Assembly: GCA_015709675.1 (NCBI GenBank)
Contig: CP054182.1
Location: forward strand, 124,001 to 188,000
From: Ignavibacteriales bacterium
GTDB taxonomy: Bacteria > Bacteroidota > Ignavibacteria > Ignavibacteriales > Ignavibacteriaceae
Direction of reading: 5' to 3'
Length of the DNA stretch: 64,000 nucleotides
The notes below the pieces were generated by a model. The model ran no database searches. It had not been told where the DNA came from and saw only the letters and a list, made by a program, of their open reading frames with translations. Each line of letters starts with the position of its first letter. Within the stretch, counting starts at the first letter, position 1. The position numbers were made by a program, and so were the translations under genes. This document shows, one piece after another, positions 1 to 64,000 of the stretch.

Positions 1-41
1 AAATGACTGCGTCGAAAATAAGCACTTTCCGGGTATTCTGT

Positions 42-67
42 TCCGGGGACTTATTGCAGTCCCCGGA
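42..67 (-). terminator. Hairpin after the WG-repeat gene
   Basis: A perfect 9-bp inverted repeat (TCCGGGGAC / GTCCCCGGA) with an 8-nt loop lies 13 nt past the stop codon of the minus-strand WG-repeat gene. There is no clear U-tract on the minus strand, so it may be a transcript-end stabilising hairpin rather than a full intrinsic terminator. Confidence 0.45.
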
Positions 68-79
68 GCAGAGATCACA

Positions 80-1183
80 TCAGAACTGGGGCGGAGCAAG
101 GGTAAAGGCAACAACTCCTTTGGATGTCAGGTATCCTTTTGTCACCTTTTTTGTCTTTTCATCAAAGCGTTCAAAATAGGCCATACCATTCTCTAGAGAC
201 TTGAGTTCGCGATAGAGAAAATCAATCACAACCTTTCCTTTAGGGTCAATCATTCCTTTTTTAAAGTCCTTCATTGCAACAGCAAGCCCCTCATGAAATC
301 CTGACCAGAAAGTAATCGTCTCTTTTGCATTTTTCTCTTTCATATATTCTTTTTGAGTTTTACCGTCTGCATTAATAATATAAAAAGTTTCCTGCCACTT
401 TGCATCCATGGTGCTCACCACGGCAAATCCCTCATTTATGGCAAAGGCCTGTTTGTATTTTGGTTCAACAAGAATTTTTCCGGTTGTATCCATAATTCCC
501 CAGAGATTATCCTTGCTCTGAACAAATGTTCTGCCGCTGTTAAATGACATTGGCTCATTGCTGAACTGAAAAGGAATCCGTACAGCACCGGTCTTATCAA
601 TAAAGCCCCATTTGCCGTCTTTTTTGACTGCGGCAAATCCCTGCGAGAAGTCACGGATTTCATCATAAGCCGGTTCAATTACAAAATTACCTTTTTTATC
701 AATAAAGCCGTAGGCAAATTCTTTCTGCGCTCCGGCTAGTCCCTCAGTAAACTTTGAGTGCCATGCATTAAGTGCAAGGATATCCCGTGCCAGGATACCT
801 CCTTTTGAATCAATAAGCGAAACATGATCGTCAATCCTTACAAATGCAATCTCCTCTGAAAAATTATAGGCATTCTTAAACATATAGGGCATTTCAACTT
901 CACCCCGGGTATTCAGATAGCCGATCAGTTCTGTTTCCGGATCCTGAACCATAGTGAAGCCTTCCGTAAAGTAAGGCAGCTCCCCCCACTCCTGTATATA
1001 ATAGCGGTAGGTATCGGGGATAACAATGTTTCCCTTTGCGTTTACGAATCCGACTTTGTCATTAAGGAGATAAGAAAGCATGCCGTTGCTGAATTTTCCT
1101 GTCTGTGTGCAGGTAACAACCGGCTGAGCATATATGTGAGAAGTGAAAATTATAAGAAGGGCAAAACATACAATTGATTTCAT
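80..1183 (-). CDS. Secreted WG-repeat protein
   Basis: The protein has 367 residues and a typical signal peptide (about 1-19, ending in IYAQ). About eight copies of the WG (KWG) repeat follow, seen as units such as KWGFIDKTGAV, YGFIDKKGNFVIEPAY and LWGIMDTTGKILVEPKY. WG repeats form beta-rich structures found in many bacteria; their ligands are mostly unknown. It has no sorting domain, so a periplasmic location is likely. The gene stands alone: no gene lies within 600 bp upstream, and a Bacteroidota-type promoter is visible ahead of it. The function cannot be deduced from the sequence. Confidence 0.85.
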   Translation of the reverse strand: MKSIVCFALLIIFTSHIYAQPVVTCTQTGKFSNGMLSYLLNDKVGFVNAKGNIVIPDTYRYYIQEWGELPYFTEGFTMVQDPETELIGYLNTRGEVEMPYMFKNAYNFSEEIAFVRIDDHVSLIDSKGGILARDILALNAWHSKFTEGLAGAQKEFAYGFIDKKGNFVIEPAYDEIRDFSQGFAAVKKDGKWGFIDKTGAVRIPFQFSNEPMSFNSGRTFVQSKDNLWGIMDTTGKILVEPKYKQAFAINEGFAVVSTMDAKWQETFYIINADGKTQKEYMKEKNAKETITFWSGFHEGLAVAMKDFKKGMIDPKGKVVIDFLYRELKSLENGMAYFERFDEKTKKVTKGYLTSKGVVAFTLAPPQF

Positions 1184-1204
1184 AACAGGTACTCCTGGTT
1201 AATA

Positions 1205-1234
1205 CAAATATGGTGTCTCGTTGTGCGGTTCAAA
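1205..1234 (-). promoter_or_regulatory. Predicted promoter of the WG-repeat gene
   Basis: On the minus strand CATATTTG (one mismatch to the -7 consensus TAnnTTTG) is preceded at 18 nt by TTTG. It ends about 22 nt before the ATG. The spacing is slightly shorter than the 20 nt seen at other promoters in this window. Confidence 0.4.
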
Positions 1235-1831
1235 AGCGGCAAAACAACATCAGGGAGAACCAGAGAGGCACGGAGAATGGAAAGAAGCCGGGAAAAAATC
1301 AATCAGCAATATCAAGGTACACTTGGGTGTTGAACCGGAGCCGGCTGATGCTCCGTCTCTGTGGCCAAAGACGGAATTTCGGCATTATTCCGGGGTCAGA
1401 TTTTACCCGGCCGCAAATCATACCCGGAAACTCTGTCCGTGTAACTGCATTTTGTACCCGCTAAAGAGCGCCTCTAAAAATACGGAAACCCGGACGACGG
1501 GACAAGAAAAAACGGTTATTTAGCAAATCAGTGGGGAGATGACCTCACCCATAGTTTATTGGTTGAAATATGCAGCGGCAGACTGTGTAATTCGCCGCTG
1601 CTTATTTCGGACTAATATAATACTCTGCCCTGGCACTACAGAGATACTTGGAACACATGCTAAAACTTTGCGCCGCACTCCGTTTACTTTACGTTTCATT
1701 CATTGCGTACTTGTCTTATTGATAAACCAATTGAGAACTTCTACAAGTAAAACTCAGACGAATTGTTCAAAATACTTTTGCAAAGCAACGTCTGAACTTG
1801 ACATTACTAATTACTAATTGCTAACTACTAA
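1235..1831. other. Gene-free stretch with a short TAATTAG-type repeat at its end
   Basis: I see no convincing gene in these roughly 600 bp; the open frames here lack recognisable protein features and overlap each other. The last bases (about 1803-1834) belong to the attactaattactaat repeat family found at several other sites, and the stop codon of the next gene lies inside that repeat. Confidence 0.5.
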
Positions 1832-2428
1832 TTAATGATGATGGTGCTCATCAGTTTTAGGAGCTTCCCCTTTATATAAGCTTTCGATGTAATGAATAAA
1901 CGTTACATATTTAGCAACGTACTCTCTTCCTGCTTTAAGGTCATCTGCGGGGAAACTGCTTTTGGAAACCATCTCAGTGAACAGTTCCTTCACATGCGCA
2001 TGATGCTTTTCACCAGTGTGATGGAGAATGGTTTCAACTGATTTGTGCTCCAGAGCTTCATCAGCGGCAACTATTCCCGGTTCCGGCTGATAACCCTCAG
2101 GCTGAAGTCCGGTATATCCCACTCCCTCACCCATACGGTGGACACGCACGACTGTCTCGTAAAAATAGTCACGCGCAAGTTCTGATGCTTCATCGTTCAG
2201 TTTGCTTACACTCTGAACGCGCTTAAAAAGATCTTTTATTTCCTTCTCATCCTCAGCACGGACCCAGATAAGAACGTGATTAACATTTCCAGTGGCAAGC
2301 GCTTTTTTTGCCGCCTTCACAACCGGTCCATCTACTGCATCACAATGGGGAAAAATGTATCCTTGAATCGCAAATACGAAAAAGAAAACAGCAAGCAGAG
2401 TTGCATGGTTTTTGAAGAGAGTGTTCAT
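1832..2428 (-). CDS. DUF6448 family secreted protein with His tail
   Basis: The protein has 198 residues, an N-terminal signal peptide or anchor (1-25), and then the DUF6448 signature HCDAVDGPVVKAAKKAL followed by ALATGNVNHVLIWV. DUF6448 proteins are exported and of unknown function, often near respiratory or metal genes. The C-terminus is EHHHH, a possible metal-binding tail. It is the last gene of the block starting at 5549, 19 nt behind the ferredoxin. Its stop codon lies in a TAATTAGTAGTTAG repeat, so the very end may have been reshaped by repeat insertion. Confidence 0.8.
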   Translation of the reverse strand: MNTLFKNHATLLAVFFFVFAIQGYIFPHCDAVDGPVVKAAKKALATGNVNHVLIWVRAEDEKEIKDLFKRVQSVSKLNDEASELARDYFYETVVRVHRMGEGVGYTGLQPEGYQPEPGIVAADEALEHKSVETILHHTGEKHHAHVKELFTEMVSKSSFPADDLKAGREYVAKYVTFIHYIESLYKGEAPKTDEHHHH

Positions 2429-2447
2429 GGCTGATCCTTCTATATTG

Positions 2448-2690
2448 TTAGTGTGTTAAATTTTCAGATTTAATTGCATCCATGGGACAGACGGCTATAC
2501 ATTTGACCGATGAAAGCCCCTCGCATCCGGTGCAGTCTTCCGGTACGATAAAATAATGTTCATCTGACAGCGGCTCTTCTGTTCTTCCTCCACCTGCCTG
2601 AATGGATTCACCCGGAGGGAGTATGGCTTCAACGGGACATTCAACCGCGCATGCCCCGCAGTTGATGCAGTTTTCATCTATATACATCAT
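2448..2690 (-). CDS. Small 2[4Fe-4S] ferredoxin
   Basis: An 80-residue protein with two cluster motifs: CINCGACAVECP near residue 8, and CTGCEGLSSVKCIAVCP near residue 52, where a longer loop separates the cysteines. That split second motif is typical of YfhL- or Fdx-like ferredoxins. It is a cytoplasmic electron carrier whose partner is probably one of the respiratory proteins in this block. Its start codon overlaps the stop of the preceding membrane-protein gene, so translational coupling is likely. Confidence 0.9.
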   Translation of the reverse strand: MMYIDENCINCGACAVECPVEAILPPGESIQAGGGRTEEPLSDEHYFIVPEDCTGCEGLSSVKCIAVCPMDAIKSENLTH

Positions 2691-3145
2691 CAGAATTTTT
2701 CCCCCTTTGCTTCACGGTACTGGCTGCCAACGGGCCGGATGCGTCCCCACATGGAATAAAAGAATAAAATCATTCCTATTACCTGAAGCGCTGAACTGCC
2801 CGCAACCCCATACCCGCTCCACTCAGTCGGCTGAAAAGATGCAATCACCTGAAATATAAATCTCGAGCCGGTTGCAATTGTCATCACCCAGTAGGTAACA
2901 AGTATGAGAGCAGGATTATAACGTTTGTCTTCTTTTTCAGCCCGCGGAAAAAACCAGAGTGCCACTCCCATAATCATCATCATAACCGAGCCAACCAGAA
3001 TCAGATGAGTGTGCGCTGAAATAAGTTCAGGACTGTAACCAGTGCGTTCAATATATTTCAGATATGACATATAAACGCCGGTTAGTACACCGGTAATAAG
3101 AAAAGCAAGACTGGTTTTTATGAAATAGCGTACTGTTGAAAACAT
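2690..3145 (-). CDS. Four-helix membrane protein, heme-copper oxidase subunit I-like
   Basis: A 151-residue protein with four predicted membrane segments. Segment 2 contains AHTHLILVGSVMMMIMG, an HxHL(x)nG pattern like the heme-ligand helix of cbb3/NO-reductase subunit I and NnrS-type proteins. The length covers only a third of such subunits, so it cannot be a complete oxidase. It may bind heme with or beside the 420-residue protein two genes upstream, which carries the same motif. The family is known mainly as short subunit I-like proteins of Bacteroidota and relatives; the activity is unknown. Confidence 0.65.
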   Translation of the reverse strand: MFSTVRYFIKTSLAFLITGVLTGVYMSYLKYIERTGYSPELISAHTHLILVGSVMMMIMGVALWFFPRAEKEDKRYNPALILVTYWVMTIATGSRFIFQVIASFQPTEWSGYGVAGSSALQVIGMILFFYSMWGRIRPVGSQYREAKGEKF

Positions 3146-3154
3146 ATCCGGCTC

Positions 3155-3451
3155 CTAAATTCCAAGTTCTTCGCGGACGGACGGCACAATGCGTGCCGGG
3201 CTCCATGCAGGTTCCCAGACCAGGTTAATCATAACATTGCCATCGGGTGCATACTTTTTGATGATATTTTCAGTCCACGTAATAATACTGTCATGCATCG
3301 GACAGCCCGGGGTGGTTAGTGTCATGGTAATCTTTATTTCACTCTCTGAAACTTCAACCCCGTAAACAAGACCCAGATCAACAATGTTCACACCAATTTC
3401 CGGATCAATCACATTTCGTAACAGCGTGGTAATCTGCTCTGGGGTCAGCAT
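3155..3451 (-). CDS. DUF59/MIP18-type Fe-S cluster assembly factor
   Basis: A 98-residue single-domain protein. It shows the family hallmarks VIDPEIGVNIVDLGLVYGV and TLTTPGCPMHDSI, the latter with the conserved cysteine. Relatives (SufT, PaaD, MIP18) help load Fe-S clusters on target proteins. Here it sits between two membrane proteins and upstream of a ferredoxin, which suggests maturation or repair of metal centres in this block. It lies 5 nt behind the preceding gene. Confidence 0.9.
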   Translation of the reverse strand: MLTPEQITTLLRNVIDPEIGVNIVDLGLVYGVEVSESEIKITMTLTTPGCPMHDSIITWTENIIKKYAPDGNVMINLVWEPAWSPARIVPSVREELGI

Positions 3452-3455
3452 TTTG

Positions 3456-4718
3456 TTATTTCCTGAATATATAGATCATATTGAACAAAAAAATCAGTGA
3501 ACCGGCAAACATCAGAGAAAAGGAGATTAGAGCTCCTGTTTCACTCCTGAAGATCAGTGAAAACACAGCGCCAAATGAAGATACCAAAAGAATCATGAGC
3601 TGCAGCTCTGCTGTTTTCTCGTTAATCATTTCCTTCAGCAGAGGAACCGGCTCTTTGCCAACTTTGCTGCTGTATTTGTCATACCAAACCAGAAACGGCA
3701 CAATTTTATACATCTGCCCCGAAATAAGCAGTGATATATATCCAAATAAAATCATCACACCGTAGGCAAGAGTAAGATTGGGAATGTTCTCTGAGTCAAC
3801 AAACGCCACAAACAGTCCGAGTATCATGGTAAGCCCCATCATCAGATATGCCTGCGCGGAGTATTTAATGCCCGTGTCAAGATGACGGCGCACTCTGTGT
3901 TTAAAAATGAGTGATATCTGAATAAGAAACAGAACAACCGCTGCTGCAATAAGCAGTGAACTTGCATAAAAGAATATATTCTTTTCTGTATGACCCGTCA
4001 GCATAATACCCAAGAGCCCGGCATTCATGCACCAGAAAACCGGTGATTCAAGTCTGGAGGGATAGTCATGTGACAGGGTAAACATCGGTATCAGCTTATA
4101 AGAGACTCCCATGACCACGAACGTAATCCATCCTGCAAAACCGAGATGCGCGTGCAGGTTAAGCCAGCGCAGATGGTCAAAAGAGAGGAACGGCGACCCA
4201 AGATTAATACTGAGCAGAAGCCCAAGCAGCGCTGTTACTGAAAGCCAGATAACACCGGACGCAAGATACCTGCCCGTCATATTCAGACGAGGAACCGGCT
4301 TCATGGTCATGTATATATTAAAGGCAAAGATTAGCACAGCAAGGTTCAGCAGCGAAGCCGAAAGAATCAGCAGCCAGCCGGTTTCAAACTCCCAGAAGCA
4401 GTAAACCAGACCTGCTGTTCCTGCGGTATAGATCCAATACTGCGCTTCTGCCAGACGTGTGCTGTAAAGCCGCGCTTCAAGAACCACAGGTACGAGCTGA
4501 AACATCGCCCCGAAAATTATCATCGAAATCCATCCCAGAGCCGCAACATGGTTCAGCGCAAGAACTTTCGGCTGAAAGTGGTGGCCTGTAAGTACATCAT
4601 AATGCAGAAGCATCACCAGAGCCAGAAACACAAACGAACCGATTGCTGTTATAAAATACTTTGAAACCACCTTAAAAGGGGGCGAGTATGATGATGATGT
4701 TAATGAAGCGGCAGACAT
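3456..4718 (-). CDS. Polytopic NnrS/heme-copper oxidase subunit I-like membrane protein
   Basis: A 420-residue protein with about 12 predicted membrane helices. Conserved histidines sit in LNHVAALGWISMIIFG (about residue 51) and LNLHAHLGFAGWITFVVMG (about residue 188). These patterns are shared by NnrS and by subunit I of cbb3-like oxidases. The CuB and active-site His set of a true oxidase is not evident. NnrS-type proteins are heme proteins linked to nitric-oxide stress or denitrification. The neighbouring DUF2249 and Crp/Fnr genes support such a role by context only. Confidence 0.7.
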   Translation of the reverse strand: MSAASLTSSSYSPPFKVVSKYFITAIGSFVFLALVMLLHYDVLTGHHFQPKVLALNHVAALGWISMIIFGAMFQLVPVVLEARLYSTRLAEAQYWIYTAGTAGLVYCFWEFETGWLLILSASLLNLAVLIFAFNIYMTMKPVPRLNMTGRYLASGVIWLSVTALLGLLLSINLGSPFLSFDHLRWLNLHAHLGFAGWITFVVMGVSYKLIPMFTLSHDYPSRLESPVFWCMNAGLLGIMLTGHTEKNIFFYASSLLIAAAVVLFLIQISLIFKHRVRRHLDTGIKYSAQAYLMMGLTMILGLFVAFVDSENIPNLTLAYGVMILFGYISLLISGQMYKIVPFLVWYDKYSSKVGKEPVPLLKEMINEKTAELQLMILLVSSFGAVFSLIFRSETGALISFSLMFAGSLIFLFNMIYIFRK

Positions 4719-4724
4719 CTTCTT

Positions 4725-5282
4725 TTACTGTTTTTTACGGCTGATAAGCACTTTGTAATAGTTTTCTTCTATCTTATTTGCTGTTGCTTCAAAACCATTC
4801 TCTTCTAGTTTCGGATACAGCATTACCGGTTCGCGGTGATGATGCACCAGCAGCACGGCACATTCAGGAAGCTGCGTCAGTTTTTCAAGAATTTTTATCA
4901 TCGGCTCCGGCGGCTCAAGTCCTCTCACGTCTAATTCAATAACCACGGTAGTATCCTCTTTTTCCTTTTGAGCCGGGACGGTCTGATCTTCTTGACCGTT
5001 GTTTCCGGTGTTCCAGAAGTATATATGATACTCGTTGTCAAACTGCTCGGTAAAATGTTCATAGCCCTGCCTGCCGAGCACTTTATAGAGCGGTAGTGGT
5101 TCAAATGAATTGATGAGTTTCAGAACATCACCTTCATCCAAAGCACTGATGGCTGACATTATTTGTGAGAACGGGTCCTGTCCTCCCATGAGAATCGGGC
5201 GGACATCCAGTTCTTTTATTTTTTTCAGTGAAATCGTATCCAAAAATTCCGGCTTCTTTTTTATAAGGTCAGCCATCGTCAT
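4725..5282 (-). CDS. Tandem DUF2249 protein
   Basis: A 185-residue protein with two DUF2249 domains. The first starts at LDVRPILMGGQDPF (about residue 25) and includes the FEPLPLYKVL motif. The second starts at ELDVRGLEPPEPM (about residue 115) and includes HREPVMLYPKL. DUF2249 is a small TusA-like domain common next to nitrite/NO-reductase and hemerythrin genes; its chemistry is not established. No TusA-type cysteine is present at the expected place. It lies 6 nt upstream of the NnrS-like gene in the same operon. Confidence 0.85.
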   Translation of the reverse strand: MTMADLIKKKPEFLDTISLKKIKELDVRPILMGGQDPFSQIMSAISALDEGDVLKLINSFEPLPLYKVLGRQGYEHFTEQFDNEYHIYFWNTGNNGQEDQTVPAQKEKEDTTVVIELDVRGLEPPEPMIKILEKLTQLPECAVLLVHHHREPVMLYPKLEENGFEATANKIEENYYKVLISRKKQ

Positions 5283-5321
5283 ACGTTTATCTTTCTATAA
5301 TCTTGATATAAAAACAGACAG

Positions 5322-5549
5322 TTATTTACGGGTGATGTTAACCCGCCAGAGTTCGGGGCCTCTTTCCTGATACTCCCAGAGAAACTGGCCGGGGCGTTCA
5401 TGCTCAAACTGATAAAAAAGAGGGCGTGGTTCATGGTCGTTTATCAACTGAAATCCCTCCCCGGGCTGAAGCGCATCAAAGGTTGAAAATATTTTCGGAT
5501 GTCTCTCTCTGGGAGGTACCGGTCTTATGTCTAATTGAGTGTAGTCCAT
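5322..5549 (-). CDS. Single-domain DUF2249 protein
   Basis: A 75-residue protein, complete DUF2249 domain: YTQLDIRPVPPRERHPKIF at the start, then LINDHEPRPLFYQFEHERPGQ and the closing WRVNI strand. It is the first gene of the minus-strand respiratory block, 39 nt ahead of the tandem DUF2249 gene. An FNR-like box lies 62 nt upstream of its ATG. The function is inferred from context only. Confidence 0.85.
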   Translation of the reverse strand: MDYTQLDIRPVPPRERHPKIFSTFDALQPGEGFQLINDHEPRPLFYQFEHERPGQFLWEYQERGPELWRVNITRK

Positions 5550-5580
5550 TACTTCTTTCCATAATTGTTTATTTACAATG

Positions 5581-5624
5581 GAAAGTTACCTGAACCGGCA
5601 GCCGGAGTATTTGACTTAAGTCAG
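5581..5624 (-). promoter_or_regulatory. FNR/DNR-type box and -7 element of the respiratory block
   Basis: TTGACTTAAGTCAG at 5611-5624 is a near-perfect palindrome of the FNR/DNR type (TTGAY-N4-RTCAA). On the minus strand TAACTTTC (5581-5588) differs from the TAnnTTTG element at one base. If transcription starts 4-5 nt past it, the box is centred near -41, the classic class II activator position. The adjacent regulator gene (5731-6426) has an FNR-like recognition helix and is the obvious candidate to bind here. Confidence 0.65.
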
Positions 5625-5730
5625 TTTTATCCACTTTTCCGCTGAAACCAGGAAGTAAATTCCTGTCCGGAAAACTGATTTATGGGGATTTTAGGTTATT
5701 TATGAGGATTAAGAGACGGAAATCAGCCCC

Positions 5731-6426
5731 TTATGGTTTAGCGAGTTCTTTAAGAGCAGGACAGTTTACAATAATAATTTTATTTCCCCTTACTTTTATA
5801 ATGCCATCTTCCTGAAGTTTTTTGAATGTGCGCGAAAGTGTCTCGGTAATTGTCCCCAGATAACTTGCAAGAGAAGATTTGGGGAGGGTAAGAGTCACAA
5901 CCGGTTCGGGGAGATTTTCAGTTCCGGCGTTTTTGATTTCATCCAGTATATACCGGGCAAGGCGGAACCTGATATCGCGCGTGGTTAAATCTTCCACCTG
6001 GCTTACTAATTTCTTCATCCGCTTTGCAAAGCCGCCGAGCATTTTCAGCGCTATTTCCGGATTCTTCCTGAGCAGTCCTATAAAGCCATCCTTTGAAACA
6101 AACAGCACCAGACATTCCTCCGTTGCCTCGGCATTAACCGGATAATCTTTTCCGTCAAAGAGCGGAATATCACCAAACGATGCGATTGGCTTAAGAAGAT
6201 GCATGACAGCTTCACGGCCTGAATCAGTAATTTTATATACCTTAATAGTCCCTTTCAGCAGTATATAGAACCCCTTATACGATTCATTTTCAGTAAAGAG
6301 AATTTCCTTTCGCTTATAACTTCTTATTTCACTCAGGGCAGAAAGCTCCCGAAGCTGCTCAATACTCAGCTCAGAAAAGAGAGGGATATCTCTTAACGTA
6401 GGTCGTAATTTTTTCTCGGCAGACAA
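5731..6426 (-). CDS. Crp/Fnr family transcriptional regulator
   Basis: A 231-residue protein with a cyclic-nucleotide-binding-like beta barrel (about 12-130), a dimer helix, and a C-terminal winged helix. The recognition helix GTITETLSRTFKKLQ has the E-x-x-S-R pattern of FNR, which reads TTGA half-sites. The N-terminal cysteine cluster of FNR is absent, so this is not an oxygen-sensing Fe-S FNR; a DNR-like NO/heme sensor is possible. It lies 181 bp upstream of the first DUF2249 gene, with the FNR-like box between them. Confidence 0.9.
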   Translation of the reverse strand: MSAEKKLRPTLRDIPLFSELSIEQLRELSALSEIRSYKRKEILFTENESYKGFYILLKGTIKVYKITDSGREAVMHLLKPIASFGDIPLFDGKDYPVNAEATEECLVLFVSKDGFIGLLRKNPEIALKMLGGFAKRMKKLVSQVEDLTTRDIRFRLARYILDEIKNAGTENLPEPVVTLTLPKSSLASYLGTITETLSRTFKKLQEDGIIKVRGNKIIIVNCPALKELAKP

Positions 6427-6516
6427 ACAGTGCTAAAATGAATAATGAAGAATGAAAAATTGTTTACCAGTTTAGCAAAGCACAAAGATGATATAGCTTT
6501 ATTCAAATCCGCTTAA

Positions 6517-6809
6517 ATCAGCGTTGCTTGCATCCGTAAAATCCGCGTGCCAACTCCGGGTTCCTCGCGCAAAGTCGCAAAACTTTCCCGCAGATTTCGC
6601 AGATAAGCGCAGAATGTTCCGATCCGTAAAAATCAGCGTTGCGAAGCATCCGTAAAATCTGCGCGCCAACTCCGGGTTCCTCGCGCAAAGCCGCAAAACT
6701 TTCCCGCAGATTTCGCAGATAAGCGCAGAATGTTCTGATTCGTAAAAATCAGCGTTGCGAAGCATCCGTAAAATCCGCGTGCCAACTCTGGGAACCTCGC
6801 GCAAAGCCG
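6517..6809. repeat. Tandem repeat, about 2.5 copies of a 115-116-bp unit
   Basis: Copies begin at atcagcg at 6517, 6632 and 6748. Each holds GCATCCGTAAAATC, a GCCAACTCYGGG segment and CCCGCAGATTTCGCAGAT followed by AAGCGCAGAATGTT. Parts of the unit recur at 23390-23430, 41915-41950, 42070-42118 and 54650-54680. The period is not a multiple of three, and the repeated peptides in open frames shift frame between copies, so it is not coding. Confidence 0.85.
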
Positions 6810-6815
6810 CAAAGG

Positions 6816-6876
6816 ATTGTACATTGTACATTGTAAATTGTACATTGATTACTAATTACTAATTACTAATTGATTA
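6816..6876. repeat. Short repeats: ACATTGTACATTG and ATTACTAATTACTAAT arrays
   Basis: Two low-complexity families stand side by side: four near-copies of TTGTACA/TTGTAAA, then three copies of attactaat. The stop codon of carB (TAA at 6874-6876) lies inside the second array, so the last part of carB abuts or has absorbed repeat sequence. Confidence 0.8.
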
Positions 6877-9800
6877 ATTGTATTCATTCCAGCTTTTAAT
6901 CGGCAGATTCTCCAGACCGTATATACGCAATGCCTTCACGAAGCGTTTGGCAAACTGGATATTAGTAATCAGCGGAATATTCAGATCAACTGCGCGGCGG
7001 CGAATTAGGTAGTCAGTATCAAGCTCCAGTTTTTCTGAATTCTTCGGGATATTTATCACCAGATCAACATCACCTGACTCCATAACTGAAAGCACCGAGG
7101 GCTCCAGCTTTTCATACGGCCTGTAAAGATGCTGCACTTCTATATCATACTGCTTATAAAAATCAGCCGTGCCCTGGGTTCCGTAAAACTTAAGCCCGCG
7201 TGAGCGCAATGTTCTCAGTTCTTCAATAAATTCCAGTTTTTCTTTTGGTGTTCCGGTTGAAAGCAGAACTCCTTTTTTTGGAATACGGTATCCGGTTGCA
7301 AGCACGCTTTTCAGGAATGCCTCATTAAAATCATCACCAAGGCATGCAACCTCTCCTGTTGAAGCCATCTCAACACCGGTAACCGGGTCACTTCCCTTCA
7401 GACGGGTGAATGAGAATTGAGATGCTTTAACGCCGACATAATCAAGGTCAAAGGATGAGCGGTCAATCTTTTCAACTTTTTCACCCAGCATCAGGCGTAC
7501 TGCAATTTCAATGAAGTTAATCTTAAGCACTTTTGAAACAAACGGAAAGCTGCGTGATGCTCTCAGGTTGCACTCAATTACTTTTACTTCATTATCCTTT
7601 GCGATAAACTGTATATTAAACGGTCCTGTTATCTCAAGCGCGCGGGCAATTTGTTTGGTAATGTTTTTAACGCGCCGCATCGTTTCAAGGTAGGTGCGCT
7701 GCGGAGGAAGCACAATGGTAGCATCACCTGAATGCACTCCGGCGTTTTCAACATGTTCCGAAATTGCATAGCAGAAAAGGTCGCCATTAACCGCAACTGC
7801 GTCAACTTCTATTTCTCTTGCATCAGTTATGAACTTGCTTATAACAACCGGATGTTCCGGAGATATATCCGATGCTTTCTTCAGATATTCCTCAAGCTCC
7901 TCGCTGTTCAGCACGATGCTCATGGCCGCCCCGCTGAGCACGTAACTTGGCCGTATCAGCACCGGATAGCTTACCTCTTCGGCAAACTGTTTAGCCGCAT
8001 TAAGGTTTGTCAGTTCACGCCATTCCGGCTGATCTATATCCAGAGAGTCAAGAATTTTGGAAAATGTATCACGGTTCTCCGCGCTGTCAATTTTGACCGG
8101 ACTTGTCCCCATGATATGCACATTCCGGTAGTAGAGCTTCATTGCCAGATTATTCGGAATCTGTCCCCCCATGGAAACTATAACCCCTTCTGCAGATTCT
8201 TTTTCGTATATATCTAGCACCCGTTCCAATGACATCTCTTCAAAATAGAGCTTGTCGCAGGTATCATGATCGGTGCTCACTGTCTCCGGATTATAGTTGA
8301 TCATAATGCTCTTGTAGCCGGATTTATTCAGCGTCATCACCGCATTCACGCAGCACCAGTCAAACTCCACTGAAGAACCTATCCTGTAAGCACCGCCGCC
8401 AAGCACGATGATCTGCTTCGGTCCGCCGGTTTCAATGTCATCTTCCGAACCGTTGTAGGTCATATATAGATAGTTTGTATATGCTGGGTACTCTGCCGCA
8501 AGAGTATCTATCTGTTTAACAACCGGAACAACACCGCGGCTGATGCGCGCTGCACGTACGCTGTTTTCATCACTGCCCAGAAGTGATGCGAGCTGACGGT
8601 CTGAGTAACCGGCCTGCTTTGCCTGTCGAAGTGTTTCATCGGTTATTTCCTGCAAGCGTCTCCCCTGAAGCATCTGCTTCATGGTGATGATGTTTTTCAT
8701 CTTATGCAGGAACCAGGGATTAATCTTTGAAAGTTCGCTGATTCTTTCAACCGTATATCCCTGCTCAAGTGCTGTTGCTATTGCAAACATTCTTCTGTCG
8801 GTCGGTATCTCAAGCGCTTTGTCAAGATCAGGGAATGCCAGATCATGTCCGCTGAAGCCCTGCATGCCGATATCAAGCATACGGATAGCTTTCTGCAGCA
8901 CTTCTTCCAAAGTTCTGCCGATTGCCATCACTTCACCAACGGACTTCATTTCAGAGCCAAGCTGAGTGCTCACCTGACGGAACTTCTGCAAATCCCATCG
9001 CGGATATTTCAGCACGATATAGTCAAGAGCCGGTTCAAAGCAGGCAGATGTCTCTTTGGTGATAATGTTTTCTACTTCATTAAGATCATAGCCAAGCGCG
9101 AGTTTGGTTGCAACAAATGCAAGGGGATATCCGGTTGCCTTGCTTGCAAGCGCCGAACTTCTGCTTAAGCGTGCGTTTACTTCAATAATGCGGTAGTCAT
9201 CTGAATTCGGGTCAAGCGCGTATTGTATATTACACTCACCAACTATCTTCAGGTGGCGGATAAGACGTATTCCGATCGAACGCAGTTTAAAATTCTCTGA
9301 TGCGCTCAGCGTCTGCACCGGCGCTACCACAATGCTGTCTCCGGTGTGAATTCCCATCGGGTCAATATTTTCCATTGAGCAGACGGTTATGCAGTTGTCG
9401 TAGCGGTCGCGCACTATTTCATATTCAAGCTCTTTCCATCCGTACAAACTCTCTTCAATGAGAATCTGATTCGTATATACAAATGCCCGTTCTGCTTTCT
9501 GCTTCAGTTCTTCTGTATTATTGACGATGCCTGAACCGAGTCCGCCGAGTGCATAAGCGATACGCACCATGACGGGATATCCGATCGTCTCGGCAGCAAC
9601 AATCGCTTCATCAACTGACTCAACTGTTTTGCTGCGCGCAACCTTAAACCCGGCTTCTTCAACACGCTTTGCAAAGAGATTACGGTCTTCTGTGTCCTTA
9701 ATTGATTCAACCGGTGTTCCGAGAACACGAACGCCGTGTCTGGCAAGAACTCCGGTATCATATAATGTAACACCGATGTTCAGAGCAGTTTGTCCCCCGA

Positions 9801-10068
9801 AGCCAAGAAGGATTGAGTCCGGCTTCTCTTTTTCAATAACCTGTTCAACAAAGAATGGAGAAAGGGGCAGGAAGTAAACCGTATCAGCAAGGTGGTCAGA
9901 TGTTTGTATGGTTGCGATATTCGGATTTATAAGAACTGTTGCAACACCGTCTTCCTTAAGCGCTTTGATTGCCTGGCTCCCTGAATAATCGAATTCACCT
10001 GCCTGACCAATCTGCAATGCCCCCGAACCGAGGATCAGCGTTTTTCTTGGTTTTCCTTTTTTTATCAT
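6874..10068 (-). CDS. carB: Carbamoyl-phosphate synthase large subunit
   Basis: A 1064-residue protein with full-length architecture: two ATP-grasp synthetase halves (N half from GSGALQIGQAGEFDYSGSQA, second half from GGGAYRIGSSVEFDW) and a C-terminal MGS-like regulatory domain (about 920-1064). It uses glutamine-derived ammonia, bicarbonate and 2 ATP to make carbamoyl phosphate for pyrimidine and arginine synthesis. Its ATG overlaps the carA stop by 4 nt. The GSGALQIGQAGEFDYSGSQA form resembles Bacteroidota-type enzymes. The terminal NEYN sits beside an intergenic repeat. Confidence 0.97.
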   Translation of the reverse strand: MIKKGKPRKTLILGSGALQIGQAGEFDYSGSQAIKALKEDGVATVLINPNIATIQTSDHLADTVYFLPLSPFFVEQVIEKEKPDSILLGFGGQTALNIGVTLYDTGVLARHGVRVLGTPVESIKDTEDRNLFAKRVEEAGFKVARSKTVESVDEAIVAAETIGYPVMVRIAYALGGLGSGIVNNTEELKQKAERAFVYTNQILIEESLYGWKELEYEIVRDRYDNCITVCSMENIDPMGIHTGDSIVVAPVQTLSASENFKLRSIGIRLIRHLKIVGECNIQYALDPNSDDYRIIEVNARLSRSSALASKATGYPLAFVATKLALGYDLNEVENIITKETSACFEPALDYIVLKYPRWDLQKFRQVSTQLGSEMKSVGEVMAIGRTLEEVLQKAIRMLDIGMQGFSGHDLAFPDLDKALEIPTDRRMFAIATALEQGYTVERISELSKINPWFLHKMKNIITMKQMLQGRRLQEITDETLRQAKQAGYSDRQLASLLGSDENSVRAARISRGVVPVVKQIDTLAAEYPAYTNYLYMTYNGSEDDIETGGPKQIIVLGGGAYRIGSSVEFDWCCVNAVMTLNKSGYKSIMINYNPETVSTDHDTCDKLYFEEMSLERVLDIYEKESAEGVIVSMGGQIPNNLAMKLYYRNVHIMGTSPVKIDSAENRDTFSKILDSLDIDQPEWRELTNLNAAKQFAEEVSYPVLIRPSYVLSGAAMSIVLNSEELEEYLKKASDISPEHPVVISKFITDAREIEVDAVAVNGDLFCYAISEHVENAGVHSGDATIVLPPQRTYLETMRRVKNITKQIARALEITGPFNIQFIAKDNEVKVIECNLRASRSFPFVSKVLKINFIEIAVRLMLGEKVEKIDRSSFDLDYVGVKASQFSFTRLKGSDPVTGVEMASTGEVACLGDDFNEAFLKSVLATGYRIPKKGVLLSTGTPKEKLEFIEELRTLRSRGLKFYGTQGTADFYKQYDIEVQHLYRPYEKLEPSVLSVMESGDVDLVINIPKNSEKLELDTDYLIRRRAVDLNIPLITNIQFAKRFVKALRIYGLENLPIKSWNEYN

Positions 10069-11135
10069 TGCAGTGTCCTCACGAACATGTCAAAGATAAA
10101 TTCCGTGTCATCGGGTCCGGGTGAGGCCTCCGGATGAAACTGCGCGCCAAAGAGAGGTTTTGCAATATGTATGATTCCTTCATTTGTGCCGTCATTGTCA
10201 TTGGTGAACCACTCGCGCCAGTCAATGGGAAGAGTAGCTGCGTCAATTGCGTAGCCATGATTCTGCGATGTTATATAACATCGTTTGGTACCGGACTCAT
10301 TCACCGGTTGATTATGGCTCCGGTGACCGTATTTCAGTTTGTAGGTATCAGCTCCGGCAGCAAGCCCCAGAATCTGAGAACCCAGACAAATCCCCAGCAT
10401 CGGTTTTCCCTTCTGCATTGCAATGCGTGTATGTTCAATAGTCTTCTGGCAAATCTTTGGGTCACCAGGACCGTTTGAAAGGATGATACCGTCACACTCA
10501 ACACTGTTAAAGTCGAAATCAGAGGGCACCCGCAGTACTGAAATATCCCGCCTGAGCATTCCCTGGATGATATTGTTCTTCACTCCGCAGTCAACAATTG
10601 CCACCTTCTTTGGGCCTTTTGCATAGAGACGGGGTTCCTTAATGCAGACTTCGCCGGCAAGATCAGTCAGATTGGGATCTTCAAGCGGAAGAGGGGTCAT
10701 TCCTTCAGGCGTTAATGAACCGAGCATGCTTCCTTTTTCACGTAGGCGGCGGGTGATCATACGGGTATCCACACCCCACAGACCGGGGATTTTCTGCTCT
10801 TTCATCCAGCCGTCAAGTGATTTTACTGCATTCCAGTGGCTGTGCTCAAAGGAATAGTCAGCTATGACCAGTCCGCGCACCTGAATGCGGTCAGATTCAA
10901 AATTTTTAAGGAGTTCATTTTCAAAGGAAGAGTCAGGAATGCCATAATTGCCGATAAGAGGATAGGTAATAACAAGGATTTGTCCGTTATAGGAGGGGTC
11001 AGTCATCGTTTCAGGATAGCCAACCATACCGGTATTAAAAACCACCTCACCGGCAGCTGCTATCTCATAACCGAACTGATACCCTTCCGCGGTCAGACCA
11101 TCCTCGAGCATCAGTTTTGCCTTACGCTGAGTCAT
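10065..11135 (-). CDS. carA: Carbamoyl-phosphate synthase small subunit
   Basis: A 356-residue protein with an N-terminal CPSase small-subunit domain and a C-terminal class I glutamine amidotransferase. The nucleophile cysteine is in MLGICLGSQILGLA and the catalytic His-Glu pair in GAQFHPEASPGPDD. It hydrolyses glutamine and channels ammonia to CarB. It is the first gene of a two-gene carAB operon. Confidence 0.97.
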   Translation of the reverse strand: MTQRKAKLMLEDGLTAEGYQFGYEIAAAGEVVFNTGMVGYPETMTDPSYNGQILVITYPLIGNYGIPDSSFENELLKNFESDRIQVRGLVIADYSFEHSHWNAVKSLDGWMKEQKIPGLWGVDTRMITRRLREKGSMLGSLTPEGMTPLPLEDPNLTDLAGEVCIKEPRLYAKGPKKVAIVDCGVKNNIIQGMLRRDISVLRVPSDFDFNSVECDGIILSNGPGDPKICQKTIEHTRIAMQKGKPMLGICLGSQILGLAAGADTYKLKYGHRSHNQPVNESGTKRCYITSQNHGYAIDAATLPIDWREWFTNDNDGTNEGIIHIAKPLFGAQFHPEASPGPDDTEFIFDMFVRTLQ

Positions 11136-11486
11136 TATTCTCCGGGAATAAACATTGGGAAAAAAGTAAAAGTCGGGATTAAAGATACGGCAAAAGAATG
11201 GAAAATTGAGAAGGGATAGTTGATAATTGAGTGGGAAATGAGGAAAATTTGAGATTCGGGGGGCGTGAAAGTGAAAAGTGAAGGTTTATAAAACTTCATA
11301 TTTTCTCTTCGTGTAATTCGTGCATCCAATTCGTGAAATTCGTGTAAACCTTCTCAGCCAAACTACAATAACAATTTTAATAAGGTAAAATCCCCTCACT
11401 TTATGTTCTGCCTTTCCCTTTTTCTGAGGTAATATGAAATTTACTTTCCTGAGCTGGCTTTAAATAAATAAACTTTTATTTTCCTC
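11136..11486. other. Gap between carA and arsR-type gene, with AATTCGTG repeat
   Basis: No gene is supported. Positions 11307-11350 hold three to four copies of AATTCGTG (in forms aattcgtg, aattcgtgaaattcgtg), the same family that forms a long array at 46540-46690. I see no clear terminator or carA promoter. Confidence 0.5.
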
Positions 11487-11530
11487 TTGTGAAACCGAAC
11501 GGTTGCGCTTATATTTGCAACTGATTAGTT
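11487..11530 (+). promoter_or_regulatory. Promoter of the ArsR/SRPBCC operon with two small palindromes
   Basis: TTG (11487-11489), 20 nt, then TATATTTG (11510-11517) is a perfect Bacteroidota-type promoter. AACCGAACGGTT (5-bp arms, 11493-11504) lies between the two elements, and AACTGATTAGTT (11519-11530) covers the likely start site. Both are placed well to act as the operator of the ArsR-type repressor encoded 35 nt downstream. Confidence 0.65.
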
Positions 11531-11552
11531 TCAGATTCCACAGGAACACGTT

Positions 11553-11873
11553 ATGAGAAGAGATGTATTTCACGCGGTGGCTGACCCCACCAGGCGCGCT
11601 ATCATTACACTCATTGCCCAAAAAGCGATGACCCCGAATGCCATAGCCGAGCATTTTGACACTTCGCGGCAGGCGGTTTCAAAGCATCTGCGTATTCTTT
11701 CTGAGTGCATGCTGCTTAAACAGAAACAGCAGGGACGAGAAATTTATTATCAGCTTGAAGTTAAAAAAATGCGCGAGATTGACCAGTGGCTCGACCAGTT
11801 CAGGGCACTCTGGGAAAAACGATTTAATCAGTTAGACACAGTATTAGCCACAATGAAGAATAAAAAATCATGA
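11553..11873 (+). CDS. ArsR-type transcriptional regulator
   Basis: A 106-residue winged-helix protein. The start VFHAVADPTRRAIITLI and the recognition helix region TSRQAVSKHLRILSECML are characteristic of the ArsR branch that pairs with SRPBCC proteins. No metal-binding cysteine pair (CxC) is visible, so it is unlikely to sense metals. It overlaps the next gene by 4 nt. Autoregulation is likely from the palindromes in its promoter. Confidence 0.9.
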   Translation: MRRDVFHAVADPTRRAIITLIAQKAMTPNAIAEHFDTSRQAVSKHLRILSECMLLKQKQQGREIYYQLEVKKMREIDQWLDQFRALWEKRFNQLDTVLATMKNKKS

Positions 11874-12382
11874 AAAACAGTCTTTTGTTTGATTTCACCA
11901 TTGACAAAGCCGCTAACCGGATATACATCACCCGCGAGTTTGACGCTCCGCAGCAGCTCGTTTGGGATGCTTTTAGCAAAGAGGAAATCCTCAATCAGTG
12001 GTGGGCTCCGAAGCCCTGGTATGTCCAGACCAGGTATTTAAACTTCACACCGGGAGGCCGCTGGTCATGTGCTATGTGCGGACCCGAAGGAGAAAAGCAC
12101 TGGTGCGTGCAGGATTATATATCCATCACCCCGATATCAAATATAAAGTTCACCGATGCATTTACAGATGAGAACGAAGTCTTCAGCCCTGACTTCTCTG
12201 GCTTTGAATGGAATCTGGATTTTACTTCAGCCGGGGATGTAACCACCGTAAGTATAACTATCCAGCACAAGACCCTTGCCGATCTTGAGAAGATACTCGA
12301 AATGGGCTTTAAGGAGGGTTTTACCATGACGCTGAATTATCTTGAAGAATTATTAAACACCATTAGTAAAGGAAACAAATAA
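11870..12382 (+). CDS. SRPBCC (AHSA1-like) protein
   Basis: A 170-residue protein of the START/Bet v1 fold. The typical entry strand YITREFDAPQQLVWDAFSKEEILNQWW and the closing helix FKEGFTMTLNYLEELL are visible. Such proteins bind hydrophobic ligands; no enzyme activity can be assigned. It is coupled to arsR by a 4-nt overlap and to the next SRPBCC gene by one base. Confidence 0.88.
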   Translation: MKNSLLFDFTIDKAANRIYITREFDAPQQLVWDAFSKEEILNQWWAPKPWYVQTRYLNFTPGGRWSCAMCGPEGEKHWCVQDYISITPISNIKFTDAFTDENEVFSPDFSGFEWNLDFTSAGDVTTVSITIQHKTLADLEKILEMGFKEGFTMTLNYLEELLNTISKGNK

Positions 12383-12795
12383 TGAACAAAGTTGAAATCA
12401 CTATTCAGGCAGAAGTGAACTCACCAATCGAAAAAGTGTGGGAGCGCTACACCAAACCCGAACACATCACCAAGTGGAACTTTGCTTCTGATGACTGGTG
12501 CTGTCCCGCAGCCGTTAACGAACTTCATCCGGGCGGAAAACTGAACTGGCGCATGGAAGCAAAAGACGGCAGCTTTGGTTTTGATTTTGAGGCAGTTTAT
12601 GATGAAGTTATACTCCACAAGAAAATCTCCTACACCATGCTTGACGGCCGGAAAGCAGTTACCACATTTCAAGAGCAAAACGGCAAAGTGGCAGTGACAA
12701 CCACCTTTGATGCTGAAACCATGAACTCCGTAGAACTTCAGCAGCAGGGATGGCAGGCAATACTGAATAATTTCAAGAAACATGCGGAAGAGTAA
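12382..12795 (+). CDS. SRPBCC (AHSA1-like) protein
   Basis: A 137-residue second SRPBCC protein with the motif VNSPIEKVWERYTKPEHITKWNF and a C-terminal helix VELQQQGWQAILNNFKKH. It belongs to the DUF1801/AHSA1 set commonly found as ArsR-SRPBCC operons in soil and sediment bacteria. The ligand is unknown. It is the last gene of the three-gene operon. Confidence 0.88.
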   Translation: MNKVEITIQAEVNSPIEKVWERYTKPEHITKWNFASDDWCCPAAVNELHPGGKLNWRMEAKDGSFGFDFEAVYDEVILHKKISYTMLDGRKAVTTFQEQNGKVAVTTTFDAETMNSVELQQQGWQAILNNFKKHAEE

Positions 12796-12804
12796 TACAA
12801 GATG

Positions 12805-12847
12805 TGTCCAGTTTTTTTGATAAATAACTGGACATTTTCTATATTTG
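12805..12847 (+). promoter_or_regulatory. Promoter and inverted repeat ahead of the AbiE-type pair
   Basis: TTTG (12816-12819), 20 nt, then TATATTTG (12840-12847) is a perfect promoter match. An inverted repeat with 9-bp arms (TGTCCAGTT 12805-12813, AACTGGACA 12826-12834) brackets the upstream element, as expected for antitoxin autorepression. The same hairpin is followed by TTTTCT and lies 10 nt after the previous operon, so it could also be that operon's terminator. The predicted transcript starts at or within a few bases of the ATG at 12852, suggesting a leaderless mRNA. Confidence 0.65.
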
Positions 12848-12851
12848 CATT

Positions 12852-13592
12852 ATGGAAAAAATGCAAAATATCAGCGCAAAAGTGAGAGCTGATCTTGAGA
12901 GACTGCCTCAGGGTTATATTTTTGGTTATGGAGATCTGCTCCCGCGGCCTGATAATGCGGAAGCGGTAATTAAAGCGCTAAACAGGATGGTTAAATCCGG
13001 GCAGATAGACAAGATATCCAAAGGCAGATTTTACAGGTCTGTTACATCGCCATTTGGAAATCTTAAGCCCGATCAAAGCGAAATCATCAAAGACCTTCTG
13101 GAAGAAAACGGAAAGGTTACCGGCTACCTGACAGGTTATGGAATTTTTAACTCACTTGGTTTAACAACTCAGGTCAGCAGTATTATTCAAATCGGAAAAA
13201 ACCAAACCCGGCCCGCTTTCAACAGGGGACAATTCTCAATCCAAATTATCAGGCAGAAAAACAAGATAACTAAGGATGCTATTCCGCTGCTTCAGCTACT
13301 CGATGCTGTAAAGTTTATCAGGAAAATTCCGGGCGCCTCTGTTGAATCATCCTGCCGCAGATTACTCACACTCATTAAAGACTTGTCCGGCCATGAAATA
13401 CATACGCTGGTTCAGTTGGCAATGCAATACCCTCCTTCGACGCGTGCATTAACGGGTGCTTTTTTAGAAGTATTGAAATTACAGTCTGTTTCAACTCGCC
13501 TGAGAAATTCTCTGAATCCTCTCTCTGCTTTTAAAATACCCGGAGCAGATAAGGTTTTATCCTCTGTTGCAAGGGAATGGAATATCAGATGA
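12852..13592 (+). CDS. AbiEi-type antitoxin (DUF6088 family)
   Basis: A 246-residue protein with an N-terminal winged-helix part (about 5-60, LPQGYIFGYGDLL ... KSGQIDKISKGRFY) and a longer C-terminal part typical of DUF6088. These are transcriptional antitoxins of type IV AbiE systems. It overlaps the AbiEii-type toxin gene by 4 nt if the toxin starts at 13589. An alternative start is Met4 at 12861; neither has a clear Shine-Dalgarno sequence. Confidence 0.85.
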   Translation: MEKMQNISAKVRADLERLPQGYIFGYGDLLPRPDNAEAVIKALNRMVKSGQIDKISKGRFYRSVTSPFGNLKPDQSEIIKDLLEENGKVTGYLTGYGIFNSLGLTTQVSSIIQIGKNQTRPAFNRGQFSIQIIRQKNKITKDAIPLLQLLDAVKFIRKIPGASVESSCRRLLTLIKDLSGHEIHTLVQLAMQYPPSTRALTGAFLEVLKLQSVSTRLRNSLNPLSAFKIPGADKVLSSVAREWNIR

Positions 13593-14533
13593 ATCTGCAC
13601 ACGGAACCAAAATTGTTTTCAGATACTCTGCGGGCAGCGTCGCAGTTTCTTTCAATCAAACTTGAATTTGTTGAGAAAGATTATTGGATCACTTTAATAT
13701 TATCCAGACTTGCAAGCAGCAAGTATCTTCCGCTTACTGTTTTCAAGGGCGGCACATCATTGTCCAAGGGTTACCAACTGATAAACCGGTTTTCAGAGGA
13801 TATTGATATTGCAGTCTTAGATGTTGAAAATAAGTCCGGAAATGAAATCAAAAAATTATTGCGTTCAGTTGAAAAGGAAATAACCAGGGATCTACGGGAA
13901 ATTACCATTGAGGGATTAACCAGTAAGGGCTCAAAATTCAGAAAATCAGTTTTTGGATACAACTCCATTGATCAGTTTAACGCAAATAACAAAGTAATCG
14001 TTGAAATTAATTCATTCGAAAGCACATGCAGTTTCACAATAGTACCCGTACAAATTTTAGTTTATGATTTTCTTGTAAGAAGCGGAAATGAACAGTATGT
14101 AAAACCTTATGGACTTAATCCGGTTGAGATACATATACAGTCAAAAGAAAGGACTCTTTTGGAAAAAATTATTTCTCTCATCCGTTTTTCTTATGATAAA
14201 AACTATATCGAAGCTCTCTCGGCAAAAATCAGACATTTTTATGATCTCCATTTTCTACTTATAGATAAAGAGTGTGCAGCATATATAGCTTCAGACACAT
14301 TTACAGAAGATCTCCACGAACTTCTCACCCATGACAAAATATCATTTGATGAACCCGCTGGTTGGGCAGCCAAATCCCTGGCTGACTCACCACTCATAAC
14401 AAATTTTTATGAAATTTGGTCTGCGTTAAAAAGCAGATATCAATCAGAACTTTCCGGATTGGCGTACAGACCAATACCCGATGAGAATGATGTCGCAATA
14501 AGCTTTTATGATATAATTTCCCGGCTTCGTTAG
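13589..14533 (+). CDS. AbiEii/AbiGii-type nucleotidyltransferase toxin
   Basis: I start it at 13589, where ATGA overlaps the antitoxin stop (314 residues); an upstream in-frame ATG at 13577 is possible. The nucleotidyltransferase motif is clear: FKGGTSLSKGYQLINRFSEDIDIAV (GGTSLS then DxD), and a later KERTLLEKIISL segment with the typical lysine. AbiEii toxins transfer nucleotides, and some modify tRNA ends to block growth, giving phage defence or stabilising DNA. All catalytic residues are present, so it appears intact. Confidence 0.88.
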   Translation: MNLHTEPKLFSDTLRAASQFLSIKLEFVEKDYWITLILSRLASSKYLPLTVFKGGTSLSKGYQLINRFSEDIDIAVLDVENKSGNEIKKLLRSVEKEITRDLREITIEGLTSKGSKFRKSVFGYNSIDQFNANNKVIVEINSFESTCSFTIVPVQILVYDFLVRSGNEQYVKPYGLNPVEIHIQSKERTLLEKIISLIRFSYDKNYIEALSAKIRHFYDLHFLLIDKECAAYIASDTFTEDLHELLTHDKISFDEPAGWAAKSLADSPLITNFYEIWSALKSRYQSELSGLAYRPIPDENDVAISFYDIISRLR

Positions 14534-14587
14534 TACCGCTCCCTGATGAATCACCTGATCTTTCCAACAAGAATAAAGTTTACCCCG

Positions 14588-17500
14588 CTACCTCACCAGC
14601 AGCATTTTAATTACTGACCCAACGCCTCCTGGACCGCTAAGCCGGCAGAGGTAAAGCCCGGAAGCCAGTCCTGCGGCATCAAACGACACTGAGTGCGTGC
14701 CCTGCTGGTACTCCCCTTCGGCAAGGGTTGCAGTTTCGCGTCCTAATGAATCATATATTCTGAGTGAGATATTCCCGGCTTCCGGTAAGGTAAAGCTAAT
14801 CCGCGTTGAGGGGTTAAACGGATTCGGATAGTTCTGATGCAGCCCAAAATCATCAGATGAGTTTCCGTTATTGTTATACCCCTCATCAGCATCAGTTACA
14901 TTAAACACTTCAATTTCATAAAGGGAGTAGCCCCACTCAGTTGCCCGCCTAATCAAAAGCAGCCGCAGATATTTTGCGGTTGCACTAACCGCAATATCTT
15001 CTGTTCCTCCGGTGCCGTTGTTTGTGTAGCGGAGCGTTGTCCAGTTAACTGAATCAGTGCTTGCCTGCACATAATACTCTTTTCCGTATGCGGCTTCCCA
15101 GGTGAGACGGACAAGATTGAAACTTACCGCCTCGCCGAAACTGACGATTATATACTGCGGATCAGAAAATGCAGAAGACCATCTGGAACCATAGCTGCCG
15201 TCAACCGCGCGGTAACCCTCGAGCCCCGGTGCTTCAACTGATGAAACATACACGGTTTTCCGTAACGCAAAATTCTGAGTGGGCTGCGGATATACCTTAA
15301 AAGTTTTCTGTTTACTGTTGTTATCGGTATATATTTCATTTACCGCGCCATCCTGATTTACTTTTGCCTCAACGGTAAATTCACCGGGCGCTCCTGCTTC
15401 CCAAAGAAAACTGCTTCCCTCAGGCGTGTCTCCGTTAAAAAGAATCATTCCCCCGGCTGGTATGCTTGCGCTAAAGCTGAGCGATCTGCTTACCGGAACT
15501 CCGTTAACGCTGAAATCAACACGGTGAACCGTTCCCGCCAGTGAAGCGCCGCTACCCCGGTTTACAATAGTTGCAGCAAACTGCACCTTCTGCCCCGGAT
15601 GCGGGTAGCGCGGTATGCTGTAGATGTTTGCTATCTGTAAATCCGGCTTCAGCTCTGCCTGAGTAAGCGTAAACGAACCCTGAAGAGGGAGATTATCTGA
15701 TGCATTGCCCGCACGCAGTATATACTCCCCCGGTTCAATGGCATAGACACCGGCAGCTTCTTCAAAGTAATATAGGTCTTCCGGCTGAATTTCAAATGTG
15801 ACCGTCTCGCTTCCTCCTGCAGGCACATACACTTTCTTAAACGCAATGAGTGATTTTATATCACGGTAAACGGAGCTCACCGGTCTGCTCAGATAGAGCT
15901 GCACGGTTTCCGTTCCCCCTCTGTTGCTCAGATTAGATACGGTGATTTGTGCCGTAATTCTTTTGCCAGCTTCAACAGAAGGAGTCAGTATGGTGAAATC
16001 AGAAAAGGAAAAGGATGAATAACTCAGCCCGAAACCAAAGGCAAAGCGTGGTACATATTCCATCCTGTCAAACCAGCGGTAACCGCATCCGTAATCATTT
16101 CTGAAATCAAAATCGGTTATCAGTGCGCCTAACTGTGCGTCATTTTTCGGAATGGTCACGGGCAGCTTTCCTGACGGATTATATTCACCAAACAAAACTT
16201 TTGCAATTGCATTGCCCCCCTCCTGACCGGGATAAAAGGCCTGCATCAGTCCCTTCACATTCTCTATATATGCCTCCGCCGCAGTTATTCCTCCGCTTAC
16301 AAGGATGACTACCACATTCGGATTCACCGCTGCAAGTGCGTTAATCATCTGTCTCTGCTGGCCGGGCAGTTCGATGGAACCGTTTGCACGATCCGCTCCT
16401 TCCCCTTCCTGCGATGGGTCAAGCCCGCCGAAGAAAAACACTACCTGCGCCTGAGCTGCCTTCTGCAGTGCATCACTGTAGTCCGGTGAGAAAGTTCCCG
16501 CTATGGTGCAGCCCTCAGCGAATAAAACTTTTGATGCGCCAAGTATGTTTTCTATTCCTTTACGGGGAGATATACTGTAATATGGTTCAACCCAACTGCT
16601 GCCGGTTCCGTCCGTGCGCATCACATTTGCATTTGGTCCGATTACTGCAACGCTCTGAATAGTATCTTTATTAATTGGCAGGATATTGTTTTTATTTTTT
16701 AACAGAACAAGCGATTTCATCCCCGCTTCAAGATTTAACTGCTGATGCGCGGTGCTGTTCACATCATTAGGATTCCCTGAGGGGAGAAAGTCTATCATCC
16801 CTGAAAGAATTTTTGTCCGCAATACATTTCTTACCGCTGCATCAATTGCCGCTACTGAAAGCTGCCCGGAGTTCACCAGCGCAAGCAGGTCATTCTGGTA
16901 ATGATCAGAACCCATGCAGACATCATTGCCTGCAAGCATAGCCTTGCGGGAGTTTTTAATGCCTCCCCAGTCAGAGACCACATAAAAAGGAAAACCCCAC
17001 TGCCGGCGCAGTATATACGTCAGCAGATTATAACTTTCAGCGGCCTGGTCTCCGTTTATAAGATTATACGCACTCATTACGGATAAAGCCCCGCCATCCT
17101 GAACACTCTTTCTGAAGTTCAGTCCATAGTGCTCCATCAGCAAACGCTGCGTGAATATATAATTGTTGTTTGTGCGGTTGTTTTGTTTATGTTTTCCGTT
17201 ATAATGTTTTATGGTTGCAAGAGCCGGGGTTGACTGCACCCCCTGTGTAACATAGCTGTTAATCATCGCGTTGAGATACGGATCTTCCCCGCCGCTTTCA
17301 GGAGTTCTTCCGTTGCGGGGGTCTCGTGTCATGTCCATTGCCGGCCCAAGCATCTGATGTTTTCCTTTACCGCGGAACTCCTTCCCCATTGCCTCCCCGA
17401 CACGGAAGGCAAGTTCTGTATCCCATGTTGCAGCCATTGCAATCCCCACAGGAAAAGAAGTTGCCAGCCCGTCACGAACTCCGTGAGGACCGTCTGCCAT

Positions 17501-17680
17501 AACAAAGCCGGGAATTCCCAGCCGGAGATTGTCCTGCGTGTTCATTCCTCCTTCCTTATGGAGCTGCAGGATTTTTTCGGCAAGAGTCATCTGCCCGAGC
17601 AGTGAGTCAATGCGCTGCTCTATGGTCTGGGCCGGAAGTGATATATAAAAAACAAATATGAGGTTTAGAAGTTTTTTCAT
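14588..17680 (-). CDS. Secreted multidomain GH3 glycosidase with T9SS sorting domain
   Basis: Starting at 17680 gives a signal peptide (MKKLLNLIFVFYISLPAQ) and 1030 residues; the upstream extension to 17806 lacks one. In order: GH3 N-domain with the substrate loop (MADGPHGVRDG), KHY and the nucleophile motif VVSDWGG; GH3 C-domain; fibronectin-like domain; CARDB-like domain (about 720-840); a discoidin-like F5/8 domain; and a type IX sorting domain (QNYPNPFNPSTRISF ... LLVR). It probably cleaves beta-glucosides or xylosides at the cell surface. It converges with the AbiE pair, 54 bp away. Confidence 0.9.
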   Translation of the reverse strand: MKKLLNLIFVFYISLPAQTIEQRIDSLLGQMTLAEKILQLHKEGGMNTQDNLRLGIPGFVMADGPHGVRDGLATSFPVGIAMAATWDTELAFRVGEAMGKEFRGKGKHQMLGPAMDMTRDPRNGRTPESGGEDPYLNAMINSYVTQGVQSTPALATIKHYNGKHKQNNRTNNNYIFTQRLLMEHYGLNFRKSVQDGGALSVMSAYNLINGDQAAESYNLLTYILRRQWGFPFYVVSDWGGIKNSRKAMLAGNDVCMGSDHYQNDLLALVNSGQLSVAAIDAAVRNVLRTKILSGMIDFLPSGNPNDVNSTAHQQLNLEAGMKSLVLLKNKNNILPINKDTIQSVAVIGPNANVMRTDGTGSSWVEPYYSISPRKGIENILGASKVLFAEGCTIAGTFSPDYSDALQKAAQAQVVFFFGGLDPSQEGEGADRANGSIELPGQQRQMINALAAVNPNVVVILVSGGITAAEAYIENVKGLMQAFYPGQEGGNAIAKVLFGEYNPSGKLPVTIPKNDAQLGALITDFDFRNDYGCGYRWFDRMEYVPRFAFGFGLSYSSFSFSDFTILTPSVEAGKRITAQITVSNLSNRGGTETVQLYLSRPVSSVYRDIKSLIAFKKVYVPAGGSETVTFEIQPEDLYYFEEAAGVYAIEPGEYILRAGNASDNLPLQGSFTLTQAELKPDLQIANIYSIPRYPHPGQKVQFAATIVNRGSGASLAGTVHRVDFSVNGVPVSRSLSFSASIPAGGMILFNGDTPEGSSFLWEAGAPGEFTVEAKVNQDGAVNEIYTDNNSKQKTFKVYPQPTQNFALRKTVYVSSVEAPGLEGYRAVDGSYGSRWSSAFSDPQYIIVSFGEAVSFNLVRLTWEAAYGKEYYVQASTDSVNWTTLRYTNNGTGGTEDIAVSATAKYLRLLLIRRATEWGYSLYEIEVFNVTDADEGYNNNGNSSDDFGLHQNYPNPFNPSTRISFTLPEAGNISLRIYDSLGRETATLAEGEYQQGTHSVSFDAAGLASGLYLCRLSGPGGVGSVIKMLLVR

Positions 17681-18101
17681 GGGAGGTATTTCGGTAAAAA
17701 GGTAAAACCATATGTGAGGCTGCCAGGAGAAAACTCGCAGATCAATTCTGCCGTTACAGCCATAATTAATGATATCATTTAAAGTAATTTTTGCTGCAAA
17801 TAACAAAAACAGTACCCCTAAATTTACGTATTTAGAATATGAGGAGAGACACTTATTTTAATTACTAAATATTTCTTCCGGAAAAATCCGGAGTGTTATA
17901 AAGGCAATAATACTTCAAAAATGACATGACTCCTGTACCGGAAGCACACACAGCTCTCCGGTTTTAATGCACAGAACAGCCGGAATGCTTCCTTTGATAA
18001 TAGTATTTTTCGTAATTTTGTGACGGACAAAAGGCAGGAAAAATGTCTTTTTTGCGTCCAAAAAGTTTGTAAAAACACTACTCTAACATGACGAGGTTCA
18101 T
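17681..18101. other. Divergent promoter region between GH3 and T9SS protein genes
   Basis: No gene is supported in this 421-bp gap. TAATTTTG at 18013-18020 on the plus strand matches the -7 consensus for the gene at 18102, leaving a leader of about 75 nt; TTTG lies only 16 nt upstream, so the -33 element is uncertain. I found no good -7 match for the GH3 gene. Confidence 0.4.
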
Positions 18102-20414
18102 ATGAAAAAAGTTACGGTTCTTCTCGCTCTCTTCCTTCTCACTATTCCCATGCTCGCTCAGGTCGAAAAAGTCTGGACCCGGTCGGTAGGTGACACAACG
18201 CTCCCCTCCTGGTTTAGCCCGTCCGGAAATACCGAACGCGGATTTGCTTACGGTTATGTAAACAACAACCACCGGGTTTACGTTGTTGCACGAAATGGCG
18301 GCCCTTCAGTTCGCATCCTTGACGGTCTGACCGGCGCCGATGTTGGCACTCTCGATATCAGCACCGTTGCAGGAGGTACATTTCCCATTAACGATTTCGG
18401 CGTAAGTGATGACGGAAAAATGTACGCTACCAATCTGGTAGTATCCGCTGCCGAAGTATTCAAAATTTACCACTGGGCATCTGAATCCGCCGCACCGACC
18501 GTTGCATTTGAAAGCAATTTTGGCGGTGTTGATGCAAAAAGACTGGGTGATAACTTCACCCTGAGCGGCAAAGCATCGGACAACACACTGCGCCTTTGGG
18601 CGGTTAATGCTCCGGCTAACAAAGTTCATATCTTCAAGACCACCAATAACGGGGTGAATTTTGTTGAGGATTTTGTCATTCAGCTTCCTGCTGCAAGCTT
18701 TGGCGGGGCCCCCTCAGTATATCCTATTGAAGAAGATTCACTGATTATCATCAACAGTTCCGGTAAGAATGTTCAGGCATATACCTGGAGCGGACAGTTT
18801 TATGCTGCTATACCAGGAGGACAGATCAGCACGGGTACCACCACAACAATTATTGCGCCGATCGGCAAAAGAGGCGGCGGTATCTATGCCTTCCAGTTCA
18901 CCACCGTTGCGGCTCCCGGATCCAACAATGTGCGTATTGTGGATACCGATGGTGAAGGCCCGAATTATTTCAAAACATACGCCATCACTCCTTCACTGGG
19001 CGGCAATGCCAATCCGAACGGAACCGGAGATGTTGATTTCTTCTATGACGAGCAGTCAGGTACTGTATATATGTATGCTCTCGCAACCAATAACGGTCTC
19101 GGTCTTTATAAAATAACCACACCTATGATTGTTAACGGACGGTTCCACGAAGACTACTGGGATCTTGCCCATTCACAGAACGAAAATCAGGGCTTCGGTC
19201 CCAATATCAATGTTAGAAGAGTTAATCACCGTGTTGAAGGCGGAAAACTCTATCTGAGCATTGAGGGCAAGTTAGACCGCACAAACAGCAATGGTATTGC
19301 ACTCTTCATTGGTCTATCAAATCTGCAAGGACAGGGCACTCCGGCTAATACTTCATTGGGAGGTGTTACCAACGGCGGGCATCTGTTTGGCGCAACAGCC
19401 AACCCGAACTTCAAACTTGGCTTTGAAACACATTACGCATTCGTCATTAATCCGGGTGGTAATGATTCCACGGTATATATAGATGCAGCTAAATACACAC
19501 CGAACCAGAAACTTGGCACCTATATCGGTTCCGCCGGTGTCCTCGGCGGCGCACGCCAGGGTCCGGGTGCAGGTTCATTCTTCACGGAAAACTCCATCAC
19601 CTTCGCTTATGACAGCGCCTGGGGCCACAGAAGAGGATGGGAAATGGCAATTCCTCTTTCAGAACTCGGCAACCCCGGATATAATGATAATATCGTTGTC
19701 TTTGCAGTGGTTGTTTCATCAACTGCGTACTTCAGCGATGTAACAGTGCCGGGTAATGTTACCGGCGGAAATCCCGGATTTGACATCAACTGGATTACCC
19801 AGCCGGGCGGACCATACTACAGCATGCCTCAGGGACTCCCTGTTGAACTCAGTTCATTCACCGCATCAGCATCAGGTTCAACAGTTGTGCTCGAATGGAC
19901 AACCGCTTCAGAACTGAATAACCGCGGCTTCGAAATTGAACGCAGCTCTGACGGCAGCACATGGGCAAATGTCGGTTTTGTTCCTGGCAAAGGAAACACC
20001 GCAGAACTTACCAGCTACCGCTTCTCTGAAGAGGTTGCTTCGGGTTCATATATATATCGCCTGAAACAGCTTGACTTTGACGGAACCTTCAGTTACAGCG
20101 GCAATGTTAGCGTGAATGTGAATGTTACCGCTCCGGTCAGTTTTGCGGTTGAGCAGAACTTCCCGAATCCGTTCAATCCGGAAACCGAAATTCGCTACGC
20201 ACTTCCAATCAGCGGTATGGTTACTCTTACCGTATATAACGCACTCGGTCAGGAAGTAAGCCGTCTGGTTAACGGCATGCAGGAATCCGGCTATCACTCA
20301 GTCAGATTCTCCGGCAATACCCTTGCAAGCGGACTGTATATCTACCGCCTCACCTTCCGCGGTCAGGACGGCACCACAAATGTTGTTGAAAAGAAAATGA
20401 CGATGGTTAAGTAA
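18102..20414 (+). CDS. Large secreted protein, DUF4623-like, with T9SS sorting domain
   Basis: A 770-residue protein with a signal peptide (MKKVTVLLALFLLTIPMLAQ). The first 340 residues form repeated beta-strand units (ARNGGPSVRILDGLTGADVGTL) resembling DUF4623 or propeller-like proteins. Residues 400-570 look like a beta-sandwich. Residues about 580-680 are the fibronectin-like module LPVELSSFTAS ... LEWTTASELNNRGFEIERS, common before sorting domains in this phylum. The end is the type IX sorting domain (QNFPNPFNPETEIRYALP). Probably surface-exposed or released; the function is unknown. Confidence 0.75.
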   Translation: MKKVTVLLALFLLTIPMLAQVEKVWTRSVGDTTLPSWFSPSGNTERGFAYGYVNNNHRVYVVARNGGPSVRILDGLTGADVGTLDISTVAGGTFPINDFGVSDDGKMYATNLVVSAAEVFKIYHWASESAAPTVAFESNFGGVDAKRLGDNFTLSGKASDNTLRLWAVNAPANKVHIFKTTNNGVNFVEDFVIQLPAASFGGAPSVYPIEEDSLIIINSSGKNVQAYTWSGQFYAAIPGGQISTGTTTTIIAPIGKRGGGIYAFQFTTVAAPGSNNVRIVDTDGEGPNYFKTYAITPSLGGNANPNGTGDVDFFYDEQSGTVYMYALATNNGLGLYKITTPMIVNGRFHEDYWDLAHSQNENQGFGPNINVRRVNHRVEGGKLYLSIEGKLDRTNSNGIALFIGLSNLQGQGTPANTSLGGVTNGGHLFGATANPNFKLGFETHYAFVINPGGNDSTVYIDAAKYTPNQKLGTYIGSAGVLGGARQGPGAGSFFTENSITFAYDSAWGHRRGWEMAIPLSELGNPGYNDNIVVFAVVVSSTAYFSDVTVPGNVTGGNPGFDINWITQPGGPYYSMPQGLPVELSSFTASASGSTVVLEWTTASELNNRGFEIERSSDGSTWANVGFVPGKGNTAELTSYRFSEEVASGSYIYRLKQLDFDGTFSYSGNVSVNVNVTAPVSFAVEQNFPNPFNPETEIRYALPISGMVTLTVYNALGQEVSRLVNGMQESGYHSVRFSGNTLASGLYIYRLTFRGQDGTTNVVEKKMTMVK

Positions 20415-20442
20415 GCGGAAAGAAAAAATATTCCCAAATCAG

Positions 20443-20475
20443 CGGGGACGGGTTAATGCCCGTCCCCGTTTTTAT
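20443..20475 (+). terminator. Intrinsic terminator
   Basis: A perfect 10-bp stem (CGGGGACGGG / CCCGTCCCCG), 6-nt loop TTAATG, and a following TTTTTATTTT tract, 29 nt past the stop of the preceding gene. Confidence 0.95.
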
Positions 20476-20590
20476 TTTAATGCAATAGTGTTATTAAAGT
20501 ATGTCAACTTATTTTGTAATCCAAGGACAATAAGGAAGGCAACGACACTAATGACTAAATGTTTCCCCTCTGCGGACGTTGCTCAACTCT

Positions 20591-20620
20591 AATCGTAAAT
20601 TGTACATTGTTCATTAAACA
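20591..20620. repeat. ACATTG/TTCATT repeat behind aat
   Basis: The segment aattgtacattgttcattaaacatt belongs to the TGTACATTG family. On the minus strand it begins immediately after the aat stop codon (20621-20623). Confidence 0.6.
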
Positions 20621-21229
20621 TTAAAACCTGCATTTCTTCTCCAGCCCCATTGCAAGCATTTCTTTATACTGATAATCAGGAATTTCAACCGCTCCGAACA
20701 TCCGCAGATGTTCATTCATAATCTGCACATCCAGCATGGCAAATCCTTTTTCACGCAGCCGGATCATTAAATGATACAGCGCGGTTTTGGAGGACTGCGG
20801 TTTATAAGAGAACATGGACTCGCCAAAAAACACTCCTCCTATTGCAATCCCGTAAAGCCCCCCCGCAATTTTATCTTCCTGATCATATACCTCTACGGTG
20901 TGTATATATCCTCTCCGGTGAAGACGCATATATGCCTCAGTAAGCCGGGAAGAAATCCAGGTTTCTTCCCGTGAAGCGCATCCTTCTACCACCGCGGGAA
21001 AATCCCGGTCAAAGTGAACCGTGAAGGAGCTTTCTCTCAGGAATTTCTTAAAAGAGCGGGGGATATTAAAGTTATCCAGCGGAATTACCGCCCTGATCTC
21101 TGGCATATACCATTCAACTTTTGTGCTTTCCTTCGACTCCGCCATCGGGAACGCGCCTGATCGGTAAAGCCGGAGCATCATCTCCGGCTGAAGAAAATAC
21201 TCCGTCAGGTCTTCTTCTTTTTTAGTCAT
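20621..21229 (-). CDS. aat: Leucyl/phenylalanyl-tRNA--protein transferase
   Basis: A 202-residue protein, slightly shorter than the usual 230, with family motifs: YRSGAFPMAESKE near the N-terminus, IPLDNFNIPRSFKKFLR, then GGLYGIAIGGVFFGESMFS, and the C-terminal QIMNEHLRMFGAVEIPDYQY. It adds Leu or Phe to N-terminal Arg/Lys of proteins for ClpAP degradation (N-end rule). Its start overlaps the DUF2721 gene by 8 nt, so the two are likely cotranscribed. Confidence 0.92.
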   Translation of the reverse strand: MTKKEEDLTEYFLQPEMMLRLYRSGAFPMAESKESTKVEWYMPEIRAVIPLDNFNIPRSFKKFLRESSFTVHFDRDFPAVVEGCASREETWISSRLTEAYMRLHRRGYIHTVEVYDQEDKIAGGLYGIAIGGVFFGESMFSYKPQSSKTALYHLMIRLREKGFAMLDVQIMNEHLRMFGAVEIPDYQYKEMLAMGLEKKCRF

Positions 21230-21701
21230 GTGTCTTTATTTCGTACTGCACAATATCGTATCCCTTCTTTGTTTCCAGGAACGCAAAACTGACCCCGAGC
21301 AGCACCATAAGCATGCCCAGCGTGAATGCGGTTACCACAAAAACATCAATGCCGCCAAAGGATAAGAGAAAACCCGCACCAATGAAAAATGAAGTGAGAA
21401 CAAACAGCGCCACGGCCAGCGAATAACACAGAACAGCATTCCTTACAATACCCACCCTTTCAGAGAGCCGGGAAAGCTGTGTATCAATGCTATTCAGGCG
21501 GATTTCCTCATCATAGTTGAACGCGGTATCACCCGCTTTCTTAAAGAATTTCCGCTTTTCCTCATTCAGCAGCCGGATACGGTTCACCACGATTGAGTAT
21601 TTATTATTCATCCCGAGCAGCAGCAATCCGCAGGCCGAAATCATCACTGCCGGCGCAAGCATTCCCTGTATCATCATCACTGCGTCAATATGTACTTCCA
21701 T
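21222..21701 (-). CDS. DUF2721 membrane protein
   Basis: A 159-residue protein with one N-terminal membrane helix (about 8-28), a charged cytoplasmic helical region (NNKYSIVVNRIRLLNEEKRKFF) and two C-terminal helices. This matches DUF2721, a family of unknown function. It is the first gene of the pair with aat. Confidence 0.8.
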   Translation of the reverse strand: MEVHIDAVMMIQGMLAPAVMISACGLLLLGMNNKYSIVVNRIRLLNEEKRKFFKKAGDTAFNYDEEIRLNSIDTQLSRLSERVGIVRNAVLCYSLAVALFVLTSFFIGAGFLLSFGGIDVFVVTAFTLGMLMVLLGVSFAFLETKKGYDIVQYEIKTHD

Positions 21702-21808
21702 GCCAATTCTCTCAAATTTTATTTACAAATATATGCAGATGAAGCCGTTTACTCTCCGGTTCATCCTCCCCTCCGCAGCTGTACATCATGCAAAACCGGA
21801 GAATTTAG

Positions 21809-21816
21809 TATGTTTG
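21809..21816 (+). promoter_or_regulatory. -7 element ahead of the asparaginase gene
   Basis: TATGTTTG matches TAnnTTTG exactly, 34 nt before the ATG at 21851. No TTG is found at the expected upstream distance, so the promoter may be weak or activator-dependent. Confidence 0.45.
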
Positions 21817-21850
21817 CAGTTTACGATCTTCAACTGTTTAAGGGTTATTC

Positions 21851-22819
21851 ATGAAATATCCTGTTCTTTTTATCTTATCATTGCTGATCATTGCGGCAAC
21901 ATTTTTTCTCACACCTGACCAGAAAAAGGACCCGGCCCCCTATGCAATTGTCATCCACGGCGGAGCGGGGAGCGCAAAACCCGACATGACAAACGAAGAA
22001 AAACAGGCGCATATATCAGGGCTCGATAAAGCTCTTTCCGCCGGATACCAGATGCTCGGCGAAGGTAAAGATGCTGTCTCCGTGGTGGAAGCAGTTATCC
22101 GCATTCTGGAAGATGATTCCCTCTTTAATGCAGGCAGAGGAGCAGTGCTTACCACTGAAGGATTCGCCAGCCATGACGCCAGCATCATGAATGGCAAAGA
22201 TCTCTCCGCCGGGGCAGTCGGTGATGTAAGGCGTATAAAAAACCCCATTTCACTGGCCCGGATGGTGATGGAAAAATCAAATCACGTCCTCCTTGTTGGC
22301 GATGGCGCTGAAAAGTTTGCCGAAAAGCAGGGAGTTGGCTTTGTGCCCCCCGAATACTTCATTACCGACGATCAGAAAGCCACACTAAAAAAGAAGCTTG
22401 ACCAGATCAACAAAGCCGGAACTGTGGGCTGTGTTGTGCTGGATAAAAGCGGCAATCTTGCGGCAGGAACCTCAACCGGTGGCATGACCGGAAAACTTCC
22501 CGGACGTCTCGGTGATGCACCCATCATCGGTGCCGGAACCTACGCTAATAATGCAACCTGCGCGGTCTCAGCAACCGGCTGGGGCGAAAAGTTTATAAAA
22601 AATGCAGTAGCTTTCCGCATTTCTGCCCTTATGGAATATAAAGGATACAATCTGAAACAGGCAGTAAAAGAAGTGCTTGATAAAAATCTTTCTCCCAAAG
22701 ATGGAGGAGTAATCGCAATTGACCGCGGCGGGAATTTTGAAATGTATTACACAACTCCCAGTATGTTCCGCGGAGTTATGACATCAGACGGAATAAAGGA
22801 AATTAAAATATGGGAATAA
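21851..22819 (+). CDS. Isoaspartyl peptidase/L-asparaginase (Ntn hydrolase)
   Basis: A 322-residue protein with an N-terminal signal or anchor (1-22), so probably periplasmic. Family marks are VIHGGAGSAKP near the start, GAVGDVRRIKNPISLAR, and the autocleavage/nucleophile site KAGTVGCVVLD, where Thr after Gly starts the beta subunit; TSTGGMTGKLPGRLGDAPIIGAGTYA follows. It hydrolyses beta-aspartyl dipeptides or asparagine. The 3' end overlaps the DinB gene by 10 nt. Confidence 0.93.
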   Translation: MKYPVLFILSLLIIAATFFLTPDQKKDPAPYAIVIHGGAGSAKPDMTNEEKQAHISGLDKALSAGYQMLGEGKDAVSVVEAVIRILEDDSLFNAGRGAVLTTEGFASHDASIMNGKDLSAGAVGDVRRIKNPISLARMVMEKSNHVLLVGDGAEKFAEKQGVGFVPPEYFITDDQKATLKKKLDQINKAGTVGCVVLDKSGNLAAGTSTGGMTGKLPGRLGDAPIIGAGTYANNATCAVSATGWGEKFIKNAVAFRISALMEYKGYNLKQAVKEVLDKNLSPKDGGVIAIDRGGNFEMYYTTPSMFRGVMTSDGIKEIKIWE

Positions 22820-23328
22820 TTACCAGACCGGAACCGGGTGAATACAGCCAGTATTATCATGGATATATACAATCCGTGGAGGGGGAGGATATCTTCAGTG
22901 TACTCAGGCAGCAGCCTTCAGAACTGAAAGAGCTGCTCAAAGGTCTGAGCGAAAAACAGTGTGAAACCGGGTACGCGCCAGGCAAGTGGAGCATTAAAGA
23001 ACTCCTCTGCCATATCATTGACAGTGAACGGGTATTTGCCTACCGTGCGCTCCGCTTCGCCAGAAAAGACCGCACAGCACTCCCCGGTTTTGAACAGGAT
23101 GATTACGTTAAATTCTCCGGTGCAAACGGGCGCAGTATTGCCTCACTCATCAGTGAATTTGAATTTCTCCGGCTTTCAAATATTGAATTATTCTCATCGT
23201 TCAATAATATAACCATTCACCTCACAGGCGAAGCAAACCATAATGAAATAAGCATCCGGGCTCTGGTCTGGATCATCGCCGGCCATGCGGCTCACCACAT
23301 GCGCATTCTCAAAGAAAAATACATTTAA
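22810..23328 (+). CDS. DinB-family protein
   Basis: A 172-residue four-helix-bundle protein. Candidate metal ligands are the His in HIIDSERVFAYRALRFAR (about residue 62) and the pair in AGHAAHHMRILKEKY near the end, the usual three-His arrangement. DinB-like enzymes include metal-dependent thiol (bacillithiol or mycothiol) transferases. The role is not defined here. It is translationally coupled to the asparaginase gene. Confidence 0.88.
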   Translation: MGIITRPEPGEYSQYYHGYIQSVEGEDIFSVLRQQPSELKELLKGLSEKQCETGYAPGKWSIKELLCHIIDSERVFAYRALRFARKDRTALPGFEQDDYVKFSGANGRSIASLISEFEFLRLSNIELFSSFNNITIHLTGEANHNEISIRALVWIIAGHAAHHMRILKEKYI

Positions 23329-23330
23329 GA

Positions 23331-23439
23331 AGTATGAATTGTTTATAATGAATAATGAAAAATTAATAATGAAGAATGTTTGATCCGTTTAAAATCCGCG
23401 CTGCTTTAGCATCCGTAAAATCAGCGTGCAATTAGCGTG
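23331..23439. repeat. Mixed AATAATGAA and CATCCGTAAAATC repeats
   Basis: Three short copies of aataatga(a) are followed by tttgatccgtttaaaatccgcg and gcatccgtaaaatcagcgtgc, elements shared with the tandem repeat at 6517-6809 and with 41915-42118. It lies directly after the DinB stop codon. Confidence 0.7.
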
Positions 23440-23451
23440 TATATGCAAAAA

Positions 23452-23479
23452 AGCCCGCCGCAGGTTACTGCAGCGGGCT
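23452..23479 (-). terminator. Intrinsic terminator between converging genes
   Basis: An 11-bp stem with one mismatch (AGCCCGC-c-GCAG / CTGC-a-GCGGGCT) and a 4-nt loop. The A-run at 23446-23452 gives a U-tract on the minus strand, so it terminates mainly the lipoprotein gene at 23504-24052. Confidence 0.85.
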
Positions 23480-23503
23480 TGCACTAAAAAAATTCCGGAA
23501 TGA

Positions 23504-24052
23504 TTATCTGACCGGCGGAAGCTGATTCAGGTCAACAGTAAGCTTGCTCTGATCAGGATACACCAGAGTCAGCAGCGAATTATTCTCTCCCTGCTCTTCA
23601 GCTATCATCAGACCCTCTCCGCCATTCTGTGATATATACCATTTTCCGTCCCGCTCATCAAACCAGAGGGAGGCCTTTTCCCCTGCCGCGGCATCACCGT
23701 TTATTTTAACAATATCAAATCTGTTTTGTGTGGCGGTTATTCTGTAAACGCTTCCGTCAGTATTGACGTACTGTGTTTCTTTTTCATTTTCATTCATGGC
23801 AACCGGATTCTTGCCGGTCCAGAACTCAATAGTATTAAAAATCAGCAGATCGGCTGCACCTGCTATCTCATAAGCAGGTATAATAAACATGACCCACATT
23901 ACTGCTGAGTTGACAAATTTGTCACCAACCTTGCCGTTCCAGTTATAGAGCTTTTTTGTTACGGTAAACGAACCATAACAGCCGCTCAGCTGAACAAACA
24001 GCACCGCGGCAAGAAAAGTGAGGGAAAGTTTTTTAAGAAACGAACGCTTCAT
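23504..24052 (-). CDS. DUF3332-like lipoprotein
   Basis: A 182-residue protein with a lipobox (VQLSGCYGSF, Cys25). The segment YGSFTVTKKLYNWNG and VNSAVMWVMFIIPAYEIAGAADLLIFNTIEFWTGKNP is the DUF3332 signature, containing a membrane-like stretch. The C-terminal half is beta-rich. The function of the family is unknown. It is monocistronic with its own terminator. Confidence 0.85.
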   Translation of the reverse strand: MKRSFLKKLSLTFLAAVLFVQLSGCYGSFTVTKKLYNWNGKVGDKFVNSAVMWVMFIIPAYEIAGAADLLIFNTIEFWTGKNPVAMNENEKETQYVNTDGSVYRITATQNRFDIVKINGDAAAGEKASLWFDERDGKWYISQNGGEGLMIAEEQGENNSLLTLVYPDQSKLTVDLNQLPPVR

Positions 24053-24186
24053 TATTGCTCCTGATAGAAGTGAAAGATTATCTGATCCAAAATAAGCAAT
24101 TTATCGGAATTACCATCAGATATGTATCAATTCTGTAATCTCTGACCGCCATCATACAAGTACGAAGGCATTAATAAAATGTTGTA

Positions 24187-24482
24187 CACGAATTACACCA
24201 ATCTTTGGTTAAATGTTATTCGTGTCATTCGTGGCAGAATATTCTTTGCATATCTCAGCCCGAACGTAACACGAATTCTCACTAATGTAAGACACGAATT
24301 GCACCAACAGCAGACATATTGGTAATTTCATTCGTATTAATTCGTGTCATTCGTGGCAGAATATTCTTTGCAAATCGCAGCCAAAACTTAAAGCCAATTC
24401 TCACTGCTTTGAGACACAAATTTCACCAACAAGAAATTGATTGTAACTTCAATCTTGTTGATACTCGTCATTCGCGGCAACT
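24187..24482. repeat. Degenerate tandem repeat, three copies
   Basis: Copies begin with CACGAATT/CACAAATT followed by CACCAA at 24187, 24293 and 24415 (spacing 106 and 122 bp). The second halves share TTCGTGTCATTCGTGGCAGAATATTCTTTGCA. The TTCGTG core relates it to the AATTCGTG family at 11307 and 46540. The remaining gap (24053-24186) shows nothing. Confidence 0.8.
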
Positions 24483-24578
24483 TTTACTCCTATGAGATTC
24501 TGCCCGCCCCCTATTATTTCTTCCCCGATTATCGTAAATTTAATGACCTCTTAAATTAATTGTTGCAGGAAATATTCT

Positions 24579-25226
24579 ATGAAATTTATCATTTTCGCTC
24601 TCCTGGCAGTCACTTTCCAGGCGGCGGCTCAGCAGTCCTCAACCATCAAAATAGGGCTTTTTGACCCCAAAGTAACCGAGTCCGGCATGATTCTGGGCTA
24701 CGAAGGCACCACCCCTATTGACGAACGGATTGAAATGGGTTGGAGCTTTGACTGGTTTAATAAAACTTACGTGGATAAGCGGCTTGCAGAGCAGTTTAAT
24801 ACCAACTACGCAAACGATATCGGAGAGCTTAATGAACTCCGCGCTAAAACAAACCTCCATGGCTTTCCGGTGCTCTCTGCGCTGAGAATAAATTTCCCTT
24901 TTGACCCCCGCACGCAGTTTTACGTGATCGGTAATCTCGGCCTTGATTTCCTTCTGGTCTTTTACCGCGATTTTAATAACCCCGCTGAAGATGACTGGCA
25001 GCTTGCCGTCGATTTTGGATGGAGACTCGGTGCCGGAGTAAAATACAAAATCGGCTCCCGTTCAGATATCTTTATTGAGTTTAATTACCATAACTCCGAA
25101 CCAAGCTGGGAGTATGAAGTGCAGGAGCCCGCTACCCTCACCACCCCCGCACGCACCAGGGTGTTTGAGCGCAGTTATGATATGAGCGGACTGATGGCGC
25201 GCGCCGGCATTAAATATTTCTATTAA
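24579..25226 (+). CDS. Predicted outer-membrane beta-barrel protein
   Basis: A 215-residue protein with a signal peptide (1-18, ending AAAQ). It has alternating amphipathic strands (LRINFPFDPRTQFYVIGNLGLDFLLVFY, FGWRLGAGVKYKIGSRSDIFIEFNYH) and a terminal strand ending in aromatic residues (AGIKYFY), as in OmpA-like or OMP_b-brl barrels. No ligand can be named. It lies 18 nt upstream of the GH10-like gene. Confidence 0.7.
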   Translation: MKFIIFALLAVTFQAAAQQSSTIKIGLFDPKVTESGMILGYEGTTPIDERIEMGWSFDWFNKTYVDKRLAEQFNTNYANDIGELNELRAKTNLHGFPVLSALRINFPFDPRTQFYVIGNLGLDFLLVFYRDFNNPAEDDWQLAVDFGWRLGAGVKYKIGSRSDIFIEFNYHNSEPSWEYEVQEPATLTTPARTRVFERSYDMSGLMARAGIKYFY

Positions 25227-25244
25227 TACTCAGGAACCAGAATC

Positions 25245-26705
25245 ATGAACTCCCGGCACATAATCCTTTTCTTATATATACTTATAACTCCGCTTCAGCT
25301 TTTTGCCCAGCCTGAAATGAAGCGTGAGCTCCGCGGCGCATGGGTTGCAACTGTCGCAAATATTGACTGGCCAAAAAACAGGAATGCTTCATCCGGTGAT
25401 CAGATTAAGGAGCTAATTGATATTTTCGATAAACTGAAAGAAGCCGGCATTAACTCTATCTTCTTTCAGATACGGACCGAGTGTGACGCTCTTTATAACT
25501 CTCCGTTTGAACCCTGGTCATACTGGCTCACCGGAACGCAGGGGAAAGAACCTGAACCCTATTACGATCCTCTTGAGTTCGCCATAGCGGAAGCTCACAA
25601 ACGGGGTATGGAACTGCACGCATGGTTTAACCCTTACCGCGCTGAAAAGAAAGTGGGCGACTACCCCCTCAGCTCCCAGCATGTGGTTACCCGCAGGCCT
25701 GAATGGATTCTGGATTTCCCGGGATATAAAATGCTTGATCCGGGCAACCCCGCTGTGCGTGAATATATACGCGAAATCGTGGCTGATGTGGTTACCCGCT
25801 ACGATGTGGATGGCATTCATTTTGACGATTACTTCTATCCATACTCACCAAAAGTCTCGAATGAAGATTCCCTCAGCTTTGCCCGCTATCATAACAACAT
25901 CAAAAATATTGATGACTGGAGAAGATACAGCATTAATACTCTGATGGCCGAGCTGAACGAAATCATCAAAGCCGTTAAACCGCGCGTTAAATTCGGCATC
26001 AGTCCGTTCGGCATTGTACTCAATGAATACGCCGGCACCTCCGGTTTTAACTCCTATGATATATTATACTGCGATCCACTTAACTGGATTGAGAATAAGA
26101 CGGTTGACTACGTCCTTCCACAGCTTTACTGGGAAATCGGGCACGAAAAAGCTGATTATGCAAAGCTGCTCCCCTGGTGGGCTTCTGTTACAAAGGATGT
26201 GCATCTCTATATAGGTGAGTATTCCGGAAGGTTCGCGAACGCAAACTTTAAGGGAAGTAAAAGTGAACTGGGAGATCATCTGCGCATGACCAGAACCTTC
26301 AGTAATGTGCACGGCTCGGTGTATTTCAGTTCAAGTTCCATTACCCGCAACGCTGAAGGAATAGCGGACTCCATGAAGAACAGCTGGTTTGCCGAACCTG
26401 CTTTCCCGCCCCTGATGTCATGGAAAGATATGGTTCCGCCCGGCTCACCAAAAAACGTGAAAGCTGAAAAAACTGAACGTGGTTTACTGCTGACATGGGA
26501 TGCTTCCGATCCCGCCTCTGACGGTGAACTCCCCTATGGTTATCTTATATACAGGAAACTGAAGAATAGTGACGCGGAGTTCAGCATGGTGAGAATGATG
26601 ACGGGTAAAACCCGCCGGTTTATGGATCAGACAGCTGAAAACAACCCTGATCTTTATGACTATAAAGTCCTGGCTTTTGACCGTATGTATAATATCAGCA
26701 AATAA
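25245..26705 (+). CDS. GH10-like (DUF187) secreted glycosidase
   Basis: A 486-residue protein with a signal peptide (1-21). The body is the family 10-like barrel (PF02638-type): ELRGAWVATVANIDWPKN, IFFQIRTECDALYNS, ELHAWFNPYRAEK, DGIHFDDYFYPY and FGISPFGIVLNEY. Some relatives cleave peptidoglycan glycans or act on other polysaccharides; the substrate here is unknown. Residues about 395-486 form a fibronectin-like module that ends abruptly at MYNISK, so the last strand may be short. No sorting domain is seen. Confidence 0.88.
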   Translation: MNSRHIILFLYILITPLQLFAQPEMKRELRGAWVATVANIDWPKNRNASSGDQIKELIDIFDKLKEAGINSIFFQIRTECDALYNSPFEPWSYWLTGTQGKEPEPYYDPLEFAIAEAHKRGMELHAWFNPYRAEKKVGDYPLSSQHVVTRRPEWILDFPGYKMLDPGNPAVREYIREIVADVVTRYDVDGIHFDDYFYPYSPKVSNEDSLSFARYHNNIKNIDDWRRYSINTLMAELNEIIKAVKPRVKFGISPFGIVLNEYAGTSGFNSYDILYCDPLNWIENKTVDYVLPQLYWEIGHEKADYAKLLPWWASVTKDVHLYIGEYSGRFANANFKGSKSELGDHLRMTRTFSNVHGSVYFSSSSITRNAEGIADSMKNSWFAEPAFPPLMSWKDMVPPGSPKNVKAEKTERGLLLTWDASDPASDGELPYGYLIYRKLKNSDAEFSMVRMMTGKTRRFMDQTAENNPDLYDYKVLAFDRMYNISK

Positions 26706-26729
26706 GATTTTCTATTAGTTTCTCTTCAA

Positions 26730-27190
26730 ACGCGTAGGGACAGGTCGTGACCTGTCCTAACGCGTACCCGGGAGCACCAACATATATAACAAAAACCATT
26801 TGCCGGTATAGGACAACTCACGAGTTGTCCCTGCAAAATATTCCATCTTCCGTAGGGACAGGTCGTGACCTGTCCTAACGCGTACCTGGGGGCACCAACA
26901 TATAAAACAAAACACATTTGCTGATAAAGGACAACTCACGAGTTGTCCCTGCAAAAATATTCCATCTTCCGTAGGGACAGGTCGTGACCTGTCCTAACGC
27001 GTACCAGGGGCACCAACATATATAACAAAAACCATTCGCCGGTATAGGACAACTCACGAGTTGTCCCTGCAAAATATTCCATCTTCCGTAGGGACAGGCC
27101 GTGACCTGTCCTAACGCGTACCTGGGGGAACCACCATATATAACAAAAACCATTCGCCGGTATAGGACAACTCTCGAGTTATCCCTGCTG
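26730..27190. repeat. Four tandem 117-119-bp units, each with two palindromes
   Basis: Units start with GTAGGGA at 26734, 26852, 26971 and 27088. Each holds a palindrome GGACAGGTC-GT-GACCTGTCC (third-site variant AGGCCGTGACC in copy four) and a second palindrome GGACAACTC-AC-GAGTTGTCC, plus CACCAACATATATAACAAAAACC. In the first copy the palindrome extends to ACGCGT on both sides (26730-26765). Related palindromes occur at 41860 and 42012. It fills the gap between two converging genes; the open frames across it are repeat artefacts. Confidence 0.9.
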
Positions 27191-27205
27191 GCTTACGTAC
27201 CATCG

Positions 27206-27865
27206 TCAGAAAATCGAAACCACGGTTCCCTCGCCTGTTTTGTAATACCTCTCACACAATGCCCTGAAATTCATGTAACTCTCCTGAAAATATTCCCTGT
27301 ATCCGGCCGCCTGCCCTGAACTCAGAGGTGTATATACTGCTGAAAAAAGCTCCGGTTTTGGCTGATCTTTATACATAATCTTAAAGAATACGGGCATCAG
27401 AAGAAACTCTTTCCCCGCAAACTCCGCTATTTTGGTAATACCCGGTTTCTGACTGAGCACAGGCAATTCCTGCGATTCAATCTCCCCCTGCGGATATATC
27501 ACTGCCAGGTTCTCCGGCTGTTCCAGCACCTGAGCGGTGTATCTCAAAGCATCAAGCACCTTTTTGGGTTTGCCCGGATCAATGCCGAAGGCGCCTACTT
27601 TGTTAAAAAATGGATACTTTAGTAACTGCTCCTCAAGCATCATCAGATGCAGTTTTTTTTCAGGAAACAAAACCCGCCTCATCCGGTCAATAAAAAAACC
27701 GTCCCACCAGGAGATATGATTCGGTGTGGCGAGAATGGCTTTATCCGGTGAGGGTACCGGCTGTTCACCAAGCAGAACAAATGAATTGAAGTTTTTTCTC
27801 ATCAGCCGGTCTATGTACCAGTGAAAAACGATCTCAGCAGGACGGCTATGGCGGACTCTGTTCAT
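27206..27865 (-). CDS. PlsC-type acyltransferase in carotenoid operon
   Basis: A 219-residue protein with the acyltransferase motif NHISWWDGFF (NHx4D) near residue 50 and the acyl-donor motif YPQGEIES near residue 125. It is short and lacks an obvious N-terminal anchor. The family makes phosphatidic acid or other acyl esters. Its start overlaps the phytoene-desaturase-like gene by 4 nt. In green sulfur bacteria, acyltransferases of carotenoid clusters acylate carotenoid glycosides (CruD); that role is plausible here but unproven. Confidence 0.82.
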   Translation of the reverse strand: MNRVRHSRPAEIVFHWYIDRLMRKNFNSFVLLGEQPVPSPDKAILATPNHISWWDGFFIDRMRRVLFPEKKLHLMMLEEQLLKYPFFNKVGAFGIDPGKPKKVLDALRYTAQVLEQPENLAVIYPQGEIESQELPVLSQKPGITKIAEFAGKEFLLMPVFFKIMYKDQPKPELFSAVYTPLSSGQAAGYREYFQESYMNFRALCERYYKTGEGTVVSIF

Positions 27866-29355
27866 ATCACTTCCTTTTCTGCGTCTTCAATAACTTTCTG
27901 TGCAGCAATAATGCCGGACTGAATCACCAGCGGTATTCCTCCTCCTGGATGAGCACTTCCCCCGCAAAAATACAGATTCCGGTACCCGGAAGACCTGTTT
28001 GCCTGCCGCAGAAACGCGGCATTCCGGGAGTTTGACGATACACCATATATACTTCCCCATTTGCTGTTGGTCCGCTCCTCTATTGCCCGTGGAGTAAGCA
28101 CCTCCTCAAACCGGATAAAAGGACGGATATCTTCCCCCGCCATTGCGGAAACCTTTGAAAGAATGGTATTTCTGGCCAGTTCTATATCACCTGCCTTTAT
28201 CCTTCCGTCATCAAATGGGGTATTAATCATCACAAACAGGTTTGAGCCCCCCGCCGGTGCATCAGAAACGTTATATTTTGACGATATATACACATACACA
28301 GTCGGGTCAGAAGGAATTTTTTTCAGGGCAAACAGCTGGCGGAATTCCTCTTCATAGTCACCGGAAAAGAGGATATTATGAATTTCAAGTCCCGGAAATT
28401 CTTTTTCAACTCCCCAGTAAAAAACCAGTCCGGATCCCGAAGGCTCCATCGTCCTGTAGCGTTTTGCTTCTTTTTTTGCCGGATTCTTCAGAAGATTTTC
28501 ATATGTATAATTCACATCAGCATTGCTGATAATTCTGTCAAAAAAGATTTCGCTGCCATTCACACGGAGTCCCGCTGCCTTATTCTGCCGGACAATTATT
28601 TCTTCAACCTCTGCACCGGTTTGAATCTTCACTCCCAGGTCTTCCGCGAGAGCCTCAATAACCGCCGGAATGCGCCTGATGCCTCCGTCCGGTATATACG
28701 CACCCATGGTGTATTCAACATGAGGAATCACATTAAGCGTTGCGGGAGCCAGATAGGGGCTTGAGCCGTTATAGGTAGCGTAGCGGTCGAATAACTGTAC
28801 CAGCCGCTTATCGTTGAAGAACGAGGCATTTGCCCGGTGCACCGTCCTGAGTGGATCAATGTGGGGGAGCCTCAAGAGTGATTTCAGGCCGGTACCGCTG
28901 AGAAAGAGTTTCAGTGAACGGAAATCATTCAGAATAAAAACATCAGCGGTCGCGTTGTAGATTCTTTCACAGTAGGTCAGATAGTTCTCAAGATGTTCAC
29001 CCGGTTCTCCTGTTTTATTCTGCACCTCGCGCTTAAAACGTTCCCGATCCGCGAATGCATCAATACAGGTGCCGTCCGGATAAAAATAGCGGCAGATAAC
29101 TTCCAGCTTCCTGAGTGTTATATATTCTTCTGAACGCCTCCCGCAGGATGAAAAAAGATTATGCAGAATAAACGGCATGGTAAGAAGCGAAGGTCCGGCA
29201 TCAAAGGTATAACCGCTCCCCTGAATAACGGCAGCTTTGCCGCCTGTATAACTGTTTTTTTCAAAAAGGGTTACATCGAATCCTTTAGAGGCAAGCAGCG
29301 CCGCAGCACTGAGGCCCCCGAGTCCTCCGCCAATAACCGCGGCCCGTTCAGACAA
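27862..29355 (-). CDS. crtI: Phytoene desaturase-type carotenoid oxidoreductase
   Basis: A 497-residue protein with an N-terminal FAD-binding GGGLGGLSAAALLASKGF motif, the carotenoid signature GYTFDAGPSLLTMP, and the C-terminal GGSAHPGGGIPLVIQSG. CrtI- and CrtD-type enzymes cannot be told apart with certainty, but length and motifs suit a phytoene/carotenoid desaturase. The start is TTG, 8 nt inside the cyclase gene's 3' end. The products are precursors for the cyclase encoded just upstream. No phytoene synthase gene is in the window. Confidence 0.85.
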   Translation of the reverse strand: MSERAAVIGGGLGGLSAAALLASKGFDVTLFEKNSYTGGKAAVIQGSGYTFDAGPSLLTMPFILHNLFSSCGRRSEEYITLRKLEVICRYFYPDGTCIDAFADRERFKREVQNKTGEPGEHLENYLTYCERIYNATADVFILNDFRSLKLFLSGTGLKSLLRLPHIDPLRTVHRANASFFNDKRLVQLFDRYATYNGSSPYLAPATLNVIPHVEYTMGAYIPDGGIRRIPAVIEALAEDLGVKIQTGAEVEEIIVRQNKAAGLRVNGSEIFFDRIISNADVNYTYENLLKNPAKKEAKRYRTMEPSGSGLVFYWGVEKEFPGLEIHNILFSGDYEEEFRQLFALKKIPSDPTVYVYISSKYNVSDAPAGGSNLFVMINTPFDDGRIKAGDIELARNTILSKVSAMAGEDIRPFIRFEEVLTPRAIEERTNSKWGSIYGVSSNSRNAAFLRQANRSSGYRNLYFCGGSAHPGGGIPLVIQSGIIAAQKVIEDAEKEVI

Positions 29356-30025
29356 TCTTAAATCTCTTCAGAAAAAGATGATAAAAGTACGTCCACCAGC
29401 TGATCATGGAAAAAGAGTAGAAGAAATCCTCATACGGAATGGTGGTAAAGCGCGGACCCCAGATTGCATCCGGGCTATACCAAACGATGGGAGGAGAGGT
29501 AAGCATATAGTTCACAATGAAAAAAGGGATATAGCTTACTGCAAGAGTGATATAAAAATTCCGGGATCTGAACAGCTCTGATTCGCCGAATCTCATCACC
29601 AGCAGAAACACGCCTGAAAAAATCATAACCGTCGCGGTATAATACTGCGTATAATAAATACCGCTCAGGGTAAACAGGATAACTGCAAGCGAGAGTGTTA
29701 ACCATCCCGGCACCACAACCTGCCCGTCTTTTATATAAAAATGGATGGTTTCATAGGTAAAGATGATTGCATAAGGCACGGTCACAAAAAAAAGAATCTC
29801 CTCAAGCGGAAGGCCTCCTATCCTGATTGTGCCGGTGTATAGTTCACTGAAACCCCAGTCTCCCCGGGATGCGGCTATGATATCCCAGATTATATATACT
29901 GTGCTTACAATGCCGAGCGAGGCAGCCAGTGCGGGAAGTTTCCGGTAAAACCGGATATTCTTTTCAAACGAAAAGAGAATGGGGAACAGGATAATCCCGA
30001 TGTTTATCATCATATACCGGCTCAT
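29348..30025 (-). CDS. Lycopene cyclase-domain membrane protein (CrtYc/CrtYd fusion)
   Basis: A 225-residue protein with about six membrane helices and two repeated lycopene-cyclase domains. The typical acidic motif occurs as GGLPLEEILFFVTVPYAIIFTYE. The fused CarR/CrtYcd type makes beta-ionone rings on lycopene. It heads the crt genes, 4 nt after the preceding 191-residue protein gene. The identification rests on motif and context. Confidence 0.85.
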   Translation of the reverse strand: MSRYMMINIGIILFPILFSFEKNIRFYRKLPALAASLGIVSTVYIIWDIIAASRGDWGFSELYTGTIRIGGLPLEEILFFVTVPYAIIFTYETIHFYIKDGQVVVPGWLTLSLAVILFTLSGIYYTQYYTATVMIFSGVFLLVMRFGESELFRSRNFYITLAVSYIPFFIVNYMLTSPPIVWYSPDAIWGPRFTTIPYEDFFYSFSMISWWTYFYHLFLKRFKIV

Positions 30026-30029
30026 CGGA

Positions 30030-30605
30030 TCACCCCGCCTGTTCCATCTGACGGCGGATTTCCGTCTTTTGTCTTTGGCTCACGTCACTGCTTTTAAGCA
30101 TAAACTCATAAATGCCTTGTACCAGCTTTTCGGAGATATGCTCAGTTTTTCCATTGCGTAACAGCCGGAGAATAACTTCGGCATCAGCCATCCGTTCTTC
30201 ACCATAACCAAGAATTGAAGGAAGATGATAAAGTATGGTATAACGGAGAAATCTGATTTCTATATTATCCGGCTCTGTTTCAAGCGCTTCCCCGATTTTT
30301 GCCAGACCGGTTTGCAGGTATTTCAGCTTTACATAGGGATTAAAAGAATGTTTTGCCAGCAGCGTTTCCGTTGCGCCTGAAAATGCCTTCAGCACCGGAT
30401 AGCGGTTTCGTATGGAACTTCCGCTGCCTTTAACAAAATAATCCATCAGCATATCTGCTGAGTCACTGTTTTCAATGCTGTTATAAAAAGAGTGGCGCAC
30501 AAAACTGAGAATGTGATCCGGCGGATAGCTGAATGCGGGATAGCCCGATGCTTCAGCGCGCAATAACGCAAGCGTAAGAAGTACGAACAGGAGTTTATGA
30601 ATCAT
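30030..30605 (-). CDS. Secreted protein of unknown function in carotenoid operon
   Basis: A 191-residue protein with a signal peptide (MIHKLLFVLLTLALLRAEA). The mature part is helical (YPVLKAFSGATETLLAKHSF, KYLQTGLAKIGEALETEPDNIEIRFLRY), reminiscent of TPR-like packing without clear repeats. I do not recognise the family. It lies between the metallo-hydrolase and the cyclase genes, 4 nt from the latter, so it is probably part of the pigment operon. Confidence 0.7.
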   Translation of the reverse strand: MIHKLLFVLLTLALLRAEASGYPAFSYPPDHILSFVRHSFYNSIENSDSADMLMDYFVKGSGSSIRNRYPVLKAFSGATETLLAKHSFNPYVKLKYLQTGLAKIGEALETEPDNIEIRFLRYTILYHLPSILGYGEERMADAEVILRLLRNGKTEHISEKLVQGIYEFMLKSSDVSQRQKTEIRRQMEQAG

Positions 30606-30626
30606 AGGTAAATATATACTGCTGAA

Positions 30627-31562
30627 CTATGCTCTGTCAATAAAGGTCTGGCCGACATTATCCAGCCCCAGACTGATGTTATACGTCTGATGGGCGTTGC
30701 GCAGACGGGTGAGCGGCTCATGGAATGGTTCCATCCCCTGCTTAAGCGTGTTGCAGTGTATCGGTATAAAAACTTTCGCTTCTACGTGTTTTGCCATTTC
30801 AAGCGCTTCTTCAGGCGTGCAGTGATTGCGCAGCCAGGGGTTATAGGCACCGATGGGCATTATGGCAATATCTGCTTTTTCACCGGATTTCTTAAACAGA
30901 TCAGTCATTGCGGTATCACCGCCGAAAAGAATCTTCCTTCCGTTCCGCTCAAGTATATATGCATTGTAGCTTCTGCCGTTATCCATAAACCCTCTCGAAC
31001 GGTCACGCTCCCAGGGATAGCGCCATCCGAAATGCCTTACCTCCAGTGCCTTAATGCGGAGAGCATCGGTTCTGATCTCTTCTCCCCAGTCCATTTCCCG
31101 CAGAGACTTCCACTGCAGCGCGGATGTTACATCTGCCGTATTAAATGCAGTAATTGCGTCTATCTGACCGGGATAGCGTCTGGTGAATTCCTTCAGGGTT
31201 TTATAGTCGGTATGATCCATGTGCGCGTGAGAAAGCAGAATCAGGTCAGGACGCGGCATTTCATCAATGGTAAGAGCCGGCGCGGTCAGGCGGCTCGGGC
31301 CGTAGATATAACCCAGCATATAAATACCCACTTTTGCGTAAAGAACAGGATCAGTGATGATTTTATATCCGTAAAAGTTAATATAAACCGTACTGTGCCC
31401 TATCCACGCAACGGAGATCTCAGTATCATTCCATTCATCGGGAACGGGCTTATAGGCAGGCATTCCTTCAGAAACAGTCTCTGCTTTGAGCAGTCCGGTA
31501 CCTCCGGCTATTGCCGCGGCTCCGGTTAGTAGTCCGGTTTTAAGGAATGATCGTCTTTTCAT
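30627..31562 (-). CDS. Exported UlaG/NAPE-PLD-like metallo-beta-lactamase-fold hydrolase
   Basis: From Met at 31562 (311 residues) the protein begins MKRRSFLKTGLLTGAAAIAGG, a Tat-type signal; the upstream in-frame region has no signal. The MBL metal motif SHAHMDHTDYKTL (HxHxDH) is intact, with GGDTAMTDLF and a late HCNTL histidine. NAPE-PLD/UlaG-type enzymes hydrolyse phosphodiesters or lactones. It is the first gene of the putative carotenoid operon, 21 nt before the next gene; the substrate is unknown. Confidence 0.85.
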   Translation of the reverse strand: MKRRSFLKTGLLTGAAAIAGGTGLLKAETVSEGMPAYKPVPDEWNDTEISVAWIGHSTVYINFYGYKIITDPVLYAKVGIYMLGYIYGPSRLTAPALTIDEMPRPDLILLSHAHMDHTDYKTLKEFTRRYPGQIDAITAFNTADVTSALQWKSLREMDWGEEIRTDALRIKALEVRHFGWRYPWERDRSRGFMDNGRSYNAYILERNGRKILFGGDTAMTDLFKKSGEKADIAIMPIGAYNPWLRNHCTPEEALEMAKHVEAKVFIPIHCNTLKQGMEPFHEPLTRLRNAHQTYNISLGLDNVGQTFIDRA

Positions 31563-31609
31563 GCGTTCTCTTGGTTGTTTCCTGGGTATTTTAGACTTTT
31601 GACAAGTTA

Positions 31610-31617
31610 CAAAGTTA
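31610..31617 (-). promoter_or_regulatory. -7 element of the carotenoid/MBL operon
   Basis: On the minus strand TAACTTTG matches TAnnTTTG exactly, about 48 nt before the ATG at 31562. No TTG lies at the expected -33 distance. A partial FNR-like half-palindrome (31599-31612) overlaps it but is weak. Confidence 0.45.
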
Positions 31618-32099
31618 AACAAATTTTTGCTGCTTTGTAGTTCCTGACAGCACAGGAACCCTGCTGATGCCTGAGAGTCTCACTTCTGCTGTACTGCAGT
31701 AAACCGCTTATTCCGGCAGCTTTTTACAGTGCAGACTGTTAACAAATTGTTGATAACTCCTCATCAGCCGGTTATCCGCTGGCTGTTATCATCTTTCATA
31801 GTTCACATTTAGACTTGATAACTTCCTGTAAATTCTACGTAAAGCTTTATAACTCATTGATTTATAATAAGTTATGATACGGCTTCTAAAGTAAGGAAAT
31901 GTTGATAACTTGTGTACATCTTTCAAGAGAACCACTACCCCCGCACTCTTTTCATGCGATGAATTGCTCTCCGGGCGTTCATAACTTTCTGAATCAGAAT
32001 GAAATCGCTCCCGATCAGCCAGCTTTTACGGCAGAAGGTGCATTCATAAAGGGTAAACCGCACCCAATGTTCTCAATACCGAATTTCTTAAATTCCGCT
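31618..32099. other. Gap ahead of the YCF48-like gene
   Basis: About 480 bp without a supported gene; the in-frame extension 31899-32099 of the next gene has no signal peptide and is unlikely to be translated. The stretch is rich in GTTGATAAC/TTATAAC words (31745-31905). No riboswitch or terminator is recognised. Confidence 0.4.
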
Positions 32100-33425
32100 A
32101 TGAAATTGTCTTATTCTCTTTCGCTTTTTCTGCTTTTCAGCATTTCCGCTTTATTCCCTCAGGGCGTCTGGGAGCGGCTCCCCTCTCCGGTGGCGGCTAA
32201 TCTCTACCGGGTGCAGTTTGTGGACAGTCTTACCGGGTGGGCTGCCGGGGACTCCGGTGTAATCATCAAAACTACTGATGGCGGACTGAACTGGATCCGG
32301 CAGGAGTCAGGAATATCCTCCGCGATTTACGATCTCTTTTTTCTTGATGAAAACCGCGGCTGGGGTGTAACCTGGCGCTCAACCGCTCCCCCTTTCGGAA
32401 CCAACATCATCTTCACCAACAGCGGCGGGGAAGAATGGTTCGAACTGGAGTATCCTGAGGAGAATGTCTTTCTGCATACAATCAGATTTACAGACTCCGT
32501 TAACGGCTATATCGGCGGTGAGGGAGGAGTATTAAAAAGAACAACCGACGGCGGTTTTACCTGGCGGGAGTGTGAAGTTCAGGAAGAATATTCCGGGTTC
32601 CCTATTCTGAATTTGAATCTGAATGACGGACAGTACGCTTACGCAAACGGAGGGCATGTGGATGTGCTGGGGATTATCTGGCGAACCACCAACGGCGGGG
32701 AATACTGGAGCACAACCGCGGTAAGCCCGGAACCAATATATACCCTTCAGATTATAGACTCTCTTAATGCCATCGGCATGGGGGGCGACTGGGAATACGG
32801 CACCATGGTGGTTGCAACCACTAACCGCGGGGAAAGCTGGGGTTATCTTAATCTTGATATATACGGCATCGCGCATGAAATGCAGTTCCGCACGCGGCAT
32901 GATCTCTGGGTGGCACTCGGAGCCGGACAGGTTCTGCTGAACACCAATGACCCGGTTACTTCTTTTGATGATACTCTGAGAATCTGGAACAGTATTCCCA
33001 CTCCAGGCGGAGCTTCAATTTATGATATTGTTTTTACTGATTCACTCACCGGCTTTGGCGTTGGTGATTCAGGAGCCATCATCAAATACCGCTATACTAA
33101 ACCGAATGATATCAGAGAATATCATCCGCTTATTAAACCGGCTCAGTATATTACGGTATCAAACTACCCCAATCCGTTTAATCCCTCAACCACGGTGCAG
33201 TTTGACACAGAGGAACAGGGCTGGCTGGAGATAAGGATATATAATACTTCAGGCGAGCTAATCAAGGAGCTTTACAAAGGAGTGTCACAACCGGGCCGCG
33301 GCAGATATGTATTTGATGCATCCCGCTATCCATCCGGGATATATTTCTACCGGGCAGAATTTACTCCCCTGCTGAGGCCGGGAGAGCGCTCTGTAACCGG
33401 CGGCAAGATGACCTATATCCGCTGA
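32100..33425 (+). CDS. Secreted YCF48-like beta-propeller with T9SS sorting domain
   Basis: The start at 32100 gives MKLSYSLSLFLLFSISALFPQ, a signal peptide. About five to six YCF48/BNR-like repeats follow, each with an Asp-box-like turn (KTTDGGLNWIRQ, RTTDGGFTWREC, RTTNGGEYW, TTNRGESW). The final 75 residues are a type IX sorting domain (SNYPNPFNPSTTVQF). Such proteins are surface or secreted; no enzyme residues are evident. It converges with the next gene. Confidence 0.85.
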   Translation: MKLSYSLSLFLLFSISALFPQGVWERLPSPVAANLYRVQFVDSLTGWAAGDSGVIIKTTDGGLNWIRQESGISSAIYDLFFLDENRGWGVTWRSTAPPFGTNIIFTNSGGEEWFELEYPEENVFLHTIRFTDSVNGYIGGEGGVLKRTTDGGFTWRECEVQEEYSGFPILNLNLNDGQYAYANGGHVDVLGIIWRTTNGGEYWSTTAVSPEPIYTLQIIDSLNAIGMGGDWEYGTMVVATTNRGESWGYLNLDIYGIAHEMQFRTRHDLWVALGAGQVLLNTNDPVTSFDDTLRIWNSIPTPGGASIYDIVFTDSLTGFGVGDSGAIIKYRYTKPNDIREYHPLIKPAQYITVSNYPNPFNPSTTVQFDTEEQGWLEIRIYNTSGELIKELYKGVSQPGRGRYVFDASRYPSGIYFYRAEFTPLLRPGERSVTGGKMTYIR

Positions 33426-33451
33426 TTACAGAGTCCGCTCCCGTCAGGCTG

Positions 33452-35056
33452 CTATTTAGTATAAACCATTCCCCGGGTTACACGCTGATTGCCCGACTCA
33501 AGTGAGTAAAAATAGATTCCGGACCCGAGACCATACTCCTGCGGATTAAAGGAAACCTGATACTCCCCCTCAGCAAGATATCCCGAAACAGGTTCAGCCG
33601 CCAGTTCCCCGTTCAGCGTATATACTCTCATTTTTACCATCCCGGCTGATTGTATTCTGAATTGCAGAATTGTTTCCGGGTTGAACGGATTCGGGTAATT
33701 CTGAAGTAATTCAAACACAGCAGGTAACGCCGCTGCTTCTTCAGCCGAAGAAGTAATTATCTGAATCTGTGCTGTTCGTATCTGATATTTACCGGATGAG
33801 TTTTCCATCCAGAGAGGGATCAGATAATTGCCTGAGCTGATCAGCGCAATGTTATCCCCCTGATAGCCCTGCCCCAGACTTCCTATCGGCTCCGGTTTAA
33901 AGGGCTTTTCACTTATCTTCACTTCATTGAAATTTTCTCCTCCGTTTAAGGAGCGCGCCATATATACATCTGTGGAGTCATTGGTGGTCTCCCGGTCATC
34001 ATACCAGAGCAGGTTTACGCCTCCGTTATCGTCAATATCCATTGCCGGGAAATACTGTGTTTTGCCGTTATTCAGCGGGTCAGCGTTTACTCTTACCGGA
34101 CTTCCCCATGAGAGCCCCCCGTCCGTGCTGCGGGTCAGGATCAGATCTGCGTCACTTCCTGCCGGAGCAAGGCCGCGCTGTGTGGTTAATATATATAACC
34201 GTCCGTCATAAGGCCCGCCGGAGTTATCAACCCCTATCCTCGGATATCCGTTCACCCGGATATTCTGTTTCTGGGGAAGCGAACCGGTTATTCCGTTAAC
34301 GGCAAATGCATTCTCCGTTACCGACCAGGATGCACCTCCGTTTGAGGATACTGCAAATCCTGTACGTATCTCCTGAAACGGAGAAGTGTTGGTTACCCCC
34401 GCCCAGGTCAGATATACCGTTCCGTCATTGCGGATTGCAAGATCAGGACCGGCACAGCGCTGCGGCGGATTATTGACCTGCAACGGAGCAGACCAGCTGG
34501 CTCCGGCATCATCCGTGTAGGATATATATACTGGGAAAGGAGGAGCAAAGCGCACCCACGCTGCATAGACTCTGCCGTAATAGGGACTTGAAGGATTATT
34601 ATCACTCATAACCGTTGCCCGCTCAAGATCATGATCAGAGATCTGCTTCTGTACCGTCCAGGTCAGCCCCCTGTCGTTTGATGTATGGGAATAAAGCCCG
34701 TAAACCGGAGCTCTTCCTATGCGGACCAGAACATATCTGCCTGAGTCATCAATTGCGATACCCGGATCACCGCCATGAAAAGTGATATTCGGCCCCGTAC
34801 ACGTATCATTGCCGCGCCAGGTAACTCCTCTGTCAGTTGAGCTGTAAACACCCTCGCTGATAAAAAATGGTGTTATCTGCGTGGTGTTTGCTGATGCAAA
34901 GAAATGCAGAGGATCAGATGGATCTTTTGCGATAAACGGTTCCGTCTGATGAACAGTTCCGGGATATATCCGGTATGAACTGCCGAGCTTTATCAGATCA
35001 GTTGACTGCCCGAAAATCAGAACCGACGATATAAAGAACAGTATTATGATATTCAT
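33452..35056 (-). CDS. Secreted sialidase-like BNR protein with T9SS sorting domain
   Basis: A 534-residue protein with a signal peptide (1-16, VLIFGQ). Six Asp-box motifs (STDRGVTW, SNDRGLTW, TDDAGASW, SSNGGASW, STDGGLSW, SLNGGENF) show a sialidase-type propeller. The Arg triad and Tyr nucleophile of true sialidases cannot be confirmed, so exo-alpha-sialidase activity is uncertain. The C-terminus is the sorting domain (QNYPNPFNPETILQF). It lies downstream of the TonB receptor gene. Confidence 0.85.
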   Translation of the reverse strand: MNIIILFFISSVLIFGQSTDLIKLGSSYRIYPGTVHQTEPFIAKDPSDPLHFFASANTTQITPFFISEGVYSSTDRGVTWRGNDTCTGPNITFHGGDPGIAIDDSGRYVLVRIGRAPVYGLYSHTSNDRGLTWTVQKQISDHDLERATVMSDNNPSSPYYGRVYAAWVRFAPPFPVYISYTDDAGASWSAPLQVNNPPQRCAGPDLAIRNDGTVYLTWAGVTNTSPFQEIRTGFAVSSNGGASWSVTENAFAVNGITGSLPQKQNIRVNGYPRIGVDNSGGPYDGRLYILTTQRGLAPAGSDADLILTRSTDGGLSWGSPVRVNADPLNNGKTQYFPAMDIDDNGGVNLLWYDDRETTNDSTDVYMARSLNGGENFNEVKISEKPFKPEPIGSLGQGYQGDNIALISSGNYLIPLWMENSSGKYQIRTAQIQIITSSAEEAAALPAVFELLQNYPNPFNPETILQFRIQSAGMVKMRVYTLNGELAAEPVSGYLAEGEYQVSFNPQEYGLGSGIYFYSLESGNQRVTRGMVYTK

Positions 35057-35074
35057 AGTATCTCAGTTAAATGA

Positions 35075-35107
35075 GAGAGCAGTTTCCTCGTTGCGGAAAC
35101 TGCTCTC
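35075..35107 (-). terminator. Strong hairpin after the TonB receptor gene
   Basis: A perfect 13-bp inverted repeat (GAGAGCAGTTTCC / GGAAACTGCTCTC) with a 7-nt loop, between the TonB receptor and sialidase-like genes. The minus-strand side is followed by only a weak U-rich stretch, so it may be a terminator or an mRNA-stabilising hairpin. Confidence 0.65.
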
Positions 35108-35124
35108 CGGTTAATAAATCACTC

Positions 35125-37251
35125 TCAGAGCCGGTAGGTAAGCGTCAGGTTGCCGAAGAAATTCCTCGGTTCACCGGCTTCATAAAACCTTCCGCCGGTT
35201 GCATTGATGTTAATAAAGCCGATATACTGCCTATCGAACAGATTCATTCCCCCTCCTGAAAGGATGAGAGAAAATTTGTCAAAGTATATCTCGGTGCCAA
35301 GCGTTACGCTCGCCAGTGTGTAATCACTTGTTTTGGAGCTGTTGGCGTCATTTACATACATTCCGGTTACCGTTTGTATCTGGGTCTTTGCAAATCCGAT
35401 CATATTCTCAGTAATAAGTCTGTTATATCCCAGTGTGAATGATGCGTTCAGTCTTGGGACACTCGGAACTTCATTTCCGCTGTAATCGGTATCGGTCGTG
35501 ATGCCTGCCGCGTCTATTGAGCGGGCAAGGTACTCATCATAGGTAAAATCAGAGTAAGTAAGCGAAAGTCCTGCATTAAGACCCGGGATTAGTGCCGTAC
35601 TTGCTCCCAGTTCAACACCGTTACGGTTTGTTTTTGCTGAGTTACGGTAGAATACATCTCCGTTAATATCAAAAGGAACAATTTCATCTCTGATAACGGT
35701 GTTAAACAGAGTGAACTCAAAGGATACCCGGCTGAAATAATATTGCTCAGGAAACGCAAAGCTCCCTTTGGTTCCTATTTCAATATTGCGTGACTTTTGC
35801 GGCTGCAAATCCTGGTTGATGTGAGTCGCTCCGGTAAAATCATCAAGTTCATTCCCTGCCGGAACATCAAAGCTGAGCCCGAATGATCCGTAGAGAGACC
35901 AGTTCTGCGAAAGCTTATAGTTCAGCGCTGCTTTTGGCGTGAACTCATTAAACACCCGCTCCGCAGACCGGTAACCGGCCAGCTGATCCTTTATCCTGAA
36001 CGAAACATTATCATATCTTCCGGTCAGCAGAAGATATAACTGCTTATTATATAAATTGGTATTATTGGTAAAATAATATCCGGCATTTGCAATCACATCA
36101 TCAGTCAGCCCGAGCAGATTATCGGTTTTCTGGCCGGATATATTCTGAAATTCAGAAATAGGCCCGGTCTGATAAAAAACATCACCTCCAAAGGAGAACT
36201 CATTCTCCCGCCCGGCGAGAACGCTCCGGTTTATATACCGTGCCGTTGCTCCAAGCCCGTAACGGTCAAAAATCCTGATAGTCCTCTGCGCCCGTTCAAA
36301 ATACTTAATAGTACCGTATGCAGTAATTTCCAGTTCATTTTTATTCGCTTCGTCAAGTTTAGTTGAATAGCGGAATGCTATTCTTCCCTTATTGCTTCTG
36401 CGGTAAAAGTCAAAGTTCTTTTCATTTGCTGCTGCCTGCATACGGTCTTCATCCATTTGTGCCTGAGTTAACGAACCGGGCAGTTTTATTGTCCCGACCG
36501 CGGCATAAAACAGCATCTGAAAATTTGACCAGTTATCCGGCCTTGTTTCAAGAACGGTATTAAATACATGCCAGTAATCCTGACTGTGTTCTCTGAATCC
36601 CTCAAAGTTGTGGTACGTATAATTCATCAGCAGTCCGTAACCGGGAGTGCGGAGACCGATCTTGATGCCGTTTCTCCGAAGACCAAACGAACCCGCTTCA
36701 TTGAACTGAGTCACAAACGAGTTTTTAAAGTTTATATCGCTGATAAAATTAACCACACCGCCGGGAGCATTGGTATATAATGAGGATGAGTTTCCCTTCA
36801 CAATCTCAATGCTGCCCACTGACTGGAAATCAATAGCTTCTATTCTTGTCTGTCCGTCCGGTTCAGATTCCGGTATGCCGTCCAGAAGGATACGCACACC
36901 GCGGATTCCGGTATTGGAACGTGAACCGTATCCTCTTATGGATATACGCACGTCATGATTTCCGTAACGGGACTGCATAAATACACCCGGAACGGTCGTA
37001 AGGACATCGTTAATTGAAGTTTTCTTTTCAAACCGGTATTCGGTATTGCTGATGCGCGTTACCGGATACGGTATATCAATAATTTTTTTATTTACACGCG
37101 TGCCTGTAACAACCACTTCATCTGTTTCAAAATAAAGGGAGTCTGTTATTATATAGGTTGAATCCTTTCCAATAACAAGATAACCCTGCGAAAAAGCAGT
37201 TTCCGCAAACAGAAAAAGCAGAACACAGGCAGCAAGTATCTTCCTGATCAT
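35125..37251 (-). CDS. TonB-dependent outer-membrane receptor
   Basis: I start at 37251 (MIRKILAACVLLFLFAETAFSQ signal peptide, 708 residues). A TonB-box-like segment (DEVVVTGTRVNKK) precedes the plug domain, with INDVLTTVPGVFMQSRYG, the RISIRGYGSRSN motif and GGVVNFISD. A 22-strand barrel follows, ending in the aromatic LTLTYRL. It imports a siderophore, cobalamin or other large ligand; the substrate is unknown. The plug lacks the CarboxypepD/SusC-like N-terminal domain. An 84-bp gap separates it from the unknown membrane gene upstream. Confidence 0.92.
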   Translation of the reverse strand: MIRKILAACVLLFLFAETAFSQGYLVIGKDSTYIITDSLYFETDEVVVTGTRVNKKIIDIPYPVTRISNTEYRFEKKTSINDVLTTVPGVFMQSRYGNHDVRISIRGYGSRSNTGIRGVRILLDGIPESEPDGQTRIEAIDFQSVGSIEIVKGNSSSLYTNAPGGVVNFISDINFKNSFVTQFNEAGSFGLRRNGIKIGLRTPGYGLLMNYTYHNFEGFREHSQDYWHVFNTVLETRPDNWSNFQMLFYAAVGTIKLPGSLTQAQMDEDRMQAAANEKNFDFYRRSNKGRIAFRYSTKLDEANKNELEITAYGTIKYFERAQRTIRIFDRYGLGATARYINRSVLAGRENEFSFGGDVFYQTGPISEFQNISGQKTDNLLGLTDDVIANAGYYFTNNTNLYNKQLYLLLTGRYDNVSFRIKDQLAGYRSAERVFNEFTPKAALNYKLSQNWSLYGSFGLSFDVPAGNELDDFTGATHINQDLQPQKSRNIEIGTKGSFAFPEQYYFSRVSFEFTLFNTVIRDEIVPFDINGDVFYRNSAKTNRNGVELGASTALIPGLNAGLSLTYSDFTYDEYLARSIDAAGITTDTDYSGNEVPSVPRLNASFTLGYNRLITENMIGFAKTQIQTVTGMYVNDANSSKTSDYTLASVTLGTEIYFDKFSLILSGGGMNLFDRQYIGFININATGGRFYEAGEPRNFFGNLTLTYRL

Positions 37252-37335
37252 TTGCGTTTTCCTTCTATAGTTAGGAGAATATACTTCTTCACTCAAACGC
37301 TGAGTGAAAAATATCGGTTTATTAAATGAAACGGA

Positions 37336-37896
37336 TCAGGATTTCCGGGGAGGCGGTGTAAGGGGATTACATGCTGCATTGGGAGTTCTCAGAAGAATCG
37401 CTTCTCCGAACTCCCGGCTTTGTTCTGTTGGATAGATGTTTTTATAAGCAGATAGAAAATATTCCATCTGCAATTTTTCAAGATTTTTTACTGCATTCCC
37501 CCTCTTGTTTTTGTTCCCCTGAAATTCTCTTTTAATCAGCTCATCCATATTCGCAAAGAGCCTGGTTTCATCTTCATCATCAATGCAGAGATAGTGAATC
37601 ACTCCGCCGGGCATCGTATCGGTTTTAATAATATCATACATCCGCCCTTTAAGCATAAACTCGTGCGGTTCAATCCATCTGAGCTGTTTATCCTCCCCCT
37701 TACGGGTATCAATCACAATTAGTTTTAACTGGTCTTTAGGAAACTCCCCTTTCAGCTTCATTTTGATTTCCTTTTTTATCTTCGCTTTTGCGTAATAGAA
37801 CGCCCCCACATAGCCCGCACTGTTGAACAGCAGGACGGCAAGGAGCAGAAAAGCGGAAACCCGCCTGAGCAAAGCAAAGAAACTAAACATGCTCAA
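37336..37896 (-). CDS. Unknown membrane-anchored protein upstream of TonB receptor
   Basis: A 186-residue protein with one N-terminal membrane helix (about 12-34) and a basic cytoplasmic-boundary segment (YAKAKIKKEIKMKLKG). The exported domain holds WIEPHEFMLKGRMYDIIKTDTMPGG, a pattern I associate with small Bacteroidota proteins encoded beside TonB receptors. It probably forms one operon with the receptor; no function can be assigned. Confidence 0.65.
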   Translation of the reverse strand: MSMFSFFALLRRVSAFLLLAVLLFNSAGYVGAFYYAKAKIKKEIKMKLKGEFPKDQLKLIVIDTRKGEDKQLRWIEPHEFMLKGRMYDIIKTDTMPGGVIHYLCIDDEDETRLFANMDELIKREFQGNKNKRGNAVKNLEKLQMEYFLSAYKNIYPTEQSREFGEAILLRTPNAACNPLTPPPRKS

Positions 37897-38055
37897 AAAT
37901 ACGGATTTCTGCGGTAAAGCTCACCTGCACAGGGGGAGTAAAATCAGTACCCGTTGTCCCCGGCTTGATACTGATGCTCTGTCCGGGAAGCGCATAAAGA
38001 CGCACATTATTTACGCCGGCCCCTTTCATACCCTTCCTGAAACCCCATTTTTTCG

Positions 38056-38063
38056 TATTTTTG
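38056..38063 (+). promoter_or_regulatory. -7 element of the tRNA-Arg gene
   Basis: TATTTTTG matches TAnnTTTG exactly and ends 13 nt before the tRNA 5' end, the right distance for a short leader. The upstream TTG element is not clear. Confidence 0.6.
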
Positions 38064-38076
38064 CGGTACAAATTTT

Positions 38077-38148
38077 GCTCCCGTAGCTCAGTGGATAGAG
38101 CATTGGTCTCCGAAGCCATGTGCGCAGGTTCGATTCCTGCCGGGAGCG
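38077..38148 (+). tRNA. tRNA-Arg (anticodon CCG)
   Basis: Cloverleaf read by eye: acceptor GCTCCCG / CGGGAGC, D-arm GCTC / GAGC, anticodon loop CTCCGAA with CCG at its centre, T-arm GCAGG-TTCGATT-CCTGC, discriminator G. The 27-43 pair (T:T) is mismatched, which is tolerable. CCA is not encoded. It reads the CGG arginine codon. Confidence 0.95.
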
Positions 38149-38232
38149 CAGATTTCCTGCAGTTTCCCCTGTTAAACAAAAAATCACGATAACAAAGGGC
38201 CGCTCCCTGCCGATTTCCTGGCAGGATTACGT

Positions 38233-39666
38233 ATGACAAATTCTCTAAAAGCACTGGCGCTCATCGGCGCCCTTATTTACCTCTTCTTTGCATGGCTGTT
38301 CTATTTCTATTTTCAGCTTGGCGACGATACCTACATTTACCTGCAGTACGTGAAGAACTTCCTTGCTAACGGGGAACTGGCCTTCAACTCAGGCACTCCA
38401 TCCTACGGCTTTACTGCTCCCCTTTGGTTCTTTATGATGGCTTTTATGGTCATGATAACCGGCCAGCCCCTTGCCTCCCCTGCGCTGTTAAGCATTGCTT
38501 TCGGTCTTGCAAGTGTGATTCTCTGGGCAAGAATTATCATGAGTATGACCGCCGATACCAGAAAGAAAATACTTTTTCTTCTGCTTGTGGCGCTTGACCC
38601 CAATCTGCTTAAGCATTCCTGGATGGGAATGGAAGCAACCGGCTCCTTCTTTTTTTCGTCATTGCTGATCTATTATATATTCATCAGAAAGGAAACCATC
38701 CATCCGGTGCTGTTCGGACTGCTCGCGGGACTTTTCTTTTTCGTCCGGCCTGAAAGCGTTCTGATTTCCGGGGTAATGATGGTATATCTCATTCATACAA
38801 AAAAATTTGCCTTCAGGGAAATCACGGTCTCCGGAATAACTGCCTCTGCCATTGTCATTCCATGGCTTCTTTTTTCTTACGGTTATTTCGGCATTCTCTT
38901 CCCTTCAACATTTGATGCCAAAGGAGGAGCATATTCCCCGGGAGTGCTTCTTATAAAACACCTGACGGATACGGCTAAAATAGCGGGAGGCAATTATTTC
39001 ATCCATCTGGCACTGTTGTTTTTTGTTATTGTCCGGGTGAAATCCACGGATTTTCAGAAAAGCAGTTACTACTCAATTGCCGCGATATTGCTGACGCTCG
39101 GTTTTTATTTTTTCGCTATTAATGCCGAAATTATATACGCCCGCTACTTTTGTCTGTTTATTCCTTTTGGTTTATATATAGTATTTACCATGATAAACCA
39201 AGCATCACTTCGCTTTGGTTATCCTGTTCTCACGGCTGTTATTCTGCTTCTTGCGGGACTCAGTTTACTCTTCAGTTCACTTCACAGGTCTTCCTATCTT
39301 TCTATTGAAGCAGCTGAAGATAATCTTATTGAATGGGCAAAGAAGGAGATTCCCGCAAACGCAAAAATCGTGAGAACCCGCATCGGAAAGATTGGTTATC
39401 TCACGGATAACGTCATTGTTGATCCCGTTGGATTGATAAACAAGGATATTATACCTTTTAATGTAAACGGAACACAGGCAGATTATTATAAACTGGTGCG
39501 TCCTGAATATTTTATCCTGCCGGATGATGCGTATCTTAGAGACATGAAAATTGAAAATGTTACCTTAGTTAAAGAATTCACCCACAAACTCTTTCCCATG
39601 GTGAGGGATGCTTTCTCAGAAAATGAAGAAACCAGGAAGATCTCCGTTTACCGGGTTAACTGGTAA
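38233..39666 (+). CDS. GT-C-like multi-pass membrane glycosyltransferase
   Basis: A 477-residue protein with about 11 membrane helices. The first periplasmic loop holds LGDDTYIYLQYVKNFLANGELAFNSG, the acidic DD motif plus pattern of GT-C enzymes such as bacterial arabinofuranosyl/mannosyl transferases. The C-terminal periplasmic region (about 375-477) is soluble. Donor and acceptor are unknown. It lies 84 nt after the tRNA gene. Confidence 0.75.
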   Translation: MTNSLKALALIGALIYLFFAWLFYFYFQLGDDTYIYLQYVKNFLANGELAFNSGTPSYGFTAPLWFFMMAFMVMITGQPLASPALLSIAFGLASVILWARIIMSMTADTRKKILFLLLVALDPNLLKHSWMGMEATGSFFFSSLLIYYIFIRKETIHPVLFGLLAGLFFFVRPESVLISGVMMVYLIHTKKFAFREITVSGITASAIVIPWLLFSYGYFGILFPSTFDAKGGAYSPGVLLIKHLTDTAKIAGGNYFIHLALLFFVIVRVKSTDFQKSSYYSIAAILLTLGFYFFAINAEIIYARYFCLFIPFGLYIVFTMINQASLRFGYPVLTAVILLLAGLSLLFSSLHRSSYLSIEAAEDNLIEWAKKEIPANAKIVRTRIGKIGYLTDNVIVDPVGLINKDIIPFNVNGTQADYYKLVRPEYFILPDDAYLRDMKIENVTLVKEFTHKLFPMVRDAFSENEETRKISVYRVNW

Positions 39667-39707
39667 CTCTATTAAACAAAATTTAAAATTAAAAAAAAGT
39701 TACAATC

Positions 39708-41783
39708 TTGACTACTAAAACCCCAAACCGCCTGATTCATCAGCAAAGCCCGTATCTCCTTCAGCACGCATATAATCCGGTTGACTGGTATCCCTGGTCT
39801 GAAGAAGCTTTCGCAAAAGCAAAAGAGGAAGATAAACCGGTATTTCTTTCGATTGGATACTCAACCTGCCACTGGTGCCATGTGATGGAAAAAGAATCTT
39901 TTGAAGACCCCGAAGTCGCAGGGAAGATGAATGAGGCCTTCATCAATATAAAGGTTGACCGGGAGGAGCGCCCCGATATTGATGGCATATATATGGCAGT
40001 CTGCCAGGCAATGACCGGTGCAGGAGGATGGCCTCTGACCATTGTGATGACCCATGAGAAAAAGCCCTTTTTTGCCGGAACCTATTTCCCGAAGGAAAGC
40101 AAGTATAAGCGCATCGGCATGATGGATCTTATTACCCGCATTCAGGATGTCTGGCAAAACAACAGAACTGATGTGCTTAACTCCGCGGAAGAGCTTACGA
40201 ATGCCTTTAAAAAAGAGGATACCGCGCCCCGCCCCGTTTTTTATGATGCTGATATTTTACACAGCGCGTTCAATACATTCAGGACAAAGTTTGATAAAGA
40301 GTTCGCCGGATTTGGCAATGCGCCCAAGTTTCCGACTCCGCATAACCTGATCTTCCTCTGCCGCTACGCAAATCATTTTGATGAACCCGAGGCAGCGGAT
40401 ATGGCAGAACATTCCGTCCGGGCAATGCTTATGGGTGGTATATATGACCACCTGGGGGGCGGACTTCACCGCTACTCAACAGACAAGAAATGGCTCCTCC
40501 CCCACTTCGAAAAAATGCTTTATGACCAGGCGATGCTTGTTCTTGCAATAACGGAACTGTATCAGCTTACTGGCAATAAAGAATATACCGGTGCAATTCT
40601 GGATATTCTCCGTTACGTCTCACGTGATCTCACCTCACCTGAAGGTGCATTCCTTTCAGCGGAAGATGCTGACAGTGAAGGGGAAGAAGGAAAGTTTTAT
40701 CTCTGGAGCAGGGAAGAGATCCTGCACCTTCTTAAAGATGACGGCCCTCTTTTTTGTGATATATTCCAGATTAAAGAAGAAGGCAACTTCTATGATCCGT
40801 TTAAGGGGGGATTTACCGGAGAGAATATCATCCACCGAATAAAGGATATAACCGGCGCTGCGGCAGAAAACAATCTCTCCGCGGATGACCTCAACAGCAA
40901 AATTGAAAGCTGGTTTTCACTTCTCCTTAAACACCGTTCAGAACGCATCAGGCCGCATCTTGATGATAAAATCCTTACCGACTGGAACGGACTGATGATT
41001 GCTGCCTATGCCAGAGCAGGATTTGTCCTTAACGATCAGAATCTGATTGCAAAAGCTGAATCAGCCGCTGCCTTTATTCTGTCGAAAATGATGAAAGAAG
41101 ATGCCACCCTGATGCACCGCTATCGTGATGGTGAAGTAAGTTTTGACGGCACACTGGATGATTATGCTTTTATGATTTATGCATTGATTGAACTCCACCA
41201 GGCCGCCGGAAAATCTGAATATCTCCGCACTGCACTTTCTCTGTGCGACTCCACAGTCCGACATTTCTTTGATACAACCCACGGAGCATTTTATTTCACG
41301 GCTGACTTTGCCGAAAAGCTGATTATCCGGCAAAAAGAGATATATGACGGAGCAATACCCTCGGGCAATTCCGTCATGCTTATGAATCTGCTCCGACTCT
41401 TCGCTCTCACAGGCAATACAAAGTACGAAGTGACTGCTAAATCAGTTATAGATTATTTCGCTCATACGGTTCAGCAATATCCGGCGGGATATACCATGTT
41501 CCTCAGCGCTTCATTCGGGCATCTCTTCGGCATGACTGAGACCGTTATAGCCGATTCCGGTAAAGACTCCCTGAGGGAAGATACCCTGCAGCTCATTCGA
41601 GATTCATATCTCCCCGATGAGGTCCACATCATAAAAAGGCAGGGTGAAGATATATCTGATATTGCTCCCTTCACCTCCGGAATGTCACCAGCTGAGGAGG
41701 GATCGCTTGTTTACATTTGCAAAGATTTCAGCTGCAAGCTCCCCACCAACAGCACCGCCGAAATTCGTATGCTCCTGGAATAA
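39708..41783 (+). CDS. DUF255 thioredoxin-domain protein (YyaL/SSP411 family)
   Basis: A 691-residue protein. The N-terminus (about 1-165) is the thioredoxin-like DUF255 domain with [24 protein letters not shown], then the CxxC motif [14 protein letters not shown], and [10 protein letters not shown]. The rest is an (alpha/alpha)6 barrel like N-acylglucosamine epimerases. Its biochemical role is unknown. The start is TTG at 39708 (TTG ACT ACT AAA), 41 nt after the membrane protein; AAAAAAAAGT precedes it without a Shine-Dalgarno sequence. Confidence 0.9.
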
Positions 41784-42246
41784 TTGATAATTGATAGTGG
41801 ACAATGGATAATTGAACACGATTTAAGGATGAGCAGGATTGTCCGGATTAAAACCGTAGGGACAGGTCGCGACCTGTCCTAAATTGTACATTGTTCATCG
41901 CAAATTGCTTTTCGATCCGCTTTAATCTGCGTTGCGAAGCATCCGAAAAATTTGAGTTGAGAATTGAACAGGATTAAAGGATGGGCAGGATTATCAGGAT
42001 TAGAACCGTAGGGACAGGTCGCGACCTGTCCTAAATTGTATATTGTACATTGTTCATTGCAAATTGCTTTTCGATCCGCTTTAATCTGCGCTGCGAAGCA
42101 TCCGTAAAATCGGCGTGCCATCTTTGGAGTTAAAAGTTAAGAGATAAAGGTTAAAAGTTCCAGAAAAGCCCACCGAAAACTTAACTTGTACATTGTAAAT
42201 TGTACATTATTCATTAAATCCAATTCATACTTCATACTTCATAATT
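41784..42246. repeat. Composite repeat region: palindrome, ACATTG and CATCCG elements duplicated at 152 bp
   Basis: A composite unit (ggattaaaggatg-like lead, palindrome GGACAGGTCGCGACCTGTCC, a TTGTACATTGTTCATTG run, then TTTTCGATCCGCTTTAATCTGCG and GCGAAGCATCCG) occurs twice with a 152-bp period. The palindromes are at 41860-41879 and 42012-42031. It is preceded by an AATTGATAATTGA run (41783-41815) and followed by TTGTACATTG and ATACTTCATA repeats up to the next stop codon. No gene is supported. Confidence 0.9.
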
Positions 42247-42251
42247 CATAA

Positions 42252-42767
42252 TTATATACTGTATTTTAGCATAACCAGCCCCGATGAATAGGTCTTACTG
42301 TCAATCAGGTTAAGCTTTCTTTTAGAAGCGCTTCCCGTGAAAAGCGGCAGTCCGGCGCCCAGCACAACGGGTATGATAGCAATTTCGTATATATCAATTA
42401 ACCCGGCGTCATGCAGCGGAGTAATAATCTGTCCGCCGCCAATCAGCCAGATATCCTTCCCCTCTCCGGCTTTTAGTTTCCGCACCTGCTCTGCAATATC
42501 CCCCTGAGCAAATTCAACATATTCACTTTTGGGAATTTCTTTTCTTCTGGTAAATACAATATTTCTTTTGTCCTTATAGGGGAACTCATCCAGCCCTGCG
42601 ACAAAACGGTAGGTTTCCCCGCCCATGAGTGTGGTGTCTATGCCATCAATGAATTCTGAGTATCCATAATCCTCGCCCGGCGTTTCGGGCAGCCAGTCAA
42701 TCTCTCCGTTAGGTCCGGCAATAAACCCGTCTAAGGAGGAGGCGATATATAGTTTTACTTTTTTCAT
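42252..42767 (-). CDS. RibD C-terminal-type dihydrofolate reductase family protein
   Basis: A 171-residue protein with the reductase start KKVKLYIASSLDGFIAGPNGEIDWL, the cofactor motif TLMGGETYRF, and DIWLIGGGQIITPL. Members of this RibD_C/YyaP family are NADPH-dependent reductases, but not true dihydrofolate reductases; the substrate is unknown. It is monocistronic, and its stop codon directly abuts ATTATGAATTATGAAG-type repeat sequence. Confidence 0.88.
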   Translation of the reverse strand: MKKVKLYIASSLDGFIAGPNGEIDWLPETPGEDYGYSEFIDGIDTTLMGGETYRFVAGLDEFPYKDKRNIVFTRRKEIPKSEYVEFAQGDIAEQVRKLKAGEGKDIWLIGGGQIITPLHDAGLIDIYEIAIIPVVLGAGLPLFTGSASKRKLNLIDSKTYSSGLVMLKYSI

Positions 42768-42856
42768 AAGGAGTAATCCTTCAATTTTTCAGTTGATTCC
42801 GGAAAATCTCTTTCTCTATATTACAAGTCATATTCATAAAAAACAAGGAGGCGTTA

Positions 42857-43342
42857 GTGGATAAACCAGAAAAAAATGAGGAATGCGGCTGTTCAAGAAG
42901 AGCATTTATTGAAAAGACCATCAAAGGAGCAGGAGGCCTTCTCTTTGCTGCTTCATCATTGCCTATGTTGGCAGGCTGCAGTGATGATTCAGGATCCCCC
43001 GTCAGTCCGGGCGGCGGCGGAGGTTCTCCCGTTACAGTTGATCTTTCACAATCCCAGTTTGCTTCACTGGCAAGCCCGGGCGGCTCTGCAGCACTTGGTG
43101 CAAATTCACTCGACTCATCCGGCATTCTTATTTACCGCGAATCTGAATCAGTGTTCAAAGCTTTCAGCCGCCGGTGCACTCACAGCGGCTGTACGATAAA
43201 TCCATTCTCCGGCGGCATCTCCCGTTGTGACTGCCATGGCAGCCAGTTTAGTACATCCGGCAGTGTTGTTACCGGACCGGCAAACCGTGCTCTTGGCCAG
43301 TACACCGTAAACCGCGAAGGGAATATCCTCACTATCTCCTGA
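42857..43342 (+). CDS. Tat-exported Rieske 2Fe-2S lipoprotein
   Basis: A 161-residue protein with GTG start at 42857, preceded at 5 nt by a clear Shine-Dalgarno AAGGAGG (42845-42851). The leader CSRRAFIEKTIKGAGG is a Tat motif and LPMLAGCSDDSG a lipobox, so it is likely anchored outside the inner membrane. The Rieske ligands are intact: CTHSGC and CDCHGSQF. Gly- and Ser-rich linkers separate the anchor from the domain. It may donate electrons in a cytochrome bc-like or alternative complex; no partner gene is adjacent. Confidence 0.9.
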   Translation: MDKPEKNEECGCSRRAFIEKTIKGAGGLLFAASSLPMLAGCSDDSGSPVSPGGGGGSPVTVDLSQSQFASLASPGGSAALGANSLDSSGILIYRESESVFKAFSRRCTHSGCTINPFSGGISRCDCHGSQFSTSGSVVTGPANRALGQYTVNREGNILTIS

Positions 43343-43470
43343 TTACCTTCAGCTATTTGAGCAGTTTCATTTTTCTGATAATGCTCTGCCTGAGACCGGA
43401 GAGGTGACATGTTTCATTCATAGTTCTACCAATCTGCAATCTCTCCGGGATTGTTGGGAAATTTCTGTAA

Positions 43471-43642
43471 AGACGATGCAATCGTTGCAGCAGATTATTA
43501 TATACGATAGGTTATTGCGATTGCGTCGTCTCCTCTCGTGTCTGCCTTTTTCTTATTTCCCGCCATCCTCATCTTCCCTGAGACGACGCAAATGCAAAAC
43601 ATCCGTGCGAATAAAACAACCGGTCAGCATTTGCATCGTCTC
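43471..43642. repeat. Two imperfect inverted repeats sharing AGACGAYGCAA arms
   Basis: AGACGATGCAATCG (43471-43484) pairs with CGATTGCGTCGTCT (43518-43531), and GAGACGACGCAAATGC (43580-43595) with GCATTTGCATCGTCTC (43627-43642), each with one mismatch. The shared arms suggest a REP-like pair of hairpins in the gap between the Rieske gene and the DUF3160 gene. Confidence 0.7.
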
Positions 43643-43670
43643 TACAGAATTCCGGAGATTATATAAATAA

Positions 43671-43695
43671 AAAGCCCCGGCTGCTAACCAGGGCT
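43671..43695. terminator. Intrinsic terminator, likely bidirectional
   Basis: The stem AAGCCC-c-GG / CC-a-GGGCTT has a 7-nt loop. It is flanked by an A-run at 43666-43672 and a T-rich GGCTTTTCTT downstream, so it serves the DUF3160 gene on the minus strand and possibly readthrough from the plus side. Confidence 0.8.
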
Positions 43696-43751
43696 TTTCT
43701 TATAAAAAATTGTGATGAATTTATCCTTCATTCCGCCGCCGCGGATCATAA

Positions 43752-46271
43752 CTATTTTACGAGCATCAGCTTGCCCGAAACTTTTTCATCTCCGGCCGTA
43801 ATGGTGTATATATATGTTCCTGATGATAGCTCAGCACCGGCCTGATTCCGTCCGTCCCACTGCGCCAGATAGGTACCCGCGGGCAGTTCTCCCTGATATA
43901 AACTGCGCACTTCCCTGCCGAGCACATCATAAATAACCAGAGTTACACTCCGGTGCGCCAGAGCTGACGGAATGGTAAACCTGATCACCGTGGAAGGATT
44001 AAACGGATTAGGATAATTTGATGCTTCCAGCTTATAACTGATTGTTTCAGGAGTAACATTTTCCCCGGCATCAGTAATCAGATTTGCACCGGGACCCTTG
44101 CTGTTTCCCGTTGAATCTGCCAGATAGAGATTAACCCAGTCCGGTCTGGAAGCCATCCAGAGATAAGAATTCCTCCACTGTTCATCATCAAGGCGCAGAT
44201 AGTTCACTGTGCGGTACTCATAAAAACTGTAATTAGGCCCCACATGGGCAACCAGCTGATCACCGTGCTTTACCAGAAATACCCCAAGATTAACCGGCCC
44301 CGTTCCGGCATGCACTACCGCGCCAAGAGGGGCTCCGCCGCAATAGGTTGGCACGGTATGTATATCAGCAACAAGAAAATCATTTTCCAGAAGTCCTTTA
44401 TTATTCTCATACTCTTCATCGCGATAATAGAGCCGCGAATACCAGCCGTCAAAATAAGAACCGCTTCCAGGATTCACATTATAGATAATGCATCTGAGCC
44501 AGTACTCTTCCTGCTGCGTAAGAGGAATCCCGTCAATCTCCTTCTGAGCAATTACCGCCAGAGAATCAGACACGGTTTTCAGTGTATTGAAATAGTGATA
44601 TATATGAGATAAGGCGGGGAACTTGTCTCTTCCCATTTCTCCGATCTTCGCAAGCCGCTTGTACAGTTCCGGAAAGGGCTCCAGATAAACATAGGGATAG
44701 GAGCAGATGCTTCCGCCGGTGTATGACTGCTTTGCATAGAGGAGATTATCGTGCCGCAGCTGTGACCAGCTTGTCAGCTGTGTATTCAGCATCCTCTGCC
44801 AGTAGGCGGCAGTTGACATAAAATCCGGCAGATTTGGATTATCCGGCCCTTTTTTGAGTTCACGGATTCCGGCAAGCCAGTTATTATACATCGTACTCCC
44901 CCAGAAATCTTCTCCGTACGACTCAATGAGATATCGCAACCCTGCAAGGTTAAGAGAGTAGTTGTAAGCGTTCAATTCCGGTTGTAATAATTGACCGGCA
45001 GCATTATTACCCAGAGCAAACATCGGATCAAGTACTGACGGGTATAAGCGGCAAATCTGTCCCGGTATCCGGTCATAGACCACACTTCCGGTAACATAGG
45101 AATCAATAACAAATCTTTGCCCGAAAAACATAAAAGAGGAAGCCGGAACTATTGAATCCGGAGCAAAAGGATTGCGGTATAGTATCTGTGAGAGAATCAG
45201 CTGATTCGCATATTCCTTGGTGCTGAGGGAATCCTGGAATTCTTTTACTCTGTTGGTGTCAAGAAATTCCGAAGCAAACCCGAGACCAATGCTCTGCTTC
45301 AATTCAAGAAGATGCGGATACGTTACATTATCCTGGTCACCGACAAAAAACTTTACTTTATCTTCTATATACTCATAATCTGCCTGAGTATTGCTGATCA
45401 CCATCAGCTCGGTCAGCAGATACGAAAGAATTACCTGACGCTGAACATTATAGAGCTTTACCGGATTCATGGTGTTTTTGGGCGCGATGAGATACAGTTC
45501 AATGCGGCCGAGCCACATCATCGCCTTAAAGTATTTATCTATATCAGCATTTTGCATGTCAGGTATATAATGTCCCCTTGGCTTGAACTGGCTGAAATCT
45601 ATTGACCTTGCCTGATCGCTGAACAGAGCAAGATCCTTGGGGACATATCCATTCACAAAGTTAATCAGCGAATCAACATACGAAGCGTTCGTGCTGTAAT
45701 AGGGGGCTGCGCTTACTCCGGCAAGTTTCCGGGCCACGGTCAGAAAAACATCGGCATCCCGCAGATGCTTCAGCATATCTGGCTGAGAATTATAACGGTT
45801 ATGCAGATCGGGCATTTTTCCGTGAATGGCATTCAGCATGGTTTTCAGCCGGGGATGAAGAAAATTAATTTCTATGTCTTTAAGAATCCTGTCATAGGAA
45901 ATATGAAATGCATGAAGCAGCGCGTCCGCTGAAATATATACCGGCAGATCTTTATGATAGATTTCAAGAAATGACTGCCCGAATGCTTTCCTGCTGAGCC
46001 GTTCGCTGACCATGAACCCGTGCTGCCCGAGGAGCTGCTCTTCATAAGGAGTAAGCCCGAGTTGTGAGCGAATGCTGTCAAGGAACAGCACATTGCTGAG
46101 ACTTACGGATATATCCCCGGAAAAATTTCCCGCGGGATACATCTCAAGCAATTGCTGCGTTGTAAGATTCTGATGCTGTAAAAGAAAATCCTTATATGCC
46201 TGGATAGAGAAATTCTGCGGCTGGATAAGCTGAAACCCCAGGATCAGGAAGAGGGTGATGAGCCTGTTCAT
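43752..46271 (-). CDS. DUF3160 secreted protein with T9SS sorting domain
   Basis: An 839-residue protein with a signal peptide (1-18, FQLIQPQ). DUF3160 covers about 30-720: LTPYEEQLLGQHGFMVSERLS, DLPVYISADALLHAFHISYDRIL, then AQKEIDGIPLTQQEEYWLRC and DIHTVPTYCGGAPLGAVVHAGTG. The family is exported and of unknown function. The end is a type IX sorting domain (SNYPNPFNPSTVIRFTIP). It has a very good promoter at 46304-46334. Confidence 0.88.
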   Translation of the reverse strand: MNRLITLFLILGFQLIQPQNFSIQAYKDFLLQHQNLTTQQLLEMYPAGNFSGDISVSLSNVLFLDSIRSQLGLTPYEEQLLGQHGFMVSERLSRKAFGQSFLEIYHKDLPVYISADALLHAFHISYDRILKDIEINFLHPRLKTMLNAIHGKMPDLHNRYNSQPDMLKHLRDADVFLTVARKLAGVSAAPYYSTNASYVDSLINFVNGYVPKDLALFSDQARSIDFSQFKPRGHYIPDMQNADIDKYFKAMMWLGRIELYLIAPKNTMNPVKLYNVQRQVILSYLLTELMVISNTQADYEYIEDKVKFFVGDQDNVTYPHLLELKQSIGLGFASEFLDTNRVKEFQDSLSTKEYANQLILSQILYRNPFAPDSIVPASSFMFFGQRFVIDSYVTGSVVYDRIPGQICRLYPSVLDPMFALGNNAAGQLLQPELNAYNYSLNLAGLRYLIESYGEDFWGSTMYNNWLAGIRELKKGPDNPNLPDFMSTAAYWQRMLNTQLTSWSQLRHDNLLYAKQSYTGGSICSYPYVYLEPFPELYKRLAKIGEMGRDKFPALSHIYHYFNTLKTVSDSLAVIAQKEIDGIPLTQQEEYWLRCIIYNVNPGSGSYFDGWYSRLYYRDEEYENNKGLLENDFLVADIHTVPTYCGGAPLGAVVHAGTGPVNLGVFLVKHGDQLVAHVGPNYSFYEYRTVNYLRLDDEQWRNSYLWMASRPDWVNLYLADSTGNSKGPGANLITDAGENVTPETISYKLEASNYPNPFNPSTVIRFTIPSALAHRSVTLVIYDVLGREVRSLYQGELPAGTYLAQWDGRNQAGAELSSGTYIYTITAGDEKVSGKLMLVK

Positions 46272-46303
46272 GTCTGCACTCCGGAATGAGTAATTTTAGA
46301 CTG

Positions 46304-46334
46304 CAAAATTACTTATAATATTCCCCTCTTTCAA
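46304..46334 (-). promoter_or_regulatory. Promoter of the DUF3160 gene
   Basis: On the minus strand TTG (46332-46334), 20 nt, then TAATTTTG (46304-46311). Both elements match the Bacteroidota consensus exactly; transcription would start about 28 nt before the ATG. Confidence 0.75.
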
Positions 46335-46350
46335 CCTAATTCTTATAGGG

Positions 46351-46540
46351 TGCTTAGTTCGTGGTTCTGAGTTCTTGGTGCTTGGTTCTTAGTGCTTGGT
46401 GCTTGGTTCTGAGTTCTTGGTGCTTGGTGCTTGGTGCTTGGTTCTGAGTTCTTGGTGCTTGGTTCTGAGTTCTTGGTGCTTGGTTCTGAGTTCTTGGTGC
46501 TTGGTTCTGAGTTCTTGGTGCTTGGTTCTGAGTTCTTGGT
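46351..46540. repeat. Tandem array of about 21-bp TTGGTTCTGAGTTCTTGGTGC units
   Basis: Roughly seven to eight copies of a 21-bp unit built of TGCTTGGTTCTGAGTTC with shorter TGCTTGG insertions between them. No spacer diversity and no dyad, so it is not a CRISPR array. Confidence 0.85.
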
Positions 46541-46690
46541 TCGTGTAATTCGTGTTCCTAATTCGTGTAATTCGTGTTCCTAATTCGTGAAATTCGTGTT
46601 CCTAATTCGTGAAATTCGTGTTCCTAATTCGTGAAATTCGTGTTCCTAATTCGTGAAATTCGTGTTCCTAATTCGTGAAATTCGTGTTAA
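46540..46690. repeat. Tandem array of 22-bp units AATTCGTGAAATTCGTGTTCCT
   Basis: About seven copies of a 22-bp unit, made of AATTCGTGAAATTCGTG and TTCCT (first two copies have TGTAATT). It directly abuts the 21-bp array. Single or few copies of AATTCGTG occur at 11307-11350 and near 24220-24360. The remaining gap to 46733 holds only a weak CATCCGCGAAATCAACG element. Confidence 0.85.
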
Positions 46691-46733
46691 ATTTTCATCC
46701 GCGAAATCAACGTATTCCGTTTAGTCGGTGATC

Positions 46734-47552
46734 TTAGTTATTACGGATGACCCCGTCTGTACCAACCACCACCACATCCAGCGGAACATCCTCTCCTGAG
46801 TATTCAATTGCAGCTTTTGCCAGCCGGAACAATCCCGAACAGCAAGGCACTTCCATAACGGCAACGGTGATTGACCTGAGCTTTGCAGTTTTAATCATGT
46901 GAATCAGTTTATCCAGATACACCTGCTGATTGCTGTCCAACTTTGGACATGCTATGGCCAGAGCTTTTCCATTAAGAAAATCTTTATGGAAATCCGGATA
47001 AGCAAACGGCACGCAGTCAGCCGCCAGAAGCAGATCAGCTCCGCGGTATTGCTGTGCCCCGGGAGAAATCAAATGAAGCTGAACCGGCCAGTGAGTTAAA
47101 TGAGAATCGCGGCTTCCTGTATCTTCTGTAATTTTTTCCTTTGGGTTATATGCTGATTTTGATCCGGGACATGCATGCGGTTTATGCTCCTCCTCTTCAT
47201 CAATTTTTACTTCAATCCCCTGCTCCTTCAGAAAACCAATCGCCTGTTCAAACAACTCCGTTTCATTATGGTCAAGCAGATGCTTCAGATGAGCGATTAC
47301 GGTATTCTCTCCCGCTTTCATCATCTGCTTCATTACCGTTATCTCATCATAGGGTTCTGCTTCGCGGGTTTCAATGGCAATAGCATCCTGCGGACACTCC
47401 TTAATGCAGGCACCCAGCCCGTCACAAAACATATCACTGATAAGCCGGGCTTTGCCGTCAATTATCTGTAAAGCTCCCTCAGCGCACGCCGGTACACAAA
47501 CCCCGCAGCCGTCACATTTTTCTTCATCTATTTTGATTATTTCTCTGACCAT
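46734..47552 (-). CDS. Ferredoxin-domain 4Fe-4S binding protein
   Basis: A 272-residue protein. The N-terminal 2[4Fe-4S] domain has CDGCGVCVPACAEGAL and CDGLGACIKECPQDAI. After a charged linker (about 75-125) comes a C-terminal domain with CVPFAYPDF, IACPKLD and VMEVPCCSGLFRLAKAAI, the layout of coenzyme-type 4Fe-4S proteins linked to anaerobic or nitroreductase-type metabolism. The function is not assigned. It is about 84 bp downstream of the SecA-like gene; whether they form one operon is unclear. Confidence 0.85.
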   Translation of the reverse strand: MVREIIKIDEEKCDGCGVCVPACAEGALQIIDGKARLISDMFCDGLGACIKECPQDAIAIETREAEPYDEITVMKQMMKAGENTVIAHLKHLLDHNETELFEQAIGFLKEQGIEVKIDEEEEHKPHACPGSKSAYNPKEKITEDTGSRDSHLTHWPVQLHLISPGAQQYRGADLLLAADCVPFAYPDFHKDFLNGKALAIACPKLDSNQQVYLDKLIHMIKTAKLRSITVAVMEVPCCSGLFRLAKAAIEYSGEDVPLDVVVVGTDGVIRNN

Positions 47553-47636
47553 TATTCACTCTTAAAACGGATAATTTTATCTGATTAACATACGGAATTT
47601 TTACCGATCCGCCAAGAGTGATTCCCTGCTGTCAGC

Positions 47637-48296
47637 TCATTTCGTTTGATGCGAAATGTTCGCCCTGAACCATTCTGCCTCTGAGGCGGCCGGAAGGTCG
47701 GAGACTATCCTCTCCTGAAGTTTTTCCTGGGCATTCCGTATTGAGCTGGTGACCATTTGGTGGGTAATTGCCTCCCCTTTCGCCAGACCAAGTGTGGCAA
47801 CAAGCTGGCTTAACCGTTCCCCGCCAAATATCTTCAGCAGTTCATCCTCAAAACTCTGGTAAAATGTAATAACTGCTTTCCGTTTCATAGCGCGGGCAAA
47901 TGTCTGAACAAGACTATCAGTTTCTAATTTGGGATGATGCCCGGCAACAATTACGGCAACTTCTCCGCTTTTTTCTTCACCAAAACCGCCGCTCATTCCT
48001 TTGAGTACTTCAGAGGGGAGAAGAAGCACGCGCACCATCTGATTGGCCGCGGCATTCACCGTTTCGTAACGCTGATGCACCTGATCAAAAAAGCGGAAGG
48101 GAACCGTCTGCTCTTCAAGTTCATCCTTCAGGACATTGAACTGATCATGAAAGAAGGTAATCACCATGACCGCATCGTAAGAATGAGCCGCTGTTTTAAT
48201 ATCCTTCAGCATCCCCTCCAGCTTTTCCTCGCCGGTTATATATACCTTGTCTTCACTGATAACCGTTGCGTCCTTTTTGCCGAAACCAAACATCAT
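47637..48296 (-). CDS. Stand-alone SecA NBD2/scaffold-like protein without motor motifs
   Basis: A 219-residue protein. Residues about 148-205 match the end of SecA NBD2 and the start of the helical scaffold: FYQSFEDELLKIFGGERLS, LGLAKGEAITHQMVTSSIRNAQEKL, compared with the SecA pattern F.LSLED.LMRIFG...LG...GE.IEH..VT..I.NAQ.K. The preceding part fits the NBD2 fold, but the GRGTD and GRSGRQGDPG motifs of ATP-driven SecA are missing (FARAMKRKAVIT instead). So it should not hydrolyse ATP. It lies 9 nt from the thioesterase gene. Role unknown. Confidence 0.75.
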   Translation of the reverse strand: MMFGFGKKDATVISEDKVYITGEEKLEGMLKDIKTAAHSYDAVMVITFFHDQFNVLKDELEEQTVPFRFFDQVHQRYETVNAAANQMVRVLLLPSEVLKGMSGGFGEEKSGEVAVIVAGHHPKLETDSLVQTFARAMKRKAVITFYQSFEDELLKIFGGERLSQLVATLGLAKGEAITHQMVTSSIRNAQEKLQERIVSDLPAASEAEWFRANISHQTK

Positions 48297-48304
48297 GCCG
48301 CTCC

Positions 48305-48715
48305 TTAAATTGAGTACCGTTCAACCACATCATCCGGAATCCTGACCGGACGACCGTTAGTTGTGTTAATCAGTGTATATACAAAATATCCTTCCGCCGC
48401 TGATTTTCCTGTTTTCTTTAACACAATCTTAAACCCCACCTTTGCCTGTGCTCCGCCTGCTTCCAGCACTTTTGTCCGGACGGCTATTTCATCCCCCATT
48501 CTCATCTCCCGTTTATACTCAATATGGGTAACTGATATATACCAGTTCATCCCCTTTTCATTGAACTCCGTCATGGACATTTTGTAATGCGTACGCATCT
48601 GGTCATAACGGGCTGCAATGACATAGTCCATATATTTAGAGCTGTGAACATGATTGTTCATATCAATATCATCAGGACGGATGACAACATCGGTCTCAAA
48701 TTCGGAGAAGGGCAT
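48305..48715 (-). CDS. Hotdog-fold acyl-CoA thioesterase (4HBT)
   Basis: A 136-residue protein with a complete hotdog domain. The catalytic Asp region is RPDDIDMNNHVHSSKYMDYVIAARYDQM. FadM/YbgC-type enzymes of this size release acyl groups from CoA or ACP. It lies 10 nt behind hemH and 9 nt before the SecA-like gene, suggesting one transcript. Confidence 0.9.
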   Translation of the reverse strand: MPFSEFETDVVIRPDDIDMNNHVHSSKYMDYVIAARYDQMRTHYKMSMTEFNEKGMNWYISVTHIEYKREMRMGDEIAVRTKVLEAGGAQAKVGFKIVLKKTGKSAAEGYFVYTLINTTNGRPVRIPDDVVERYSI

Positions 48716-48724
48716 ATATATTAC

Positions 48725-49744
48725 CTATTGTTTCAGGACAAGATTTTTCAGGGTCTGAATCCAGAGCGGGTGGTCGTTTAAGCTTTCAACAAGCTGCACC
48801 TTTTCACCGCCATGCTCCTTAATCAGTTCATCATACTCATAACCAATTTCGATCAGAGTCTCCAGGCAGTCAGCCACAAAAGCCGGACTGAAAACCAGCA
48901 GTTTCTTTGCCCCCTTCTTTGCCTGCTCAACAACCACCTTGTCAGCAAACGGCTCAAGCCAGTCTTTATCCAGCCGTGACTGGAAGCAGACCGTATATTT
49001 CTCACGCGGGATTCCCAGTCCCTCGGCAATCATCCGTGTGGTTGCATAGCAAACTGCTTTATAGCAGTATTTATTGTCTTCGGTAATTTCATTTTCGCAG
49101 TTATGGTCATCACACGGCTTGCCGTCAGTATATACTTTATCAACCTGGCGGATGGGCAGCCCGTGAAAACTGAAGAGAACGTGGTCATACTCCGCGTGGT
49201 TATACTTTTTACCGATTTCAATAAACGCATTGATATATCCCGGATCATCATAATACTGGCTGATAACTCTCACCTCCGGTATCACCCACCATTTGCTGAT
49301 AATCTGCATTGCTTTCTCAAGCGCTGAACCGGTGCTTGCGGATGCATACTGCGGGAAAAGCGGAACGATAATAATCTTCTTATAATTGGCCTTGTTCATC
49401 CGTGCCAGCACCTCATCCAGCGAGGGATTCTGATATCGCATGGCAAGTTCAACACCAAAATCATCTCCCAGTTCTTTTTTGAGCAGGTCACGCACGCTGT
49501 TGCCATAGAGCAAAATTGGTGAGCCCTCCCTGGTCCATAGTTTCTGATAGACATGAGATGAGTTTTTAACCCGGAAAGGGACGATAATCAGATTAACCAG
49601 AATCTTTCTAAGCAGCCAGGGGATATCAATCACCCTCGGATCGTTCAGAAATTCTGTTAAATAGCGGTACACATCAAAAATGCCCGGTGTGTCAGGGGTT
49701 CCGAGCTGAACAAGCAATACTCCCGTGGATGGGTTCTTTGGCAC
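48725..49744 (-). CDS. hemH: Ferrochelatase with internal cysteine-rich segment
   Basis: A 339-residue protein from GTG at 49744, giving VPKNPSTGVLLVQLGTPDTPG; the open frame extends to TTG at 49783, but a -7 element (49781-49788) overlaps that codon, so the GTG is preferred. The catalytic His lies in FSFHGLPIRQ. Between them and PREKYTVCFQSRL is a segment CDDHNC ... YCYKAVCYATT with four Cys, in the region where some bacterial ferrochelatases hold an [2Fe-2S] cluster. It inserts iron into protoporphyrin IX. Confidence 0.93.
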   Translation of the reverse strand: MPKNPSTGVLLVQLGTPDTPGIFDVYRYLTEFLNDPRVIDIPWLLRKILVNLIIVPFRVKNSSHVYQKLWTREGSPILLYGNSVRDLLKKELGDDFGVELAMRYQNPSLDEVLARMNKANYKKIIIVPLFPQYASASTGSALEKAMQIISKWWVIPEVRVISQYYDDPGYINAFIEIGKKYNHAEYDHVLFSFHGLPIRQVDKVYTDGKPCDDHNCENEITEDNKYCYKAVCYATTRMIAEGLGIPREKYTVCFQSRLDKDWLEPFADKVVVEQAKKGAKKLLVFSPAFVADCLETLIEIGYEYDELIKEHGGEKVQLVESLNDHPLWIQTLKNLVLKQ

Positions 49745-49780
49745 TAATAACTCCGTAAAATCATAAAATAAAACATCGTG

Positions 49781-49788
49781 CAAAAATA
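49781..49788 (-). promoter_or_regulatory. -7 element of hemH
   Basis: TATTTTTG on the minus strand matches TAnnTTTG. Transcription would start about 5 nt downstream, past the TTG codon at 49783, which supports the GTG at 49744 as the hemH start. No -33 TTG at 20 nt. Confidence 0.5.
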
Positions 49789-49797
49789 CGATATCAA

Positions 49798-49830
49798 TTA
49801 TGAAGTTTGAATTATGAATTGTGAATTTCG
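49798..49830. repeat. Short AATTATGAATT repeat
   Basis: The run attatgaagtttgaattatgaattgtgaattt belongs to the AATTATGAATT family seen at 42230 and 55522-55574. The remaining gap up to 49963 (about 130 bp) shows nothing else. Confidence 0.6.
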
Positions 49831-49963
49831 AGGGTCGAATCCGGATAAAATTTACCCCCTTTGTACCACCGAGGATTATCCTGCCCTCAGCCCGGCTTTA
49901 AGGATACGCATTTTCTGTGCTCATTTACCCCCGGTTTGGCTGAAAAATATCCGCAATGCTTAT

Positions 49964-51253
49964 TTAGACCGCGTGCTCATGTTCTCCCGCTGGAATCCAC
50001 ACTTCAGCAAGAGCCTCCGCCAGGCGGTCAATATCCCCGCGGGTATGGGTTGCCATCAGACTGACGCGGAAGCGCTGTCCGGAAAGAGGTACTGCCGGAT
50101 ATTCAATGGAATTAAGGAAAATGCCCATACGGTGCAGGTCATACGCTGCTTTACGGATATTCATGTTCTGAGGCACGGGTATTGGAATAATTGCTGAATT
50201 TCCGCTTACGGTAAATCCACTTCTCTCAAGGCAGGCATGTGCATAAACAATATTCTGCCTTAGCTGTTCAAGCCGTTCCGGTTCTCGCTGCATCACATCA
50301 AGCGCTGCATCAACCGCCGCGATAATCAGAGGAGAGACGGTAGCAGAGAACATATACGAGCGTGCGTAAAATCTCAGATAGTTTATGATATCCGCACTTG
50401 CCGCAACAAATCCTCCGGTAACTGCGAAGGTTTTACTGAACGTTCCCATGATCACATCAACTTTTCCTTCAACCCCGAACGCTTCTTCAGAACCCCTGCC
50501 GGTTTTTCCCGCTACTCCGGTTCCATGCGCGTCATCAACCAGCAGGATCGCTCCGTATTTTTCGCAGATGGCAGCCGTTTCATCAAGAGGGGCAGCATCG
50601 CCATCCATCGAATATATACCCTCAACTCCCACAAAGATATCTCCATGATTCGTCAGGCGGGCTATCCGGAGTTTTTCTTCAAGCGCGGGCATCGAATTGT
50701 GAGGAAAGCGGAATGATTTTGCGCCCGAAAGTTTTATCCCGTCGGTAAAGGATGCATGACTGTATGCATCATATATCAGAATCGCATCTTTATCAGCAAG
50801 CCCCGAAACCAGCCCCAGGTTTGCTGCATAGCCGCTTGCAAATATCATTGCTGATTCTGTTTTTTTAAGTTCCGCGAGACGCTCTTCAAGCCGGCGGTGC
50901 AGTGATGTATATCCGTTCAGCAGCGGCGGGCCTCCGATTCCTGTGCCAAACTGCTGCGCTGCTTTTTTTACCTGTTCTTTAATGTAAGGATGATTTGCAA
51001 GTCCGAGATAGTTATTTGAACCGAACATCAGCATCGGACGCATCCGGCCGGTCTCCTCATCATACACCAGCACTTCCCGGTCAGCAGCCGATCCGATCAT
51101 CCGCATATACATAAGCTGATGATGTTCATCAAGCTGATCCGTGATCTGCCTGAAATAAGCCATTTTCTCTTTGAAGCTGAATCTCCTTCCGCTCTCCATA
51201 ATCGAGTGAAGGTCAAAATTCTCTCCCCCTCCGCATGCAGTGTCTTCTTTCAT
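49964..51253 (-). CDS. Alpha-oxoamine synthase (serine palmitoyltransferase/AONS-like)
   Basis: A 429-residue PLP enzyme. Motifs: MLMFGSNNYLGLANHP, GTGIGGPPLLNGYTSLH, VDDAHGTGVAGKTGRGSEE, and the Schiff-base lysine in MGTFSKTFAVTGGFVA. The family condenses an amino acid with an acyl-CoA: serine (sphingolipids), glycine (Kbl), alanine (biotin) or others (CqsA). No biotin genes are nearby; a lipid kinase of the LCB5/DAGK type lies upstream, so a sphingoid-base route is one possibility. It has its own promoter, matching that of the UbiA operon. Confidence 0.85.
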   Translation of the reverse strand: MKEDTACGGGENFDLHSIMESGRRFSFKEKMAYFRQITDQLDEHHQLMYMRMIGSAADREVLVYDEETGRMRPMLMFGSNNYLGLANHPYIKEQVKKAAQQFGTGIGGPPLLNGYTSLHRRLEERLAELKKTESAMIFASGYAANLGLVSGLADKDAILIYDAYSHASFTDGIKLSGAKSFRFPHNSMPALEEKLRIARLTNHGDIFVGVEGIYSMDGDAAPLDETAAICEKYGAILLVDDAHGTGVAGKTGRGSEEAFGVEGKVDVIMGTFSKTFAVTGGFVAASADIINYLRFYARSYMFSATVSPLIIAAVDAALDVMQREPERLEQLRQNIVYAHACLERSGFTVSGNSAIIPIPVPQNMNIRKAAYDLHRMGIFLNSIEYPAVPLSGQRFRVSLMATHTRGDIDRLAEALAEVWIPAGEHEHAV

Positions 51254-51288
51254 CGCCGTTTCCTTTTAGATAGTAATAATAACTGAAA

Positions 51289-51341
51289 GAAACTTACCCA
51301 CCCCAGCGGAACACACTGTCACGGTGATGTAAAAAAGTTGT
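51289..51341 (-). promoter_or_regulatory. Promoter with shared 25-bp motif ahead of the SPT-like gene
   Basis: On the minus strand a 25-bp motif (51317-51341), ACAACT followed by TTTTTACATCACCGTGACA, ends exactly 20 nt before TAAGTTTC (51289-51296), a -7 element with one mismatch. It holds the palindrome TCACGGTGA. A 22/25 identical copy lies at the same distance before the UbiA gene (54377-54401). No -33 TTG is present, so an activator site is likely. Confidence 0.7.
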
Positions 51342-51389
51342 CATGATCTTAAATCGTTCCGGCCCGCGCCAGGTATAAATAGTTTTCAC

Positions 51390-52427
51390 TCAGGAATTAT
51401 TCCAGGCTGCATTCAGCTCATTAAGATAACCACCCGGGTTTTCAGCATAATGCTCATACAGATTTCTTATATATCCCGTATCAGGTTTCCGCTTTTTCCC
51501 TTTAATTAGAAATTCTATTGCCGGTTCTTCAATCACTTCCCCGATTTTTATAATGCTAAAACCGCCTGCTTTCTCATATTGGGCTAATTCTTCCGCTCTG
51601 CCGGATGGAACCGTAAAGACCAGTTCAAAATCACCGTGAATGGCTGAAAGAAAAACTTCAGCACCTGTGCCTGTTGCAGATGCCAAAGCAAGCGCTTCCT
51701 GAGCAGTAAAAACTTCAGTATCCGCAAAAAGACGGAATCCGCAGCCATTCACCCGCATGAGCTGGTCAAGCGCGGCAACAAATCCGTCGCTGCTGTCAAT
51801 GCATGCCGAAGCAAATTGTTTTATCAGGTATCCTTCCTGCAGTTTTGCTTTGGGCAGATAGGTAATTGTTCTTTTGTCAGCGGGGATGAATAATTTTTCA
51901 AACGCGTAAGCATTTCCAAGACCCGGTTTTCCGGTTGTGCAGAGTATATCCCCCGGACTGCACCCTTTCCTTGTCATTGGTTTCCCGTCACTGATGATTC
52001 CCAAAGCTGTTCCGCCAAGCATTATGCTGCGGCCTCTGTTGGTGTCTCCTCCGAGTATATACGTCCCGCATGCCTGCACTGCGTTATGTATTCCCATCTG
52101 AATGTTCATAATGTCCTGCTCTTTTATTTCGACTGGTAAAGTCTCCTGCATCACCAGACCGAGAGGAACCGCACCCACAGCCGCAAGATCACTCAGATTG
52201 ATCATCACCGCCATCCATCCCGCCTGCCGGAAATCATCATACAGCCCGCTGCTGATTTCCTCAGATATACTGTCTGTGGTTACTGCAAGAATCGTACTGG
52301 TGCCATCAAGTCTGATCAGTTCAGCATCGGACTCCTGCAGCCCGTTTACCTGAAAAGGGGAACGGGTGAAATTTTTTACCAGGTTTTCAATAAATAGATT
52401 TTCACTAACACGGGTGTTTACCTGCAT
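51390..52427 (-). CDS. AIR synthase-fold kinase, ThiL-like
   Basis: A 345-residue protein of the PurM/ThiL family. Motifs: ILAVTTDSISEEISSGLYDD, GWMAVMINLSDLAAVGAVPLGLVMQETLP, ILGGDTNRG, ACIDSSDGFVAALDQL and SAIHGDFELVFTVPSG, matching the metal- and ATP-binding residues of thiamine-monophosphate kinase. No other thi genes are in the window, and its place between lipid genes suggests a paralogue with another phosphoryl-acceptor. It overlaps the lipid kinase gene by 10 nt. Confidence 0.82.
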   Translation of the reverse strand: MQVNTRVSENLFIENLVKNFTRSPFQVNGLQESDAELIRLDGTSTILAVTTDSISEEISSGLYDDFRQAGWMAVMINLSDLAAVGAVPLGLVMQETLPVEIKEQDIMNIQMGIHNAVQACGTYILGGDTNRGRSIMLGGTALGIISDGKPMTRKGCSPGDILCTTGKPGLGNAYAFEKLFIPADKRTITYLPKAKLQEGYLIKQFASACIDSSDGFVAALDQLMRVNGCGFRLFADTEVFTAQEALALASATGTGAEVFLSAIHGDFELVFTVPSGRAEELAQYEKAGGFSIIKIGEVIEEPAIEFLIKGKKRKPDTGYIRNLYEHYAENPGGYLNELNAAWNNS

Positions 52428-53317
52428 ACTTTCACCGCTTCCTTATAAACAGAAAAAATTGCTTTTTTTGTTTTCACCGTTTCGCCGTCACACTCAACCG
52501 TAAACTCCTGTTCTGCTGATACCGCAAGTTTCTCCGCCGAAAATGATGAGGTTTTTGCAATCCTCCGGAATTTCCCTCTCACAAGAGCATTCATCAGTGA
52601 CGGGATTTCTCTTTTGTTCATGTCCCCGGCAAGGTACACCCGCAGTAGCCCGTCGTTATATACAGCTTCATCATCATACCGGAAACTGCCGGAGAAATGA
52701 GGATTCTTCACTATGCCTAAATTAGTTACGTTACAGTGCAGTTTGCTCTCTTTCCGGTGCAGGCACACGGGAATATTTCTGTATCCGGCAATCGTTTCAG
52801 CCGCAGCCAGCAGTATGGCGGAACCTGTATGAACTTTCTTCAGTATTGTAAGCAGCGCATCAGGATGATTAAACCGGTAGTTTGCCTCTGCTGTTATTCC
52901 TATGCTTGCGTTTATCATAAAATACCGTCGGCCGTTATCATAATCCAGAGAACAGATATCACGGAGTACGGCGCGTTCGAAGTCCAGTGCGACCGGAATG
53001 CCGCATATCATCATTGATATCGGCTTATGGAAATCATTGCTTGAGCCGAGACCTATGGCGCCGATCGTATAACCGGAAAGCATGCCGGGTGATATATACA
53101 ACAGCAGAGTGTTCAGCAGAAGGTTCACAGTTCCGTCTCCCCCTGCTGCAATAAAGCGGGTCTCACCTCTCTGTATGCGCAGTTTCATCTGCATTCTCCA
53201 TTCATGATTTTTAATTGAGATCACAGACGCCTCACGTATATCAGGTGCTCCCTTTATTGCATCCCACTTAGCAGCACCCCTCCCCTGCTGAGCATCCGGA
53301 TTAAGTAAAATAACCAT
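52418..53317 (-). CDS. Diacylglycerol/sphingoid-base kinase-like (DAGK catalytic domain)
   Basis: A 299-residue protein with the DAGK signature FIAAGGDGTVNLLLNTLL (GGDGT, about residue 60) and the downstream Gly-rich GAIGLGSSNDFHKP motif. DAGK-family members phosphorylate diacylglycerol, ceramide or sphingoid bases (LCB5). The substrate cannot be read from sequence. It lies 8 nt behind the UbiA gene and overlaps the ThiL-like gene by 10 nt, so coordinated translation is likely. Confidence 0.85.
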   Translation of the reverse strand: MVILLNPDAQQGRGAAKWDAIKGAPDIREASVISIKNHEWRMQMKLRIQRGETRFIAAGGDGTVNLLLNTLLLYISPGMLSGYTIGAIGLGSSNDFHKPISMMICGIPVALDFERAVLRDICSLDYDNGRRYFMINASIGITAEANYRFNHPDALLTILKKVHTGSAILLAAAETIAGYRNIPVCLHRKESKLHCNVTNLGIVKNPHFSGSFRYDDEAVYNDGLLRVYLAGDMNKREIPSLMNALVRGKFRRIAKTSSFSAEKLAVSAEQEFTVECDGETVKTKKAIFSVYKEAVKVCR

Positions 53318-53325
53318 GGCCTCGT

Positions 53326-54312
53326 CTATATCTGGCTTTCAGAAGGCCGGAGTTTCAGCACGGCAATAAATAGAAAATAATATCCCGCAAGAAACAGCCA
53401 CCATTCCGGTCTTTGTAAGAGAGAAACAGCCGAGAGACAAAGTATATATCCATGCACTATCAGGGCAATCGGTTTGTGGGCACTATCATCCGTCCGCACC
53501 CTGTGGAGCAATACCTGTGCCGTTACTGTCACTGCAAGTGATAACATAAGGAATACCATTGCCGGGAGAACCATGCTGAGTTCTTTCCCTGCTCGCAGTT
53601 CTTTAATCAGCAATGATGCAGCCGGCAGAATCATCCCGAGTGCAAAGAGGTCACTGAAATACGCTGAAATTTTTCTTCCAAATTTGACCGGCAGCGTGAA
53701 GTATCCGGTCTGGCGGTCTGCTTCAATATCCTTAAAATAACCGCCCAGCACAAAATTAGCATACCCTGAAAAAACTAAAATCACCGCCGGTAAAAGCATC
53801 AGATGCGCACCCGTTGATTCAGCAGGACTGGTTATATATCCCATCAGAAAAAGAACTGCAACTATCCATGCATTATAAAACGGACCAGCCCAGTATCTTT
53901 TTTTAAACCAGGTATACGTCAGAAGTCCGAGAGCAGAAAGCCCGCCGAGGGCAATATTCCAAACTGAATAATGAGCGAAAATTGCAACGCAGATTAGTAA
54001 ACCAGCCATACTGACAAATAGGACATCTCTGACAGAAATCAGTCCCTGAACCAGAGGCCGGTAAGGGGAGGAGATTACATCGGTATCCGTCTGAAAGCAG
54101 TCCGTAAGCGCCTGCCCAAAACCGTAGGAAAGGAACGAAGCAAGTCCGACGAGTAAAAATCGGGTAAAATCACTCCCTGCTGAAAAAGCCAGTCCGGCAA
54201 GTCCGGTAATACCTGAGACAAAGAGCAGATACGGCCTCATGGTGACCGCAAATGCTTTCATAAATCCGATGGAAAACAGGGGATAAGGTTTGATGATAAG
54301 TTCGTTGTGCAT
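53326..54312 (-). CDS. UbiA-family prenyltransferase
   Basis: A 328-residue protein with about eight to nine membrane helices. The first Asp-rich motif appears as TDCFQTDTDVISSPYRP (in place of the usual NDxxDxxxD) and the second as FKDIEADRQTGYFTLP, so Mg-prenyl-pyrophosphate binding is plausible. UbiA-type enzymes prenylate aromatics, heme or glycerol lipids. It is the first gene of the operon with the lipid kinase and ThiL-like genes; no quinone or heme O neighbours. Confidence 0.8.
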   Translation of the reverse strand: MHNELIIKPYPLFSIGFMKAFAVTMRPYLLFVSGITGLAGLAFSAGSDFTRFLLVGLASFLSYGFGQALTDCFQTDTDVISSPYRPLVQGLISVRDVLFVSMAGLLICVAIFAHYSVWNIALGGLSALGLLTYTWFKKRYWAGPFYNAWIVAVLFLMGYITSPAESTGAHLMLLPAVILVFSGYANFVLGGYFKDIEADRQTGYFTLPVKFGRKISAYFSDLFALGMILPAASLLIKELRAGKELSMVLPAMVFLMLSLAVTVTAQVLLHRVRTDDSAHKPIALIVHGYILCLSAVSLLQRPEWWLFLAGYYFLFIAVLKLRPSESQI

Positions 54313-54348
54313 GGCCAGGCCTCATATAAATTGAACTGTCTGTTGGTT

Positions 54349-54401
54349 CAAAATTACCCGGACTATAATCCTGCTATGTCACAGTAATGTAAAAATGTTG
54401 T
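54349..54401 (-). promoter_or_regulatory. Promoter with shared 25-bp motif ahead of the UbiA operon
   Basis: TAATTTTG (54349-54356, perfect -7 match) is preceded at exactly 20 nt by a 25-bp motif (54377-54401), ACAACA followed by TTTTTACATTACTGTGACA. It equals the motif ahead of the SPT-like gene at 22 of 25 positions, and both end about 64 nt before the ATG. Confidence 0.75.
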
Positions 54402-54493
54402 AAAACTAATGTCGTGCCCGGGGAAGACTCCTTCCAAGAAAATACGCAGGAGCCAGAGGTTCACCAATTGGTGGTTTAGGAGTTGATAACAAT

Positions 54494-54529
54494 TTCAATA
54501 GCTCCCGGTTTTAACCGGGAGCTATTGAA
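54494..54529. repeat. 36-bp palindrome, 17-bp perfect arms
   Basis: TTCAATAGCTCCCGGTT (54494-54510) and AACCGGGAGCTATTGAA (54513-54529) are perfect complements around TT. A partial copy of the right arm (taaaccggaaactattgaac, 54572-54591) follows. An A-run comes after the palindrome, so a terminator for a minus-strand transcript is possible, but no gene ends here; a small REP/MITE-like element is the other reading. The rest of 54402-54640 shows nothing else. Confidence 0.8.
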
Positions 54530-54639
54530 TACAAAAAAAATAATTATGAAAAAGCGGATGAGGCAGAGATTAAACCGGAAACTATTGAACAAAACAGAGA
54601 GCCATTATGCCCGCCGAACCTTGTGTAAAGGAGCTAAGC

Positions 54640-54826
54640 CGCAAAGGTTTCCCGCAGATTTCGCAGATTAACGCAGAAACCACTACTAATTAATCCATCC
54701 CAATTACTAATTACTTCCTGTATATTCTTCATTGTTCATTGTTCATTGTTCATTGTACATCGTTCATTGTACATTGTAGATTGATTCTCCCTATTACTAA
54801 TTACTAATACCTAACTACTAATTCCT
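54640..54826. repeat. Mixed CGCAGATT, TTCATTGT and ATTACTAAT repeats
   Basis: The string cccgcagatttcgcagattaacgcagaa (54650-54680), then eight short ATTGTTCATTGTACATT-type units, then ATTACTAATTACTAATACCTAACTACTAATTCC. The last element runs into the 3' end of the AlkD gene. Confidence 0.85.
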
Positions 54827-55484
54827 TCTCCGCGTCTTTTGCAATCCATGATGCAGTTTTGTTGTTGAGTGTATATAACCTACCGCAGGATTCAAGCGCC
54901 TTCAGCCGGAGCGTTTCATTCCTCTTCCCGATTGAGCGCAGAGCCCAATTGACCGCTTTCTTTACAAAATTTCGGTTGTCTGTGGCTGCTATATATATCT
55001 CTTCAAAGAAAGGGAAATACGTTTCATCCGGCAGTTTGTGCCGCTTGAGCGCAAGCGATGCCATCAGTGCAAATCCCGCACGGCGGACATATTCTTCATC
55101 TCTGCGTGCCCATTTCATTGCCTTATCAAATGCATAGGGCGTGCGGTCAAAAAGCATCATGCAGCTTGCATCGCATATATCCCACGAGTCAAAATCCTTT
55201 ACCCTTCTTTCCATTTCTTCCGGAGTAATCTTTTTGGGATCATCAACCAGTGCGGAAAGAATCCGCGCTTCATGGATTTCGCTGTCCCACAGAATTGCAG
55301 CAAGCTCCGGATTTTTTTTATAAACTTTGGCTATTTCTCTCAGTTCCGGTGCTTTTATCCCCAGACAGTTTTTAACGGAAATACCATACCGCGCCATCCC
55401 CTCAAGCCGGCTGGGATCGGCTTTTGCTTTCATTAAAGCAATTACTTCATGAAAAGTCTTTTCTGAACTGGTCATTCTGAGCAC
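54804..55484 (-). CDS. AlkD-type DNA glycosylase (alkylation repair)
   Basis: A 226-residue HEAT-repeat protein, family DNA alkylation repair (AlkD): KNCLGIKAPELREIAKVYKKNPELA, VKDFDSWDICDASCMM (WD pair in the active site), KKAVNWALRSIGKRN. AlkD removes positively charged alkylated bases. Met4 (55475) is a possible start. The last six residues, ELVVRY, and the TAG stop are encoded inside an attactaat-type repeat, so the C-terminus has been modified by it. Confidence 0.9.
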   Translation of the reverse strand: MLRMTSSEKTFHEVIALMKAKADPSRLEGMARYGISVKNCLGIKAPELREIAKVYKKNPELAAILWDSEIHEARILSALVDDPKKITPEEMERRVKDFDSWDICDASCMMLFDRTPYAFDKAMKWARRDEEYVRRAGFALMASLALKRHKLPDETYFPFFEEIYIAATDNRNFVKKAVNWALRSIGKRNETLRLKALESCGRLYTLNNKTASWIAKDAEKELVVRY

Positions 55485-55521
55485 TCAAAACAGCAAGAAA
55501 AGGATATTAAGCTTATTAACC

Positions 55522-55574
55522 ATTTCACAATTCATACTTCATAATTCATAATTCATAATTCATAATTCATACTT
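55522..55574. repeat. Tandem TTCATAATTCATAATT repeat
   Basis: Five copies of ataattcat and two acttcat variants. On the minus strand it encodes the last residues (MNYEL) and the TGA stop of the RidA-type gene. Confidence 0.85.
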
Positions 55575-55957
55575 CCAATGTATGCTGTTACTTCTATTTC
55601 GATAAGCATATCCGGATCAATCAGTCCTTTTACTTCCACCATGGTGCTTGCAGGTTTGCAGTCTTTAAAATATTCTGCGTGAGCTCTGCCATAATCTGCC
55701 CACCTGGATATATCAGTAACAAACATCCTCGTTCTTACCACATCACTCATATCCGCCCCCGCCTGTTTAAGGGCTTTTTCAATTTTTGCCAGGATAAACA
55801 GGGTCTGATTAAACGCATCACCGTGATAAAGGACAATGCCGTCCTCAGTTGCTGTTGTTCCCGCCACTTCAATCCAGTCCCCCGCCTTAACCGCCCGGCA
55901 ATAACCGAACATTTCTTCCCACGGCGCCCCCGAGGTAAACCGCTGAATTCGGGTCAT
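55553..55957 (-). CDS. RidA-family protein
   Basis: A 134-residue protein of the Rid/YjgF family: GYCRAVKAGDWIEVAGTTATEDG, LAKIEKALKQAGADMSDVVRTRMFVTD with the functionally important Arg, and STMVEVKGLIDPDMLIEIE. Members deaminate reactive enamines/imines or have related roles. Its five last residues MNYEL and the stop codon come from the repeat at 55522-55574, so the original end is unclear, but the conserved core is intact. Confidence 0.9.
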   Translation of the reverse strand: MTRIQRFTSGAPWEEMFGYCRAVKAGDWIEVAGTTATEDGIVLYHGDAFNQTLFILAKIEKALKQAGADMSDVVRTRMFVTDISRWADYGRAHAEYFKDCKPASTMVEVKGLIDPDMLIEIEVTAYIGSMNYEL

Positions 55958-56108
55958 ATCGCTGCCTCTTCGCTAAACTATATTTAGTCTGAATAAGATG
56001 TATATGATTTCCGGTGCAGATTTGAACCGGATATCGTAATTTACTGTTTTGATTATTGTAATTCTGTGATTTAAACGTTATAAAGAAAATAGTTAACAGG
56101 AGATCTCT

Positions 56109-56627
56109 ATGCTCAATGCAAAACTGGAAAAAGCTCTAAACAAACAGATCAATGAAGAGTTCTATTCATCATATCTTTATCTCTCCATGTCCGCATGGTT
56201 CGAAAGCAAAAGCCTGCTCGGATTCGCCAACTGGATGAAACTGCAGTCAAAAGAAGAATATCAGCACGCTGAAAAATTCTATAACTACGTTTTCACTAAA
56301 GGCGGAACCGTAACCCTCGCCCCAATCGGCCAGCCAAAAACCGAATGGAAGAGCGTTCTGGATGCTTTCCAAAACACTCTCGAACACGAGCAGCATATTA
56401 CAAAATGCATCAACGACCTTGTGGATTTGGCTCTTGCCGAAAAAGATCATGCTACCGGCGCCTTCCTGCAATGGTTCGTTAATGAGCAGGTTGAAGAAGA
56501 AGCCAACGCAACCAAAATCCTTGATGACCTGAAGATGATCGGCGATAACAGCTACGGTATCTTTATGCTCGACCGTGAAATGGGTCAGCGCAAGCCGGAA
56601 GCTGAACCGGAAGCCGGCAAAGAATAA
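56109..56627 (+). CDS. ftnA: Non-heme ferritin
   Basis: A 172-residue four-helix ferritin. Di-iron site ligands are visible: Glu17 region (KQINEEFYSSYLYLS), EEYQHAEKF with Glu and His, Glu in TLEHEQHITK, and Gln in QWFVNEQVEEE. It stores iron and detoxifies peroxide. It is monocistronic and divergent from RidA, with repeat DNA behind it. A -7-like TAATTCTG lies upstream with one mismatch. Confidence 0.95.
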   Translation: MLNAKLEKALNKQINEEFYSSYLYLSMSAWFESKSLLGFANWMKLQSKEEYQHAEKFYNYVFTKGGTVTLAPIGQPKTEWKSVLDAFQNTLEHEQHITKCINDLVDLALAEKDHATGAFLQWFVNEQVEEEANATKILDDLKMIGDNSYGIFMLDREMGQRKPEAEPEAGKE

Positions 56628-56639
56628 CTCTTATTTTAA

Positions 56640-56765
56640 TCAGTAATGAGTAAGTCGTAATTAGCAATAATTACACTTACTCATTTTTTATTTGTTTTTA
56701 TTGGTGCAATTCGTGGTTTTACCTTCTCTGTAATCCGCATAATCTGTTTAATCCGCGATCTGAAT
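56640..56765. repeat. AATTAGCAATAATTAC and AATCCGC repeats behind ferritin
   Basis: The segment attagcaataattacacttactcatt and ggtgcaattcgtgg ... aatccgcataatctgtttaatccgcgatctg contain loose copies of the attactaat, AATTCGTG and AATCCGC families. Weak compared with the other sites. Confidence 0.45.
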
Positions 56766-56815
56766 CTTTCCCCCTCTCTCCTGCATCACACCCTAATAAA
56801 TTTAAGGAAAAACAC

Positions 56816-57253
56816 ATGGAAGAAGTACATTATTATCAGACATCGGTAACCTGGAAGCAGGACCGTATAGGCCAGATTGACGCCCCGGTAATGCCCCCGG
56901 TTGAAGTTGCCACCCCGCCTGAATTCCCAAAAGGCGTGCCCAATATCTGGTCACCGGAGCATCTTTTTGTGGCCTCTGCCAATGTCTGCCTCATGACCAC
57001 ATTTCTCTCGATAGCTGAAAACTCAAAATTTGAATTCATCTCCTATAATTCGAATGCCACCGGAAAACTCGAGAAGGTTGACCGCGCGTTTATGATTTCA
57101 GAAATCACCCTGGAGCCCGAAATTCTGGTTGACTCACAGGATAAAGTAGAAAAAGCAGAGCGCCTTATTCACAAATCTGAGCAGCATTGCTTAATTTCGA
57201 ACTCTATGAAAACAAAAATTAACCTGAACCCAAAAATCATTGTAAAGGGATAA
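56816..57253 (+). CDS. OsmC-family protein
   Basis: A 145-residue OsmC/Ohr-type protein. The two reactive cysteines are in LFVASANVCLMTTFLS and SEQHCLISNSMK, the standard spacing for peroxide-reducing thiols. AAGGA precedes the ATG at 6 nt. It reduces organic hydroperoxides in the cytoplasm. It heads a set of three small genes (OsmC, zinc ribbon, rhodanese). Confidence 0.88.
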   Translation: MEEVHYYQTSVTWKQDRIGQIDAPVMPPVEVATPPEFPKGVPNIWSPEHLFVASANVCLMTTFLSIAENSKFEFISYNSNATGKLEKVDRAFMISEITLEPEILVDSQDKVEKAERLIHKSEQHCLISNSMKTKINLNPKIIVKG

Positions 57254-57261
57254 CGATTCCT

Positions 57262-57501
57262 ATGCCGATGTACGAATATAAATGCAGCGACTGCTCAGCC
57301 AAATTTGAGCAGTTTCAGAAATCACTTACATCCTCTGAAACCGTGGAGTGCCCGCAGTGTAAATCAGAAAAAGTTACTAAATTGTTTTCTGCTTTTGCTT
57401 CTGTCGGAACCTCATCCGGTTCATTTGCGTCAGATTATTCAGACTCCTGCTCAACTTCCGGCGGGGGATGCTGCGGAGGCGGAAGTTGTTCAGTAAATTA
57501 G
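57262..57501 (+). CDS. FmdB-type zinc-ribbon protein
   Basis: A 79-residue protein with the zinc ribbon MYEYKCSDC ... VECPQCKSEKVTKLF of the FmdB family, and a C-terminal Ser/Gly/Cys-rich tail (SGGGCCGGGSCSVN). It is regulatory in other bacteria, but the role here is unknown. It lies 8 nt after the OsmC gene. Confidence 0.88.
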   Translation: MPMYEYKCSDCSAKFEQFQKSLTSSETVECPQCKSEKVTKLFSAFASVGTSSGSFASDYSDSCSTSGGGCCGGGSCSVN

Positions 57502-57521
57502 AAACTATCAAAAAAGGGCTT

Positions 57522-57908
57522 ATGAAGAATCAGAAGTTTTTATTCACTTTTATTATCGTTGCTGCCGTATCAGTCTTTTTCTTTGCGCAGTCTAAACCGG
57601 AGAAAAATATGAGTGTTGAAGAGCTAAAACAGGCAATGAAAACCGATAAAAATCTCCTTATCCTTGATGTTAGGACACCCGGAGAACTGACCGGAAATCT
57701 CGGCCAGATTGACGGTGTGGTAAACATTCCTGTTCAGGAACTCGAAACACGGGTGAAGGAACTGGATAAATACAAAGGAAAGAAAATCGCGGTTATCTGC
57801 CGTTCAGGCAACCGGTCAGTACCGGCTACCAACATCCTGCTAAAGAACGGACACGAAGCATATAATGTTCCTGGCGGAATGATTGCCTGGCGTAACGCGG
57901 GCTTCTGA
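57522..57908 (+). CDS. Exported rhodanese-domain protein
   Basis: I start at 57522 (MKNQKFLFTFIIVAAVSVFFFAQS, a signal or anchor); the reading frame extends 18 codons upstream into the FmdB gene. The rhodanese domain has LILDVRTPGELTG and the active-site loop ICRSGNRS with a catalytic Cys. It transfers sulfane sulfur, outside or at the membrane. It is the last gene of the OsmC set, with sulfur/redox chemistry as the common theme. Confidence 0.9.
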   Translation: MKNQKFLFTFIIVAAVSVFFFAQSKPEKNMSVEELKQAMKTDKNLLILDVRTPGELTGNLGQIDGVVNIPVQELETRVKELDKYKGKKIAVICRSGNRSVPATNILLKNGHEAYNVPGGMIAWRNAGF

Positions 57909-58226
57909 TCCCCTATTCCAAATATTCGTTCATATCCGGTATTGCACGTTGAGTTCAGTACCGGATTTTTTTTGCCCTCCCTGTAAGTAATTTCTTTCCC
58001 TGTAGCAAAACGGTCTTTTCAGTAATGCTTCATGAGTTCATTCACGCGGATCGCTTGTTTCCCAATTACAAAAAAAAGCCCCGGCCGGGGAGAGCACGGG
58101 GCTGTCTACACTAAGGTTCACAGGCCAGGGGAGAAACCTGCAAACGAGACTTTTAAAATTAAAACATTTTTCAGATATGTCAAACCCGCACCGAAAATTT
58201 ATCGTCCGCCTCCATTGATTATTATT
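57909..58226. other. Gap between converging rhodanese and SbtB genes
   Basis: 318 bp; apart from the terminator at 58077-58103, I see no gene, repeat or other signal. Confidence 0.45.
58077..58103 (-). terminator. Intrinsic terminator of the sbtAB operon
   Basis: Stem AGCCCCG / CGGGGCT with a 13-nt loop that is itself G/C-rich. The preceding A-run (58070-58077) gives a U-tract on the minus strand, about 120 nt past the SbtB stop codon. Confidence 0.8.
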
Positions 58227-58529
58227 TCAGTGCTTTAGCCACAGAGCGTCAGTTACCATGCAAACTCCGCCGTATCTCTTCAGGATAGGTCTGATAGCTT
58301 CCTCAAGTTCATGCTCCCTTCCCGGCTCAGTTGTAGTGATAATCAGGACATTTTTTGAAATTCCTGATAAATCATCCCCCGACTGTGACCCTCTGTCTCC
58401 GCTGCCGGTGACATCCGGAATCACTGAGTATCCGGTTATATTCCTCTCCCTGAATGACCGCATCAGCTCTTTAAGCGCGGCATCGGGTGTTATTATTTCA
58501 AAGCGTTTTACCTTTTGCATAGAGGTCAT
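58227..58529 (-). CDS. sbtB: PII-like regulator (SbtB type)
   Basis: A 100-residue PII-fold protein: KRFEIITPDAALKELMRSFRERNITGYSVI at the start, a short T-loop (GSGDRGSQSGDDLSG), and VLIITTTEPGREHELEEAIRPILKRYGGVCMVTDALWL. The usual uridylylation Tyr is absent, and it has no C-terminal CGPEGC extension. In cyanobacteria SbtB binds adenine nucleotides and inhibits SbtA. Its start overlaps the SbtA gene by 4 nt; Met4 is another possible start. Confidence 0.82.
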   Translation of the reverse strand: MTSMQKVKRFEIITPDAALKELMRSFRERNITGYSVIPDVTGSGDRGSQSGDDLSGISKNVLIITTTEPGREHELEEAIRPILKRYGGVCMVTDALWLKH

Positions 58530-59491
58530 CCTGTTATGAGTGTTACAAGATACAGATAGAGCGGAATTCCTGCAATCACATTAAAAGGAAAGGTGATTGC
58601 CAGTGCCATTGTTACGTAAATACCGGGATTGGCATCAGGCAGCGCCAGCCGCATCGCAGCAGGAACGGCTATGTACGATGCACCGGCACAAAGAACCGTA
58701 AATAAAAACGCATCTCCCGTGCTAAGATTCAGGAACCAGGAAACTCCCAGTCCGGGTATTGCCTGCACCAGCGGGACAATCAGAGCGAAGAGAACAACAG
58801 TCAGATTAATCGTATTGCTTCCTTTAATCCTTGCCGCGCTCACCAGCCCCATATCCAGCAGGAAGAGACACAGAATGCCCTTAAATAAATACTGCACAAA
58901 CGGAGCGAGATCAGCTTCACCCGAAGAGCCGGTTACCATCCCTATGACCAGACTGCCTGTAAGCACCAGAACCGATCCGTTAAACACTGCCTCCCGGATT
59001 AGCTCCTTTAGCGGAAGTCCGCCTGACTCGCTGTTGTTCCTTCTGCTCATGACGATACCGGAGATGATCGCGGGCGACTCCATAACTGCCAGGGCTGCCA
59101 CCAGATACCCTGCGTATGGAATCTGCAGTTTCTGAAGGAGTGATACAGCGGTAATAAAAGTAACCGCACTTACTGAGCCGTAGGAAGCAGCTATAGCAGC
59201 TGAATCAGATTTCCCGAAATACCTGCTTAATACCGGATAAAGCAGAACCGGAAAGATAAAGGAAAGCAGGAGCGAGAATACAAGAACCCAGATGAGCTGT
59301 TCGTTTATGCCGGTTTTGCTCAGCTCCGTCCCCCCCTTAAAACCGATCGCCATCAGGAGGTAAAGTGAAAAGAATTTCGGAAGCGGCTGAGGTATGGAGA
59401 GGTCCGAGCCTACCCAGACTGCGAACATACCCAGAAAGAAAAAGAGTACAGGAGCGTTTAGTAAATTAGACGAAATAATTCCGGCATCCAT
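58526..59491 (-). CDS. sbtA: Sodium-dependent bicarbonate transporter family (SbtA)
   Basis: A 321-residue protein with about ten membrane helices in two inverted halves, each ending in a Gly-rich helix (FFLGMFAVWVGSDLSIPQPLPKFFSLYLLMAIGFKGG, and GLSWFLNLSTGDAFLFTVLCAGASYIAVPAAMRLALPDANPG). Motifs LLDMGLVSAARI and SYGSVSAVTFITA are typical of SbtA. It imports bicarbonate with sodium. The operon with the PII-like regulator is the standard SbtA/SbtB arrangement. Confidence 0.85.
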   Translation of the reverse strand: MDAGIISSNLLNAPVLFFFLGMFAVWVGSDLSIPQPLPKFFSLYLLMAIGFKGGTELSKTGINEQLIWVLVFSLLLSFIFPVLLYPVLSRYFGKSDSAAIAASYGSVSAVTFITAVSLLQKLQIPYAGYLVAALAVMESPAIISGIVMSRRNNSESGGLPLKELIREAVFNGSVLVLTGSLVIGMVTGSSGEADLAPFVQYLFKGILCLFLLDMGLVSAARIKGSNTINLTVVLFALIVPLVQAIPGLGVSWFLNLSTGDAFLFTVLCAGASYIAVPAAMRLALPDANPGIYVTMALAITFPFNVIAGIPLYLYLVTLITG

Positions 59492-59534
59492 CAGCTAATC
59501 TCATGTGGGTTAAGAAAATGACACATTATTGCTC

Positions 59535-59542
59535 CAAAAATA
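59535..59542 (-). promoter_or_regulatory. -7 element of the sbtAB operon
   Basis: On the minus strand TATTTTTG matches TAnnTTTG exactly, 43 nt before the ATG; no TTG at the expected -33 distance. The remaining region up to the cytochrome gene (59543-59701) shows nothing else. Confidence 0.5.
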
Positions 59543-59701
59543 CAAAACAGTCCCTCATTTCCTGATTTTGGAAACATGGAATTCCCTTTTTTGAGTTTTA
59601 GGAGGGGTTTTTCCTGAATCTGAAAAACCTTCCGTCTCCTTTTCCCAAGAAAATGTGCGCTTTTCGTCTGAAAAATTGGGGTTATCCCCTTTTTAATGCC
59701 C

Positions 59702-59718
59702 TTGGCATGTAATTTGTA
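59702..59718 (+). promoter_or_regulatory. Possible sigma-54 promoter of the cytochrome gene
   Basis: TTGGCATGTAATTTGTA fits the YTGGCACGrNNNTTGCW consensus at 14 of 17 positions, with GG and the -12 G at the correct 10-bp distance. It lies about 33 nt before the ATG. No TAnnTTTG element is found instead. No enhancer-binding regulator gene is nearby. Confidence 0.4.
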
Positions 59719-59751
59719 TAATATAAGCAGACTTAAAACCGGACAAGAAAC

Positions 59752-60105
59752 ATGAAAAGCTTAATTCAATATTTTATCTTCGTTTTTTTAGTAATCGGAC
59801 TTTACGGATTCGCATTCGCCAATTATTCCAATACTGCTGAAGAGCCTGCCGGAAAAAAGGCATTCGTTGATGCAAAATGCACCACCTGCCACGGTATCTC
59901 AAGCGAAGGTGTAGTTACCAAAAGCAAAAAGAAAGAAAACCCTGATCTTTCTGGTATCGGTTCTAAACTGAAAGCCGATTTCATGAAACAGTATATATTA
60001 AAGAAAGAAATGCTTAACGATAAGAAACATCCTTCAAACTGGAAGGGTGATGAAAAAGCTCTTGATGATATCGTTAACTGGCTGGAATCTTTAAAAAAGA
60101 AATAG
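59752..60105 (+). CDS. Small c-type cytochrome
   Basis: A 117-residue protein with a signal peptide (1-22, FAFANYS) and a heme c motif CTTCH at about residue 43. A later Met in KKEMLNDKKHP is a candidate axial ligand. The mature protein is rich in Lys, so it is probably a soluble periplasmic electron carrier. It is monocistronic, with a good terminator at 60179-60220. Confidence 0.9.
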   Translation: MKSLIQYFIFVFLVIGLYGFAFANYSNTAEEPAGKKAFVDAKCTTCHGISSEGVVTKSKKKENPDLSGIGSKLKADFMKQYILKKEMLNDKKHPSNWKGDEKALDDIVNWLESLKKK

Positions 60106-60178
60106 CAAAGAAACACAAAAGACCCTCTTTTCGCCATCCCCTGGCGATACACACACACGAAAGAAAGAAACCCTCTTA

Positions 60179-60220
60179 AAGGTCTGCAAAGCTCTCAATT
60201 TGCAGACCTTCCTCTTTTTA
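60179..60220 (+). terminator. Intrinsic terminator of the cytochrome gene
   Basis: A perfect 12-bp stem (AAGGTCTGCAAA / TTTGCAGACCTT), 8-nt loop, followed by CCTCTTTTTA. About 75 nt past the stop codon; a smaller TCGCCA/TGGCGA hairpin precedes it at 60131-60147. Confidence 0.9.
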
Positions 60221-60258
60221 AAGCGTTTCCCTCATTTCGGTTAACTTCCTGCAGTCAC

Positions 60259-62259
60259 TCAATCCGAGCTGTAAACAATAATTTCACTTCCTGAAGAATT
60301 CGCATACAGTTTTTTTCCGTCCGGGCTAAACTGAAGGCCATGAACCGGATTGGTAAAATCTGAGAGTATCATAATGGTTTCACCTGAGGTGAAATCCCAT
60401 ATTCTGACGGTATTATCCGCACTTCCTGTTGCAATCCGTTTTCCGTCAGGATGAAACGCAACATCCCAGACGTATTGCGAATGTCCCTTCAGTACCCTGA
60501 TGATATTACCAGATGTATAATCAAGTATTCTTGCGTTATTATCAGAGCCTGCGATACCGATATATTTTCCGCCGGGACTGACACGAAGTTTTAGGTTCAT
60601 GCCATTATTCAGCGGAACAACCGAAAGAGAATCAAGTCCGGGAACGGAAAACATTCTGAGCATGCCGTCGCTTGTGGTACAGATAACTTTTTTATCATCC
60701 GGTCCAAAGCAGAGCGCATAAGGCCTTGCGGGAAGCGATGCCCTGGAAAGCAATTCACCGCTTTCAGCATTCCAGAGAAATACTGCTTTCTCAGTTGAAA
60801 CTGATGAGAGATAATTGCCCGACCGGCTGAAGGAGAGACTGCTGGTTCCGCCGCTCATTCCGCTGAGCTCCCGCACCATGCTTCCGTTTTCAGTATCCCA
60901 GATTCGTATCTGCTTTCCCCAGTTGCCGCCGGCTATATATCTGCCAGACGGATGAAAACTCAGATCGTTAAGCAAATCGGGCAGGGCAGGTATCAGTCTC
61001 AGCGGTGTGCCCTTCTGCGCGTTCCAGAGCGCAATCGCTGAGTCTGATGCACTCATGGCAAGATACCCGCCGTCAGGGGAAAGTCCGAATGCATATATAC
61101 TTTTATGTCTGTACCTTCTGTCGCTGAACTCAAGACCGGCTTCTCCTTTCCATATTCTGAGAGCGGTATCAGCACCAGAGGTAACAAATGCTGAACCGTC
61201 TTTTCTAAAACCGATTGACTGGATTTTATCCCTGTGTCCGAAAAGTTTATTCACGATGGTGCCTTTACCGGTTTCCCATATATACAGCGCGGCATCCGCT
61301 CCGCCGGTGTAAATAAACCTGCCGTCAGGGGAGTAGGCAATACTGAACACTCCCTTGCGGTGTCCTCGCAGTTCATAAAGCAGCTTTCCGGTTTCAAGAC
61401 TCCATACACGCGGAGTCCCGTTTTTTGTTGCGGCAGCAATGGTTTTCCCGTCAGGGCTGAAGGAAATATCATCTATCGCGGAATATACCGGCACATCATT
61501 AAAATCAAATGTGCTTTTCAGCTCTCTGGTCTCCGTGCTCCACACCGGAACTACCCAGTTCCAGGTCCCGGCAGCAAATAGATTTCCGTCAGGGCTGAAC
61601 TTTACAGAAACAACCGGCTTAACATCATACTCAGTAGTCCAGAGATTTTTGCCTTCGATATCCCACAACGACAGAATGCCTTTCACTCCACCTTCCTTCA
61701 GGTACCATGACCCGAAAAGTATCATCTTTCCATCGGGGTGTATATCAATATCTGCAAGTCCGTGCCCGGATGTATATATACGTCTCAGTTCCTTACCGGA
61801 TGCAAAGTCCCAGATTCTTATAGTTGTATCTCTTGAACAGGTTACCACCAGTCTGCCGTCAGGCGAGAATTTGGCATTATATACCGCTGCCTTGTGTCCG
61901 GTAAGTCTTTTTACTTCAGTTCCGTCTGAGGAGTTCAGCACCACTACATCCCCTTTTGTGCTGCCTGATACAAGAAATTTTCCGTCAGGTGAGTAATTGG
62001 TCTTTAAAGGAACAAACTCCTGAACAGTTATCCTTTCAGAAGGACCAGCAGCTCGTTTTTTAAGAAAGTGCCACTCCCAGTTACGGAATTTTTCCGGAGC
62101 GGCCTCAAGCCATTTCTCAGCAGCGGGAGCTTCGTCAAGACGGAGTGAGTTGTTAGCTGCTGCTATATGAGCAAGATACGACTGGTACTCCCTGTCACTC
62201 TGCTGAGCAAAAGCTGATACCAAAACCCCGGCTAAAAGAAACAAAACCAAACGGACCAC
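60259..62259 (-). CDS. Secreted WD40-repeat protein
   Basis: A 666-residue protein, GTG start at 62259 with a Shine-Dalgarno AAGGAG at 6 nt. Signal peptide (VLFLLAGVLVSAFAQ). About fourteen WD40 units follow from residue 70, with clear GH...WD ends: LTGHKAAVYNAKFSPDGRL ... IRIWDF, HSQYVWDVAFHPDGKRI ... VRIWDF. This is enough for two seven-bladed propellers. A scaffold or sensor role is possible; no catalytic motif is present. No operon partner. Confidence 0.88.
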   Translation of the reverse strand: MVRLVLFLLAGVLVSAFAQQSDREYQSYLAHIAAANNSLRLDEAPAAEKWLEAAPEKFRNWEWHFLKKRAAGPSERITVQEFVPLKTNYSPDGKFLVSGSTKGDVVVLNSSDGTEVKRLTGHKAAVYNAKFSPDGRLVVTCSRDTTIRIWDFASGKELRRIYTSGHGLADIDIHPDGKMILFGSWYLKEGGVKGILSLWDIEGKNLWTTEYDVKPVVSVKFSPDGNLFAAGTWNWVVPVWSTETRELKSTFDFNDVPVYSAIDDISFSPDGKTIAAATKNGTPRVWSLETGKLLYELRGHRKGVFSIAYSPDGRFIYTGGADAALYIWETGKGTIVNKLFGHRDKIQSIGFRKDGSAFVTSGADTALRIWKGEAGLEFSDRRYRHKSIYAFGLSPDGGYLAMSASDSAIALWNAQKGTPLRLIPALPDLLNDLSFHPSGRYIAGGNWGKQIRIWDTENGSMVRELSGMSGGTSSLSFSRSGNYLSSVSTEKAVFLWNAESGELLSRASLPARPYALCFGPDDKKVICTTSDGMLRMFSVPGLDSLSVVPLNNGMNLKLRVSPGGKYIGIAGSDNNARILDYTSGNIIRVLKGHSQYVWDVAFHPDGKRIATGSADNTVRIWDFTSGETIMILSDFTNPVHGLQFSPDGKKLYANSSGSEIIVYSSD

Positions 62260-62649
62260 ACACAGCTCCTTACCTTAGTTTCATGGGAAAGAAATTTGAA
62301 TGGTGAATATAATAAACCGGCTGAGGATGAACTAAAAAATTATACTGCCCCGGTTATTCAAACTACATTTGAACTAATCCCCCTTCATTTGCGCAATCTG
62401 CGGTAATCATAAGAATGAACAATGTACGATGTACAATTTATAATGTGCTTTCCCCCGTTACTGACAATTCACTTATACTGCTAAGATAATTTGCCAGCAT
62501 AAAATGTGATTTTAGCTCAAAAACGAACCTTGTTTCATGACATCCAAAAAGCAGGGTCCTTGTTTTACAATACTTTAGCACAATAGCGTATCAAACTCAA
62601 AAAAAAAGGCGGCTCACCTGAACCACCTTTTTGCAAAGTGAATGATTTC
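62260..62649. other. Gap between WD40 gene and hemN, with small repeat and terminator
   Basis: No gene is supported. The run gaatgaacaatgtacgatgtacaatttataatg (62412-62446) belongs to the TGTACATTG family. A terminator lies at 62599-62629. Confidence 0.5.
62599..62629 (-). terminator. Intrinsic terminator of hemN
   Basis: On the minus strand AAGGTGGTTCA pairs with TGAGCCGCCTT (11 bp, some G-U) and is followed by a run of nine U residues. It starts 21 nt past the hemN stop codon. Confidence 0.92.
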
Positions 62650-64000
62650 CTAAACCGTGCGGGAGTATTTTCCGCTGTCTTTTTTCGCTTCGATATAGCC
62701 GTCAAAATTCATGGCAATATTGCGGATAAGCAGTTTGCCTGATTCCGAAACGGTTATCTTTTCTCCTTCAATGGCTACAAGTTCATCTTCAATCATTTCA
62801 GTTAAACCGGTCAGACCGTTTTTGAAATACTCACGGAAATTGATTGAGAAGAGCTTGCTGGTTTTTTCCATATCCAGTTCAAAGTCACACATCAGCCGCA
62901 TAATTACATGCCGGCGGATATGATCGTCTTCGGTCATTTTATAACCCTTGGTAACCGGCAGACGCTCTTCATCCAGTGCTTTGTAATACTCCTTTTCGGT
63001 TTTATAGTTCTGAGTATATATATTCTGCAGCTGGCTTATCGCGGTAATGCCCATAGCGTAAAGATCAGCTCCTGCATTGGTGCTGTATCCCTGGAAGTTG
63101 CGGTAGAGTTTCTTTTCTCTCAGCGCAACCGAGAGTTCATCATCCGGTTTGGCGAAATGATCCATCCCGATAAAATCATAGCCGTTATCAGTCAGTTTTT
63201 CAATCGTCATCTTCAGGATGGCAAGTTTCTCTTCAGGCTTCGGAAGGTCTTCTTCCCTGATCAGCGCCATATGTTTTTTCATCCAGGGCACATGAGCGTA
63301 GTTAAATACGGCTATACGGTCCGGATTAATTTCAATAATCTTGTCAACCGTGCTCTCAAATGATTCTAGTGTCTGGAACGGAAGTCCGTAAATCAAATCA
63401 AGATTAATGGAACTAAAACCAAGTTCCCTTATCCACTCAATGGTCTGCCGGGTCATATCTTCCGGCTGAATGCGGTTAACCGCTTTCTGCACTTTTTCAT
63501 TAAAATCCTGCACCCCCATGCTGATGCGGTTAAATCCGTTGGTGCGGAGCGCTTCAAGATGCGCGCGGGTCAGTCCTCTCGGGTCTATCTCACAGGAGTT
63601 CTCTGAAGTATCATGAAACAGGAACGAGGTGCGTATATAAGAAGCCAGATCATTAATTTCATCCGGATTCAGATGCGTAGGGGTTCCTCCTCCCCAGTGA
63701 AGCTGAGCGACTTTCCGGTCAGGGAGTATATAGCTGCGCAGCAGATCAATTTCTTTCTTTACATAATCAACATACTCTGCCACACGGGTACGGTTGCGGG
63801 TGATAACCATATTGCAGCCGCAAAAATAGCAGAGTGTATCGCAGAACGGGAGGTGATAGTACAGTGAAAGATCAGGAAGATTTTCTCCATAATTGGTTCT
63901 GGTGATTTCATCCATATAGTTATCAGCGGTGAACTCCTCGGTAAAGTGAGGAGCCGTGGGATAACTGGTATATCTTGGCCCCGGACGGTCGTATTTCTTA
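62650..64000 (-). CDS. hemN: Oxygen-independent coproporphyrinogen III oxidase (HemN), partial
   Basis: The gene runs off the right edge. The in-frame sequence beyond Met 63915 encodes KKYDRPGPRYTSYPTAPHF, the HemN N-terminal signature, so that Met is internal and the true start lies outside. The radical SAM motif CDTLCYFC (CxxxCxxC) and the downstream QLHWGGGTPTHLNPDE are intact. It decarboxylates coproporphyrinogen III anaerobically. With hemH at 48.7 kb, both genes serve heme synthesis, but they are not adjacent. Confidence 0.95.
   Translation of the reverse strand, partial: KKYDRPGPRYTSYPTAPHFTEEFTADNYMDEITRTNYGENLPDLSLYYHLPFCDTLCYFCGCNMVITRNRTRVAEYVDYVKKEIDLLRSYILPDRKVAQLHWGGGTPTHLNPDEINDLASYIRTSFLFHDTSENSCEIDPRGLTRAHLEALRTNGFNRISMGVQDFNEKVQKAVNRIQPEDMTRQTIEWIRELGFSSINLDLIYGLPFQTLESFESTVDKIIEINPDRIAVFNYAHVPWMKKHMALIREEDLPKPEEKLAILKMTIEKLTDNGYDFIGMDHFAKPDDELSVALREKKLYRNFQGYSTNAGADLYAMGITAISQLQNIYTQNYKTEKEYYKALDEERLPVTKGYKMTEDDHIRRHVIMRLMCDFELDMEKTSKLFSINFREYFKNGLTGLTEMIEDELVAIEGEKITVSESGKLLIRNIAMNFDGYIEAKKDSGKYSRTV

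Follow-up and report, generated by a model that had tools for sequence, protein, structure and literature searches.

Lipid genes and repeat sites in the window

The window analysed here, a 64,000-nucleotide stretch of an Ignavibacteriales bacterium genome (CP054182.1, positions 124,001 to 188,000), carries a gene for an SPT/AONS-family acyltransferase and an operon for a UbiA-family membrane transferase, a lipid kinase and a ThiL-like kinase, each behind a putative activator site (Table 1). The UbiA-family protein belongs to the UbiA superfamily (84 bits against PF01040, cut-off 34.2), and of its 46 homologs 42 show DCFQTD and 40 show DI.AD. The lipid kinase combines DAGK_cat and YegS_C domains with a GGDGT motif that recurs in 35/45 homologs. 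The ThiL-like protein, whose family signature is HG(D/E)(F/Y)EL, scores 158.4 bits against the ThiL model and stays below its cut-off of 184.15, and no candidate scoring better for ThiL was seen in the rest of the genome. The SPT-like protein shows motifs for the PLP-lysine and the catalytic His and finds its closest solved chains among bacterial serine palmitoyltransferases; its score against the serine palmitoyltransferase model NF047600 is 364 bits, below the cut-off of 640. Overall, the catalytic motifs of the four proteins are mostly retained across homologs.

Table 1. Features of the window and members of the 13-promoter set (positions refer to the window, except those in kb, which refer to the genome)
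Feature	Position	Strand	Remarks
F3, SPT/AONS-family PLP-dependent acyltransferase	49964..51253	-	Below every NCBIfam equivalog cut-off
-7-like promoter element of SPT-like gene, TAAGTTTC	51289..51296	-	Exactly 20 nt past last TGACA
Motif copy 1, ACAACTTTTTTACATCACCGTGACA	51341-51317	-	
Activator site 1 (putative), before SPT-like gene	51317..51343	-	TGACA(51343-51339)-N6-TTACA(51332-51328)-N6-TGACA(51321-51317)
F2, ThiL-like AIRS-family kinase	51390..52427	-	GGDT motif retained
F0, YegS/DAGK-type lipid kinase	52418..53317	-	GGDGT motif
F1, UbiA-family membrane transferase	53326..54312	-	Asp-rich motifs DCFQTDTD and DIEAD both kept
-7-like promoter element of UbiA operon, TAATTTTG	54349..54356	-	Exactly 20 nt past last TGACA
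Motif copy 2, ACAACATTTTTACATTACTGTGACA	54401-54377	-	
Activator site 2 (putative), before UbiA operon	54377..54403	-	TTACA(54403-54399)-N6-TTACA(54392-54388)-N6-TGACA(54381-54377)
Set: lipid units, UbiA operon and SPT-like gene			2 promoters
Set: four lipoprotein-like genes	849-858 kb		
Set: three outer-membrane-like paralogs	1139-1142 kb		
Set: 180-aa and 181-aa outer-membrane-like proteins			
Set: secreted protein			966 aa
Set: operon of small membrane protein			

Genes for the UbiA, YegS/DAGK-type kinase, ThiL-like and SPT-like proteins recur together in Ignavibacteria, Eisenbacteria, WOR-3, Zixibacteria, Draconibacterium, Lunatimonas and Legionella gresilensis (names as in the records), while Dyadobacter and Aminicenantes have at most three of the four. 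On sequence grounds, the four putative enzymes form one conserved cassette across several phyla. In some lineages, the cassette has extra partners, namely B12-type radical SAM, DUF3419 and GNAT proteins and, as assigned by sequence inspection, an SDR and an acyl-CoA synthetase. One further gene family (F10) is probably antisense noise of ORF calling in high-GC contigs. The first-pass annotation did not recognize the gene set as a described pathway, and our search of open-access literature, by full text and keywords for UbiA together with lipid kinase, SPT or ThiL, likewise gave no description of it. No match could be established with the UbiA-like Ubi-297 operon (PMC9235831), and the text of that paper mentions neither a kinase nor a PLP enzyme.

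The promoter motif is a tandem repeat

The first-pass annotation had pointed to a 25-bp motif ahead of both lipid units. Both copies lie on the minus strand and agree at 22/25 positions in a pairwise comparison, the gap to the -7-like element is indeed exactly 20 nt in each case, and the distance from motif end to ATG, given before as about 64 nt, was measured as 63/64 nt at the two promoters. The 25-mer pattern is expected by chance ~1.6e-7 times per genome, which excludes a chance origin. In the 4.2-Mb genome (a single contig), the window pair gives the only exact matches, and allowing up to three mismatches adds one place (with three mismatches), upstream of an outer-membrane-like gene.

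The motif extends further than first described and has a simpler structure, with three TKACA words at 11-bp steps. In the regions upstream of orthologous genes in other Ignavibacteria, the conserved unit is TKACA every 11 bp, in two to four copies; the spacings between TKACA words in these regions are 11 bp (26 pairs), 22 bp (15), 10 bp (1) and 25 bp (1), compared to a single pair for the reversed control word. Tandem direct repeats with a fixed period of ~10-11 bp are expected for an OmpR/PhoB-family regulon, and the 11-bp period agrees with this. A TCAC-n-GTGA palindrome, which had also been noted, occurs in just one of the 13 promoters described below, which makes it incidental and rules it out as the recognition unit. 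Bacteroidota promoters contain TAnnTTTG at -7 and TTTG near -33 (PMC7366714). At the window promoters TTG is absent at -33, as had been noticed, and the final TGACA overlaps this position. Such an overlap at a fixed distance fits class-II activation, and the suggestion that the motif is an activator site taking the place of the -33 element is thus backed by position, with activation itself being the probable reading.

A genome-wide set of predicted envelope promoters

Sites elsewhere in the window genome were located by pattern searches. The triple repeat has five exact genomic matches versus 0.11 expected. Two are at the window promoters, two more belong to outer-membrane-like paralogs, and one lies just 3' of an OmpR-type response regulator. 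Nine one-mismatch triple-repeat matches at 84161-84363 belong to a 22-bp tandem array and were rejected as promoters. The pattern TKACA-N6-TKACA-N20-TAnnTTTR gave 11 exact matches versus ~0.04 expected, and none with the reversed control. These 11 matches, together with the SPT promoter (TAAGTTTC) and one relaxed site, make up a set of 13 promoters (Table 1), in all of which TNACA-N6-TGACA is invariant and TA..TT is found at N20. Behind 11 of the 13 are predicted envelope genes, whereby the labels outer-membrane, lipoprotein and secreted are a reading of signal peptides and composition; those of these targets that were tested had no match in Pfam and NCBIfam.

Occurrence of the motif at unrelated genes and at random distances would have argued against a regulon, and this was not observed, the distance always being N20. 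The view of the motif as a lipid-gene element holds in so far as it stands ahead of both lipid units, but it is not lipid-specific, as it marks about 13 envelope promoters. Co-regulation of the SPT-like gene and the UbiA operon, as proposed in the first-pass annotation, is very likely.

Conservation of the sites in relatives

In most Ignavibacteria that carry it, the orthologous lipid cluster is preceded by the same site architecture. In 18 Ignavibacteria-type loci, the two-word site has 37 matches in 18.5 kb upstream of cluster genes versus 15 in 401 kb elsewhere, a 53-fold enrichment, whereas the reversed control gave 1 match upstream and 4 elsewhere, and for nearly all sites in these loci the -7 element is found at N20. 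In other phyla with the cluster, there are only 2 site matches in 38 kb. This difference marks the control as a feature of Ignavibacteria; thus, as far as sequence comparison tells, the lipid gene cassette spans several phyla and the putative repeat-type regulation is essentially confined to Ignavibacteria. Sites are also found upstream of homologs of the 181-aa protein in four genomes (G036, G008, G007 and G032), and other site-bearing genes in relatives include homologs of a 270-aa family (G032), an SPT ortholog (G023) and further secreted proteins.

A candidate two-component system

A search for a conserved regulator gene next to such clusters, as had been suggested, was successful in relatives. 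Histidine kinase and response regulator homologs adjoin the cluster in seven contigs (L034, L035, L036, L040, L043, L045 and L047) and a response regulator without kinase in two more (L041 and L046), amounting to about nine Ignavibacteria-group contigs with a regulator at the cluster. The corresponding two-component system of the window genome is located away from the lipid cluster (G000:C1:3289839-3293108). Its response regulator (C1:3289839-3290534, 231 aa) is of the OmpR/PhoB family, with a PF00072 receiver and a PF00486 Trans_reg_C winged helix, as expected for an OmpR/PhoB-family regulon when linked to a kinase, and is 47% identical to the regulator in L036. The phylogenetic tree of response regulators is poorly resolved and includes a few rows of other proteins, and no proof of orthology was drawn from it. 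In the kinase (848 aa), HisKA and HATPase domains are present, and HisKA_7TM matches weakly. A structure prediction for the N-terminal region of a homolog (mean pLDDT 61) places a beta-rich domain between TM1 and TM2, with the PDZ domains of DegS/HtrA proteases as best fold matches (E ~8e-3, probability 1.00), and this PDZ-like, predicted periplasmic domain suggests envelope sensing.

In the window genome, there is a perfect site between the response regulator gene and the next gene, encoding an outer-membrane-like protein, and homologs of this protein carry the same site in four other genomes from three genera. Strict sites are present in 16 of 164 genomes of the order and the kinase in 40 of 164, and 15 of the 16 site-bearing genomes are kinase-positive (Fisher p = 8e-10). 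The remaining one is apparently the L046 genome, as judged by an identical site sequence, and has the response regulator beside its cluster. At the genus level, all 12 site genera are among the 23 kinase genera of 68 (p = 2e-7). The p-values are optimistic since genomes share ancestry, and the genus-level test corrects for kinship in part. The 5 relatives among 59 with a UbiA ortholog are all kinase-positive. Conversely, 25 kinase-positive genomes gave no match to the strict pattern, which requires N20 and exact words, and in the site-rich genomes G007 and G032 the match to the kinase covers the kinase half only.

Other possible readers of the sites

The sites could be PHO boxes of PhoB, with the lipid cluster remodelling membranes under phosphate limitation. 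Read on the opposite strand, TGACA-N6-TGACA gives the TGTCA repeat of E. coli type (PHO box word CTGTCAT, PMC4415409), some regulon neighbours are 5'-nucleotidase-like, and PhoB (TIGR02154) is the best NCBIfam model for the candidate response regulator. However, the score of 233.3 bits lies below the cut-off of 296.2, a separate PhoB/PhoR-like pair exists (response regulator ...RTIDVHVRKIREKLG, L097), no pst/phoU-like gene was recognized by eye behind the 13 sites of this genome or those of relatives, and the candidate kinase has a PDZ-7TM sensor unlike that of PhoR. We therefore consider a phosphate response improbable.

Another OmpR-family regulator might read the sites, the PDZ-7TM system being merely a frequent neighbour. 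The window genome encodes a second related response regulator (C1:1486063), 47% identical to the query regulator, and this regulator and the candidate show about the same similarity to the cluster-adjacent regulators (47% each). Yet no kinase of the conserved type was seen beside C1:1486063, and what adjoins cluster and sites is a conserved kinase-regulator pair, which leaves this explanation with a small chance at most.

A third reading would make the repeats operators of a B12-dependent CarH/LitR-type MerR photoreceptor, and the lipid genes light-regulated. The tandem 11-bp repeats bound by CarH (nnnnTnnACAn) number three to four, and one of them lies over -35 (PMC9304148), and the window sites likewise show ACA at 11-bp intervals. 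Against this, the invariant letters before ACA are T at -2 and K at -1, and not the T at -3 of the CarH repeat, and the sites track the OmpR-type two-component system. Moreover, of the four B12-binding_2 proteins in the genome, three are small and without MerR domain and the fourth is MetH-sized (1233-aa frame), so that no MerR-B12 fusion was found in this complete site-bearing genome and the photoreceptor was rejected as very improbable. Finally, a local duplication of one promoter without a wider regulon would account for the window copies resembling each other more than other sites (22/25), but the copies have dissimilar flanks and -7 regions, and the idea is refuted by the recurrence of these words at this spacing at 11 other promoters of this genome and at orthologous promoters in many genera.

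Proposed mechanism and implications

Regulators of the OmpR/PhoB family assemble head to tail as multimers on tandem direct repeats (PMC4415409, PMC4832192). The PHO box consists of two 11-nt direct repeats bound by PhoB, a member of this family (PMC4415409), and M. tuberculosis PhoP, which recognizes a 7-bp motif with a 4-bp spacer, binds to three and to four repeats as well (PMC4832192). What was observed here comprises the sites with their spacing and conservation, and their genome-wide association with the two-component system. Against this background, we consider it likely that the two-component system acts as activator of an envelope regulon to which the lipid genes belong, with tandem TKACA sites serving as class-II activator sites. 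The motif, made up of two to four TKACA words at one per 11 bp, would be a tandem binding site for an OmpR/PhoB-family response regulator, most likely the one encoded at G000:C1:3289839-3293108, whose kinase carries the PDZ-like domain and a 7TM region. We infer that this regulator binds directly and activates, and does not repress: with its last repeat overlapping -33 and held 20 nt from TAnnTTTG, it would substitute for the -33 contact. The signal, we infer, is an envelope change sensed by the kinase, upon which the response regulator would switch on outer-membrane proteins, lipoproteins, secreted proteins and the lipid cassette.

The chemistry of the cassette can be sketched only weakly. 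The lipid kinase and the ThiL-like kinase may convert a lipid alcohol to a monophosphate and then a diphosphate, from which UbiA may transfer the chain, and the SPT-like enzyme may provide an acyl-aminoketone (sphingoid-like) partner. The relay from alcohol to diphosphate feeding UbiA is weakly suggested by analogy with phytol salvage. The fullest version, in which a kinase with a DegS-like PDZ domain watches the outer membrane and a PhoB-like regulator induces, besides outer-membrane proteins and lipoproteins, an undescribed lipid made by this relay on an SPT-type aminoketone, as a stress response that changes lipid chemistry, is tentative and rather doubtful.

Ignavibacteria, for which there is little experimental data on regulation, thus gain a candidate regulator, a site model and about 13 target promoters. 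A cassette of Ignavibacteria, Eisenbacteria, WOR-3, Zixibacteria, Aminicenantes, Bacteroidota and Legionella is placed under putative envelope control, and a lipid-making gene set is most likely linked to cell-surface sensing through a specific sensor-regulator pair. The arrangement also suggests a route to activate a Bacteroidota-type promoter without -33 element, through a regulator bound in tandem at a constant N20 distance.

Comparison with known systems

The proposed system resembles the PHO box and PhoB-PhoR of E. coli (PhoP elsewhere) in its OmpR/PhoB-family winged-helix regulator, tandem 11-nt direct repeats and class-II-like place at -35 (PMC4415409, PMC4832192). It differs in the PDZ-7TM sensor, in targets that are envelope proteins and the lipid cassette with no pst/phoU seen, in a word that reads TKACA toward the gene, and in a Bacteroidota-type TAnnTTTG promoter with N20. 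With CarH/LitR operators it shares tandem 11-bp repeats containing ACA over the -35 region (PMC9304148), but its invariant letters are others, the genome search gave no MerR-B12 protein, and its targets are not a set of light genes. As in the PDZ-sensor envelope stress systems (DegS/AlgW-sigma factor) and CpxAR, a periplasmic PDZ-like domain would start signalling toward envelope targets, although, unlike in DegS/AlgW, this domain belongs to a histidine kinase and not a protease, and its fold match is weak (E ~8e-3).

In phytol salvage, two successive kinases (VTE5-VTE6) give an isoprenoid diphosphate that is used by a UbiA-family enzyme. The proposed two-kinase relay would be similar, but here the kinase families are unrelated and an SPT/AONS-like enzyme is added. 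This enzyme in turn resembles bacterial serine palmitoyltransferase in its motifs and best solved matches, and stands apart from it in its score (364 bits versus 640) and in its usual close neighbourhood of UbiA, lipid kinase and ThiL-like genes.

Genes and repeats of the window genome

A second SPT/AONS-family gene of the window genome (G000), located outside the window, is 37% identical to the SPT-like gene in the window, and is possibly the housekeeping copy of this genome. Regulon sites precede at least four lipoprotein-like paralogs that lie in a run, and a Pfam search with one member of this run gave zero matches. The regulon repeat pattern is imitated, at one mismatch, by a 22-bp tandem array, and the matches at this locus were rejected as a promoter set. 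Within the window, the product of a SecA fragment-like gene, flanked by a thioesterase gene and a ferredoxin-like gene, matches SecA only at the P-loop end.

Features discussed in the text
Feature	Location	Strand	Details
Second SPT/AONS-family gene	G000:C1:3103076-3104110
22-bp tandem array	G000:C1:84161-84363		locus L136; TTACAAATTCGTG.CATTCGTG
Lipoprotein-like paralogous genes	G000:C1:849-860 kb		loci L133, L168
SecA fragment-like gene	window 47637-48296	-	219 aa
PDZ-7TM kinase followed by two response regulators	L035, L036, L200, L207, L208, L212, L213
Stand-alone B12-binding protein	L109:1087-1746
Stand-alone B12-binding protein	L110:1474-2124

Regulators and B12-binding proteins

In several genomes, the PDZ-7TM kinase gene is followed by two consecutive response regulator genes instead of one. 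In genome G046 (locus L184), the site adjoining the two-component system precedes a gene for a putative secreted enzyme of the endonuclease/exonuclease/phosphatase family. The two stand-alone B12-binding proteins, one of which is encoded next to an MlaE-type permease gene, both lack a MerR DNA-binding domain and are similar to the light-sensing half of CarH.
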